Shown: positions 1 through 64,000 of the stretch, in pieces
How the letters are laid out: every line of letters starts with the position of its first letter
Numbering within the stretch: the first letter of the stretch is position 1
Assembly: GCA_022010095.1 (NCBI GenBank)
Contig: CP091739.1
Coordinates: forward strand, 620,001 to 684,000
Direction: 5' to 3'
From: Clostridium sp.
Lineage (GTDB): Bacteria > Bacillota_I > Bacilli_A > RF39 > UBA660
DNA length: 64,000 nucleotides
Position numbers and translations under genes: made by a program
The notes under the pieces: model-generated
Databases searched by the model: none
Told to the model about the DNA's origin: nothing
What the model saw: only the letters and a program-made list of their open reading frames with translations

Positions 1-311
1 ATACATATTGTAGGATTTTTATTAACAACAAGTGGTGCACTATCTCCTCCAAGTAAAGAAACAAGTTCATCTTTAAGAATCTTAACAAACATATCTCCTG
101 GCTTAATACTTTTTCTTACTTCTTCACCAAGAGCCTTTTCTTTAACACTATCTATAAATTCACGAACTATTTTAACATTAACATCAGCTTCCAATAAACA
201 AAGTCTAATTTCACGAGTAATATCACTAATATTATCTTCATTTATTACACCTTTAGATTTAATATTACTAACCACTTTTTTTGTAATCTTTCACTCAAGT
301 TTTTCAAACAT
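1..311 (-). CDS. ffh: Signal recognition particle GTPase Ffh (SRP54), N-terminal part, cut by window edge
   Basis: This is the 5' end of the SRP54 GTPase, which binds signal peptides and 4.5S RNA and delivers nascent membrane proteins to FtsY. Only the N domain and the start of the G domain are inside the window. The conserved N-domain segments REIRLCLLEADVN and SIKPGDMFVKI are clear, followed by LLGGD. The start is ATG at 311 with GGAAGGA about 9 bases upstream. An in-frame TGA at codon 7 disappears if an A5 run (codons 3-5) is read as A4, giving the canonical start MFENLSEK. I read the TGA as an indel error, not a recoded Trp. Family assignment is confident; the C-terminal M domain lies outside the window. 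Confidence 0.9.
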
Positions 312-359
312 ATAAATCTATCCTTCCTGTACAAATATTATAACAAACATTGTAATCTT

Positions 360-390
360 TATAAAGAAAAATGTGCATTTAAGCACACTA
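360..390 (-). terminator. Rho-independent terminator
   Basis: An inverted repeat TGTGC/GCACA with a 6-base loop is followed on the minus strand by a T-rich tract. It overlaps the stop codon of the gene ending at 388. The same hairpin with the same stop-codon arrangement recurs at 2310-2340. Confidence 0.7.
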
Positions 391-966
391 TTTCTTCTTA
401 TTTTCTCTTTCCTCTAATATTGTATCCATAAGTTCTGCAAAACCATAGAACATATCTTCAGCTATCCACATCAAATCTACTTTTTGATAATCTATACACT
501 CATGCATAAATTCATTTATGTCAGCACACACTTTTATTTATTCAAGTTCAAATAATCACTATCGCTAAATGGAAAAAAATCATTTTTATCATAATTATCA
601 TTATAATCTTGAAATAATTTATTGATTCTTGATAATTCTTCTACATTTTTATTTTCAATAAAACCACCTATATAGAAATAACCAACATTATATATATAAT
701 ATGGTTCTCCATATTCAAAACAACCATTACTGCATTCATTAAAATAGTGAATCTTTTTAACATAGTATTTAACAACAATTTCTTTATCATCAAGTAATTT
801 TAAATCTTTAACATTATCTATTTTAATAAACTTAACACTACCACTTTCTAAATATTTTATATATATAAAATGATATAAATATACGTCTTCCCTATCATTT
901 TTTAATATATCTTCATACTCTTTTTCTATCAATTAGATAATAATTTTTTTATCTTTAAAAATTCAT
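388..966 (-). CDS. Unknown small protein, frame-broken; shares its C-terminus with the gene at 1897-2220
   Basis: I do not recognise this protein. The ATG at 966 has AGGAG a few bases upstream; the longest uninterrupted frame runs from 932 to 534. One indel before codon 20 and one near 535 break the frame. After repair the protein has about 190 residues, is acidic and aromatic (motif GEPYYIYNVGYFYIGGF), lacks a signal peptide or membrane segment, and ends in a 40-residue module containing VDLMWIAEDMFYGFAEL and ILEERENKKK. The last 120 bp are almost identical to the end of the gene at 1897-2220, which indicates recent duplication or gene conversion. It could belong to an immunity-type or rapidly shuffled accessory family, but nothing in the sequence proves a function. 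Confidence 0.5.
390..510. repeat. Direct repeat, copy 1 (3' end of small gene)
   Basis: About 120 bp that match 1899-2019 with only a handful of differences. It encodes the shared 40-residue C-terminus (VDLMWIAEDMFYGFAEL) of two otherwise different small genes. Confidence 0.85.
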
Positions 967-1024
967 TAATTACTCTCCTTCTATTTACTAAAAAGATCTA
1001 TCAGATTCTCTTTTAGATTCGTCG

Positions 1025-1842
1025 CTAATATTTTTTTCCATAGCCACCTTCATAATATCTTCCATCTTTTTCTAGAATAACCACCACATTAATGAGTGAG
1101 TCCATCATTATAATCTTCAAATTTGTCATATTTAGGATAACCAGTATTTCTATCTCTTCTAATTTTTTTGATTCGTCTGGCATGTAATACTCATTTCTAA
1201 TCCAAATACTGTTGGGTGTATGGAGTAAAATTTTTTTAGATGACACATCAATATTCCATCTTTTTTTAAACAAATTTGTATTTCATTATCATACAATATA
1301 TCTGTTTTTTTCTGAAAAATAGTACACTTTTTAGGACCATCAATTATATGATTAGCACATCTGCATATATATTCAATTCTATTTTTTTAAATTCAAAGAA
1401 TAACCAATTATCACTATTTTTCTAAAGATAAATTAATTATTTCATTTTTTTAGCAACGTATGTTTCAATTTTAGGAGAATAAGACAAAAAAATATAGCTT
1501 CATCAATAATAGAAATCAATTCAGAAATCATAAGAGTATTTTTTTATTAACATTTTTCAGGATTAAACATATAGAAATTGGGATTAGCAAAAAAATACTT
1601 TTTAGCGTTATTTTTTTACCTATTATATAATAAGTATCAATTATTCTCTTACTATATTTTTCTTTAAAAACTTAAAAATATAACTTTCAAAATCAATAAA
1701 TTCTGCAATTTCTTCACCTGTAAATCCACAAAAAAATCATTCTTTTTTTCTAAGTTCATCATAATATTTTTTTGTTGTTTGTAGAATAATATAAACAAAG
1801 TAAATCAGATAATAATAAGCCTTCAGTATAATTAAATTCCAT
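1025..1842 (-). CDS. Unknown protein of about 270 residues, several frame breaks
   Basis: The start is ATG at 1842 with GGAGGTTGT directly upstream. The frame is broken at many A7/T7 runs, but stretches in successive frames join into one protein: FNYTEGLLLSDLL at the N-terminus, then CGFTGEEIAEFIDFE, FFANPNFYMFNPEK, CRCANHIIDGPKKCTIF, NSIWIRNEYYMPDESKK and a glycine-rich end EKDGRYYEGGYGKKY. There is no signal peptide or membrane helix. It sits between the two genes that share a 3' repeat. I do not recognise the family. The conserved-looking C-terminal block (IRNEYYMPDES, GYPKYDKFEDYNDG) might be a catalytic or binding module, but that is only an impression. Confidence 0.45.
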
Positions 1843-1896
1843 ACAACCTCCAATAAATATTATTTATTTGCTAATATATTGATGAATAGTAATAAC

Positions 1897-2220
1897 TTAT
1901 TTCTTCTTATTTTTTCTTTCCTCTAATATCGTATCCATAAGTTCTGCAAAGCCATAAAACATATCTTCAGCTATCCACATCAAATCTACTTTTTGATAAT
2001 CTATACACTCATACATAAAAATCACTTATATCGTCAGTACTATATTTAAAGCCTAACTTATAAACATTTTTTTATAATTTACATACTGGTAATATTGTTC
2101 AATTAAGTCAATTAAATATTTTTTTGTGCTTCGTCCTTGATATTTTTTTATCATCACACATATTCACAATAGTACTTAAAGAACATATGGTCTTTTTGAA
2201 ATAAACTTCTTATTTTTCAT
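1897..2220 (-). CDS. Unknown small protein, frame-broken; paralogous C-terminus to 388-966
   Basis: The start is ATG at 2220 with GAGGT upstream. After repair of three indels the product has about 107 residues: a basic N-terminus, a helical middle (STKKYLIDLIEQYYQYVNYKK) and the same 40-residue end as the gene at 388-966 (VDLMWIAEDMFYGFAEL). The N-terminal halves of the two proteins do not match, so the shared end behaves like an exchangeable module. No function can be assigned. Confidence 0.45.
1899..2019. repeat. Direct repeat, copy 2 (3' end of small gene)
   Basis: Matches 390-510 over about 120 bp with a few substitutions and one run-length difference. It forms the 3' end of the gene at 1897-2220. 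Confidence 0.85.
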
Positions 2221-2309
2221 TATTCTACCTCTTATAATCATAAAATATCATAAATAAGATTTTTAAGTAAATATTTTTTTAAAATTTAAAATGGTTCTAC
2301 ATAAATTAT

Positions 2310-2340
2310 AAAGAAAAAAATGTGCATTTAAGCACACTAT
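2310..2340 (-). terminator. Rho-independent terminator, second copy
   Basis: TGTGC/GCACA hairpin with the same loop as at 360-390, followed by a T-rich tract on the minus strand and overlapping a TAG stop at 2337-2339. It would end the operon that starts at the TIR gene. Confidence 0.65.
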
Positions 2341-2635
2341 TTATTTTTTTCTTTATAATATCATTTCTATTTTTCGATAAGTTTAATAATATTATCAATT
2401 TCTTCATTACTGTTTTTTTATCATTAAGTTTACTTATTAATGAACTAATATTATCTTCAATACCTTTTTACCATCTCATTACTAACTGGATCAGAATATT
2501 TAAGTTTATCAATTAATTTGTTTTTTTATATTCACTATTTAATTTTTGATATATTATTAATTTTGAATATCATTTCATCAATAAATTTAGTTTTTAATTT
2601 TTTGTATTAGTATCTAATTTTTTTATTTCTTTTTA
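2337..2635 (-). CDS. Charged coiled-coil-like segment, heavily frame-broken (may be the C-terminus of the next gene)
   Basis: Successive frames read as a lysine/isoleucine-rich helical protein with pieces FIDEMIFKINNISKIK, LKYSDPVSNEMV, GIEDNISSLISKLND and EEIDNIIKLIEK. No start codon with a ribosome binding site is visible, and the segment follows directly after the stop at 2636. It may therefore be the cytoplasmic tail of the LRR/membrane protein at 2636-3629 separated by an indel, or a small separate gene. It ends at the TAG inside the terminator. Confidence 0.3.
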
Positions 2636-3629
2636 TTAATGAACATTATTGTTACTACTGCTGTAAAAATATATTAAATTGCTAAATATTGTATAAGTTT
2701 GAATACCACTTCCAAAAGCATGGCTATGATTGCTATTATAATTCGCATAGAATGTAATTCCTAAAAATATAAATGTTAAAACATATATAGGAGTGCTTAC
2801 TGCTATTTCTTCAGGAGTTTTATCTTTAACAATAAGAATTACAATAGTTGTTAAAACAAATGCTACTACCGCAGAAATTACACAGTTTATATAATTGTTA
2901 TGATTCCATGGAGTAATAAAATTATCAGATATATTATTTATTGTATCAGGCAAATAAACTTCTTTATTATGACTGCCATCAAAACTTACTGATGTTACTT
3001 TCATGCCATTAACAGTTTCAGGTATAATTAAAACACCACTACTACCCTTATAATGAGTTAATTCAATATTGCCATCTTTTACATTATATTCAAATGGAAA
3101 TTCAATATAATTAAAATCAACAACTTCTGAATCATTTAATATATTAACATTTAATTCATTATTATTTTTTTAAGTTCTTCGCAATATTTACCTCTATAAC
3201 AATTGATAGTAATATTTTTTTAAAAATTCTCTACTGGTAAATATGTTATGTTGTCTGAAATATATATATTTTTAACTTTATCATTTTTTTAAATGAATCA
3301 CTTATTGATGTTACTTTAACTCCATCATATTCATATGGAATAACTAATGTTTCACTTAATCCTTTATATTCAGTTATTTCTAATGTATCATTAACTTTAT
3401 TATATGAAAAAAACTTTCTATATTTTTTTGTATATTTATCTTTTTTTCACTATCAGCTATCTTTTTCATAATTAATTCCATTCTTTTTTTGGCATATTCA
3501 AGAACATAATCATTATTGCTAAATTTAATTTTAATATCTCCATAATATTTTTTTCATTAGTAAGTGAGAATATCAAAGCAAGTGTTATTATAAATGAAAT
3601 TGCTATAAAAAAATTATTTTTTTCTTCAT
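2636..3629 (-). CDS. Membrane-anchored BspA-like leucine-rich-repeat protein
   Basis: The start is ATG at 3629, one base after the stop of the SPFH gene, so the two are translationally linked. After repair the protein has an N-terminal membrane segment (FIAISFIITLALIFSL), then repeats of the LRR_5 type: YKGLSETLVIPYEYDGVKVT and YKGSSGVLIIPETVNGMKVT each start a unit and are followed by a strand such as EVYLPDTINNI. Two further membrane helices follow near the end (CVISAVVAFVLTTIVILIV and PIYVLTFIFLGITFYA). The layout suggests an exported ligand-binding domain held at the membrane. BspA-like repeats are common in surface proteins; the role in this operon is unknown. Several breaks occur at T7 runs. 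Confidence 0.6.
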
Positions 3630-3630
3630 A

Positions 3631-4790
3631 TTACTCACCTACTTTCTTACCACAATAAGGACAAAATGCTGCATCATTTGGTAACTTTTTACCACAACTA
3701 CTACACACACTACCAGTCATATTATTACCACATTTTATACAAAATTTAATACCACTAGCATTTTCATATCCACAATTACTGCATATTGTTGAATTATCAT
3801 TTTTAGTAAAAGCACCAACTACATTTTTATTAACTGTATCACTTACTTTTGATGAAACACTGCTCATAACACCAAGTCCTACTCCCATATTAGTAAATTG
3901 ACCAACCGCATTATTAGAAGCCATTTTATCAAGAACGTTATATTGTCTTTCATCTTGATAACTATATCCTTCAGTTTCTCTTTTATGCGCTTTTGCTTCA
4001 CTATCAATAATTGTACTTTTAGCCTTAGTTTCTTCATCAATTAATGTTACTTTTTTTGTCTTAATTGAGCTTCTGCTACTGCGACACTTTGTTTAAAATA
4101 TAATTCTTTAAATTCAAGATATTGCTTATCATCTTCAGGTTTCATAACAGTAGTTACAAAGAACTTTTCAAGTTCAATACCAAATTCTTCAAAATCATTA
4201 GAAAGTAGATTTTTTTAAGTTCTTCACTAAACTCATTTAAATGACTATCAATTTCAAATATACTTATTTCATTTTTTTATTAATAATTTTTAGCAATATA
4301 AGATTTAACTTTAACAAGTATAAATGAACTAAAGAATTCATCAATATTTTCCCCCAGGTCAAAATTATCTTTAATACCAACTAATTTTTAATAATAGTTT
4401 TCTTGAATCAACTACTTTTAAATCTCATTTCTCCACAAGCACCTATTTGTATAGGAAACTTATATGTTGGTTCTAAAAATTCAATTTTACTACTAGTACC
4501 CCCACCTTGATGATTTAATAGACTTATCTATAAAGTATACTTCACAATGAAATGGACTTTTACCACCTGTTGGTAAATTAATTAAATTTCTAAGTAGTGG
4601 TATGTTATTTGTTTCAAGTGTATATCTACCTGAACCAAATATATCTAATGCCTTTCCATCCTTATAAAGTATAGCTTCCTGTGATTCATGTACAATTAGT
4701 TGACTACTTGTATTAAAATCAGTTTTAGGATACTTCCATACAATATTTTTCATCATCTTTCTCTTTCTTTATTATTTCAAATAAAGCCAT
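3631..4790 (-). CDS. SPFH/band-7 domain protein with C-terminal double zinc ribbon
   Basis: This matches the bacterial SPFH family once called virion-core-protein-like. The N-terminus has the typical WKYPKTDFNTSSQLIVHESQ, FGSGRYTLETNNIPLL and PTGGKSPFHCEVYF. The middle (frame-broken, about 3930-4490) has the SPFH/coiled-coil region, and a glycine-rich linker (NAVGQFTNMGVGLGVM) precedes two zinc ribbons with CxxC pairs (CSNCGYE, CIKCG, CSSCGKK, CPYCGKK). The best start is ATG at 4790 with AAGGTG upstream; reading one A5 as A4 joins MALFEIIKKEK to the conserved start of the domain. SPFH proteins form membrane-associated oligomers. It lies between an SH3-like membrane protein and an LRR membrane protein in the TIR operon. 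The assignment is firm, the biological role is not. Confidence 0.82.
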
Positions 4791-4815
4791 AATATTCACC
4801 TTTCCTTTTTCTATA

Positions 4816-5405
4816 TTATTCTTTCTCTAATACTTCAACATAATCTTTATTATCAAATTTACCACATATCCAGCCATTAACTTTAAATCCTGTTTCTATA
4901 TTATACCAGATTTCACATAATCCATTTGAACCATTTCTACTATCAAGAACATCATATATTTCATCTTTTTCTAACAGTTCCTTTTTTTCATAACTATAAA
5001 CATCATCATCACTTCTTATATTAATATGATCAGCAATTACTTTAATTTGATCTATTGATGTATTTCTATCATTTGATTGAGTAGGAAGTGGTGAAGTATT
5101 TATAATAACACTAATTATTCCTATTATAAATGTTAATATGTAGAAGAATGTATTTAATATTTTTTTATCTTTTTGGTATATAGTTTTCAGTAAACTCTTT
5201 ATTGCTTTTTTTAATATTTCTTCTTTTTTTCTTCTTTAGTAACAATAAGTGGTACTTCTTTTTATTCCCCAGGAAGGCTTAATAAATAATAGTGCAATAT
5301 TAAGTAAAAATTATAATATATGTAACAAATGTTCTTTGCATTACCAAAAATTATGAAGCTTTAAAATAAATAATAACTCTAAAAAAACACATTAACTATA
5401 TACAT
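4816..5405 (-). CDS. Membrane protein with C-terminal SH3-like domain, frame-broken
   Basis: Readable blocks are a hydrophobic N-terminal part, a charged segment KEVPLIVTKEEKK, a membrane helix (ILTFIIGIISVIINTS) and a C-terminal domain of about 95 residues: IKVIADHINIRS, LLEKDEIYDVLDSR, WYNIETGFKVNGWICGKF and DYVEVLEKE. The pattern INIRS...EIYDVL...WYNI...GWI resembles bacterial SH3 (SH3_3) domains that bind cell-wall peptides or partner proteins. The start is uncertain because two or three indels lie at 5215-5400. It is co-directional with the TIR gene upstream and the SPFH gene downstream. Confidence 0.5.
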
Positions 5406-5418
5406 ATATTTAGATACT

Positions 5419-6651
5419 TTATTTGATTTTTCTACTAGCAAATCCTAGAAAAAATGCAATTGCAGTGATTATACCAACTAATAATTGATATGAAAAAAAA
5501 TTTTTACCTTCACTAATTAAACTATAAGTTTCACCAAGATAATTATAATAACAATAATTACCAGTTAAAGCAATCATGCATCCTGCCATCATAGCAGATA
5601 ACACAAATGTAATTAAGATATATGAAGTTGAACACTTATTTCTTTTTTTCTATAACATCATATCTTTTTAGATAATTCTTCTTGTTTTTCTCTTTCTTCT
5701 TCAAGCATCATTTGTTTGAATTTCTGATACATATCACTATCTATATCAGTAGATTTCTTATTAATGATTTTTCCTACTGCTGTAATTAAATCTTGCATAG
5801 AACCAACTTTATCTATACATAGTGCTTGTAACATTGAAAACTCTTCTGGTAATTCATAAGCATCCATCTTACTATAAACTGGAATCAATACTTTTTTCTT
5901 TTTATTTTTTATTAAGTCTAAGTATCTACTCCACTCATTTTTAACCCATACTGAATTTAAATTATCAGCATTAGTGCCTACTACTAACATAACTTTTGAA
6001 CTATTAAGTGCTGAAAAGATATATGGTTCATATTCTTCACCAAGTTTATCAGCAAGAGTAATTCTAGCAAAGAAAACTTTATAATTTAAATCAGTTAATT
6101 TATTATATATATCCTGAGCAATAACACTATCAGTAGTTCTATCTCCATTTATATCTCCTTCTTTATAACAAATAAAGATATCATAATCTTCTTCATTATT
6201 AGAAATTTCAAGTGCTTTCTTTTGAATATTACTAATAGTTTTTGCTTCTTCTTTATATATGTTTAATGCTTCTCCATAGGCTTTACTAATTATTATTTTA
6301 TAATCAGGATCAGTTAAAACAGATTCATACTTTGTTCTATGACAAGTAATCATTTTCTTTTTAGTTTTTGGATCATCTACATATTCAACACCATATCTAC
6401 AAAGTATTAGTCCCCAATGAGCTTCTAACTGATTTTCATCTATTTCAAGTATAGTTTCATATACACCATATGCTTTATCAAATTCATTTGATAGTCTTAA
6501 ATTATTAGCTCTATTATATAAATTTAAAAAGTTTTTTTCATTATCAACGCTTGGCAGAGTCATAGTGCTTTTTACAATATAAGCATTTACCTATATTACT
6601 ACCTTCAACTACTTCTATATCTCCACCACACATCTTACATTTAAAGACCAT
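5419..6651 (-). CDS. TIR-domain protein with N-terminal zinc ribbon and C-terminal membrane helices
   Basis: TIR domains of this kind are typically NAD(P)-consuming effectors or oligomerisation modules. From ATG 6651 (GGAGG 8 bases upstream) the protein starts with a zinc ribbon (FKCKMCGGD, KCLYCK); reading one A5 as A4 joins it to the long frame. A helical TPR-like region follows (about residues 35-140, with YNRANNLRLSNEFDKAYG and HWGLILCRYG). The TIR domain spans about residues 155-295: EDYDIFICYKEGD, RTTDSVIAQDIYNKL, YKVFFARITLADKLG, EYEPYIFSALNSSKVMLVVG and VWVKNEWSRYL. The Glu residues in EYEPYI are candidates for the catalytic glutamate. A stop at 5658 lies in an A-rich run; repair continues into CSTSYILITFVLSAMMAGC and LLVGIITAIAFFLGFAS, two likely membrane helices. 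Otherwise those 62 residues form a separate small membrane protein. Confidence 0.75.
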
Positions 6652-6672
6652 TGTTACTGCCTCCATACTAAA

Positions 6673-6720
6673 CATATTTTTACCATAGATATATTTATAC
6701 TTCAATTATAACTAAATAAA
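6673..6720 (-). promoter_or_regulatory. Possible promoter of the TIR operon
   Basis: On the minus strand TTGAAG is followed after 17 bases by TAAAAA, about 20 bases before the ribosome binding site of the TIR gene. The match is weak in an AT-rich background. Confidence 0.3.
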
Positions 6721-6854
6721 TTTAGAAATAAAATATTTTTTTATATTAAAAAAAGAAAAATTAAAATACTTTTTAACTTATTCAGGTAATATTTAAAAAA
6801 ATGCATTACAATTTTTCATTAATAATTTATCGCATAATAAAAAAAGAAAACGCA

Positions 6855-14214
<7,360 letters not shown>

Positions 14215-14292
14215 TATTTCACCCCCAATCCTAAATTTTTTTAAAGAACACAAATTTTTAAAAAAATAAAACAAATGTACTGCAATATAAAA

Positions 14293-14322
14293 TTTTTACC
14301 ACAATGCTTTTCAATAAGTCAA
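14293..14322 (-). promoter_or_regulatory. Possible rpoBC promoter
   Basis: TTGACT at 14317-14322 and TAAAAA at 14293-14298 on the minus strand, 18 bases apart, in the gap between the methyltransferase and rpoB. The -10 is poor, so transcription may come mainly from the rplJ promoter. Confidence 0.35.
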
Positions 14323-14367
14323 TAATAATTTGTCAAAAATTGTAAACTTTATTAACATTTCTTTGCT

Positions 14368-14954
14368 CTATAAATAAAAATATCCTTTATCTTTATTTAT
14401 AACTTCAACATTGATACTATTTTTCTTCTAGTATCTTCTTTATACTTAAAAGCACCTTGATCCTTACGAATAACATAATATAAAAGTCCGTTATCTTCTA
14501 AATGATCAAAAGCACCAATTAGTATCTCTAATAATTTTTCTTTACCTATCCTTATAGGTGGGTTAGTAATGATAATATCGTATTTACCTTCTACATTTTC
14601 ATAAACGTTACTTACATATGTTTTACCTTTAAAATCTTTATATCTTTTTATGTTCATATTAGTTAGATGAACAGCTCTTGAATTAATATCAATCATTTCA
14701 ACGTAACTATCTGTTACTCTACTAACCATTATACCAAGAAATCCATATCCACATCCCACATCAAGAACGCGTTTTTCATTAATATCATTTTCTTTTAAAT
14801 ATGTTTCAATTAGTAATTTGCTTCCATAATCTATATTATTTTTACTAAATACTCCATTATCACTATAAAATATGAAAAAAGAAGAATTATATTTGTAACT
14901 TAACTCTCTAATTTCACTTTTTAAGTTCTTATCATTTTCAAAATAATGACTCAT
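14368..14954 (-). CDS. ybxB: Class I SAM-dependent methyltransferase (RsmC/YbxB-like)
   Basis: Predicted methyltransferase of the RsmC type. The SAM motif is VLDVGCGYGFLG (about residues 62-73) and the catalytic NPP-type motif is IITNPPIRIGKE. In Bacillus the ybxB gene occupies the same place between rplL and rpoB, which supports the call. The start is ATG at 14954. The uninterrupted frame stops at 14397, but two run-length corrections (T4 to T3, A5 to A4) give a family-typical end NVEVINKDKGYFYL with TAG at 14368-14370. Confidence 0.85.
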
Positions 14955-14991
14955 AATTCTCCTTCTTCTATTTCTCTCTTAAATACGCAAA

Positions 14992-15018
14992 AAAAGCCTT
15001 AATCAAAAGGCCCTTTTC
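14992..15018 (-). terminator. Terminator or attenuator after rplL
   Basis: GCCTT/AAGGC hairpin with a 6-base loop followed by T7 on the minus strand, starting 6 bases after the rplL stop. It would limit read-through from the abundant rplJL transcript into the methyltransferase and rpoBC. Confidence 0.75.
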
Positions 15019-15023
15019 CAAAA

Positions 15024-15393
15024 TTAAGCTAATTCTACAGTAGCGCCAGCTTCTTCTAATTTAGCTTTTAATTCTTCAGCTTCACTAGCAGGAATTCCTT
15101 CTTTAACATTTCCACCAGCATCAGCGATATCTTTAGCTTCTTTAAGACCTAATCCAGTAGCTTCTCTAATTACTTTAATAACTTGTAATTTTTGAGCTCC
15201 AGCACTCTTAAGAACTACATTCTTAACACCTGTATCTGCTTCTTCTTCTACTGCAAAGAGGAGCAGCAGAACAGCAACAGCACTTGGATCAACACCAAAT
15301 TCTTCTTTCATCATATCAACTAATTCTTTAACTTCAAGAATAGTTTTTTCTTTTAAAGCTTCAATAATTTCTTTGTTTTTCAATCTTTGCCAT
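15024..15393 (-). CDS. rplL: 50S ribosomal protein L7/L12
   Basis: Stalk protein that recruits translation factors. The start is ATG at 15393 (MAKIENKEIIEAL after reading one A5 as A4), with GGAGG upstream. The N-terminal dimerisation domain (TILEVKELVDMMKEEFGV), hinge and C-terminal domain (KLQVIKVIREATGLGLKEAK, GIPASEAEELKAKLEEAGA) are all present. The hinge reads VLLLLFAVEEE instead of an Ala-rich linker, which suggests two compensating indels near 15255-15270. It is immediately downstream of rplJ. Confidence 0.96.
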
Positions 15394-15394
15394 A

Positions 15395-15906
15395 TTAATT
15401 ATTTCCTCCCTCTTCTAACTTTTCAGCATATAGATTTAATGCAATACTTAAATTTCTTACATGTTCAATTAAGCCACCAGCAAACATTGTAAGTAATCCT
15501 TCCATACTTGGAATAGTAGCATAATCACTAATGATCTTAGTATCAGCTAGTTCGTTATCAATATATCCAACTCTAATTTCAAGTGCTGGATGTTCTTTAG
15601 CGAATTTACTAACAACCTTAATTGGTTCAATAATTGAATCAGCGAAAAAGATAAGCATTAGGTCCTTCCATGTAATCATTTAAAGCAATATTCTTATTTT
15701 TTTAAGTGCAATATTCATAAGAGTATTTTTTTATAAATTTTTACATCAGAATTAACTTCTCTTAAACTTCTTCTTAACTCTGCAAATTCACTAACTGTTA
15801 AACCTTGATAATTTAATAACAAGAATGTTTTTAGAATTATTAAGTTTTTTTCAGTTATTTCTTTTACAACAGCTTCTTTTTGTTTAAGTATCTCTTTACT
15901 TGCCAT
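15395..15906 (-). CDS. rplJ: 50S ribosomal protein L10, frame-broken
   Basis: L10 anchors L7/L12 dimers to the ribosome. ATG at 15906 with AAGGAG upstream. Blocks: ILKQKEAVVKEI, TFLLLNYQGLTVSEFAELRR, EVNSDVKIYKN (L10 RNA-binding region) and, after breaks at T7 runs near 15690-15730, IKVVSKFAKEHPALEIRVGY and the C-terminal helix LIEHVRNLSIALNLYAEKLEE that binds L7/L12. About 170 residues, normal length. It is expressed from a leader with an attenuator and a consensus promoter. Confidence 0.95.
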
Positions 15907-15924
15907 ATAGTCTCCTTTCATAAA

Positions 15925-16024
15925 TTAAAAAGTTTCCTCATGACAAGGAAACTCATAATAATCGTCATTATTCATTGTTTCCTCGGTAAGATTTACTTCT
16001 GTACTTACTGTCTTTGGTCACTTC
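15925..16024 (-). ncRNA. L10 leader RNA with attenuator hairpin
   Basis: In Firmicutes a leader in front of rplJ is bound by the L10(L12)4 complex for autogenous control. Here about 100 bases between the promoter and rplJ contain paired segments, including ACTTACTGT/ACAGTAAGT-like elements around 16000, and end with the hairpin AGTTTCCT/AGGAAACT (15931-15954) followed by T5 on the minus strand, a terminator-type attenuator. The position and structure fit the L10 leader family; a covariance-model match was not run. Confidence 0.75.
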
Positions 16025-16033
16025 ATGAATTAG

Positions 16034-16062
16034 ATTATACAATATAAATATTGGTTTGTAAA
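16034..16062 (-). promoter_or_regulatory. rplJ promoter
   Basis: TTTACA at 16057-16062 and TATAAT at 16034-16039 on the minus strand with 17-base spacing, a near-perfect sigma-A promoter just upstream of the leader. Confidence 0.85.
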
Positions 16063-16164
16063 GTACTTTTTTTATTTAATTTTTTTATTTAATTTTTTTA
16101 AATATTTTTTTGACAGATTTACTGATAATATCAAAATTGTCAGTACAACTATCAAGAGTACACT

Positions 16165-16197
16165 ATATAAAAAGAAATAGCATTTCTACTATTTCTT
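16165..16197 (-). terminator. cdaA-cdaR terminator
   Basis: AAGAAATAG/CTATTTCTT hairpin followed by TTTTTATAT on the minus strand; it overlaps the cdaR stop codon at 16189. Confidence 0.8.
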
Positions 16198-17567
16198 ATT
16201 AATTATTACTTTAATCTTTGTAGTTCTAGATGAATAACTTAATCTTACATCATCTCCAGTAACCATAACAGGAACTTCATATTCGCCCTCTGCTAAGTCA
16301 CTTAAATCAACATAAGCTTTTAATATTCTCACTATTTAATTTATCAAGTAAAGTTTTTAACTCCTTTAACAACTACATTAACTTTAGTATCACTTTGACT
16401 AGAAGCAAGTGCTCTATATTTCTCAGTATTTAAATTTTTCAAATGTAAGTGGAATATCTTTAAATTCTTTAGATGTTTCCTTTTCCATTACAACCTTAAT
16501 TGTAATATTTGTATTAGACATACTTCTTACACCATTAGGTTTTTCAATTGTTTCTTGATATGTCTTATCTTTACTTAAACCATCAACATTGATATCAACA
16601 GTTATTTCATCAATAGATTTTAATGTTTCATCATCACCATATAATGTAACTGTATTAACATTTGCTGATATTGAACCAATAGCACTTCCACTAGCCACAT
16701 CTCCAACTGGAACTACTTTAACTGGAACAACCTTACTTGGTGAAGTAACAGTAACAGTAGCAGTAATTGTACCTGGAACTATTTCTATATTAGTAATCTC
16801 AGTACCCATTTCATCATATGCTACTAATTTAACATTTTCAAGTTTATATTCACCAGGTTTATCAACATTAAGAGCATTTACATCAACTAATGCTTTAACA
16901 CTAGCAACATTCTCTAATTTTTCTTTATAAGACTTAATTATTACTGTATCTCTATCAAGTTTAACACTACTTATAACAAATGTTTCATTAAGTTTATCTT
17001 TATTAAGTATATCAGCTGTTATAGTTCTACTTTCACTAATCTTAGAATGTATAACAAGCGTTATCTTTGATGGATCTAATTTATAATCAAGTTTAATTGG
17101 ATTATTATATTTAAGTTTAACTTTATGAGTACCAGAAGTATAACCACTTAAATCAAGAGTTAACTTATGTTCATCAACAAGTTGTTCTGCTAAATATAAA
17201 CCACTCTTTTTACCCATTAAAACTATATCAGCAGTTTCAGGTATTCCCTCAACAACATATTCTTCTTCATTATAATCAGCCGTTATAGGTATTTTTAGTA
17301 AGTACTACACTTTCACTACCAGTTAAATTAACAACATCATTATCAACTGCAAAGAATATTATAAGTGCAAAGAATAATGATAAATATACTAATGTATTAG
17401 GATTATTTAAGAATTTCTCAAAACCTCCATTTTTACTACTTAATTTATCCCCTATAAAATAGAAGAATTTAGAAAGCGGAACAATTATTATAACATCAAG
17501 AATCTTATATAAGAATTTAAATATCTTACCAAAAGAATCTACCTATACTAGTTAGTAGTTTTTTCAT
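16189..17567 (-). CDS. cdaR: CdaA regulatory protein CdaR (YbbR domains)
   Basis: Membrane-anchored protein with extracellular YbbR repeats that modulates the diadenylate cyclase. The start ATG at 17567 lies inside the end of cdaA. An N-terminal basic/hydrophobic segment is followed by the membrane helix TLVYLSLFFALIIFFAV and then several YbbR repeats, for example LTLDLSGYTSGTHKVKLKY, EYKLENVKLVAYDEMG and IDEITVDINVDGLSKDKTY. Breaks at 17300, 17530, 16435 and 16330-16360 are repaired in A/T runs; the protein then ends SRTTKIKVIINKK at TAG 16189-16191. About 455 residues. Confidence 0.88.
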
Positions 17568-18381
17568 CTTTATCACTCTCACTTTCTGCTTCAGTATCAG
17601 CTTCATAGAATGTTTCTTTCTTTGGTTGTAACTCTTCTAATAGTAACATTCTAGCATCATCTAATGATAAATTATAATTTAATGTACCACCAACTGCTAT
17701 AGAAATTCTACCAGTTTCTTCACTTACTACTATTGCTATTGCATCAGTGCTTTCACTTATCCCAAGAGCCGCTCTATGTCTAGTACCAAGTCTTTTAGAT
17801 ATTGATGGATTCATACTAGTTGGAAATACACTTCCAGCACAAGTAATTTTATCTCCTTGTATAATAACTCCACCATCATGAAGAGGATTGTTTGGGAAGA
17901 ATATTGATATTAATAATTCACTACTAATATCAGCATATAACTTATTAGCTGGTTCTATATATTGAGCTAAACTATAATCCCTTTCAAGTACTATTAACGC
18001 ACCAATTCTATTCTTCTTAAGATATTCAACTGCATTAATAATTTCATATACAAGTTTTTCTCGTTCATCTACAGTAAGAGTTTTATGTCTACCAAGTAAT
18101 TGACTTCTACCAATACTTTCAAGGGCCGTTCTAATTTCTGGTTGAAATATAACTATTACTGCAAGTGGGCCCCAGGAAATAACATATTCTAAAATTATAC
18201 CTACAGTATTTAAATGTATCTTATCACTTACAAATTTAAGTACTGCAATAATTATTATACCTTTTAATATTAATGTTAGTTTAAAATTATTTCTAGCATA
18301 CTTAAATAACTTATATATTATTAACCATAAAATTAATAAATCAAGTATTTTAGTCGCATATGTAAATATAGTATCTAACAT
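17548..18381 (-). CDS. cdaA: Diadenylate cyclase CdaA (DisA_N/DAC domain)
   Basis: Makes cyclic di-AMP from two ATP at the membrane. Intact, 277 residues. Three N-terminal membrane helices (residues 10-75) precede the DAC domain with the catalytic motifs PLHDGGVII (DGA-type motif) and LGTRHRAALG (RHR motif), plus VIFQPEIRTALE. It starts at ATG 18381 with GGTGAAGTG upstream. The last codons overlap the cdaR start, the usual cdaA-cdaR pairing; glmM, often third in this operon, is absent. Confidence 0.97.
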   Translation of the reverse strand: MLDTIFTYATKILDLLILWLIIYKLFKYARNNFKLTLILKGIIIIAVLKFVSDKIHLNTVGIILEYVISWGPLAVIVIFQPEIRTALESIGRSQLLGRHKTLTVDEREKLVYEIINAVEYLKKNRIGALIVLERDYSLAQYIEPANKLYADISSELLISIFFPNNPLHDGGVIIQGDKITCAGSVFPTSMNPSISKRLGTRHRAALGISESTDAIAIVVSEETGRISIAVGGTLNYNLSLDDARMLLLEELQPKKETFYEADTEAESESDKDEKTTN

Positions 18382-18486
18382 TCACTTCACCTCTATCCAT
18401 AAAAAAATATTATACACTATTTATTATTCTTTTTTTCTATATGATTAATACTCCTTTACAAAAAAATAATTAGCATGCACTAATTA

Positions 18487-18850
18487 TTAAACGTAATACT
18501 CGAATATAAAATTATAAAATCTTATTAACACTTTACGATATTTATTAAACATTTTACTTCTTCTTAAATACCTATCATATGTATTTAATTCAGTATAATA
18601 ATAGTCATACATATTATAGTTATTAGAACTATCAAGAACAACATAACTTATATGATGACTTCTAAGTCTTTTTCATAAGTTTTTCTAAATATTTGAATTT
18701 AAGTATTACTACATCTTCCCTACCTATTACATGAGTAACGTATTCTACAATATGAGCATCATCATCATACACTCTTAAACTATTACCATATAATATTATC
18801 AACAATGAACCACTATGTACTTCCTTTAAACACCTTAAAGTATCTTCCAT
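18487..18850 (-). CDS. Unknown small protein, about 120 residues
   Basis: The best start is ATG at 18850 because AAAGGA sits right upstream; a longer frame begins at GTG 18865. One indel near 18672 is repaired to join LEKLMKK with RSHHISYVVLDSSNNYN and the aromatic/basic tail DYYYTELNTYDRYLRRSKMF, ending at TAA 18487. The pattern GSLLIILYGNSLRVYDDDA faintly recalls the mismatch-recognition domain I of MutS, but without the conserved Phe-X-Glu motif I would not name it so. Function unknown. Confidence 0.5.
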
Positions 18851-18908
18851 ATTTATCCTTTCCACTGCTTTATTTATTATTAACTCAATAATTCAAAATT
18901 TAACATTC

Positions 18909-18920
18909 TGCCTAAAGGCA
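18909..18920 (-). other. Small stem-loop
   Basis: TGCC/GGCA with a 4-base loop inside the unusual non-coding stretch between 18866 and 19089. Confidence 0.4.
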
Positions 18921-18962
18921 AACATCCCATAACCAATGCATTAGTTTTTAGTTCTTATCCTC

Positions 18963-18987
18963 CTACCCGTGCTTTCGCATGGAGTAG
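18963..18987 (-). other. GC-rich hairpin with GAAA tetraloop
   Basis: On the minus strand CTACTC and GGGTAG pair, the inner TGC/GCA pair closes on a GAAA tetraloop. It lies about 100 bases downstream of the surface-protein gene ending at 19090. The 220-base gap around it is more GC-rich than its surroundings, has no convincing gene and may hold a structured RNA or recombination site. Confidence 0.55.
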
Positions 18988-19089
18988 TCACTTCATAACA
19001 TCTTTCATACTTTTTTTGTTTTAAGTCGGAGTTTGTTTTTGTTCTCTCTTCCAATTACGTTTTGCTCTAGTTTACATATGCTTTATATA

Positions 19090-20568
19090 TTATCCCAATC
19101 GGAAAGCTGGAGCGACATCGCTTCTACCACCAGCAATGCCGATACCCCAATCCCCGCTAGTGCCAACAATTAAGAAACCGCTAGTATCATTAGAATAAGC
19201 CGTGCGAAGCCACCATAACTTAGCACTAGTTCCATTTTTCTTTATTGCTCCACTATAACTACTAGTCGTTACTCCTATACTTGTATAATAATCTAAGGTT
19301 CTTGTTAAATCTTTTGCTGCATCACCACTACTAGAAAAATTTGTATATATTTCTTTTGGTGCTAATAAATATAATTTATCTGTTGATGTGAAGTTTGTTT
19401 CTCCACTTGTACTTCCATATCCTGATACTACTGTTGTATCTATTATTGCATTCTTTATTTCACTTGGTATTGCATTATATATATCATTATTTACAAATGT
19501 TCTCATGCTTGTTGCTGGCCATCCTCCTACATTTGTATCTGTATCATTCATTTTATGTCTTGTTATAATATCTGCAAATTCAAGTACAAATCCACATGCA
19601 CTTTGTGAGAAACCTGATGTATTACATTCACTTGGTGTGGATGTGTTTGCTACTCTTAAAGTATGAGTTCCATAAGTACCCATATCAATTTTTTTTGTAT
19701 CGCCTACGTTGTATTTACTTATATTATTATTTTTAACTGCTTTAGATATTGTAATCCATGAATCGGTACTGAATGAATTAGGCTCCATCATAACATACAA
19801 CATGACATCATCGTTTATTGTTGAACTAGTTGTATATTCCGTACCATTAGCGTTCGCTTTAGTATAATATCTACCATTACTAGGTAATGAACTTAATATT
19901 GAGCCTGAACTTACTTTTTCTTGACTCTAATACTGTTTTTATCATCTTCATTAAAGAATGTTACAACATAACTTATCTTCTTTGAACTATCAAATTTACA
20001 ACTAGTTGATTCTTTAGCATCACTTCCATTTACTGATACATATGCATTTACTGATGTACCAAGTAAACTTGCTAAACTTATTGTAGGATCTTCTACATAT
20101 CTTAACCATATATAAAGTGTGTATGTAATACTTTTTACTACTTTCTATAAAATCACTATCATATATTAATAATTTATTATCAGCTATATCTTTAAATGAT
20201 CCTTCACTTACGTTTCCTGTACTTGAAACTACTTTATAAACTAAGTATTCACTCTTTAATTGTTCTGAAATACTATTAAAGTTAAGATAAAGTTTCATGC
20301 ATCCATTAAGAGTACTATTACTACTACTAATAGTAAATTCCTTTTTAAAAGCTTCTGTTTCATAATTACTACTTCTAATAGGAGCCATACTACTTATATT
20401 AACAGTTGTATCAGTAACACTTAATTTTAAATTACCAGTAACTACTTTTGTATCATTAATTGTTCCACCTGTTATTATATTAGGTCCTACAAAAGCAAGA
20501 GTTGCTGTTAAGATAGCACCTATTATCATACATATTCCTATTATTATATACTTTCTATCTATCTTCAT
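19090..20568 (-). CDS. TasA-like surface protein with DUF6273/lectin-like C-terminal domain
   Basis: One protein of about 490 residues after repair of breaks at 19925 and 20100-20135. The N-terminus has a single membrane/signal helix (YIIIGICMIIGAILTATLAF), followed by a TasA/camelysin-like beta domain (residues 30-170: TGNLKLSVTDTTVNISSMAP, MKLYLNFNSISEQLKSEYLVY). The middle is extracellular, and the C-terminal domain (from about residue 260) has MGTYGTHTLRVANTS, NVGGWPATSMRTFVNNDIYN and the end LWWLRTAYSNDTSGF...VAPAFRLG, as in DUF6273 and formylglycine-generating-enzyme/C-type-lectin-like folds. The last 40 codons are nearly all NNY and G/C-richer than the rest, a diversity-generating-retroelement-like feature. 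The ATG is at 20568. Confidence 0.65.
19093..19216 (-). other. Candidate DGR variable region (VR) with IMH-like end
   Basis: Coding sequence from the WWLR motif to the stop. Codons between the fixed Trp codons are almost all of the form NNT/NNC (GGC, ACT, AGC, GAT, GGT, ATC, GCT, GTC), as expected if adenines of AAT/AAC template codons were randomised. The final 25 bases coding APAFRLG are GC-rich and look like the initiation-of-mutagenic-homing site. No template repeat or reverse transcriptase lies in the window, so this is inference from pattern only. Confidence 0.45.
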
Positions 20569-20611
20569 AACTTAGTCACCTACTCTAACTAAATTATAAT
20601 ATAAAAAAAGT

Positions 20612-20632
20612 AAAAAAAGCAATTGCTTGCTT
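20612..20632 (-). terminator. Terminator in spoVS repeat copy 1
   Basis: AAGCAA/TTGCTT stem with a GCAA loop and a T7 tract on the minus strand; it would end transcription of the surface gene at 20865-22015. Confidence 0.6.
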
Positions 20633-20720
20633 ATTTACTTTCAACTAATAACTTAATTGCTGTTTTCTCTTTACCATCTATTATTACATCATAGAAAGCA
20701 AGAGTACATATTAAATTAAG
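20631..20720 (-). pseudogene. spoVS 3'-end fragment
   Basis: The last 30 codons of spoVS (NLICTLAFYDVIIDGKE, TAIKLLVESK), ending TAA at 20631-20633. There is no upstream part of the gene and no ribosome binding site. A Pro-to-Leu change relative to the complete gene suggests relaxed constraint. It lies between two surface-protein genes. Confidence 0.75.
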
Positions 20721-20864
20721 TACAACCATCACATAAATATTAAAGTTTTTTTCAAATAACGAAATCTCTCAATTTTTTTCTAATTATTAGACTTAGTAAA
20801 CTTATATTATTTATATTATAGATAATTATTTCTTTATATGTATCATCTTTTTAATTTTTTTATG

Positions 20865-22015
20865 CTACATAAGGTTTTTATTATTAAAGATATTTTTTTG
20901 GTTAGCTTTTGTAGTAGCAGTTACTTTAACATCAGTGGTTACCTTACTAATAGCACCAGTTGATTCTACGATACTATCAATAGTATATCCACCAGTTACG
21001 GATGTAGCTGTTTTATTTTTATAATCTTTATAAGTGTAACGATATGATGGCTTTACAGCAGCATCTATATTCCAGCTAACATTTTGATTAGCTTTAACAG
21101 TGAAAGTTGAATTTTTACCACTGGCTTTATCATCTTTAGTATAGGTTTTTACCATCGTAAGTTAAGGCTAAATCTTTTTCATAATAAATGGTAGCTGTTG
21201 CACTTTTTCCACTAGGTGTTTTGGCAGTTACCGTAATTGTAGCACCATTAGAACAATTTTTTTAGGATTAGAAGAAACGCTGATAGCACCAGTATTTTTA
21301 TTAATAGTCATACAGTTCGTATTACTTAATGAATAAGTAACTTTTTCCACTAGAATTTTTTTAACTTTAGCTGTAGCTGTAGCTTTTTTTAATACCATTA
21401 ATATGAAGAGTATTTCTACTTAAGGATAAAGAAATTTTCTCTTCTTTCTTAGGCGCTATTTTTTTCCCACTTAGCATATAAAGTAGTATCTTCTTCTAAA
21501 AAGAGCATTATTATGGATTTGAGTATCATTTTTATCATACCATCCTTTAAAAGTATAACCAGAATATGTAGGATTTTTTGGAAGGATAAGCTCAGCACCC
21601 TTATTAATAGTAATAGGATCAACAGCACTACCACCTTTAGAATCAAAAAGTAATAGTAATTGTTTCAACTCGTAAAGAGCTTTTTAGTTTAATACTCTTA
21701 TTAATTTTTAGTATTAAAGTCAAATGGTTTATCAGATAAAACATCTTCTTTTTCTTTAATACCAATTACTTCATACCAAGCGATAAATGATTCTCCCAAA
21801 TCTTTTTGAGTTTTTGATGTCTTTTTTTCATTAATGGTTTGTTGATATTTAATTTTTAATAGTTTCTTCTTTGTCACCATTATTAAAAATCAAAAAAATG
21901 ACATCAAACTTACGATTGAAAAAAACCATAGTAAGAAAAATAATTATAGCAATTAATAAAACACCAAATACAATAGCAATAATTTTTTTCTTATTTTTTT
22001 GTCTGTTTTAGTCAT
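20865..22015 (-). CDS. Membrane-anchored surface protein with Listeria-Bacteroides (InlB B) repeat and Ig-like domains, frame-broken
   Basis: ATG at 22015 with AAAGGAGGAAT upstream. After repair: short basic N-terminus, one membrane helix (AIVFGVLLIAIIIFLTMVFF), a linker, a Flg_new/InlB B-repeat (residues about 130-195: ITITFDSKGGSAVDPITINK, NPTYSGYTFKGWYD, LYAKWEK), then Ig-like repeats with LSLSRNTLHI, SNTNCMTINKNTGAIS and TITVTAKTPSGKSATATI, ending WNIDAAVKPSYRYTYKDYKN and TTDVKVTATTKANQ. Extracellular adhesin-like architecture with an N-terminal anchor; no sortase signal. At least six indels. The gene is bracketed by direct copies of the spoVS 3' end. Confidence 0.7.
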
Positions 22016-22167
22016 ATGTTATTCCTCCTTTAATTTATTGTACTATATTAATTTAAAAAAATCCAAGTTATATATGTCAATCGCTTAAATTTTTCTTTTA
22101 AAAAAATATAGTATAATTAAATAAAAAGATACTTTATTTTACGATAGTAAAGGTAACAAAACAAAAT

Positions 22168-22277
22168 AAAAAAAGCAATTGCTTGCTTATTTACTTTCAA
22201 CTAATAATTTAATTGCTGTTTTTCTCTTTACCATCTATTATTACATCATAGAAAGCAGGAGTACAAATTAAATTAAG
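22168..22277. repeat. Direct repeat, 3' end of spoVS plus terminator, copy 2
   Basis: Counterpart of 20612-20720; here it is the natural 3' end of the complete spoVS gene with its terminator (AAGCAA/TTGCTT, T7). Confidence 0.85.
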
Positions 22278-22452
22278 ACCCAGTGGTGCGACAAATCCTC
22301 TAGCAATAGATATAGCTTTTTATAGCTTGATTTACTGCTCCTGCTCCTACTGTCTGTATTTCTACTTCATGTACTCCTTCTCTAAAAGAATTAGCTATAC
22401 TACCAGCTACCTTTTGAGAAATACTTTTACTTGATACTTTAATTATATCCAT
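22187..22452 (-). CDS. spoVS: Stage V sporulation protein S (SpoVS/Alba-like)
   Basis: Small nucleic-acid-binding Alba-fold protein, in Bacillus needed at stage V of sporulation but also found in non-sporulating bacteria. ATG at 22452 with GAGGTG upstream; 88 codons, family-normal. Motifs: DIIKVSSKSISQKVAGSIAN, EIQTVGAGAVNQAIKA, ISIARGFVAPLGLNLICTPA and DGKEKTAIKLLVES. Two indels (22318 and 22225) are repaired to join these. Its 3' end is duplicated at 20612-20720. Confidence 0.88.
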
Positions 22453-22545
22453 GTTTTTCACCTCAATAATGTATATGTAACTATTGTATAAAAAAATGAA
22501 TTAATTTTTCTAACAAGCAAATTTCACACTTTTCATTATGCAAAT

Positions 22546-22567
22546 AAAAAAAGACTAACTAGTCTTT
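22546..22567 (-). terminator. Terminator of the membrane-protein gene at 22559-23240
   Basis: AAAGACT/AGTCTTT hairpin with a T7 tract on the minus strand, overlapping the stop codon. Confidence 0.75.
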
Positions 22568-23240
22568 CTTAACAGGTTTCTTTTTTTCTTAATTTCTTTA
22601 ATAGTTGTTGTTTTCTTTTTTTAGTTTTTGATATCTTTTTTTATCATCTTTACTTAATGATGTTAAATACTTTTCTATTTTTTTGGATTTCTAGTAAGTA
22701 TCATTAATAATGGTTCAAGTAAACTAACTAATCCAAATCCCATAAAGTAATAACCAAGTATCATACTAGTACCTTCTTCATGATTATATAAATCAACTAC
22801 AACAATTATACTTAACATTGTTAATAATATTGTTATTGCTAATTTAGCAAATACATTGATATCATTATTATTAATCATTTTTATTAGTATGATATCCTTT
22901 ATTTAATACATTAGCAATTGAATAAATTAGTATAGCACTACCTACTATTAAACAACTATTAGGGAATAATTCATTAACAAGTACATATGTTCCAACTATT
23001 ATATTAATAAGTCCAAAGAATAAGAATTCATAATCTTCTGGCCTTCTGTTTACAAAGTATGCTACTAAAGACATAAATGCAAACATATAGAAAAAGTGGT
23101 GAAATATATTCAGTTGCTCTTAATGAATCTAACTCTGGAAATCTTAACATTATATAACCTACAACTACAAAGAAACAATAAAGCATAAGATCAATACCTA
23201 ATAATGTTCTATCAAATTCTTTAATTACTACCTTCTTCAT
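22559..23240 (-). CDS. DUF308/HdeD-like membrane protein with lysine-rich tail, frame-broken
   Basis: ATG at 23240 with AGGAGGAG upstream. Three overlapping frames join into about 225 residues with six hydrophobic segments (LLGIDLMLYCFFVVVGYIML, MFAFMSLVAYFV, LFFGLINIIVGTYVLVNELF, IVGSAILIYSIANVL, AKLAITILLTMLSIIVVVDL, GYYFMGFGLVSLLEPLLMIL) and a cytoplasmic tail rich in Lys ending KPVKKD. This topology fits the HdeD/DUF308 family. Breaks are at 23080 (frame change) and 22875 (A5 for A4). Function unknown. Confidence 0.6.
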
Positions 23241-23287
23241 AACTCCTCCTATTATAATTTAATTTTTATATCATAAGAGTATTAAAG

Positions 23288-24583
23288 TCAATGGAATAAA
23301 TAATTAATTTTTTTAATGTTCCTATTGAAACAACATAAATTTCATCTTCTCTTTTATATGAATATTCTGAACCTGTTAACACCATTAGGAATGATGGTTC
23401 ACCATATTTATCCGTATACACTTTATCTTTAAATTCTTTTAGATTTTCTATTGCTTCGGGTATTTCTCCAGCACCTAGTTTTTATTTCTATAGCTCCCCA
23501 TTTATCATCAGAAGTTTTTTTAATATGCAGTCTACTTCTACATCATTTTTTTATCTCTATAATATGATAAAGTTGCATCTAATGATTCTGCATATATTTT
23601 TAAATCACGCATACACATATTTTCAAAAATAAATCCTGTAAAGTTTAAATCGTTAATTAAATCATTTCTAGTTAATGATAATGACGAAATTACAAGTGAT
23701 GGATCAACCAATTCAATTTTTAGGTGCAACTCTAAGTGGAGTTTTTTTGATCTTAAATTTAAATTAGTTGCAGGAACATATTCTAATATATATAATCTTT
23801 CTAATGCAGTTAAATAATCATCTAAAGTTGGTCTTGACATCTCGTTATAAAATTCATTTTTTTAACATCGCTAAGTATTGTTGATTTATTTGTATTTGTA
23901 GAAACATTTCTTGATAAACTTTTTTAGTAAAAGCTGCCATCTTTTGTGGATTTCTTTCTACCCCATCAAGAATTTTTAACATTTTTCATTTAAAAGGCTT
24001 TTTTTATGTATTCTTTAGATAGTTTATATTTATTATCTCCTTCTATATTTAATGATTCAGGCCATCCGCCCTTCTCATAGCATTAATTAAATCATCAAAT
24101 GATAAATTTGAAACAGCACTTATATCTTTCCCATCTATTATATCTTTTAGTGAAACTTTTCCATTTGATTCTTTTGATTCAAACAATGACATTGGCCTCA
24201 TAAGTAATTTTGATATTCTTCCAGTACCAGTATGCATAACAGAATCTTCAGCAGGTCTTGCTGATCCTGTCAAAATATATTGACCTTTTTTAGAAGTATG
24301 ATCTACATCTGTTCTAATAGAGTCCCATACTACTGGATACATTTGCCATTCATCAAATAATCTTGGTTTTTCACCTTCTAAGAATAATGATGGCTTAGTT
24401 TGATTCATTTTATCGTATTGAGCTTTTTTATCCGGATCTTGAAATTCAATATAGCTTTTAGCAAATTGTCTAGCAGTAGTAGATTTACCACACCATTTAC
24501 ATCCTTCTATATATACTGCCGCCATATATTCTAATTTGTTTTTGTAATATATCATCTATAATTCTAGGTATATAATTATTCAT
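23288..24583 (-). CDS. AAA+ ATPase with DUF4143 domain, frame-broken
   Basis: Family of ATPases with an AAA_14 domain and a C-terminal DUF4143 nuclease-like domain, often orphan genes in Firmicutes and archaea. ATG at 24583 with GGAGGAG upstream; one A5 read as A4 joins the N-terminus to the long frame. The P-loop is EGCKWCGKSTTARQFA, Walker B PRLFDEWQ, sensor YILTGSARPA. DUF4143 begins about residue 235 (LDDYLTALERLYILEYVPA) and has IELVDPSLVISSL, FTGFIFENMCMRDLKIYAE, DVEVDCIL and WGAIEIKLG, the last resembling a restriction-endonuclease-like D-ExK core. The gene sits downstream of a set of 23-bp repeats. Confidence 0.85.
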
Positions 24584-24638
24584 AATTTCTCCTCCATAAT
24601 CAAAGTATAACATATTTTTATACTATTTGTGAATAGCT

Positions 24639-24745
24639 ATTTTACATTTTGGCTCATTTTCATTTTACATTTTGGCTCATTTTCATTTTACATTTTGGCC
24701 GAGTTTTACTTTACATTTTGGCTGAATTTTGTTTTACTTTTTGAC
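24639..24745. repeat. Iteron-like tandem repeats, about five copies of a 23-bp unit
   Basis: Unit on the plus strand: ATTTTACATTTTGGCTCATT followed by TTC; the first two copies are identical, the next three degenerate (GGCCGAG, GGCTGAA, TTTGACT variants). The array lies between the transporter gene stop (24772) and the start of the ATPase gene (24583), thus in its 5' region. It could be a regulator-binding array or the end of a lost transposon. Confidence 0.8.
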
Positions 24746-24771
24746 TAAAAAAATAATTCACTAAATGTGAA

Positions 24772-25964
24772 CTATTCTTCTTTTTCATTTCTTTCTCTAT
24801 AACCAAAGAAATCATATTTTTTTCATCAAAGAATACATAAATAATCTTTTAAAAGTGCTACTACTGGTGTAGCAATAACCATACCTATTATTCCAAACAT
24901 ATATTCAAATATTAATAATGATAATATAATTGTTATTGGACTTAGATTCATCTTTTTACTCATTACTAATGGTTGAAGTACATTACCATCTATAGTTTGC
25001 GTTATAAGTATAAATACAAGTGTTAAAATACCAATTAAACCACTTTGAGCAAATCCTATCGCACCAGCTACTGCAGCTCCCATATATGGTCCAATATAAG
25101 GTATTAAGTTAGTAACAACACATATGAATGCAACTAAAACCGGAGCATTTAATCCTATTATTGAGAAACCTATTACAGATACAACAAATAATAATAATGA
25201 TAACCATAATGTTCCACTTACAAATGAATATAATGATTCATCTAATTTTTTTCTAATAAATATTTAACTTCTTTTCTACTCTTTTTTTGGAAATAATTTT
25301 TATAAAAACTATCAGTAAACTTATCAAAAATCAAATAATATATAGAAACCAAGTATTAAACTAAGTGCTATCTTACCAACACCACTCGCTATAGCACTAA
25401 CAACATTAACTGCATACTCTGGTAAACTAGTTTGTATATTAGATGCAAATGTTTCTATTTTTTTAAGAAAAAAATGATTTCTTTATAGTATCTAAATTTT
25501 TCTAAACTTAAATTAGATAATTTAACAAATATATTATTAATCCATTCTTTCGCATCACTTGCTATTTTAGGTATTGATGAAACTAGTTCTGTTATTTGTT
25601 CACCAAGTGAAGGTAATGTTAATGCAAACATCAAATATATTATTACAAGTAATATAACATAAGTAATAATAACGCTAAGTAATTTATTAACACCTTTTTT
25701 TCTCTTAACTTATTAACAAGTGGATGAAGTAACCAAGCAATTAACCATCCTATAAATAATGGTGATATTATTGAAAGTATCTTACCTATAAAAATTAAAT
25801 ATTTTTCCATTCTTTTTAATATTAATCCAAGCACATATACAAGTAATATAATAAAAAAAGTATATAAAGAATATTTAAAACTCTATTACCAGTTCTAACA
25901 AGTTCATTTACTTTTTTTCATTATTAACTTTTTTATTTTCATCACGTCTAAATCTTTCTATCAT
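24772..25964 (-). CDS. AI-2E family transporter / PerM-YtvI-type permease, frame-broken
   Basis: Polytopic membrane protein of the UPF0118 family. ATG at 25964 with GGAGTGATC upstream. After a charged N-terminus (MIERFRRDENKK) come helices RVLNILYTFFIILLVYVLGL, ISPLFIGWLIAWLLHPLVN, a long extracytoplasmic-amphipathic section (LTLPSLGEQITELVSSIPKI), then LSLLLFVVSVIGFSIIG and the conserved C-terminal core PYIGPYMGAAVAGAIGF, LVFILITQTIDGNVLQP and LSPITIILSLLIFEYMFGI. Four or five indels. The repaired end is YDFFGYRERNEKEE at TAG 24772. The transported substrate is unknown. Confidence 0.82.
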
Positions 25965-26011
25965 CTGATCACTCCTTATATATTAAATTATATAACAAAG
26001 AATATGAAAAA

Positions 26012-26033
26012 AATAGTCCTAAAAGACTATTTC
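26012..26033 (-). terminator. Terminator
   Basis: AAATAGTC/GACTATTT hairpin with a T-rich tract on the minus strand; overlaps the stop of the small gene at 26027. Confidence 0.65.
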
Positions 26034-26138
26034 AAATCATTTATTTTTTTACTGGCTTTCTTTATAAATTTATCTATATCTCTTTCATATGTTTTTATAG
26101 ATAAACATTATTCCCATACCACCAGCCATATACATCAT
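26027..26138 (-). CDS. Small membrane-anchored protein, about 36 residues
   Basis: After reading one A5 as A4 the frame is MMYMAGGMGIMFIYKTYERD followed by KFIKKASKKINDLK, that is, one short hydrophobic segment and a basic amphipathic tail. No clear ribosome binding site at the double ATG, so it may start further upstream (GGAGAG at about 26165). It lies between recD2 and the transporter gene and ends in a terminator. Confidence 0.4.
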
Positions 26139-26188
26139 TTTTTTCAAATGTTTTTAATAATATCACTCTCCTTGATATTATTATTAAC

Positions 26189-28388
26189 TTATTTTTTATT
26201 ATTATACACTTTTAAATATGTATTTCTATTTGTTGAATATGTTGTTTCTATTGATTTATTAAGTGAATCTAAACTACCTAGTATAACAAGTGATTTCTTT
26301 GCTCTTGTTACTGCTGTATATATTAGTTTATTGTAAAACATTCTATTAAAACTATGAGCAAGTATTATAACAACATTATCATATTCACTACCTTGTGATT
26401 TATGAATACTTATCGCATATGCAAGATTAAATTTATCATATTCTCCACTTCTATATGTAACAGTATTTCCCATGTAATTTATTTCTACTACTGTTTTGCC
26501 ATCTTCAGTATATATATTTTTCTATATAACCTATATCACCATTAAATACATTATTATCTACATCATTTACAAGTTGTATTACTTTTATCATTTATTCTAT
26601 AGTATTTATCACCTATTTTTATATTTCTCGTTTTTTTACTATTGAATATGTTAGCCATTAGTTCATTTAATGCATCTATTCCATTTAATCCTTTATACAT
26701 AGGCGCAAGTACTTGGAAATTCTCTATGTTAATGCCTCTTTCAATAGTCTTTTCACACATCGCAGTTAGATATGTTTTTATATTAGTATCACTACTTTCT
26801 ATAAATTTAAAATCACTATAATCATTACTAATTGAATCAAAATGTTTATAATCTTTTTATATCATTTGCAAGATCTATTATATAACTTCCATCTTTAACT
26901 CTATATATTGTTTCTAATTTAGTTTTTACATATTTTTATCAAATGCAAGTAAATCATTAAGTAAATCTCCTGGACCTATTGATGGTAATTGATTTTTTTA
27001 TCTCCAACTAGTATTAGTTTAACATCATTTCTAAGTCCACGAAGCAAACTTGTAAATAAGAATATGTCTATCATACTTGCTTCATCAACTATAACAATTT
27101 TTTCACTACTTTTGTTATATTCGTCTACTGAAAAAGCACCTGTTTCTTTATTCCATTTTAAAAATTTATGTATTGTTGATGCTTGAGCACCTACACTTTC
27201 TGCTATTCTTTTACTAGCTCTACCAGTTGGCGCAAGTAATGCTATATCATTATAATTAAGTTTAGTTAAATCTTTAAGAATATCAACAACTGCCTTAATT
27301 ATAGTAGTTTTACCAGTACCAGGACCACCTGTTATAATATAAAAATTATTTTTTATCGCACCTTTAATCGCATTCTTTTTGTTCATCATTAAATATAATA
27401 TTATTTCTTTTTCTCATAGGCACTTATTAATTTATTAATTTTTTTCATCTTTATATGTTTCTTTAATTTTTATTTATATTGAATATTGTTTTAATAATTT
27501 CATTTTTCAGCATCATAGAAATTTCTTAAACCAACCATATTATCTATAATAACTATCTTTTTTTCATATCAAGTAATTTATGTAAATAACTTAAGTATGA
27601 AGAACTAGTAAATTCACCTATGAAACATCTTTTTTTAAATTTTATAAATAATTCTTCACAATTTATTAATGTATCTCCACTTTCATAACACATTACTTCT
27701 ATATTATGAGTTATAAGTGCCATAATTCTATTTCTCATTCATTTCATTATGATTCATAAGAAATATTCTATCTAGTTTATCAAATGGTACTTCTTCTATT
27801 AACATATATATATTATTTTTCAAGTATATCAAATAATGTTTTTACCATATGTATTAGTAAGTTCTATTGCTTCTTTTATAGTAAATCCATATTCATTTAA
27901 TTTAATAATTAATTCTTGATTAAGTTCATTTTCAACTATTTTATCATGCATACGTCTTGCTTTTAGTAATAGTCATACCACTAACAGTAGCCACACTTGG
28001 ATAATCATTTTTAATTGTATCTATTGTATTAAGTCCAAATTTATCAACTATTCTTTTTAGCTGGTCTTTTTCACCTATACCAGGAAACATACCACTACTT
28101 AAATATAATATTAAACTATCTTTATCACTAGGTGGTTTTACTTCATAACTTTCTACATTATATTGAATACCATATTTAGGATGATTAACGAGATTACCAT
28201 AAAATATATAATCAACATCACTATTTATTTCATTAAATGAACCAGTGAATCCTATATTCTTATTTATATATGATTCTAACTTTTTTTATCATTAGTTTCT
28301 CTCACTCTAAAAAAATTCCAACTTTATATGGACCACTATTACTTTGATATATAATTTTACTAATATTTCCCGATATAAAATTTCCCAT
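26189..28388 (-). CDS. recD2: RecD2-type SF1B DNA helicase, frame-broken
   Basis: ATP-dependent 5'-3' helicase of the RecD2/YrrC family. From ATG 28388: N-terminal OB-like segment (GNFISGNISKIIYQSNSG, NIGFTGSFNEI, HPKYGIQYNVESYEV), helix-hairpin-helix tandem (SSGMFPGIGEKTAKRIVDKF), then motor motifs: Walker A ITGGPGTGKTTIIKA, APTGRASKRIAE, Walker B IVIVDEASMID, LVGDKKINYHQ region (QLPSVG is broken by T7), LAPMYKG, and the C-terminal motif AYAISIHKSQGSEYDNVVI and YTAVTRAKKSLVILG. At least eight indels; length about 730 residues, normal. No ribosome binding site close to the start; a promoter-like element lies just upstream. Confidence 0.9.
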
Positions 28389-28442
28389 AAAAAAATATAA
28401 TAACACAAAGAGACTAAATAATAAATATACTCTTTTATATTC

Positions 28443-28490
28443 CCTCTAATATTATTATAAGAGAAAACTTTTTAAAAAAACACTTCTTTT
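28443..28490 (-). promoter_or_regulatory. Promoter-like element upstream of recD2, shared with 45722-45775
   Basis: On the minus strand AAGAAGTGTTTTT, an AT spacer, TTTTCTCTTATAAT and AATATTAGAGGG. TATAAT is a good -10. A closely matching element stands before the gene at 45715, and a partial one at 60852-60890. Confidence 0.5.
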
Positions 28491-28496
28491 TTTATG

Positions 28497-28527
28497 AAAA
28501 AAAGTCAATAATTTTATAAACTACTGA
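28497..28527 (-). terminator. Terminator of the YfhO gene
   Basis: AGTCA-GTAG/CTAC-TGACT type imperfect hairpin followed by T7 on the minus strand, directly after the stop at 28528. Confidence 0.6.
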
Positions 28528-31061
28528 CTATTTCTTTTTGATTATTTTATAGTTATCAAATATATATAACACTATTCCAAGTATTGATAATATAATACCT
28601 ATATTTTTAAAAGGACTATTATATGTTATTTTAATATTATGATTTCCTTTATCTAATTTAAATCCTAATGCAAATGTATTAACCATTTCTGTTTCTACTT
28701 TTTTACCATCAACATATACTATATATCCTTTATCATAAGGTAAACTTGTTACAAAAATATCCACCTTTTAAATGTATTAACTGATGCATATATATTATCA
28801 CCATCCACTTTATTTATATTAACTTTAGTAACTTTATTATTTACATCTTTTTATATCATCATAAGACATATAATATAGTTTTTAAATTATCAATATGATA
28901 TTCTCCTTTTAAGAAATTCACTGTTACTTCATCTAAATTACTATTAGATATTACATATGTAAAAGTATCATTATCATTATAATATTTCCATTCACTACAT
29001 GTTTTTTTATTAATATTACCATTAATTGATATAGCCATATCTCCTATACCACAAGACTGATTATTTGATAAATTAAAGCTTACAAATAATATTTTACCTT
29101 TTGCAACATCTGGAACATTTATTATCATTTTACTATTCTTCTTATTAGAATAAATTATGTTATTACTTATTCTTATATTTGAATCTATATATTTAATATT
29201 ACTTCTATCAAATGGTATCTCTTTTTATTTTTAGTATTATAGTATGTATTATTACCATTATCAGTAACTGTATTATTAAGTAACACTTCATTATCATATG
29301 GAAAACTAAGTTTATCATAATTTTTTTCTTATTATATATATTATAACTTACATACATAAATGGAAATACATCTGTATTTTCATAAAGACTAGTATCACCT
29401 ATTCTTTTTTTATTTCTTTATAACCAAATGTATTAATATTATCACCTACTAAATACCTATTATTCATAAACATTAAAAAAACATTATATTATTTACTGGA
29501 CTAAGTATAGACCTATTTCTATGTTGCATTTCTCTATTAAAGATATCAAATACAAATTTATTATAAATTGAACTACTAGTACTACTATAAACATAATTTT
29601 GATATATATTAGTATTACCAAATATATTGTTAACATTCATACCATAGTTTTTTTAAAAAAATAGCTATTCTATCTATTATATCTATATCTTTAACTAATT
29701 CTTGTATTTTATCATTATCTTTTACAGTACTACTTTTTTAACAAATGTATCATGTTTATTAGCGATAATACTATATGTAGTTAAAAAGTAATATTAATAT
29801 AGTCATAAATGTTTTTCTTAAAATTAAACTTCATTAATAATAAATATATAAGTAATAATGAAATAATATATTCAATATAGAAATAGGTACTATATGAACT
29901 TTTTACCTATGAATACAAGTAATAACAATATAAAACTATATATAAATAACTTACGAGTATCTACTTTCTTTAAGAATATATTATCAAACATAACTGCTAT
30001 AACATAAGAATATAAAAGGTAACATTGGTATTAATACTTTAGAATCAATATACATTGCTCCATTAAGTAGATATGTTATTATTGGAAAAATTATCAATGA
30101 TGATAAAATATAAAATAAATATTTATTTTCTCTTTTCTTATTCATCATAAGTATTATAAGAGATATAAGAGACACAGATGTAAGACCTATTCCATATGAA
30201 TTATATAATAGAAACGTAACATTTATTTTAGGTATTAATATATCACTTAGTGTTACTAAATCAATATTAGACATTCTACCTGTTAATATAACGTATGCTG
30301 TTGGAATTAATAATATAGATGACATAAGTATTCCAATGATAATTGGATATAAAAAAATCTAAATCCATCTTTAAAGAAGCTTTTTATTGTTATCTTTTTT
30401 TATTTAATGAAATATATTTATATATTCCATATATCACTACACATATTATAGAACCAACACTATAGTAATAGCTACATAATATTATTAACAAGATACTAAC
30501 ACTTAATAATTTTTTTATTATCATTTTTTTAAAAATATTTATCAACACCAATAAGTGCTAGTATTAAAAATGGCATATAAGAGATAAACATAAGATGTCT
30601 ATGTGAATGAAATAATAATGGACTTGCAGTTGCAAAAAGCAATACTTCCAAGAAGTGATGTATCTTCTTTAAATTTATTTCTTAAAAAAATAATAGAAAA
30701 AGTATAACACTAGAATATACAACTATTATTGATGATATTTGTATATATGTTTTTCATACTGATAAATGGTAAAAGATAACTTATTAGTATGATTGGACTT
30801 AAGAATCCATAGTAACTATAATTATATATGTTAACTCCACTTCCAATATTCAAAGCAAGATCTGGAAATAAATCAAAATTCTTATAAAATAAACTTCTAA
30901 AGTATTCTGGTATTATTGAATGTTGATTATTCCAGTCAAGTTCTGAACCATATAAATATCCACCATGAATACAAAATATTACAACAATTGTTATCACACT
31001 TAAAAAGAATTATTATATTTATTAAATCCTTTTTTTATTCATTTTTTTCTATTTTTTTCAT
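28528..31061 (-). CDS. YfhO family membrane protein, frame-broken
   Basis: Large polytopic protein of the YfhO/GT-C-like family, linked to glycosylation of teichoic acids in Gram-positives. Start ATG at 31061 with GGAGAG upstream. N-terminal features: helix VITIVVIFCIHGGYLYGSEL followed by DWNNQHSIIPEYFRSLFY, LALNIGSGVNIYNYSYYGFL and LSPIILISYLLPF, typical for the family. Central helices are broken up (29780-30700) by about a dozen indels. The C-terminal soluble domain has FDRSNIKYIDSNI-like stretches, then VTSLPYDKGYIVYVDGKKVE and ALGFKLDKGNHNIKITY, and a final helix IGIILSILGIVLYIF. About 840 residues, family-typical. Confidence 0.85.
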
Positions 31062-31127
31062 ACTTTTTCTCTCCAAGAAACATTATATCACGTGTAAACC
31101 ATAATAACAAATAATACCATATAGAAA

Positions 31128-31156
31128 AACCACTATGCATATTAAGCAAAGTGGTC
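31128..31156 (-). terminator. Terminator of the P-type ATPase gene
   Basis: ACCACT/AGTGGT hairpin and TTTTTC tract on the minus strand about 15 bases after the stop at 31171. Confidence 0.75.
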
Positions 31157-31170
31157 TTAGATTTTAAATA

Positions 31171-33511
31171 TTATTTGTCTTTTTTTAATATGTTTGTTGT
31201 TAACATCTTTAATTTATCAAATATATACATGCTACATATGAATAATACTACAAATACAAGTATTGTATCTTTACGAACTAGTCCTATGTTGAAGAAACTA
31301 TTTTGGAATATCGCGCAATATGAGAATGCTAGAGTTAAGAATATCATCAAAGCACCTCTTAAGTAATTATATGGTCTTACAGATATTATTTAAGAATATA
31401 AATCCAGTAGTAGCTGTTAAGAATACTGTAAGTGTACTACAAAGTTCTGGTGATAAATTAAAAGTTTATTTCAAATAGATTAATAATTATTACATTGAAT
31501 ACAACTGTTATAGCACTAGGAATACTCTTTAAGAATACTTTAAGTAAGAAATTACCCTTTACAAGTTCAGTATTAGGTTCAAGTGCTAATACAAATGATG
31601 GGATACCTATTGTAAACATTGTAATTAATGTTAAATGTATTGGTATAAAGAAATATTCAGTACTCATAAATATACATACAAGTATTAATAATATTGTAAA
31701 TATAGTTTTACTTAAAAGTAATGATGAACTTCTTTCAATATTATTTATACTACGCCTACCTTCTTTTAATATAAGAGGTAAATTATCTATTTTAGAATCA
31801 AGTAGTACAAATTGACTAACATTTTTAGCAGCCTCACTACCATTAGCCATTGCTATACTACAATCTGCTTCTTTTAATGCAAGACAATCGTTAACTCCAT
31901 CTCCAGTCATAGCTACAAAATGATTATCATTTTTAAGTGCTTGAATTATCTTCTTCTTTTGATCTGGCTTAACCCTACCAAGTACATTATGACTTTTTAT
32001 TATTTCAGGTATCTCTTCATCACTAATCTTTGACATATCAATGCTTTTAATATTTTGTATACCTGCTCTTTCAGCAATTTTTGATACAGTTATTGGATTA
32101 TCTCCACTTATTATTTTTTTATATCAACGCCTTGTTCTTTAAAGTAATCAAGTGTTACATTAGCATTTTTCCTTTTATCTTATCTTGAATAAGTACAAAT
32201 CCAAGAGGAACAACTTTATCTATATTATTAAGTTCACTACCTCTAGCAAGTAATAAAACTCTATAATCATTTTGATACTTATCAATATCGAAGTTTTCTT
32301 TTGATAGATTCTCTGGACTTCCTAAAAAAATAAGTTCCTTCATTAAATTTAACACCACTATATTTTTCTAATACTTGAAAATGATAACGTATCAACAACA
32401 GTATAATTATTCATTTTTTTCTAAATAACTTTCAATAGATTTAAATGTTGGAGATGGATCATCTAAAGCACTAGCATAATTACTAAGTATCATTTTTTTA
32501 TATCATCTATATTATTTTTCTTTATATGGAATTATATCTTTTACTTCCATTGTTCCTTCAGTAATAGTACCAGTTTTATCTAAGCAAATAACATCTACTC
32601 TTGCTAAATTCTCTATTGAATATAAATCTTGAACAAGTACATTATATTTACGAAGTCTAAGAACACTTACTGCCATTGCTGAACTTGTTAGAAGTACAAG
32701 ACCTTCTGGTATCATGCCTATTAATGCACTAACTGTACTCATTATTGAACTAGGAATATTATTATTTGTAATACCAAGTTGATTTATAAAGAATATTATA
32801 CCAACTGGTATTAATGCAATACTCAATATTTTAAGCATCTTTTTCAAATGAATTATATATAACAGAGTTAGTTTTTCCTTTACATATTTAGTTTCACTAC
32901 TTATTTTTAGAAATATAGTTATCTTTTTCCAATATGTTTTTACTTTTACATACGCATTTCCACTTACTATAAATGAACCACTTATAAGTTCATCTCCTGC
33001 TTTTTTTAGTAAGCACTTTTTGCTTCACCTGTCATAAATGATTCATTAACTTCAACAGTACCATCTAATATTACTGAATCTGTTACTACTTGATTACCTA
33101 TTCCATAAATACATACATCATCAAGCACAAGTTCTTCTCTTGATATTTCAACTACATTACCATTTCTTAATGTTTTTATCTTCGTATCAGCAATTACATT
33201 AAGTTTATCAATTGTCTTTTTAGCAAGTATTTCTTCTGCGATACTTATTATTGTATTAGTAAATATAACTCCTACAAATAGACAATTCTTTAAAGCATAT
33301 AATATTCTTCCAGATACTATACCACTTATAATAACAAGTGTACCTAAAAAGACATTAAGAAAAATTGAAGTAAGTAAACACATTAGATTTAATTATTTCT
33401 TTTTTATAGTTTTTTTGTTTTAGGCTCATCTACATAATTAACTAAATTTTTTTAACAATTCTATCATTTACTTCTTGTGAAGTAAGTCCTTTAATATTTC
33501 CTTTTTCCATA
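31171..33511 (-). CDS. Cation-transporting P-type ATPase (CtpE/P2-like), frame-broken
   Basis: HAD-type cation pump. ATG at 33511, MEKGNIKGLTSQEVNDRI as in the P2 N-terminal domain. Then the first helix pair (NVFLGTLVIISGIVSGRILY), actuator domain (NGNVVEISREELVLDD, VNESFMTGEAKSAY = TGE motif), GMIPEGLVLLTSSAMAVSVL (PEGL), the phosphorylation motif ICLDKTGTITEG, nucleotide-binding domain with LLLARGSELN, and the hinge VAMTGDGVNDCLALKEADCS, followed by C-terminal helices. PEGL instead of CPC and the absence of HMA domains argue against a heavy-metal pump; the CtpE-like group often moves calcium or magnesium. Breaks at many A/T runs. About 780 residues. Confidence 0.88.
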
Positions 33512-33582
33512 TAACACCTACTACTTTAGATTATACTAGTTTTACAATCATTTGTCTATGAACATAGAGTTTACATGTAAAT

Positions 33583-33610
33583 CAAAAAAAGAATAGTTTT
33601 TTTACACTAT

Positions 33611-33612
<2 letters not shown>
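33583..33612 (-). terminator. trpS terminator
   Basis: GAATAGT/ACTATTC hairpin followed by CTTTTTTT on the minus strand, overlapping the trpS stop. Confidence 0.75.
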
Positions 33613-34915
<1,303 letters not shown>

Positions 34916-34924
34916 TACAAAAAC

Positions 34925-34954
34925 ATTATATGAAAAATGAATATTAAATGTCAA
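34925..34954 (-). promoter_or_regulatory. trpS promoter
   Basis: TTGACA at 34949-34954 and TATAAT at 34925-34930 on the minus strand with 18-base spacing, both perfect consensus. Confidence 0.88.
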
Positions 34955-35005
34955 TACTTTTTATAAAATATGTTTATTTAGAAAAATTATGAACATACTA
35001 TTAAT

Positions 35006-35508
35006 ATGTATGACATAATTATATTTTTAACATATTCAATTCTAGGATTCTTCTATGAATGTATTATTAACTTTATACAAGATGGTAGATTTAGTAGTGG
35101 ATTTATGTATGGACCATGGACTCCAATTTATGGTATTGGTGTACTTATAATTTTGTTTATTTATAAAAAAAGTTAAGTAAATATAATAAAACCAAAAGAT
35201 TAATTATTATGTCAATCATATCAATGATAGTTTTAACTATATTAGAATATATAACAGGTAATTTAATTGAATTAATATTTCATACATCATTTTGGGATTA
35301 TAGTAACTATAAATTTAATTATGGAAAATTTATATCATTAGAATCATCTTTAATATGGATGATTGGAAGTATAATAATTATTTTTTTATTCATAAAAAAA
35401 GTTAAAAAAATACATAAAAATACCAAATCAAATAACATTTATATTATCAATTGTTTTTTTACTATTGACTTAGTATTATCTATAATTAGAATTTCTTCTC
35501 TAAAGTAG
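35006..35508 (+). CDS. Putative ABC-transporter type IV / CmpB-like membrane protein (PF06541), one frame break
   Basis: Small polytopic membrane protein. ATG at 35006, no obvious ribosome binding site. Features of the CmpB family: LTYSILGFFYECIINFIQDG, GFMYGPWTPIYGIGVL, LEYITGNLIELIFHTSFWDY and NYGKFISLESSLIWMIG. An A7 run at 35165 should be A8 to keep the frame. It is one of the few plus-strand genes and its end overlaps the opposing gene at 35486-35790 by 23 bases. Confidence 0.82.
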
Positions 35509-35790
35509 GTCCCTTTTCTAAACCTAATTCTTGTCTTAATACTTTAACATTTTCTAAAGACATTGTAACAATTTCATATTCCCAAGAATATAAATTATCA
35601 CTATCAGGATTAAGAGAACTATAAATCAAAGTTTCTTTTAAATTAGTAGCAAATGTATTAGGTTTTCTACATCTAATAATCATTCTAGAAAATAAAGCAT
35701 CTCTAATTCCAGATTCACTAACTTTTTCTACAGAACAATATTTATTTAATATTTTTTTCTTTCTTTCTCGTTAGTTTCAACATATTTCAT
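35486..35790 (-). CDS. Unknown protein of about 100 residues
   Basis: ATG at 35790 with AAAGGAGGAAGG upstream, a very strong ribosome binding site. One A7 indel at about 35755. Composition is mixed and soluble: MKYVETNEKERKK, CSVEKVSESGIRDALFSRMI, IRCRKPNTFATNLKETLIYS, DNLYSWEYEIVTMSLENVKV and LRQELGLEKGPTLEKKF. No family recognised. It converges on and overlaps the plus-strand gene before it. Confidence 0.6.
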
Positions 35791-35892
35791 AAACCTTCCT
35801 CCTTTAAGTAAAAGATATTATAATAAATTTTTATTATTTTTTTGTAAAGCTATACAACTTTAAATATATTCTTTTTTTAATATTTACTAAAG

Positions 35893-35970
35893 TGGCGTCC
35901 CCAGAGCAGAATCGAACTGGCGACCTATCGCTTAGGAGGCGATTGCTCTATCCTACTGAGCTACGAGGAC
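35893..35970 (-). tRNA. tRNA-Arg (anticodon CCT)
   Basis: Full cloverleaf on the minus strand: acceptor GTCCTCG/TGGGGAC, D arm AGCTCAGTAGGATAGAGC, anticodon stem ATCGC/GCGAT with loop CTCCTAA (anticodon CCT), variable region AGGTC, T arm with GTTCGATTC, encoded 3' CCA. It reads codon AGG. Confidence 0.93.
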
Positions 35971-36025
35971 ACAACAACATTATAACAAAAACAAAAGATT
36001 ATTACAAATTATGGTAATAATCTTA

Positions 36026-36493
36026 TCATAAATACAAATGCTGTATATCTAACATCGTATCTAAAGAACTCATAAAAAAACTAACTAGTTTATCACAAAT
36101 ACTAACTATTTTAGATTCTTTAAATTTAGGTTTCTTCCTAGTAATTGGATACATATGTGATAATATGATATCTTCTTCTAAATCATTAACATCAAAATAT
36201 TTAAGTGAATTATTAAGTGCTTCTACTGGATGTTTATTAAGAAATTGTTTATACCTATAATCATTTTTACTTACATCATCTGTAGTAAAGAAATCATGCA
36301 TTAAAGCGCCTCTAGTACATGATATATAATCAAGTCCTAATCTTTTAGATATTGTAAAACTCATTTTAGCGACTCTATTTATATGATTAAGTCTATTATC
36401 TCCATGGTGCACTATTGTTTTTAATTCTCTAAATTTATTTACGCTATAAAATTCATTATATATGTCGTAATATATTTTTTTATTCTCATTCAT
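36026..36493 (-). CDS. HD-domain phosphohydrolase
   Basis: Intact 155-residue protein. The HD signature is present as HHGDNRLNHINRVAKMS (His of helix 1) and GALMHDFF (HD pair), with a later conserved LSHMYPIT segment. Likely a metal-dependent phosphohydrolase on nucleotides or signalling phosphates; substrate unknown. The last residues may be altered by an A7 run at about 36075. It is followed upstream by the tRNA and downstream (in transcription order preceded) by an unknown gene at 36506. Confidence 0.75.
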   Translation of the reverse strand: MNENKKIYYDIYNEFYSVNKFRELKTIVHHGDNRLNHINRVAKMSFTISKRLGLDYISCTRGALMHDFFTTDDVSKNDYRYKQFLNKHPVEALNNSLKYFDVNDLEEDIILSHMYPITRKKPKFKESKIVSICDKLVSFFMSSLDTMLDIQHLYL

Positions 36494-36505
36494 AATACTT
36501 CTATC

Positions 36506-36879
36506 CTATATCCATTTTGGAATATAAAGATTTCTTGTAAATCCCTCCATATACTTATTATATTGCTTAATTATCTCACAAGCAAGAGCACCTAAAACAT
36601 CTTTAGTACTTTTAGGTAGTCTAAATGCCATTAATGATAATGTAAGCATTTTTTTGAACTCTCTATCATCAAAATATCTACATACTGCCTTATTTAATTG
36701 AGTAATTAATTTTAATTCTTCTTTTATATTAATATCTATACTAAATATAAAAAGATTGATATATTTCAATTACCTTATCACTCATAGTATCAAGTTCATT
36801 AAATTCTTCATTTATGATTCTATAGTAATCAGGACAATATTTCAAAAATTACTTTATTATTTAAATAACTATTATCCAT
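36506..36879 (-). CDS. Unknown small helical protein
   Basis: ATG at 36879 with GGTGAAAT upstream, the ribosome binding site lying inside the end of rseP. After one indel at about 36740 the product has about 124 residues: MDNSYLNNKVIFKYCPDYYR, IINEEFNELDTMSDKVIEIY, then ELKLITQLNKAVCRYFDD, FKKMLTLSLMAFRLPKST and LGALACEIIKQYNKYMEGF. No membrane segment. Function unknown; it is transcribed with rseP and cdsA. Confidence 0.55.
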
Positions 36880-36885
36880 ACTATT

Positions 36886-37965
36886 TCACCACAAGTTTTT
36901 TATTATATCATTAAATGTAACATAAATCATCAATAATATCATTAGTCCAAATCCAACTAAGTTTAGTATGTATTCTAATTTTTTTCATTAGTTTTTCTTT
37001 CTACTTATCTTTTTCTATTATTAAAAAGTAATACTCTTCCACCATCAAAAAAACTGGTACTGGTATTAAATTTATTATAGCTACATTTATACTTAAATAT
37101 GCTGTTAAATATAATAATGTTTCAAATCCTTGTGATTTAACTTGATCAACTATAGTATATATTCCAACTGGACCACTTAAACTTTTTAATTTAACATCTC
37201 CAGTAAATAATGAACCAAGTATTTTTAATGATAGTAAGTGTATTTGAATAGAAACCTTCAAATGCGTAACTCGCAGACATTCATGAATCCTTTTTTATGA
37301 ATAGTTCCACCAAATCCAATACCATATTTACGTATTTCTTCTCCATTTTCTGTATGTACTTCTGGTTTTAATATTAATATCTTTAGTACTTCCATCTTGT
37401 TTTTTTAACTGTAAACACATAATTATCTTTTAACTTTTTAGCAGATGCTTCAAGTAAGAAATCTTCTAATGATTCAATGTTATTACCATTAACTTTAATA
37501 ATAGTATCTCCTACCTCAAGTCCAGAAGTATATGCTGCACTTCCTTCTTCAACACGAACAATTTTAGAAGTATTAATAGGCTTACCATAAATAAGTCCAC
37601 TTATAAAGAATAAAAATATTGCAAGAATACAATTAAATATAATACCATTTAAAAGCACTAATAATCTTCTTCCAAAACCCTTATTCTCAAGTACTCTATT
37701 TTTTTCTTAATTTTTTTATTATCAGGATCTTCTTTTTTTCAGCCATAGAAACAAAAACCACCAACAGGTAATAGTCTAAGTGAATAAGTTGTTTCACTAT
37801 TTTTTTAGGTTTATGTTTAAAAAAATTAATGGACCCATGCCAATTGAAAAACTCATCTATATAAACCCCACCTTTTTTTGCCGCAATAAAATGTCCAAAT
37901 TCATGTATCGTAATGATTAAACCTAATATAATCATTAATATAAGTAATGTTAATATAAAATTCAT
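36886..37965 (-). CDS. rseP: Site-2 protease RseP (RIP metalloprotease), frame-broken
   Basis: Intramembrane zinc protease that cleaves anti-sigma factors and signal peptides. ATG at 37965 (MNFILTLLILMIILGLIITI then HEFGHF, the HExxH zinc motif). PDZ domain: RVEEGSAAYTSGLEVGDTII and VNGNNIESLEDFL. Third region: KSLSGPVGIYTIVDQVKSQG, INLIPVP and the C-terminal LDG motif (FLDGGR after repair), then a last helix FGLMILLMIYVTFNDIIKNL. Six or more breaks. It follows cdsA directly, as in many Firmicutes. In this window the RsgI-like anti-sigma protein at 47864 is a conceivable substrate, but that is speculation. Confidence 0.9.
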
Positions 37966-37973
37966 GTATCCTC

Positions 37974-38769
37974 CTAAAGATATGAAAATATTATTGAAAA
38001 TAACAATAAAGAAAATAATAAACTATCAAATCTATCTAACACTCCACCATGTCCTGGCATAATTTTTTTCCAAAATCTTTAACATCATATTCTCTTTTAA
38101 TGGCAGAAAATACTAAATCACCACATTGAGCAACTATTGATAATAATAAACTAATTAAAATTATAATAAATGTATTTCCATTAAACATAGTTAAATAGAA
38201 AACACTACCAAAAAATGTACCAAATATAGCACCTCCAACAGCACCTTCTATAGTTTTTATTAGGTGATACACTTGGACATAATTTATGTTTACCAATCTT
38301 AGTTCCAAAAAAATGAGCAAATGTATCAGTCATAATAGTAATTAGCAATATATAAATTAAATAATTAATACTAATATTCCTAAATATCATTAAAAAAATT
38401 AAAAAGTAATACCTAAAAAAATATAGAAGTACCTATCAAATATAAAGCATCATTAACATTATATTTCTTTCTATCAAAAAATATTATTGGTAACATCAAT
38501 GTAAAAGATGCAAGTGCAAGTACTTTATAATCTATATAAAATATATTAGAACCTACTACATTATTAAGAACAATCATCAAATAAGTAACTAATCCTATTA
38601 ATTTAATAAGTAATGGAACTTTTCTTTCTCTTTCACGTATATTTATTATCTCATAATATCCAATTACACTTAATATAGAAACTCCAATATAAAATGGATA
38701 ACCACCTACAATAAGTAATGGAATGCAAATAATTAATGCAATAATTGCGCTTATAACTCTTTTTCTCAT
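37974..38769 (-). CDS. cdsA: Phosphatidate cytidylyltransferase
   Basis: Makes CDP-diacylglycerol for phospholipid synthesis. ATG at 38769 (MRKRVISAIIALIICIPLLI), eight predicted helices, and the CDP-alcohol signature at the end: QCGDLVFSAIKREYDVKDFG followed after repair by K-MPGHGGVLDRFDSL, the hallmark of the family. Also ITIMTDTFAHFFGTKIGKHK. Breaks at 38060, 38260 and 38400. Ends at TAG 37974, just before rseP. Confidence 0.92.
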
Positions 38770-38849
38770 ATCATTTCACCATGATAATTATAACACGACA
38801 ATAAAAGATAGTACAAGCAATAAATAGAAAGAAACGTTAAGCAATATAA

Positions 38850-38878
38850 AAAGGAAACGTTAAGCTTCCTTCTTTCCT
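38850..38878 (-). terminator. Terminator
   Basis: AAGGAA/TTTCCTT hairpin with a TTTTTAT tract on the minus strand. The loop motif GCTTAACG occurs a second time just downstream (38830-38842). Confidence 0.65.
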
Positions 38879-39615
38879 TCACACAATTTTTTTCAATATC
38901 ATCTTTATATATTAAAGTAGAATTTTTTTATAATGAACACCATCTGTCATCAAATTGTAATTTTTTTGATAATTTTTCACTACATTCACCATTTTCAAAT
39001 TTTTGAAAATAATTTTTTTCTTATCTTTATCAGTCTTCATACAATTAAAATTTGTAACATCATAATTATATGCCCAACCATATTCTTCACCATTTTTGTT
39101 CGAATGTTGGAAATACTACAAGTTCAACTCCACTTATAAGAGTTATATCTTCTCTTTTTATCTTTATCTACTTTTTTTATATTTAGTTTTTACCATATGT
39201 AAGTGCTACATACACTTTATCTTTTAAATCACTTTCAGTACTAATATCTTCAATCATTTCACTTGTATAAATACCTTGAGATATTAGTAATTCAAGGTCA
39301 TGTTTTTGATATAACTATTCCCATAGAATTCTTATAATATCCATTTTTTTATACGTATATTTTTTTAGGACATATAGCATCTTTATCACTATAATTACCT
39401 ATAGATAATGTTTTTATTATTTTTTTACAATACCAAACTTTATATAGTATTGCTTTATACACTGTAGTTTCATCGTTTAGTTCTTCTTTTATTGCAATTT
39501 TAGGAAAAAGCATTCTTAGTCTTTACAAGAAAATAATCTATATAAACAACACCACTAAAAAAACTACTAATAAAAACAACAATTATAATAAATATTTTTC
39601 TTTTAATGACTTCAC
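38875..39615 (-). CDS. Unknown membrane-anchored or exported protein, heavily frame-broken
   Basis: GTG at 39615 with GGAGTATAA upstream is the best start (MKSLKEKYLL). After an N-terminal hydrophobic helix (IVVFISSFFSGVVYIDYFL) the readable pieces are AFPKIAIKEELNDETTVYK, ILYKVWYCKKIIK, DLELLISQGIYTSEMIEDIS, DLKDKVYVALTYGK, EDITLISGVELVVFPTFEQN, EEYGWAYNYDVTNFNCMKTD and a C-terminal part with DIEKNCVKE. It has several Cys and is probably extracytoplasmic. No family recognised. About ten indels, so the exact product is uncertain. Confidence 0.45.
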
Positions 39616-39625
39616 ACTTATACTC

Positions 39626-40622
39626 CTATTCTTTTAATGTAGCGTACATTACAGCTTTAATAGTATGCATTCTATTTTCTGCTTCTTCAAATACTTTTGA
39701 TTGTTCGCTTAAAAACATCATCTGTTACTTCCATTGCTGTAAGACCAAATTTTTCATTTATATCTTTACCTATTGTTGTATTTAAATCATGGAATGATGG
39801 TAAGCAATGTAAGAATATAGCATTTTTATTTGCAATAGCCATTGTTTCTTTATTAACTTGATATTTTTTTGTAATAAATCTATTCTTGATTTCCATATTT
39901 CATCTGGTTCTCCCATAGATACCCATACATCTGTATAAAGTACATCTGCATTTTTAACACCTTCTTCTACTGAATCAGTAAGTGTTATTGTGCATCCATT
40001 CTTATTAGCAATTTCAGTACATATATCAATTAAATCTTTATCTGGCCATAAATCTTTAGGTCCACATGCTACAAAGTTAACTCCCATTTTAGCACTCATT
40101 ACCATTAAACTTCTAGCACAATTATTTCTAGTATCTCCCATGAAAACAAATTTAAGTCCTCTTAAATGACCAAAATGTTCTTCCATAGTCATAAAGTCAG
40201 CAAATGCTTGTGTTGGGTGAAAAGTATCAGTAAGTCCATTCCATACTGGTACTCCTGAATATTTTGCTAAATCATCAACTGATTCTTGTTTGAATCCTCT
40301 AAATTCAATACCATCATAAATTCTACCAAGTACTTTTGCAGTATCAGCAACACTTTCCTTTTTACCAAGCTGACTACCAGTTGGATCTAAATATGTTGTA
40401 TGCATACCTAAATCATAAGCAGCAACTTCAAATGAACATCTAGTTCTTGTAGAAGTCTTCTCAAATATTAAAGCAACATTTTTGCCTTTTAAATATTCAT
40501 GTGCTTCATGATTATGCTTCTTTTCCTTGAAATTTTTTGCTAAATCAAGTAAATAACGTATTTCCTCCTCTGTAAAAATCTAATAATTTTTAAAAAAACT
40601 TTTTCTTTCTTAAATCTACCAT
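39626..40622 (-). CDS. argF: Ornithine carbamoyltransferase, frame-broken
   Basis: Interconverts ornithine plus carbamoyl phosphate and citrulline. ATG at 40622. Motifs: carbamoyl-phosphate-binding [56 protein letters not shown], and the ornithine-binding HCLPSFHD; also [13 protein letters not shown]. Breaks at the N-terminus (argF start region 40570-40615, several runs one base too long), 39880 and 39700. Ends [10 protein letters not shown] at TAG 39626. No other arginine gene is nearby, so this could equally be the catabolic enzyme (arcB) of an arginine-fermenting pathway; the amino acid ABC transporter next door fits that. Confidence 0.93.
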
Positions 40623-40689
40623 ATATATTTATATTTCTCCTTTCAATCCTATATACTTTCTACAACAATTATAACGAGAAGATTAAAAA

Positions 40690-40722
40690 AAGTAAACATT
40701 TTTTTAAAAAAATATTTACCTA
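40690..40722 (-). terminator. Terminator of the amino acid ABC operon
   Basis: GTAAA-ATTTTTTT/AAAAAAAT-TTTAC palindrome and T-rich tail, overlapping the stop of the ATP-binding gene. Confidence 0.65.
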
Positions 40723-41441
40723 TTTTTCCTAGAAATTCACGTACTATTGGATTCTTACTATTAAGTATTTCATCAGGAGTACCATATTCTAAAAATACTT
40801 CCATCTTTTTTAAAAAAATAATACTTTATCAGCAAATGATTTTTATTAAATCCATTTCATGTGATACCACTACTATAGTTGTTGTTTTAGAAAGTTCATT
40901 TAATAATGAAATAAAATCATTAATAGTTGCTGGATCAAGTGCTGATGTTGGTTCATCAAATAATATTACTTCAGGTTTAGTCGCAAGTGTTCTTGCTATT
41001 GCTACTCTTTGTTTTTCTCCTCCACTTAATTTTGAAGGATATGAATCTATCTTATTTATAATATTTACTTCAGAAAGCAATCTTTTTAACTAAATCATCT
41101 ATTTCCCTGTCACTTCCCATTTTTAAGTAATCTTGGCGCGAGTGATACATTTTTCTCTTACGGTTAAATGTGGAAACAAATTATAATTTTTGAAATACCA
41201 TGCCAACTTTACTCTTTAAAGTAACATCATCAATATTACTGATTTTTAACACCATTTAGAAATATATTTCCAGAATTTATTTTATTAAGTCCATTTAAAC
41301 ATCTTATTAGTGTTGTTTTTTTCCACATCCAGATGGACCAATTATTAATAATTTTTTTCATTATCATTTATATCAAAACTTATATTTCTAAATACATATT
41401 TATTATTATATTTTTTTACTTATTTTTTTAATATTAATCAT
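40720..41441 (-). CDS. glnQ: Polar amino acid ABC transporter, ATP-binding protein, frame-broken
   Basis: ATPase of a GlnQ/HisP-type importer. ATG at 41441 overlaps the permease stop. Walker [19 protein letters not shown] (break at T7 inside), Q-loop [18 protein letters not shown], signature [17 protein letters not shown], Walker [15 protein letters not shown], switch VVVSHEMDF. Indels at 40835, 41085, 41165 and 41330. Ends VREFLGK at TAG 40720. Specificity cannot be read from the sequence. Confidence 0.93.
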
Positions 41442-42138
41442 TTACATTCAACTTCCTTTCCATTTTTTTAAGAAGTTTACTAATAACACTTGTAAGAAGT
41501 AAATATATTAAAGCAACAAGTACAAGTGGAAAGAAATAGTCATATGTTCTTGATGCGATAATATCTGATGCTTTTGTTAAATCTTCTATTCCAATATATC
41601 CAGCAATCGCTGTTTCTTTAATTAATGTTACAAATTCATTTCCCATTGATGGTAAACTTACTTTAACTGCTTGTGGAATAATTATATATCTAAGAACTTG
41701 TCTAAAATTAAGTCCAAGTGAAAGTCCTGCTTCTACTTGCCCATCATCAATACTATCAAATCCGCTTCTAAGAATTTCAGCAACATAAGCTGAAGAATTA
41801 ATACCAAATGCTATAATTCCAACAATAACAGAATCAATATTTGATGTTTTAAATATTATATAGTACATAATCATAAGTTGAAGAACACTAGGAGTTCCTC
41901 TTATGATATTTACATATATATCAAATATTTTTACTAAGTAATTTAAATTTACCTCTTTCTTTATTAGTATACTTTTACAATAGAAATGATACTTCCAAGT
42001 AATATACCAACTATTACTGCCCCTATTGCTATTAGTATAGTATTTTTTTAAGACCTTCTAATATTAACTTATATCTTTCATCAAATATAACTGTCTTATA
42101 AAAAAATCATCATAAATTCCATTTAACAATTCACTCAT
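41434..42138 (-). CDS. Polar amino acid ABC transporter permease, frame-broken at the N-terminus
   Basis: HisM/GlnP-type inner-membrane subunit. ATG at 42138 with no strong ribosome binding site but directly after the binding-protein stop. The intact C-terminal 146 residues hold the EAA loop EAGLSLGLNFRQVLRYIIIP and helices FGINSSAYVAEILRSGFDS, EFVTLIKETAIAGYIGIEDL and FFPLVLVALIYLLLTSVI. Upstream parts include NIIRGTPSVLQLMIMYYII, a family-typical motif. It is translationally coupled to the ATPase gene. Confidence 0.9.
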
Positions 42139-42143
42139 AACTT

Positions 42144-42883
42144 CTAATTAGAAGAATGATTAATAATATATTCTTCTATTTTTACCCTCTTTCATTAATC
42201 TTTCTAAAACACTATTAATTTTTATTTAATAATTCTGTATTACCTTTTTTTAACAGCAATCGCATATTTATCAGTAAATAATGTTACATTTAATATTTCA
42301 AGTTCAGGATTTGATTTAACTAGTTCTATTGCTGGTAATTTATCCATTACAATACAATCTGATTTACCAGTTTTAACATCTTCAGCGTGCCGCTAAAAAT
42401 TTCTTTTTGTCTAAATAATTTTACATTATTAAATTTATCAGTTAAATATGTATCAGCAACAGTACCAAGTTGTACAGATATAATTTTATTTTTCTAAATC
42501 ATTTATACTTTTTAATCTTATCATAACCTTTTTCTTACAACTACAACTTGTTCACTAGTTGCATATTCAATAGAAAAGTCAACACTCTTTTTTCTTTCTT
42601 CATCTATACTCATACCAGCAGCTGCAAAATCAGCTTTACCTGAATTAAGTTCATTAATAATTGAACCAAAATCAACATCTTTTATAACAAGTTCTTTATT
42701 AAGCTCTTTTGCTATTTCACGAGCAATATCAACATCTACTCCAACCACTTCATCTCCACTTCTATATTCGTATGGAGCAAACCCTGACTCCGTAACCATA
42801 ACAATTTTACTATCATCTTTTCCACATCCAAAAAGCATAAACATAGTAGTTAAACAAACAAAATACTTAAATAATCTCTTCAT
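42144..42883 (-). CDS. Amino acid ABC transporter substrate-binding lipoprotein
   Basis: Family 3 solute-binding protein. ATG at 42883, lipobox in MFMLFGCGKDD (Cys about residue 20) marks a membrane-linked lipoprotein. Binding-domain motifs: VTESGFAPYEYRSGDEVVGV, DVDIAREIAKELNKEL, DFGSIINELNSGKADFAAAG and MSIDEERKKSVDFSIEYATS. Breaks at 42530, 42495, 42390 and 42240. First gene of the three-gene importer. Confidence 0.92.
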
Positions 42884-42969
42884 ACATTTACTCTCCTAAT
42901 ATAAATTATATCAATATAATATTTCATTTACAAGAAAAAAATAGTTTATAATATTTATTAGGTGATGAA

Positions 42970-43600
42970 ATGAAAAAAATATTTACAATGTTATTAATAA
43001 TAATAACATTATTTGCTGAAACACTAAATATAAATGCAATTGAAAATAATTATTTTTAAACTAAATGTACCTGATGGTTATACTGAAGAAATAAATGAAC
43101 CAAGTCTATATAAATGGACTAAAGATAACAACTATATAACAGTAACAATAGACAATAACACTAATAGATATGATATATTAAGATATACTGAAGATGATAT
43201 GAAGAAGTATGAAGAATATATTGAAAATTCTATTAATGAACAACTAAAAAGATTACAATATAAAAAGTAGATGTTAAAAAAACGTTAGAAAAGAAAAATA
43301 AATAATAGAAATTGTATAGTATATGATACAGTATGGCCTACTAAAGAATCTACTGGTTATGATACTTATCAAAGAGGATATACTTTTACTACCGATAAAT
43401 ATATAATGATGATTACATATAGTTCTGATAGTGAACTTGATAATAACACTGAACTTACTGATTTAGTAAATAGTTTTGAAGTTCTTGATAGTGAAATAGT
43501 TTACAACGATAAATATAGATATAGAGTTATGATAATAATCGCAGTAGTATTTGGGTTAATAGGATTCACAATTTCAGCAATAATTAAAAAGCGTAAATGA
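42970..43600 (+). CDS. Unknown exported protein with C-terminal membrane anchor, frame-broken
   Basis: ATG at 42970 with GGTGATG upstream. Signal peptide (MKKIFTMLLIIITLFAETL, cleavage near NINA), then an extracellular domain of about 150 residues (YTEEINEPSLYKWTKDNNYI, YDTVWPTKESTGYDTYQRGY, FTTDKYIMMITYSSDSELDN) and a C-terminal helix YRVMIIIAVVFGL with basic end IIKKRK. Two breaks (43057, 43268). Resembles proteins with a beta-rich outer domain held by a C-terminal anchor; function unknown. Confidence 0.55.
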
Positions 43601-43611
43601 TACGCTTTTTC
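43585..43611. terminator. Bidirectional terminator between convergent genes
   Basis: AAAAAGCGTA/TACGCTTTTT hairpin with A and T tracts on both sides; it serves the plus-strand gene ending at 43600 and could also stop minus-strand transcription past 43635. Confidence 0.8.
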
Positions 43612-43634
43612 TTATGCGATTTTATCTTTAATTT

Positions 43635-44259
43635 TTAGAAAGTATTAATTTTTTTCACTTCTTGATACTCCTGCTTGACTCATTCCCATCAAAGTAGCAG
43701 TTTCACTTTGACTATATCCTTGATAATATCTATAATCTATAATCTTTCTATCTATTTCATCCATAGATTCAAGTTCAGTATCAATAAGAATCTTATTTAG
43801 AATATTATCTCTATCATCAACTACTCCTTCATATGTAAAGTCCTCACTCACTTCATTACTCATAGTAAACATAACACTCTCTACAATACTTAATAATTCA
43901 CTTTCACTTATTTCCATAAATGAAGCAATCTCACTAAAACTAGGTTCTCTTTCATACTTTGTAAATAATAATTCACGAATATTAATATATCTTTTTATAT
44001 ATAGACATATATTCTTCACTTACAATAATATTTCTATCTTTACGTATAAAATCAACTATTTCACCAAGAACATATTTATAAGCATAAGTACTAAATTTTG
44101 CATTACAATCTTCTCTATACTTTTTTTATATGCTTTAATTATTCCAATTGAACCAACTTGATATAAATCTTCTATATTATAATATTTACTATATTTAGAT
44201 GCTATTTTATATATAAGACCTTCATTAGCTTTAATAAGTTCATACATTATATCATTCAT
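43635..44259 (-). CDS. Sigma-70 family factor of the SigB/SigF/SigG type, frame-broken
   Basis: Alternative sigma factor. ATG at 44259 with AGGAG upstream, overlapping the stop of the STAS gene. Region 2: MYELIKANEGLIYKIASKYS, DLYQVGSIGIIKAYKKY, FSTYAYKYVLGEIVDFIRKD; region 3: REPSFSEIASFMEISESEL; region 4: MDEIDRKIIDYRYYQGYSQS followed by ETATLMGMSQAGVSR. The last helix-turn-helix with Q-x-x-VSR is characteristic of the stress/sporulation subfamily. Two T7 breaks (44128 and 44005). About 205 residues. Confidence 0.82.
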
Positions 44260-44603
44260 ATATTAAGAACTCCTATGACTGACTTTTCATTTTTAGAACT
44301 AAAACAATAATCAAAAACATCACTATGCTTCATAAACTTATTAATTTCATTATTAATATCACATATAGCAACTTTACCATTAAACCTATTAACAATATTA
44401 GATATTTTTAATAAATGACTCAAGTCCATAATTATCTATCATAACAATATTAGATAAATTAATAGACACTTTTTTTAGCAGTGAGTTCTAATATAATTGG
44501 AATTACTTTTTTTCTTCAAATCTACTAATGTTACTTCTTATAAAATAACCAATAATTCTTATAAAAAAAGAACACCTTTCTTATAATCTATATCTATATC
44601 CAT
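44256..44603 (-). CDS. STAS-domain anti-sigma factor antagonist (SpoIIAA/RsbV-like), frame-broken
   Basis: ATG at 44603 with CAGGAG upstream. Repaired product about 113 residues: MDIDIDYKKGVLFLRIIGYF, SNISRFEEKVIPIILEL, KVSINLSNIVMIDNYGLESF (the position where SpoIIAA carries the phosphorylatable Ser in DSSG; here D-N-Y-G), NRFNGKVAICDINNEINKFM and DVFDYCFSSKNE. The missing Ser in the DSSG-like motif is notable. Stop TGA overlaps the sigma-factor ATG, so the two are translated together. Confidence 0.7.
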
Positions 44604-44664
44604 TCGCGTCTCCTGAATAAATATTATAATAATATTTTTAAATATTTAAAGTGATTCGACAAAA

Positions 44665-45715
44665 CTAGATTTTTTTACTAACTATTTTTCTTATAAAAAA
44701 TAAATAACATTACTGATATAATAACAAAAGATATAAATAATAAAATAAAAACTATATCCAATAAAATCACCTGTTTTTAGGATTTTTCTTCTTCTTTTTT
44801 TCTTCAATTATTTCTATTGAACAAAAAAATTCTTTATACAGTAATCCATATTCTTAACAATATTACCTTTTTGAATCAACTATAACATAGTCATTAAGTA
44901 AGTAACTATAAAAATTCTTTTTTTAGTACTTTCATCTTTAGTATAATCACTATCATATTCACTATAGTATTCTTTAGTATATTCGCGAGTCATCTTATAA
45001 GTTCTATAAAAGCATATCTCTATATTTATAAATAGGTATATTTTTGAACTAATTTACTTTTTTTAAATTAGAAGAATCCACTACAAGAACATCATTATCT
45101 AAATTAAAATCATTATAAAAAAAACATCATAAATATAAGACTTAAAAAGCAATATAAATACTACTATTATTATCATAATAAAGTTTAATAACAATATCAT
45201 CTATATCATATTTATCATTTAATTTAATATCTATATTTGTGTTAATATTTTTTTATATACATCATAATCATTATCATTTAAGAACTTATATTCTTCATTT
45301 ATATCATAATTATATTTTTCATCACTAATATATATTTCCAATTCATATACATTAGTATCATTAAATTTTATACTTATAGAATCAATATCGTTCTTTTTTT
45401 AAATGTATAATTTTTTTAATTTTCAATATGAATAACTCTACTTATAAATGCTTCTGGTCTTATAATAGTTTCTTCACTTTCTTTATAAACTACATCATTA
45501 TAATCAATTATTTTTATCTTTAACAAATTCTTTCATAATGAATTCTTCATCTGTTATAACATCCTTATACCATAAATATCTATCCTCCTTTTTTATGAGT
45601 AAAGCATTAATATCTTTTGGATATTCACTACTCCATTCACTATATTTTTCAGTTACAGCACGTACATTACAAAATAAAAAAAGTGCTATTGTAAATATTA
45701 GATACTTTTTTTCAT
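44665..45715 (-). CDS. Unknown exported protein with signal peptide and C-terminal helix, heavily frame-broken
   Basis: ATG at 45715 with GGGAGGTTAAGG upstream. Signal peptide KKYLIFTIALFLFCNVRA, then RAVTEKYSEWSSEYPKDINA, LIKKEDRYLWYKDVITDEEF, SEETIIRPEAFISRVIHIEN, FNDTNVYELEIYISDEKYNY and EYKFLNDNDYDVYKK. A C-terminal hydrophobic segment (about 44695-44760) could anchor it. The middle (44800-45260) has more than ten indels. The shared DNA element just upstream suggests common control with recD2. No family recognised. Confidence 0.5.
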
Positions 45716-45721
45716 ACCTTA

Positions 45722-45775
45722 ACCTCCCTCTAATATTATTATTAGCGAAAAGTTTACAAAAACACTTCTTTTTTG
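45722..45775 (-). promoter_or_regulatory. Promoter-like element shared with recD2
   Basis: Minus strand: AAGAAGTGTTTTT, GTAAACTTTTCGCTAATAAT and AATATTAGAGGG, aligning base for base in most positions with the element at 28443-28490. Confidence 0.5.
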
Positions 45776-45786
45776 ACAATTTTTTT

Positions 45787-46920
45787 CTATTTTTTTAAAT
45801 AAAATACACAACCATTATCTTTATACAAGCATAAATCATTCTTAGATTCTCTATATCTAAAAAGTATATAAACTATCACGTACAATTATTAATAAAAAAA
45901 TCTTTTTCTTTGTTCAACTTCATATCTATATGCTTGATATCTACCATATTGTTTAATTTTTTTATTTCATTTGCAGATATTATAACTTCCATCTCACGAC
46001 TTTTAAATTCTCCATAATAACCAGGTTTATTAACAATTACCAGAATAATTCCAATTAGATATAATACTATCTTAACAATCAAGCTCATTTTAGTAGGCTT
46101 TTTCCATATTAAATTAGATATAGGATTCATTGTAACAATACCAGCAATAATTATAACAAAAGAACCAAATTTACTATAATTTAAACATAAAAGACCAGCA
46201 ATTATTCCAAATATACCTAAACATGTATATGCTTTTACCTCTACGTTCAGGAAATTTTTTTAACTTCTTTTAATAGAATCATAAATCCATCCAACTAAAA
46301 AAATAATCCTAAAGTAAATAAATATAAAAAAATCCCTTGCCATATTCTCTTTTTAGCAAATTTATGAAGTCCAAAAAAATACCACCAAGCATAGTCAAAA
46401 ATAATATAATCTTTTTTTCATTAACATTATTAGTGTTATTAACAAAAAAACATTATTATTTTTGAACACTAGTATTAACATTAGTAGAATTATTGTTAGT
46501 ATTAATATTCACATTAGCATTACTATTAACAACTTTATCTTTATCACTAAAACTATTTATATATTTTTATATATATAGGTTTATACATAGATAACTCATT
46601 AACATTTGCAATACTACAATATCTATTAAAATATTCTTCATATAATGGATTATATTTTTCTATTAGTAAAGTCTTCACTTAAACTCCTAAGTAATCCAAG
46701 CCATACTATAGGACTATTATATCTTTTTTGATAAATCTAAATAAGCATTATAAGCATTAGTATATTCCTTAAAATTTAAATAATTAAAAGCATTCCTAAA
46801 TTCTTGTTCATCATAAACCAATACTACATTCTTACAATATCCACAAGTAATGTTTCTAAGTGAATCATCTACTTTTAATATAGATTTACATTTAGGACAA
46901 GTAACATTAATTAAGCTCAT
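45787..46920 (-). CDS. Zinc-ribbon, TM2-domain membrane protein, frame-broken
   Basis: ATG at 46920 with GGAGGGATTGT upstream. N-terminal zinc ribbon VTCPKCKSILKVDDS and ITCGYCKNVVLVYDE (four Cys), a TPR-like helix pair (NAFNYLNFKEYTNAYNAYLD), an Asn-rich linker (NSNANVNINTNNNSTNVNTS), then a TM2 domain WWYFFGLHKFAKKRIWQGIF with LYLFTLGLFF and GWIYDSI, further helices CLGIFGIIAGLLCLNY and LIVKIVLYLIGIILVIV, and a C-terminal soluble tail ending RYRESKNDLCLYKDNGCVFY. The zinc-ribbon plus membrane layout parallels the TIR/SPFH operon proteins. Function unknown. Confidence 0.6.
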
Positions 46921-46979
46921 ACAATCCCTCCATATGATAATATAATTATACAAAATAAATAGATTTTTAGTACATATAA

Positions 46980-47004
46980 AAAAACTGCATATTTAATGCA
47001 GTCA
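46980..47004 (-). terminator. Terminator of the DUF308 gene
   Basis: Perfect ACTGCAT/ATGCAGT hairpin with T7 on the minus strand, 6 bases after the stop at 47011. Confidence 0.85.
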
Positions 47005-47010
47005 TTATAA

Positions 47011-47575
47011 CTATTTCTTTAATAATTTAGTTATTTCTTTAATATTTCTAATAAATATAATACTATCAATAATATTAGATATAGCATATATTGATAAAAT
47101 TAATCCTAAATATGTAGTAATAGCAATAGTACCAATAGTAGTAGGCTTTACTATAATTACTAGACCACATAAAATAGATATAATTGAGAAAATCAATATA
47201 GATAACCAATTCTTATAACCATATTTCTTTAATAATAAAGATATTCTAAAATCTAAAGTAGATTTAGTTACCATAACTATACCAACAAATATTGGAAATA
47301 ATGTTTTTCATTAATACAGGATTTAATATTAATACAACACCTATTAGTATTTGAATAATACCAAGTGTTAAAAAAATCCTGAAAAGAAAAAAACTTGATT
47401 CTTTTTTTCTATTATAAAAATAGATACCATTAATAATTAAAACTACTGATAAAATATATGTAATAGTTTCAAAAGACATTTCTGGGAATATGATAAACAT
47501 CATTCCTAAAACAAACATAAGTACTGATATTATAATAGATGAATATAAAAAAACTTATTCAACTTTTTCTGCCAT
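47011..47575 (-). CDS. DUF308/HdeD-like membrane protein, frame-broken
   Basis: ATG at 47575 with GGAGTATAGG upstream. Six hydrophobic segments: SSIIISVLMFVLGMMFIIFP, ETITYILSVVLIINGIYFYN, RIFLTLGIIQILIGVVLILN, KNWLSILIFSIISILCGLVI, TTIGTIAITTYLGLILSIYA, ISNIIDSIIFI. Repeated helix pairs with G and P positions fit DUF308. Breaks at 47545 and 47310. Function unknown; HdeD homologues are linked to envelope stress. Confidence 0.7.
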
Positions 47576-47629
47576 AACCTATACTCCTTTCTAATATAAT
47601 TGTATCATTAAATGTTTATATATTCTATA

Positions 47630-47800
47630 ATTAAAGATGTTTTTCTTTCATCATTTTTTCCTAAATTCTTAGAAAGCATTGTATTAGGTCTTACCACTAT
47701 GAAACAAAAATACTATCAATAACATTATATAATGCTTATAAAACCATTGATATGATATTGAAAGGCCTATCTTTAAAATAAATGTTATCTTTTTTATTTA
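47630..47800 (-). pseudogene. Remnant of a MATE-type efflux protein N-terminus
   Basis: Fragment reading about ISMVL-ALYNVIDSIFVS on the minus strand, which matches the first-helix signature of MATE transporters, followed out of frame by VRPNTMLSKNLGKNDERKT. No start with ribosome binding site and no downstream helices before the next gene, so if the match is right the rest of the gene is missing. Confidence 0.3.
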
Positions 47801-47821
47801 GTAGTTAATAATAAATATCCC

Positions 47822-47856
47822 CAAAAAAACGATATTATGTAATTTCATAATATCAG
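47822..47856 (-). terminator. Terminator of the RsgI-like gene
   Basis: GATATTATG/CATAATATC hairpin followed by GTTTTTTT on the minus strand, just after the stop at 47864. Confidence 0.8.
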
Positions 47857-47863
47857 TTTTTTT

Positions 47864-49182
47864 CTATAAATTAATCATTTTTTTATCAATATCTTTTTCT
47901 AAAAATTTTTACCTGTTCTAGCATCTAATTTATACTCATATTCATATTCACGAGTTTCAAAACTAATTTCATATTCATTATCGTCAAGTTCTATTTCATA
48001 ATCATAATATTCAGAAACTTTAGCATCATTTAAAACAATATTTTTAGCTTTATCTTTACTTATTAATTTAGAAGTATCTACTTTTTTTATATTTTTAACC
48101 TCATATTTTTATAATATTACCATTTTTTTAGCATCAATTTCAATTTCATATTCAGCACCATCTGTTTCAAATTCTATTTCATATATAGGAGTTCCACCTT
48201 TAAATTCAAATTCTATATCATAATCATAATACTTTGAAACATTTGCTTTTTTTAATAGCAATTTCTTTTATCTTATCTTTTGATAAATATTCATTATTAC
48301 TATTATTGTTATTATTGTTATTGTTGTTATTCTTATTTTCCATTTCACTTTCAAGTATCTTACCACTAACAGCATCTACTTCATAATCGTATTCTATATT
48401 ATTACAATGAAATTCAACATCATATATCATATTACCATTTTCATAATCATATTCTATCTCTAAATTAGTAACATTTTTTTATTTTTCAACTTTAGCATGT
48501 TTAAATACTATGTCTTTAACTATATCTATACTTATATATTTAGATGTACTTGCACTTCCAATAGTACTTACTTCTTCATTTTTTTATTTATACTACTGTT
48601 AGCTAATATATTAAGATCATTAGTACTTAATTTACATAAATCCTCAAATTTATATAATGAATTTTTTTATTTATAATGCTTTTTAATTAATTTAACTTTA
48701 GATACAGAAATATTATATTTTTTTGATAATTCATTATCATAATCATTAGTATTTGTATTAAGAGTTAAAATAGATGAGTTAACTTTTTCATTTTGTAACT
48801 GACTATACACATCATTTGCTAGTTTATTAACATTATATTCACCATGTACTAAACTAATCAATATTGAATTTTTCATTATCATTAATATATCCATTTTTTA
48901 CCATTGAACCAAATATTGCATTCATTGCGACTAAAACATCAGTACCTTTTAAATTCATATCACCTATTACTTTAATCGCATCATCATTATTAGTATTAAC
49001 ACTCACTACTTTATTTTTTTAGAATTAATACTAAGTTCTAAACTAGGATTAACATCAATACCAATAACAGCTATATCACTATTATTTCTAAAGAATATAA
49101 GCCCCATAAATAACATAATTACACATGCAAAACTAAAACCTAAACCATAAAAATAATTTTTTTATTACTTTCTTTTTTTCAT
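47864..49182 (-). CDS. RsgI-like membrane protein with PepSY domains, frame-broken
   Basis: ATG at 49182 with AAAGGAG upstream. N-terminal membrane helix (FSFACVIMLFMGLIFF), then an extracytoplasmic domain like the RsgI middle domain: AVIGIDVNPSLELSINSKKN, VVSVNTNNDDAIKVIGDMNL, GTDVLVAMNAIFGSM and ISVSKVKLIKKHYK. Three PepSY-like repeats follow, each with a KDKxKxIA helix and a YEIEFETDGAEYEIEID or YDVEFHCNNIEYDYEVDAVS strand set; the second is preceded by a run of ten Asn. Downstream of an ECF sigma gene, it may be the matching anti-sigma or sensor protein, although the usual N-terminal cytoplasmic RsgI domain is not obvious. Ends KDIDKKMINL at TAG 47864. Confidence 0.65.
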
Positions 49183-49198
49183 ATTTAATACTACTCCT

Positions 49199-49301
49199 TT
49201 ATTGTTTTTTTACTTTATCAGCAACATTATCTAAAAGAAGAATATATTAAATTATCAAATATATTATATAATTCACCTTTTTATATTCTTATTTTTTTCA
49301 T
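49199..49301 (-). CDS. Small ORF between ECF sigma factor and RsgI-like gene
   Basis: ATG at 49301 preceded by AAGGAGGCAATTA, an excellent ribosome binding site. About 34 residues after one indel: MKKIRI, KGELYNIFDNLIYSSFR and NVADKVKK. It may be a small regulator or, if an indel hides the link, the cytoplasmic N-terminal domain of the RsgI-like protein that starts 17 bases downstream of its stop. Confidence 0.45.
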
Positions 49302-49321
49302 TAATTGCCTCCTTATATTTA

Positions 49322-49857
49322 TTACGAACTTTTTTTAATAGTTCTATTATATTTTGAGAGTACTGTTGATAACTTTAAATTTAACATTCTTCCAATCTCT
49401 AAAAAAAGTAAAACCACACATAGAATTTAATATTATAATTTGTCTTTCTTCATCATTTAGTTCTTCTAATATTGTTTTTTTAAAAAGAACTTTATCGTAT
49501 GAAATATCTTTTTGCTTTTAAGTAAATGTTCTAATGTATCTATATTGTCATAAGTCATTCTTTTTAATTTTTTCTAATTTTTTTCTAAAGCTAAATTTCT
49601 AGTTATGGTTATAATCCAAGATAATGGCTTATTTTTAGAAGAATATAAAAGAGCATGTTTATATACATTAAGATAAACATCTTGCATTACATCTTCTGCT
49701 TCAGTAATATTTTTTTAAAATAGAAAAATGCATATCCAAATACAATTGTTCTTGTATTATTATAGAGCATTTCTAGAGCGCTCATATTACCTTTAGCAAT
49801 ATCTTTAATATAATTATCTAATGATATATTGTTATCTAACTTCAATATATATTGCAT
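49322..49857 (-). CDS. ECF-type RNA polymerase sigma factor, frame-broken
   Basis: ATG at 49857 with GAGAGGAG upstream. Region 2: NISLDNYIKDIAKGNMSALE, MLYNNTRTIVFGYAFFYF, EAEDVMQDVYLNVYKHALLY, SSKNKPLSWIITITRNLALE; region 4 (broken, 49330-49520) has SYDKVLFKKTILEELNDEER-like pieces and ends LSTVLSKYNRTIKK. About 178 residues. It precedes an RsgI-like membrane protein, the usual sigma/anti-sigma order. Confidence 0.8.
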
Positions 49858-49923
49858 ATTTTACTCCTCTCATTATAATAATGTTTTTAAACAATAGAAT
49901 TATTGCATAAAATTTAAATTTAT

Positions 49924-50170
49924 TTATTTTTTTATCATAAAAAGTAGATAATTAAATCTTTTTTTATAACTATTTTTTTCTTATCTTTAGGTAGATTCAT
50001 CGCTGTTATAATAATACCAACTAAATTACATCCAATAGATAGACCAAGTAATAGTCCGCTACTAAACTCACTAAAACTATTAGTTTCATTACTACTAAAA
50101 CATATATATGATAAATTTAGTACATTTCCTAAAAATAATGAAAAAAAGTCCTGTTTTTCATATTTTTCAT
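49924..50170 (-). CDS. Small membrane protein
   Basis: ATG at 50170 with AGAAGAAAG upstream. About 80 residues after repair: MKNMKNRTFFSLFLGNVLNL, NSFSEFSSGLLLGLSIGCNL and VGIIITAMNLPKDKKKI, that is two hydrophobic segments with a basic loop. No family recognised. Confidence 0.45.
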
Positions 50171-50197
50171 AATCTTTCTTCTTTTAAAATTTTTTTA

Positions 50198-50730
50198 TTA
50201 TTTACTTTTATTATTGTTACATAATCTTCTTTTTCTAGGTTTAGGTACAGATAAATTTCCGTCAATATAACCTAGTATACAATGCCCTATTCCAACATAG
50301 TTATCAGAAATGTTCCATTCCTTTAGTAATTCTTTTCCTTCTTCAGTTTCAAATTCTTCTTTTGCTCTGTGTATCCAACAAGAACCAATACCTAAACTAT
50401 GAGCAGCATTCATTAGATTTCCTAAAACTAAACTCGCATCTTCGATATATGTCATTTTTGTTTTATCAGCAAGAACTACTATTACTGTTGGTGCTCCATA
50501 AAAAGGATCAACATCTCTATTCATAATTTTAGCATTTAATTTTGATAGTCTTTCTATCATTGATTTATTTTGTAATACAACCATTTTTGGAGATTGCATG
50601 CCCATACCACTTGGTGCATATTCTCCAGCTTTTAATATAAGATTTAACTCTTCATCTTTTTATTTGTTCACTTTTTATATTTTTCTACAACTTCTTCTTT
50701 CAATTAAATTTTTTTAATTGTTTCATTCAT
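50198..50730 (-). CDS. Nitroreductase family protein, frame-broken at the N-terminus
   Basis: FMN-dependent oxidoreductase. ATG at 50730 with GGAGGAAAG upstream. Motifs: IERRSCRKYKSEQI (FMN-binding start, after repair), ILKAGEYAPSGMGMQSPKMV, IEDASLVLGNLMNAAHSLGI, GSCWIHRAKEEF and NYVGIGHCILGYIDG. Breaks at 50700, 50680 and 50660. It lies beside the copper genes; nitroreductases are sometimes co-regulated with copper stress. Confidence 0.88.
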
Positions 50731-50789
50731 AAACTTTCCTCCTTAATTTATTATTTATATTAATTTTTGACACAGTATTTATCTCTTAC

Positions 50790-51058
50790 TTAAACAAAAT
50801 ATGTATATGGATAACCACCACATGACTGACAAGTGTTTACTACAACTTTTACATTTCCTTTTGAATCTTTAACAGCAAGTAAACCTATCGTTACATTTTC
50901 ATATTCATAACTTATATATGTTACTTTATTTGTAATATCACTTTCACTAAGTTATCTCATTTTTGTCTAAATGAATTCCTATTAGTTGTTACCTTTTTAG
51001 GACCACATCCAATAAGCGAAAGTATAAATATGCATATTAATCTTTTTCTATTATTCAT
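50790..51058 (-). CDS. DUF2318-like lipoprotein with CxxC motif
   Basis: ATG at 51058 lies inside the end of the copper-chaperone gene. Lipobox in FILSLIGCGPK, then TYISYEYENVTIGLLAVKDS, KGNVKVVVNTCQSCGGYPYT. The NTCxxC segment resembles the C-terminal metal-binding part of DUF2318 proteins, which occur with iron and copper transport genes. About 88 residues, one indel at 50965. It is probably surface-exposed and could bind a metal for the pump. Confidence 0.6.
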
Positions 51059-51289
51059 CTTTTCCTATAGAAGTAACTTTATAATCTAACTTATTTATTG
51101 TATCAATTATATCTTCATCAGAAATACTGACACTTGAATATATTGTTGCTGTTTTGTCTTTTAAACTAACTTTTACTTTAGTAATACCATCTAATTTTTA
51201 ATAATGATTTTTTTCAACTTTTTTTCCTTACAATGTTCACACATCATCCCTTCAATAGTAATTACTTTTTTAATTTTTTTGTTAAACAT
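51051..51289 (-). CDS. copZ: Heavy-metal-associated (HMA/CopZ-like) protein
   Basis: ATG at 51289. Metal site MMCEHC in IEGMMCEHCKEK (GMxCxxC), then KVKVSLKDKTATIYSSVSIS and DEDIIDTINKLDYKVTSIG, a complete ferredoxin-like HMA fold of about 79 residues after two indels. A copper chaperone next to copA and sharing its operon. Confidence 0.85.
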
Positions 51290-51292
51290 AAA

Positions 51293-53525
51293 TTATCTCT
51301 CCTTCCATCTTTTTAATCTTAATGCATTTATAATAACAGTAAAACTTGATAATGTCATAGCAAGTCCAGCAATCATTGGATTCATTGTTATATCTATAAA
51401 TTCAAGTAATCCACATGAGATTGGTATCATACAAATATTATAGAAAAAAATGCCCAGAATAGATTTTTCTTTTATATTACCAAGTGTTTTTTTGCCTATA
51501 TCAAATAAATTATATATTGAATTTAAATCATTTCTCATTAATATAACATCAGCAGAATCAGCAGCAATATCAATGGCTGAATTTAAACTAACACCTATAT
51601 CAGCAAGTGATAAACTAGGTGCATCATTTATTCCATCTCCTACCATCATTACTTTAAAACCTTTATCTTTAAATTCTTTAATTTTATTTGATTTATCTTT
51701 AGGTGATACATTCGCTATTACTTCTTTAATACCAATACTTTTTAGCAATTATATCAGCTGTAATTTCATTATCACCAGTAAGCATAATTATTCTTTTTAT
51801 CTATATTTTTTTAATTTATTTATTACATCTTTAGCATTATCTCTAATTATATCTTTTACTCCGATAAGGCCAATAACTTTCTTATCTTCTATAACATAAA
51901 CAATACTATTACCATCTAAAGATAATTTCTTTTCTTCACGTAACATATTATTATTTATCTTATATTTATCAAATAATTTATTGTTTCCAATTAAATAAGA
52001 TTTATCATTAATTGTTCCACTTAGTCCTATTCCTGTAATATTTTTAAAATCATCTACATCTAAAGATTTTTAAATTATTAGTTTTAGAATATTCTTTAAA
52101 AGAACTTGCTATTGGATGAGCCGTCTTATTTTTCTAATGATGAAACTATTTCTATTAAATCATTATCACTATAATTAGATTTATTTATTATTTTTTTGAT
52201 ATTCTTAAGTTTCCATAAGTTAATGTTCCTGTTTTTATCAAATACTATTACATCTACTTTATTTACATTTTTCAAGTATTTCTGACTTTTTTTAACTAAT
52301 ATTCCATTTTTTTAGCACATAATCCTTCACTCACAACTATCGCAAGTGGTGTTGCTAGTCCTAAAGCACAAGGGCATGCACAAACAAGAACAGTTACAAA
52401 ATAAACTATTGATTCATTAAAGCTAGCACCTAATATTAAATGTATAATTAAGGTTAATAATGCTATAAAGATAACTACTGGAACAAATACTCCACTTACT
52501 TTATCAGCAATTCTAGCAATAGGTGCTTTCGTATTAGTTGCTTCAACTACTAACCTTACTATTTCTGATATAGTTGAATCTCTACCTATATTCTCTGCTT
52601 TATATAAAACTTCTCCATCTAAATTTATAGAACCTGCAACTACTTTATCATTTATACTTTTTTTAATTGGAATAGATTCACCACTAATAAATGATTCATC
52701 TATGTGTGCATTACCTTTAACGATAACTCCATCAACAGCAAACCTATTTCCTGGCTTAACTATCAATATATCTCCCTTTTTTAACTTCATCAATAGATAC
52801 TTTTTTTCTCTTTATTATTAATAAATAATATTGCTTTTATTTGGAGTAATTGTTACAAGTCCTTTTTATAGCATCTTTAGTTTTTTTCTTTACTAATACC
52901 ATCTATATATCTACCAAACTTAATTAAATATAAAATGATACATACACTTTCAAAATATAGATTTTTCTACATATTCATTATTTCCTTTTTAATATCATTA
53001 TCATATTAAATGTACTAAATATAAAAACTAGAAACAACTCCTAAAGTAACAAGAGTATCCATATTAGGTGATTTATATTTAATATTCTTAATTCCACTTA
53101 TGATAATATCTCTACCAAAAATATATAAAATATAAACTAAATATAAATAGACATACTGAATAATTTACTGGATGATTCATCATATGCAAAAAAGGTATTA
53201 CAGGTAAATGTATCATGTGTGACATTGAAATATATAAAACTAATAATGCAAGTAAACCATTAACTATAAAATATTTTGTTTTGTTATTATCTTTGTCTTC
53301 GTTTTCATTGTAAAGACCTAGTGATTTAAATCCTGCTTCGCTTACAAATCTATTTAAGTCTTTCTATCGTAATATTATCTTCATAAGTTATACTCGCAGA
53401 AGACATAACTAAATTAACTAAAGCATCATCTATACCATCTTGTTTTTAATAAATACTTTTTCTAAACTTGATGAGCAAGCACTACATGTCATACCTTCTA
53501 TTTTTTTAAAAATTATTTTTTTCAT
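51293..53525 (-). CDS. copA: Copper-exporting P1B-type ATPase, frame-broken
   Basis: Heavy-metal pump. ATG at 53525. N-terminal HMA domain (IEGMTCSACSSSLEK, second Cys pair), helices (IVNGLLALLVLYISMSHMIH, LPVIPFLHMMNHP), actuator with GDILIVKPGNRFAVDGVIV and DESFISGESIPIKK (SGE), the metal-translocation motif VLVCACPCALGLATPLAIVV, a phosphorylation motif hidden by indels near 52250, a P-domain with MVGDGINDAPSLSLADIGVS and the last helices GIFFYNICMIPISCGL. About 745 residues. CPC plus HMA domain identifies the Cu(+)/Ag(+) class. More than fifteen indels. Confidence 0.93.
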
Positions 53526-53540
53526 ATTTATTCTTTCTTT

Positions 53541-54566
53541 CTACATTGTGTTTTTTTGTTTATTAAGCCATTCAATAGTATCTTCAATTGTATTTTTTTC
53601 ATATTTCTATTTTTTTAAAACCTAATTCTTTTTTTGCTTTTTTTATTACTAAAGTTTGAATTTGAAGATAATGTATATAATGAGTATTTTTGTGAAAAAG
53701 AGGTGTTTGTTTTTTTAAATTATAATACATTTCAAATATAGGTGCTATTAACTTTGCAAGACCTATTGGTAGTACTAATTTAATTCTTTTTCTTCCTTTC
53801 ACATCACAAATTAAATCAGATAGTTCTTTAATAGTTATATATTTATTAGATAAAATATAGCATTCCCCTCTATTATTTTTATCACAAGCACTAATAATAC
53901 CATCTGCCACATCTCTAACATCAACGAAATCATATCCTCCTTTTACACAAGCAATTAGTTTACCATTTGATACTTCTTTTACTAATTCAGTTAGATGACT
54001 ATTACCAAAATCATTTGGACCTATAATTCCAGAGGGATGAATAATACAAGCATTTAAATTTCTACTTTTTACTGCTCTCATTACATACATTGCTGCCTCT
54101 GCTTTTGTTTTTGCATATAGTCCATAAACATCATCTGGATTAAAAATTATTTACTTCAGTTATTAATTCATTATTATTTTTTTCTGGAATTGCATGAACA
54201 CTACTTATATAGATAAGTTTTTGCTTTTTGCTTTTAAAACTTCATCTATTATATTTTTTTAGTGCCATTAACGTTAACATCATATATAAGTTGATTATAT
54301 TTAGATTTTTATATATATTACTGCCGCACAATGAATTACATATACTTCATCATTATTAATATTTTCAAAAATAGGTGTCGAAGATTCTTTTTTAGTTATA
54401 TCACCATAATATATCTTGCATCTTAAATTTTCTAGTGATTTTTATGGAATCATTTTTTTAAAAACAAATGCCCTAATTTCATTATTACTATCCTTCTCTA
54501 ATCTTCTTATAATATTGTTTCCTAAAAAAATCCATTTGCTCCTGTTACAATATAAATTTTTTTCAT
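53541..54566 (-). CDS. NAD-dependent epimerase/dehydratase (extended SDR), frame-broken
   Basis: ATG at 54566 with GGGGTGAATATT upstream. Rossmann start IYIVTGANGFLG (GxxGxxG), DVNVNGTKNIIDEV, active site region YISSVHAIP...VYGLYAKTKAEA (YxxxK), HPSGIIGPNDFGNSH, VDVRDVADGIISACD, GECYILSNKYITIKELSDLI, and an end TIEDTIEWLNKQK. Dihydroflavonol-reductase/epimerase group. The role is unknown; it is transcribed towards copA without a visible terminator between. Confidence 0.85.
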
Positions 54567-54892
54567 AATATTCACCCCACTTTTTTTAAAAATTACTAAT
54601 AGTTCATTATTAAACCCTTAATAGTTTTTTGTAATATTTTATTGTTGTTTATGATAATTTAAATTATTATAATCATAAATTATATACTGCATAGTATTAT
54701 TGCATTCTTTTTATCCATATTTCTAACTTTTTTTATAAACTATATGTTTATGTTCAATCTATTTATTATTTTTACCATATTTATATTAAATTTGTATAAA
54801 TTATATTTTTTTATTATCTTTTTAACAATGTTATTAAATAATATAGTAAGAAAGTAATTAAATTTTTTTATAAGAACTTTCCTATAAGATCA
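54567..54892. other. Non-coding AT-rich gap
   Basis: About 330 bases with no convincing gene, repeat or RNA. It must hold the promoter of the SDR-copper gene cluster, but no clear TTGACA/TATAAT pair stands out in the extreme AT background. Confidence 0.6.
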
Positions 54893-54925
54893 AAAAAAGA
54901 GCTAGATTAATAATCTAACTCATAT
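54893..54925 (-). terminator. Terminator of the NPETG surface-protein gene
   Basis: GAG-TAGATTA/TAATCTA-CTC type hairpin followed by CTTTTTTT on the minus strand, 12 bases after the stop. Confidence 0.7.
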
Positions 54926-54936
54926 TTTTAATTTAT

Positions 54937-56413
54937 TTATTTTATTTTATAACCATATAGTCCAAATCCAACAATTCCTATTATTGATATAATAGATGTC
55001 ATGATATAAAATATAATATTATCTCCTGTTTCAGGATTATCTACATTTGTATTTAATGATTTTTCTGTAGCAACTATTCCATATTGACTTAAATGTGATG
55101 TTTCAAATACTATATTGCCATCTTCTATAGTTGCTGGTATAGTTTCTTTTATTTCATTATCTAAAATATAAACAATTTCATATTTTTTATAATCTTTTAA
55201 ATCTTCTGGTAAAGCAACTTTAATTTTCATTTTAACATCATTAATATTAACTATTTGTCCATTTTTCTAATACATTAATATCAACTACATATTTAACATT
55301 TTTTTATCAGCAAGTTCTTTTTTTAACTTCAATTTTTTTAATATCTAACACATAATCTTTACTAATTTCTTTATCAAATATGATACTTGCTTTTTACTTC
55401 ACCATCACTTTTTAATTTCTTTAACTTCATTATTTTTTTAATCCAAGAAGCATATAAAGTTATATTTTTTTATATCTTTCATAACCATTTTCTTCTTTTT
55501 ATTTTTAGTATCTTTTTTTCAAATTCTTTATCTGTTTTTTTCATCTATATCCCAAAAACCTCCAGTAAACATAATTATAGTATTTCTCCGCTACCATCTT
55601 TTTTTGTATTCCAACCGTTAAATGTATATCCTTCTCTTACTGGAATGTATGGTAATAATGACATTGTTGTTCCTGAATTATTTCCTCCTATGTAGTCATA
55701 ACTATTAGATTCTTTGCCATCTATTTTACCACCATTAGCATTTAATTTTAGTACAATTCCATCACCTTAAAAGTATCTTGAGTATATGTAGCAGTTATTT
55801 CTATACAATCACGTTTAGCAAAATAACTAGAATCAATAGAAGTTACAAATTTTCCATCTAACTCCCATCCTTTAAATGTAAATCCTTTTCTTTCAGGTAT
55901 ATATTTCTGTTAAATCAACAGTTTTTAAATTCTGTACTTTTTACTTGTTAATTTTATAATGCTTTCTCCATTTACTTTACCTGCAAATGGATCAAGTGTT
56001 AAATAATATGTACCTGTTCCTTGTAATGGCTTTTCAGAAAATCTTGCATAAAGAGTAAGACTATCTGTATATGACACTCCCCCTAAGTCACTACTCCACT
56101 TAAAATCAGTTATTGCTATATCATCACTAACTTTTTCACCAGTAAAACTTCCCCAATATGCAAATTCATTTTTACCATTGAAAGGTACAATTTCTTTTGT
56201 TAATTCAGATAATTTAACTGTAGTTTCTCCTTCTGCAACATTGAATTTTATAATTTTCTGGTCTTTACCATCAATACTGGCATTTTCTGCTGTGCTAGTT
56301 AATATTAATGTATATTTTCCATCATCACTAATTGTTGCTGCATTAACCATTGTTATTCCTAATGTGGCAATTAATGTAATTAACATCATAAATAATTTCT
56401 TCTTCAAATTCAT
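54937..56413 (-). CDS. Sortase-anchored surface protein with InlB B-type repeats, frame-broken
   Basis: ATG at 56413 with TTAGGAGGAAAAA upstream. Signal peptide KKLFMMLITLIATLGITMVNA, N-terminal domain ISDDGKYTLILTSTAENASI, then Listeria-Bacteroides/InlB-B-type repeats: IPERKGFTFKGWELDGKFVT with ITATYTQDTFK and IPVREGYTFNGWNTKKDGSG with ITLYASW. Near the end KIKVALPEDLKDYKKYEIVY, HLSQYGIVATEKS and the wall-sorting signal NPETGD followed by a hydrophobic stretch (IIFYIMTSIISIIGIVGFGL) and YGYKIK. NPETG is a variant of LPXTG. About 490 residues, many indels in 55230-55920. Confidence 0.8.
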
Positions 56414-56527
56414 TTTTTTCCTCCTAATTTTTCTTAATTCTTTTTATCAATCATTATTGTTATAATAATTTTTTTATATATGTATCATCTATTATTTTAT
56501 ATTTTTCTCTATGTTATCCTCTTCTCA

Positions 56528-57471
56528 TCACTCTTCATACCTAACATCACTCATATAATTAAATCTACTTATAAAATAATCATACGAATACTCTTGGGCT
56601 CTATTTTCCATAACATCATTTATAGGTATAAGAGTTAAATCCTTTAATATTACATATTTATATGTGAATGTTAATACTTCATCATAATAATTAGTTAACA
56701 TATTAATTTTTTTACTGTAGTAGTAATTGTTTTTATTTAAATTGGTATCAAAAATAGCTCATTAATTCATAAAACCCTTTATCAGTTTTAAGGATTCTTT
56801 CGTTATATATTCTAATTACTTTTTTTCACTTTCATAATTACCATTTACTTTTTCAAGTGTAGGATACTTTTCGTTTCCATAATTTTTGACATATAAAATA
56901 TTATCTTTTACATAAGCATATTCAGACATAAAATCATAATCAACTTTTTTGCCAAGAAACTCTGTTGAATAGTTCCATTTAAGATAGTCACTAAGTTTAT
57001 AATTTGCATTTAAATACATATCATAACTATCTCTAACTTTATTATCTGTATTATTATCATGTAAGGTATATATTGTATCATTATAATCATAAAACTTTAT
57101 ATCAGCTCCAAAATTTGGACAAATATTCATAGCCTTAATACTTTTTATCTATATCATATACTTTTTTTTATATTCAAACTCTCCATCATCTAATTTATTA
57201 GGATTAAATATATATATAGAATTATTATTTATGAATGAATATTTACTAAATGAAGTATCTTCATTTAAAAAAACTTTCCATCATTTAATTTTTTTATAAT
57301 CTTTATCTGGATATTTCTTTTTTTAGTGCTTCTATAATAGACTGTGCTTCTGGAGGTGTATGATCTATTAACATTGGTTTATTACTTATAATAGCAATAA
57401 TAACTATAATAGCTATTAATATAATAATTCCTATTATGGCATAAATTGTTTTTTATATTTTTCTTTGTCAT
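56528..57471 (-). CDS. Unknown single-pass membrane protein, frame-broken
   Basis: ATG at 57471 directly follows the stop of the gene at 57473-58576, so the pair is translationally coupled. N-terminal helix AIIGIIILIAIIVIIAII, then an extracellular part with PPEAQSIIEALKKKYPDKDY, DTSFSKYSFINNNSIYIFNP, GADIKFYDYNDTIYTLHDNN, DYLKWNYSTEFLGKKVDYDF and, after breaks, ILKDLTLIPINDVMENRAQE and YDYFISRFNYMSDVRYEE. It may be a partner or substrate of the preceding protein. No family recognised. Confidence 0.5.
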
Positions 57472-57472
57472 A

Positions 57473-58576
57473 TTAACCTACTTTTTCTATATATCCACTT
57501 GTTTTTTGTGAATACATATCGTCAGTTATAGATTTATATCTTTCACCATCATAGTCATCTGTAAATCCATTATATGCTTTATATATTTCATTAGTTTCAG
57601 TATCATATACTCTTTCATAACCAAGTGTGGCATCACTTTGTTTTTGACTCATAATATCAAAAGATGTATTTCTCTTATTCCATGAATCCATTATTCCATC
57701 ACTTATCTCATTTCCTATAGCTCTAATTTTTTGAAAGTTCTTCATAACTGCATCCTGTTGTTGATTAAATCCATTTATAAACGTATCAGTAAACTCTAGT
57801 GAAGAACAAATAGTATTTAATGCATCTTGCCAATCTATAAGTTCATCTTTTGGTGCAGTAATAAAGATAGTATCATATACATTTAAGTATTGTATATCTA
57901 TTTGTTTACCTGAAATTATATTTTCATAAACATAATATGGACCAACATCATATACATAAGCTGTAAATATTCCTTCGCCCTCTTTACCATTTGCATCTTT
58001 AAATGTTGACCTTAACATATCTCCACCTAAACTGCCTTTACCTAAATTCTCACTTACAGTAAAATCAGTTAATGTTGGGAATGTAAATTTGTTAGTATTA
58101 TTTAAAAGTACCCAAATCATTAAATATTTTTATAAAAATCCTTCCGTATCCTTAGTAGCAATTACACTAGTTTTTAGCAAACATATTATTAGGATAGTAT
58201 TTTTTTGTTGCCATCTTTTGGCGTCCTCAGATTTGTTATACCCTTCAGTTTTTCATGTTTAAGAAAAAAACTGATAAGTAGGATTATTTGGATCATACAC
58301 TTTAATAGTATAATGGATATAATCACCAATTGTATCAACTTTCCATCCCTTTGGTTTCTTTTATAGAAAACTCATTGATTGAATAATCTTCAAATTCTAT
58401 TTGATTTGCTTTTAGATTTGGCTATTTTAATATTTTTTTATCTGGATTATAAAATACTCCTTTACCATTACTACCACCTTTAGTAAGCAAAAATAATTCC
58501 TCCTATAATAACAAAAATAACAATAACAATTATAATAAGATTTTTTTAGAAATATTTAGTTTTTCCAATTTTTCAT
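57473..58576 (-). CDS. Unknown single-pass membrane protein with conserved C-terminal NTSFD-type motif
   Basis: ATG at 58576 with GGAAGGAG upstream. N-terminal hydrophobic segment (ILIIIVIVIFVIIGGIIF), then KEPKGWKVDTIGDYIHYTIK, VYDPNNPTYQFFL, FTFPTLTDFTVSENLGKGSL, AYVYDVGPYYVYENIISGKQ and a C-terminal block IMDSWNKRNTSFDIMSQKQS, DATLGYERVYDTETNEIYKA. The C-terminal half (to residue ~370) is one uninterrupted frame. Similar proteins with a W-N-xR-N/D-T-xxD motif occur in gut Firmicutes as secreted or membrane-linked proteins of unknown role. It forms a two-gene unit with 56528-57471. Confidence 0.55.
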
Positions 58577-58637
58577 AATATCAAGTTACTCCTTCCTATT
58601 TATAATTATAATTTGAAATAATACGAAGAACAACTAT

Positions 58638-58670
58638 CTTACCACAAAAAACATTGTTTTTGATGGTAAG
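58638..58670 (+). promoter_or_regulatory. Inverted repeat, possible operator
   Basis: CTTACCA (58638-58644) and TGGTAAG (58664-58670) with an inner AAAAACA/TGTTTTT pair, ending 5 bases before the -35 of the plus-strand promoter. It suggests binding of a dimeric regulator, perhaps the product of the gene at 58718; it has no T tract, so it is unlikely to be a terminator. Confidence 0.5.
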
Positions 58671-58674
58671 TGGT

Positions 58675-58702
58675 TTGTTATAGCCTAAATATGTTGTATA
58701 AT
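58675..58702 (+). promoter_or_regulatory. Promoter of the XRE regulator gene
   Basis: TTGTTA at 58675-58680 and TATAAT at 58697-58702, 16 bases apart, 15 bases before the ATG at 58718. Confidence 0.6.
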
Positions 58703-58717
58703 ACTTTCAAAGGGACG

Positions 58718-60495
58718 ATGTATAATGAATTTTTAAAGAAGTTTTTAAACAAATATCTAAAAAGAACTAAATTGTTCACAAAAAAATGTTATCAGAATCT
58801 TCAGGTCTATCTGAAACTGTTATTAGTAGATATAAAAGTGGCGAACGAACTCCAGTTAAAAAAATAGTGAGCAATTAACTAAATTAACTACAGCAATTTT
58901 TTTAATATTTCAAAAACAATGAGCAAAAAAAACAATATACTCTTGATAAAATAGAAAATGATTTCAATAAAGTATTACAAAATGATAACTTTGACTATAC
59001 TACTTTAAGTAATAATTTGAATATTTTTAATAACATCTTTAAAAAAATTAGTATTAATGAAATGTCAAAATATATTGTTTTTTTGATTCTTCACATATTT
59101 CAAGAATAAGATATGGTAAGGCAAAACCATCTAATCCAATAGAGTTTTTCAAATAAAATATGTACTTATATATTTAATAGATATAATAACCCTGATGACA
59201 TAAATAACTTAATGACAATTATTGGATGCAAAAAAATGACTTATCAAATAACAATTTTTTTATAATACATTATTTACTTGGTTAACAAGTAAGTCAATAC
59301 AAGTTAAAAAAATCAAATAAATGACTTCTTATATAATCTTGATTCGTTTAATTTAAATGATTATATCAAAGCAATAAAGTTTGATGAATTGAAAGTTCCA
59401 AGTATTCCTTTTTATAAAGCAAAAATCAAGACATTATTATGGAATTGAAGAAATGAAAGAAGGAGAACTTAACTTCTTTAAAGCAATAGTTTTATCTAAA
59501 TCAAAAGAAGATATTTTCATGTGTAGTGATATGCCTATGGAAGATATGGCAGAAGATATTGACTTTGGAAAAAAATGGATGTTTGCGATTGCTATGTGTC
59601 TAAAAAAAGGACATCATTTGAATATTATCCATAATTTAGATAGACCTTTTAATGAAATGATGTTAGGATTAGAAAGTTGGATACCTATTTATATGACTGG
59701 GCAAATATCTCCATATTATTTAAGAGATTCAAAAAACAATGTATACAGTCATTTAGACTATGTTTCAGGAACTGTAGCATTAACTGGAGAATGTATTAAA
59801 GGTTATCATAATAAAGGAATGTATTATTTAACTACTAATAAAAAAATGAAATAAAATACTATAAAGAAAAAAGTGAACTAATCCTTAAAAAAGCTAAACC
59901 ACTTATGCAAATATATAGAGAAAAATAATATAAAAAGAATATGAACTATTTTTTTAAAAAAAATGATGAAGAAATACCATGTGACAGAACAAGATATCTT
60001 TCATCATTACCCTTATTTACAATTTCAGATAAACTATTAAATAAAATATTAAAAAAAGAAATAAATTTTTCACAAAAACAGATATTGATAAAATAATTAA
60101 ATATAAAAAAAGAAGAATTAAAATATATGAATAATATTTTTGCAAAAATAATAAAGTAAACGATTATATTTATGTAATAAAAGAAAAATGAGTTTAAAAA
60201 AATGATACACCTTCACTTTCTCTAAATAATTTATTCATAGATAAAAAAATAAAGTATACTTATAATGAATATATAGAACATTTAAGACAAACAAAAGAAT
60301 GGTCAAAACAAGAAAAAAATTATGAATTAAATTATGTAAATGATAAAACATTTAAAAAAATATAACTATAACATTTATTAAAAAAATCATTATGTGATTA
60401 TATCAAAAAGTTCTAATCCAACAATACATTTTGTTATTGAACATCCTAAATTAATTGAAGCAATTGAAAATTTCAGTCCTATTGTAAAAGATTAA
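58718..60495 (+). CDS. Large XRE-family (HTH_3) transcriptional regulator, frame-broken
   Basis: Plus-strand gene. ATG at 58718 (AAAGGGACG upstream). N-terminal helix-turn-helix: LKRTKL then LSESSGLSETVISRYKSGER and TPVKK. A long helical region follows (DYTTLSNNLNIFNNIF, ISINEMSKYIVF, HISRIRYGKAKPS, a second HTH-like DNA-binding look), then the conserved block FNLNDYIKAIKFDELKVPSI, GIEEMKEGELNFFKAIVLSK, SDMPMEDMAEDIDFGKKWMF, KKGHHLNIIHNLDRPFNEMM, LGLESWIPIYMTGQISPYYL and YVSGTVALTGECIKGYHNKG. The C-terminal part (60000-60495) is broken by about eight indels. About 590 residues, a family of large regulators seen in Clostridia-like gut bacteria. The ligand or target is unknown. Confidence 0.75.
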
Positions 60496-60542
60496 TAAAA
60501 AAATTAAAACACCTAGTATTAACTAAGTGGTTTATATCAATT

Positions 60543-60870
60543 TTATTGTTTAACATGTCCTGTAACAATATCTTTTTAAATTACTAAAAAATATCTTTTA
60601 AAAAATGTTGCTTTCTTTTACTTCATCGTGAATTACTAAATCATAAGTATAAGTATTATTATCATATTTTTAATATTAGTTCTCCTACTTTACTTCCTTT
60701 TTCTATAGGTGCTTTTTACATCATTAAGTTTTACTTCAGTAGTATATTTTTATATCTTTTTCTATCTTTATCAACAATAATATTTATATCATTCTCTAAA
60801 TAATATTTATAATTTCTATTTTTCACTTTTTATATTTCTTTAAATATAATTAGTTAGCCATAAATTTCAA
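60543..60870 (-). pseudogene. C-terminal domain of a D-alanyl-D-alanine carboxypeptidase (PBP5-like) without its catalytic part
   Basis: Reads, after repair, as NDINIIVDKDRK, TTEVKLNDVKAPIEKGSKVG, ELILKYDNNTYTYDLVIHDE and VKESNIF, the pattern of the PBP5 C-terminal beta domain, and ends LKDIVTGHVKQ at TAA 60543. The serine peptidase domain is missing: upstream sequence leads straight into the KOW-gene terminator. Either a deletion left this remnant or it is a small stand-alone domain protein. Confidence 0.5.
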
Positions 60871-60888
60871 AAAAACACTTCTTATTTA

Positions 60889-60916
60889 TAAAAAAAGTAT
60901 CACAGTTATGATACTC
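60889..60916 (-). terminator. Terminator of the KOW-protein gene
   Basis: AGTATCA/TGATACT hairpin followed by T7 on the minus strand, immediately after the stop at 60917. Confidence 0.85.
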
Positions 60917-61361
60917 TTACTTCACTTCTACATCTTCAAACTTAACTTTAACAGTAAATTCTTCACCAAATAAATTTATTAAAGCTTCAAATTCTCCATA
61001 TTCATTGTCAATACTTTTTAATAGTTCCATTAATACTTTTATATGGTCCATCAATTATTAAAACTCTTTCACCAACTTTAATATCAGTACTCACATTTCT
61101 TTTCTCTTTTATTTCTATTGGTCTTAATAAAACTCTAAATGTTTTTTCTAAAGAATTCTTTTCACATTTTATAGCATTCTTATTTTTTTATAATAATACT
61201 TTTTTCTATCATATACTTCACATAATCTGAAGTATACTCATTATTCAAAATCCCTTCAATATATTCTTGTACATTCTTATTATCTTTATGCTCACTAAGC
61301 AAAAATCAATTGTTCAGTAAAATTATCTTTTTGATAATATAAGTTCATTAACTTCTTTCAT
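60917..61361 (-). CDS. KOW-domain protein (NusG/LoaP-like C-terminal part), frame-broken
   Basis: ATG at 61361 with AGGAGGATAAAT upstream. N-terminal helical part KDNFTEQLIFALSEHKDNKN, VQEYIEGILNNEYTSDYVKY; C-terminal domain FRVLLRPIEIKEKRNVSTDI, KVGERVLIIDGPYKSINGTI, a KOW motif, then DNEYGEFEALINLFGEEFTV and KVKFEDVEVK. The KOW plus EDVE end is like NusG and the processive antiterminator LoaP, but the N-terminal NGN fold is not clear, so it may be a divergent relative. About 147 residues. Confidence 0.6.
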
Positions 61362-61374
61362 ATTATTTATCCTC

Positions 61375-62609
61375 CTATAATTTAAATACTTGATTATCAT
61401 CTAAATCAATAACATTTCTAAATATATTTTTCACCTTTTTCTTCTATTCTCTGTATGAATAATAATTGTATTGTTTGGATTAACTATCTCATTCATTTTT
61501 TTCATTGAAGATATATCAGCATGACCCCGAAGTATGAACGTTAATAATTTTTAATATTCATCTTCTCACATTCTTTAATAAATTCTTTTTAGTTTCTCTT
61601 CTTTTTTTCAATATAACCATCCCACATAGAATAAATTAAACAAGCATTTGTAATTAATCCTTTTTTTATAATTTAACTATATCATCTAACATTGATACTT
61701 TTTATTTCCATAACATATTTTTTTCCAAAAGAAGAACTAGTTTCAAAATTCATATATTTATCTTTAAATGATTTATTCTTGCTTAAATACTTACAAGGAA
61801 CCCATACGAATATTTTTTTAAAATCTACATTAATATTCATATTAATAACTTTATTTAATGAATAAGTAAATAAATCTAATATAAACTTTTTTTATTATTT
61901 TTTTAAGTGTAGCTCTTACAAATGATACTGTTCTATCAATATTAGTTGATGACTGCATAATAAATAATTGATCATATTCTTTTTATATATTTCGATACTT
62001 CATTTTCTAATTCTTTTTTTCGCTCTTATAAACATTTGTATCTCTTGATAATGTAGTTCCCTCTGTTATAAGTAAATCAACATTTCCAATAGATTTTTAA
62101 ATTCTCTATTGTTTCATTTCCTTTTCTTCCATGAAATCTATAATCTCCTGTATGTAGTATTTTTTTACCTTCACTCTCAATTAAATACATACAAGAATTA
62201 TAAGCAGAATGATCAACTCTATATGGTGTTATACTAATATCACCTATTATAATTTTTATTTGATTTATTTTTTTAATTTAAAAAGTATTAACTTTTTCTA
62301 TTTATTTTTTTCATTCCACAAAAAAATCACAAGTTATAGCATAAATCTTAAACGTATCTTCATCTATATATATTGGAATATCTTTTATTTATTTTTATCA
62401 ATTAAGCCTATATGATCACTATGACTATGTGTTATAAAAACTGCATCATATTTAGACTTACCATAAGTTAATCCATCTATTTGAGTTAACTCCTTGGTCT
62501 CATCTAAATCACTTCCAAAATCAATTAAAAATTTTTTTGATTCTTTACTTATAATTTCTGTTACACATCCACCTATTTGATTAGTTCCTTTAATTATTCT
62601 TACTTTCAA
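61375..62609 (-). CDS. MBL-fold (RNase J/beta-CASP-like) metallo-hydrolase, frame-broken
   Basis: Metallo-beta-lactamase superfamily. The start is TTG at 62609, chosen because AGGAGGTAATT precedes it (MKVRIIKGTNQIGGCVTEII). Metal site VFITHSHSDHIGLID (HxHxDH), then IYAITCDFCGMKK, PHDSSAYNSCMYLIE-like HTGDYRFHGRKG (second His/Asp), DLLITEGTTLSRDTNVYKSE, YDQLFIMQSSTNIDRTVSFV and HTSGHADISSMKKMNEIVNP followed by TIIIHTE (beta-CASP-type C-terminal His motifs). This resembles ribonuclease-J-like exonuclease family members. Many indels between 61400 and 62380. Ends DDNQVFKL at TAG 61375. Confidence 0.8.
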
Positions 62610-62616
62610 AATTACC

Positions 62617-63383
62617 TCCTAATTTTTATTATATCACCAATTACTCCACAATTCTTTTTTTCTTTAATAATTAAATCTAATATTATTTGTAATTTATCTT
62701 CACCTAATACTCTATAGTTTTTCCTTTTAATTTTTTTCTATATTTCCCATACATATTAATTTTTATATTTAAACTAGGATGTTCTTTTTTTAAAAAAATT
62801 CTAATGCTCTATTCATTTTTATCAATCATATATTTATAATCTTTTTAATTTGTTATCACTATAAATTGTATATTCACAAGTATATTTTTATTGTATCATT
62901 AGGAATATTAAAAAAATATTTGTTATATAGTTAGCTCCATTATTTTTTTAAATATAAATACTCTTCATCTGTATAACTTAAGTTACCTTTTTAATTCTTT
63001 CTTATGAATATAATAACTAATTAGTTTATTATTTCCTTTATCATAAACATAATAACCATCATCTAATAAATATAAACTATAATTAAGTCCTCTAAATACT
63101 CAATAGTTTTTTTATTACTTTCTTTTAAATCATAATAATGAAAAAAACACAATTATACATTTTTTTAGTTCATACATATCAGTTAATAATTGCACCAATA
63201 TATTTGAAATATCATAACCAATTACAAAAGTTTTTATTTATAAAATTTATTAATTCACTAATAGTTTCTCTTTTATATTTATACTTTAGAGTTGATACCA
63301 TATCACTATTTATCTTTATACATTCTATACATTTATTTCTTTTTATATTTTTTTAAATTCATAAACACATATTCTCTCACCAC
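62617..63383 (-). CDS. Unknown protein, heavily frame-broken
   Basis: GTG at 63383 preceded by AAGGAGATAA is the best start (VVREYVFMNLKKYKKK). Readable pieces: CIECIKINSDMVSTLKYKYK, RETISELINFINKTF, DISNILVQLLTDMYELKKCI, KTIEYLEDLDDGYYVYDKGN, NKLISYYIHKKELKGNLSYT, DEEYLYLKNNGANYITNIF, and a C-terminal end LGEDKLQIILDLIIKEKKNC. No membrane helix. Function unknown; it precedes the MBL-fold gene by a few bases. Confidence 0.4.
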
Positions 63384-63414
63384 TAGTTATCTCCTTCATA
63401 AGACTTTATTACTT

Positions 63415-64000
63415 TTACCGTATTCTTTTAGGATAATAAAATTTATAAAATGATAACCAATAAATAATAATCGCTCTAGTGATACATATACTTCTTGGCC
63501 ATAAATAAGATATTTTTTCTAGTACATTTATATATTCAAACTCAATATTATATTTTTAATAAATACTCTTTATATTTATCCCATGTCTTTCTATAACTAC
63601 TTACACAACACTTATAAATAAATTTTTGTAATAAGAAAAAGTATCTTCTTTTTTTATATGATGTTTTTTTATGATCTCTAGTATAAGGAAACGCGTTAAG
63701 ATTATAACTTAAAAAAATCAGTATCACCTATATTAAAAATCAGATTGTATCAAAGAATAAATATTTGCAAGTTTATCAATTGAGTCTATATCATATATAT
63801 TAAATAAATTCTTTTTTTGAATCTCTTCTATATAACAATACTTCACTCAAATCTAAATTCTTATATACATTAATATCACCTAAATTTATTTTTACCTCTT
63901 TCTATCTTTTGTTTCTCTTTCTAATAGTTCAAGTTTATAAGCATAACTATTTATTTCTAAAGAAATTCCATATCTTTTTTTAACTCATTAATATTAAATT
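63415..64000 (-). CDS. Unknown protein, C-terminal part only (window edge), heavily frame-broken
   Basis: Runs off the right edge. Readable pieces: RYGISLEINSYAYKLELLER, ETKDRKR, INLGDINVYKNLDLSEVL, NLFNIYDIDSIDKLANIYSL, LSYNLNAFPYTRDHKKTSYK, KRRYFFLLQKFIYKCCVSSY, RKTWDKYKEYLLKYNIEFEY and INVLEKISYLWPRSICITRA. Basic, aromatic, soluble. No family recognised. The stop is uncertain by a few codons. Confidence 0.35.

What the first reader, a model, noticed from the sequence alone, without database searches (positions are those of the whole stretch)
19093..19216. C-terminus of a TasA-like surface protein looks like a DGR variable region
Seen: between the WWLR motif and APAFRLG, almost every codon ends in T or C and the first two positions are mixed (GGC, ACT, AGC, GAT, GGT, ATC, GCT, GTC), in a genome that otherwise favours A/T; the final 25 bases are GC-rich. 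Known: diversity-generating retroelements mutate adenines of AAT/AAC template codons, in C-type-lectin-like domains ending in similar VAPAFR-type motifs, next to an IMH site. Inference: this surface protein is, or was, a remote target of a DGR. A GAAA-loop hairpin follows downstream.
Basis: partly seen in the sequence, partly recalled or inferred. Interest (0 to 1): 0.8.

Follow-up and report, generated by a model that had tools for sequence, protein, structure and literature searches.

The report
Retroelement-diversified lectin on surface protein
The end of this bacterial gene, which probably encodes a surface protein, carries the signature of a known genetic device (a diversity-generating retroelement) that rewrites a binding site over and over; related genomes hold the matching device, but it is not in this stretch of DNA.

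Summary
The minus-strand ORF 19803-19090 is a DUF6273 domain, modelled confidently with a C-type-lectin fold. Its last 37 codons look like a diversity-generating-retroelement (DGR) variable region (VR): the only 111-base stretch of the window reaching 50% GC, with 81% NNY codons. Across 63 distinct homologous VRs, variability per position follows the adenines of template repeats (TRs) found in related genomes (Spearman 0.83-0.88). Eight genomes of the same order carry this TR type beside a reverse transcriptase (RT); where own TR and VR could be compared in a cassette, 0, 0 and 1 non-adenine positions differ. A GRNA-loop hairpin lies about 100 bases downstream.

Not shown: a TR or RT in the window's own genome. 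The window has none, the genome is not held, and protein searches gave none assignable to it (120 of 528 and 120 of 160 hits listed). Of 31 target-bearing relatives, 25 lack a detected RT of this kind, so an orphan target is a serious rival. DUF6273 DGR targets are published for Faecalibacterium phages; this is a chromosomal-looking member of that kind.

The parts
19099..19209 (-). Variable region (VR), 37 codons LRTAYSNDTSGFLIVGTSGDWGIGIAGGRSDVAPAFR
   Evidence: Codon and GC signature, homology to five TRs of related genomes with mismatches enriched at TR adenines, variability profile of homologues
19099..19116 (-). IMH-like conserved 3' end of the VR (GTCGCTCCAGCTTTCCGA)
   Evidence: The same 18 bases end the VR of G356; its TR has GATTTCTGT in place of GCTTTCCGA. 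Role inferred from published IMH/IMH* (PMC12875486 passages)
19090..19803 (-). ORF with DUF6273 domain, modelled as C-type lectin, ending in the VR
19914..20144 (-). Middle part of the same gene in another frame (open stretch; true limits uncertain)
   Evidence: Three-frame translation; by eye it continues into the next frame as in homologue P0003
20020..20568 (-). N-terminal part of the same gene with a hydrophobic N-terminus, weakly similar to PF12389-carrying homologues
   Evidence: 29% identity over 112 residues, E 7e-5, to P0004; no Pfam hit
18963..18987 (-). Hairpin with GAAA (GRNA-type) loop about 100 bases downstream of the VR; candidate target-site stem-loop
   Evidence: -11 kcal/mol, z -2.19, 8 of 200 shuffles as good; one of 2 such hairpins among 1,442 GRNA tetramers folded. 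Not recognised by the covariance model of the relatives' hairpin

Best explanation
The 3' end of this gene is the variable region of a DGR target. A template repeat elsewhere was reverse-transcribed by an error-prone RT with an Avd-like partner; template adenines, mostly in AAY codons, were randomised, and the cDNA replaced the VR next to a conserved 3' end (IMH), with a GRNA-loop stem-loop downstream. The product is a C-type-lectin-like tip on a probably surface-anchored protein, whose variable segment changes while its frame is kept. Shown here: the VR signature, homology to TRs, cassettes in relatives, the modelled fold and the hairpin. Inferred: that the window's own genome holds the TR and RT and acts on this copy in trans (I give about 0.6 for that part), the cell-surface location, and ligand binding. 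The confidence below is for DGR origin of the VR.
For: Variability of 63 distinct homologous VRs against adenines in codon positions 1-2 of five TRs from other genomes: Spearman 0.83-0.88. Window VR against the five TRs (last four codons left out): 20-26 of 33-40 adenines differ, 15-20 of 59-66 other bases (Fisher 1.5e-4 to 3e-3; TRs are related, so not independent); the rest of the gene gives at least 36-42 non-adenine mismatches in 483 registers. K, E, Q, M and W are 4.4% at variable positions and 16.7% in the framework. Own TR against own cassette VR: G074 20/37 adenines and 0/62 others; G356 14/33 and 1/66; G513 19/40 and 0/59. TR of this type beside RT in eight genomes. VRs on different contigs of one genome share third codon positions in the cleanest pairs (0/39, 1/39, 2/39, 2/39) while positions 1-2 differ (22-28 of 78). 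Lectin fold. Hairpin.
Against: No TR or RT in the window; genome not held; no RT or Avd-like hit on a contig of 1,526,647 bases among the 120 listed of 528 and of 160. 25 of 31 target-bearing family genomes lack an RT match at E<=1e-30. 15-20 non-adenine mismatches to the relatives' TRs, so none is the window's own TR. VR nearly fixed within one other lineage. Several same-genome VR pairs differ at up to 23 of 39 third positions. The hairpin model of relatives does not find the window hairpin, and its distance exceeds the published 4-34 bp (PMC3240598 passages).
Confidence: 0.9

Rival explanations
1. Orphan or fossil target: the VR was made by a DGR, but this genome has lost the RT and template, or received the gene already diversified; the VR is now frozen. 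(A sub-case of DGR origin, so its odds overlap with the best explanation.)
For: 25 of 31 target-bearing genomes of one family lack an RT of this kind at E<=1e-30. Avd-like proteins are few (160 hits) beside 3,770 hits for the target domain. A 32-residue piece of an Avd-like gene follows a target in G310. VR nearly fixed in 20 homologues of 412 aa. Drifted, AT-rich VRs exist, for example L120, L121 and L131.
Against: The window VR keeps its GC-rich skeleton and T/C third positions, unlike the drifted copies (GC 0.35-0.38). Relatives are draft assemblies, in which repeats are easily lost, and the window's genome could not be searched.
Confidence: 0.35
2. No DGR: an ordinary DUF6273 protein whose loop varies by diversifying selection and recombination among paralogues.
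For: The family is large and mosaic: 3,770 hits with different N-terminal parts. Frozen VRs are shared by whole lineages.
Against: Does not explain the fit to template adenines, the shortage of K, E, Q, M, W, or VR pairs with unchanged third positions, nor cassettes with the same target.
Confidence: 0.05
3. The gene is a phage or prophage receptor-binding protein rather than a host surface protein.
For: Published DUF6273 DGR targets are in Faecalibacterium phages (PMC11792537). PHROG 10993 (Hoc-like head decoration) matches at 3.4e-12. Six phage records have relatives, 27-32% identical in the rows shown.
Against: Neighbours look chromosomal: YbbR by Pfam, rpoB, rpoC and ribosomal-protein-like ORFs recognised by eye. 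IMG/VR gave one 21-residue match for the single protein and none for the alignment, the TR pattern or the Avd-like profile. Many homologues carry PF12389, PF07963 or PF03382.
Confidence: 0.04

Closest known systems
DUF6273 DGR targets of Faecalibacterium phages Lelie, CP11, Roos and Pioen (PMC11792537; passages and section 31 read)
   Same: VR at the C-terminus of a DUF6273 domain
   Different: Those are phage targets in phage-encoded DGRs; here a chromosomal-looking gene, RT and TR not in the window, 27-32% identity to the phage rows found
Treponema denticola DGR with TvpA-type targets (PMC4891356; passages read)
   Different: Lipoprotein targets of a spirochaete; no sequence relation tested here beyond the fold comparison
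Bordetella phage BPP-1 DGR (PMC3240598, PMC12875486; passages read)
   Same: Accessory gene, TR and RT in order; IMH at the VR end; downstream stem-loop with GRNA-type loop
   Different: Phage-borne; stem-loops reported 4-34 bp from the VR, here about 100; relatives' stem has an internal GA/GA loop
Tentaclins (PMC10743442; passages read)
   Same: C-type-lectin DGR targets, two targets for one DGR
   Different: N-terminal lectin plus Ig domains, on phages
N-terminal DUF6273 domain of Thomasclavelia ramosa IgA peptidase (9qa6; PMC12402451 passage)
   Different: Domain of an enzyme; no DGR link was looked for

Membership tests
Diversity-generating retroelement target | Variation concentrated at template adenines (AAY codons) | tested here: met
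   63 distinct homologous VRs against TRs of five related genomes, Spearman 0.83-0.88; window VR mismatches enriched at TR adenines. Uses templates of other genomes, not its own
Diversity-generating retroelement target | Template repeat in the same genome, identical to the VR except at adenines | tested here: inconclusive
   None in the 64-kb window; the rest of the genome is not held
Diversity-generating retroelement target | DGR-type reverse transcriptase in the same genome | tested here: inconclusive
   None in the window; no listed RT or Avd-like hit on the 1,526,647-base contig, lists capped. Present in related genomes
Diversity-generating retroelement target | Accessory protein (Avd) with the TR and RT | tested here: inconclusive
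   Not in the window. In relatives a conserved basic 179-182-aa protein (pI 9.5-9.6 in three) precedes the TR, but no Pfam, NCBIfam or PDB match names it Avd
Diversity-generating retroelement target | IMH-type conserved 3' end of the VR, differing slightly from the template's | tested here: met
   18-base VR end shared with G356; TRs of five relatives end in GATTTCTGT instead. Retrohoming function not tested
Diversity-generating retroelement target | Downstream stem-loop with GRNA-type loop | tested here: met
   Hairpin 18987-18963, loop GAAA; farther from the VR than published cases, and not matched by the relatives' model
Diversity-generating retroelement target | C-type-lectin (or Ig) fold holding the VR | tested here: met
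DUF6273 (PF19789) | Profile score over the curated cut-off | tested here: met
   57.5 bits against 23.5
TasA/camelysin surface protein | N-terminal PF12389-type region | tested here: inconclusive
   No Pfam hit; weak similarity to P0004, E 7e-5

The most novel reading that the evidence does not exclude
In a lineage of Bacilli, a chromosomal (non-phage) DGR acts in trans on a dispersed family of cell-surface proteins: one diversified DUF6273 lectin tip mounted on several anchors (PF12389-type, pilin-like N_methyl, PF03382-containing), with a distinctive target hairpin whose stem carries a GA/GA internal loop under a GNRA-like loop. It would give a commensal a repertoire of changing surface binders.
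Probability: 0.45. Interest if true: 0.65.

Novelty: new member of a known kind. Interest (0 to 1): 0.52.

Why it matters
If right, a little-studied group of bacteria diversifies binding sites on its own surface, not only through its phages. A large DGR survey states that it would miss remote targets because its contigs are short (PMC8144416, passage), so such targets may be undercounted. The template logic makes the claim testable from existing genomes and reads.

Tried and rejected
A TR in the window: an ungapped scan of both strands found nothing with fewer than 26 non-adenine mismatches of 124, apart from the VR itself. RT or Avd-like gene in the window (queries from three relatives): no tblastn hit better than E 1.2. 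IMH-like DNA pattern in viral contigs: none. Relatives in viral contigs: one 21-residue match for the single protein, none for the alignment. Plasmids: no match. Phage records: 6, all under 60% identity. TR pattern and Avd-like profile in viral contigs: none. Rfam over 18500-19300: none. Sequence search of solved structures with the domain profile: none at E<=1.

A first structure job with 57 close homologues was poor (pLDDT 53.8); the second, with more distant relatives added, was good. Foldseek alone gave one match at E<=0.001.

I hoped the relatives' hairpin model would find the window hairpin. It did not: the nearest match, 18992-19041, E 5.2, is a different stretch and one of 21 weak hits. 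I claim only a similar layout. Over 62 relatives' loci the model found the hairpins it was built from, copies of them, and one weak extra (L023, E 0.015). Seven of 11 pairs change on both sides among 9 relatives, but the rows were picked by their motif and the structure was chosen after folding five of them.

To find the window's own genus I searched its rpoB-like ORF: 33 of 36 chosen genomes matched at 70-75%, and the best seven of 193 genomes of the order at 81-82%. The family of G184 (183 genomes, 14 with a target, none closer than 63%) and the genera of G184 and G125 (1 and 2 genomes, none) gave no closer target. Relatives of G327: 3 of 78. RVT_1 hits without this TR type were not pursued.

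Literature: DGR plus TasA 0 papers; a four-term search 0; two of DGR/Erysipelotrich/Mollicutes/RF39, 20 of 769 listed, none of the 20 holding the DGR term; DUF6273 5 papers, two also holding the DGR term. These do not show that the chromosomal case is unpublished. Recalled, nothing read: Bacteroides DGRs acting on pilins; that PDB 8ub7 and following (matched at 1e-9 by the RT profile) are the BPP-1 DGR complex; the names of PF12389 and PF03382.

Full report
What is there. The finding lies on the minus strand at the 3' end of an ORF of 237 codons (19803-19090), named DUF6273 by Pfam. The gene continues upstream in other frames to about 20568. Its N-terminal piece is weakly similar to homologue P0004 (29% over 112 residues, E 7e-5). 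Other ORFs in the window that look like housekeeping genes are also broken, so the frameshifts may be assembly errors; I did not test that.

Homologues. A protein search gave 3,770 hits; 120 are listed, 71-82% identical apart from the window's own protein. Of the 120, 114 end in the WWLR pattern of fixed length, with 65 distinct VRs; 20 columns hold eight or more residue kinds, between conserved anchors. K, E, Q, M and W are 4.4% at those columns and 16.7% in the framework. The listed homologues carry the domain with PF12389, PF07963 or PF03382, or without them.

The retroelement in relatives. A search with alignment A1 (the window's protein and 19 homologues) over 385 genomes of the order of G001, a Bacilli assembly, matched in 216, many only in the N-terminal part. 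Of 27 genomes I chose from that list, 12 had an RVT_1 match. In G074 and G327 target, Avd-like gene, template and RT lie in a row. The same order is seen in G356 and G513, where the RT matches are partial (242 and 226 of 352 positions). G081 has the last three parts, with the contig ending near the Avd-like gene. Templates of this type lie beside an RT also in G205, G488 and G063; the G063 RT is interrupted by stops; in G070 the RT starts near the contig end and no template was found. A typical template reads LRAANSNNTNNFYNVNNNGDWNNNNANNTNGVAPDFC.

Own template against own VR, last four codons left out: G074 cassette 20 of 37 adenines changed and 0 of 62 others; G356 14/33 and 1/66; G513 19/40 and 0/59. 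Remote VRs: G074 24/37 and 2/62 (L126), 18/37 and 6/62 (L128), 17/37 and 12/62 (L127, two near-identical copies); G081 16/35 and 5/64 (L129), 14/35 and 23/64 (L131). VRs of other length were not counted: two copies in G327, one more each in L126 and L128, and L130.

Remote action. The cleanest VR pairs on different contigs of one genome share third codon positions while positions 1-2 differ: G001 0/39 and 24/78; G310 1/39 and 27/78; G074 2/39 with 28/78 and 2/39 with 22/78. Other pairs in the same call differ at 3 to 23 of 39 third positions, which I read as decayed or separately evolved copies.

The window VR against the templates. Adenine mismatches 20-26 of 33-40, others 15-20 of 59-66 (Fisher p 1.5e-4 to 3e-3; the five templates are related). 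None is therefore its own template. The rest of the same gene never comes closer than 36-42 non-adenine mismatches in 483 registers. The variability of 63 distinct VRs (window dropped) follows the adenines of each template, Spearman 0.83-0.88 (all). This is the strongest evidence, since the templates come from other genomes.

Hairpin. The window hairpin 18987-18963 is one of two strong GRNA-loop hairpins found on folding 1,442 GRNA tetramers; the other is near 16198. Nine relatives have a hairpin downstream of the VR with covariation. The window's has a similar layout but is not recognised by their model. Published phage hairpins have GRNA loops, 7-10 bp stems and lie 4-34 bp from the VR, the distance being called flexible (PMC3240598 passages).

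Against a working system here. No TR or RT in the window; genome not held. In 386 genomes of one family, 31 have a target and 20 an RT at E<=1e-30; 6 have both: G074, G081, G070, G356, G513 and, with a weak RT match, G257. Draft assemblies lose repeats, but orphan targets are likely common. In 20 homologues of 412 aa the VR is nearly fixed, with one three-state residue (R/C/L, position 403) and one other change. Avd-like proteins number 160 hits beside 3,770 for the target domain.

Verdict. A DGR variable region, confidence about 0.9. Whether a template in its own genome still serves it is open: about 0.6 for active or recently active in trans, 0.35 for orphan. The kind is known (DUF6273 targets in phages, PMC11792537; dispersed bacterial targets in T. 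denticola, PMC4891356); the chromosomal Bacilli setting with several anchors is the part for which my limited searches found no report.

Noticed in passing
window 5658-12945 and elsewhere: Several ORFs that look like housekeeping genes (rpoB- and rpoC-like, by eye) are split, as is the target gene, suggesting indel errors in the assembly.
   Followed up: no
L064 (G327:C32) 154-7646: Target and start of the Avd-like gene occur twice, either side of the RT and a 576-aa ORF that looks like a transposase (by eye).
   Followed up: no
L039, L040, L041, L049, L061: A second type of asparagine-rich template (ending GLRPAI / GVRPD-like) lies near other RTs, in genomes that also hold the first type or its targets.
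   Followed up: no
L072 (G310:C3) 3748-3835: A second, weaker hairpin match (E 0.75) follows the first downstream of the VR, and a 32-residue Avd-like piece follows: a decayed cassette.
   Followed up: partly
P0004, P0011-P0032 and others, residue 403: Among 20 homologues of 412 aa, one VR residue is R (7), C (8) or L (5) while the rest of the VR is almost constant.
   Followed up: partly
window 18900-18930 (minus strand), L012, L095: A small inverted repeat with a short loop follows the hairpin in the window; similar ones precede the Avd-like gene in G356 and G513, possibly terminators (by eye).
   Followed up: no
window 21471-21668: ORF with a Listeria-Bacteroides repeat (PF09479, E 6.5e-12) upstream of the target gene.
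   Followed up: no
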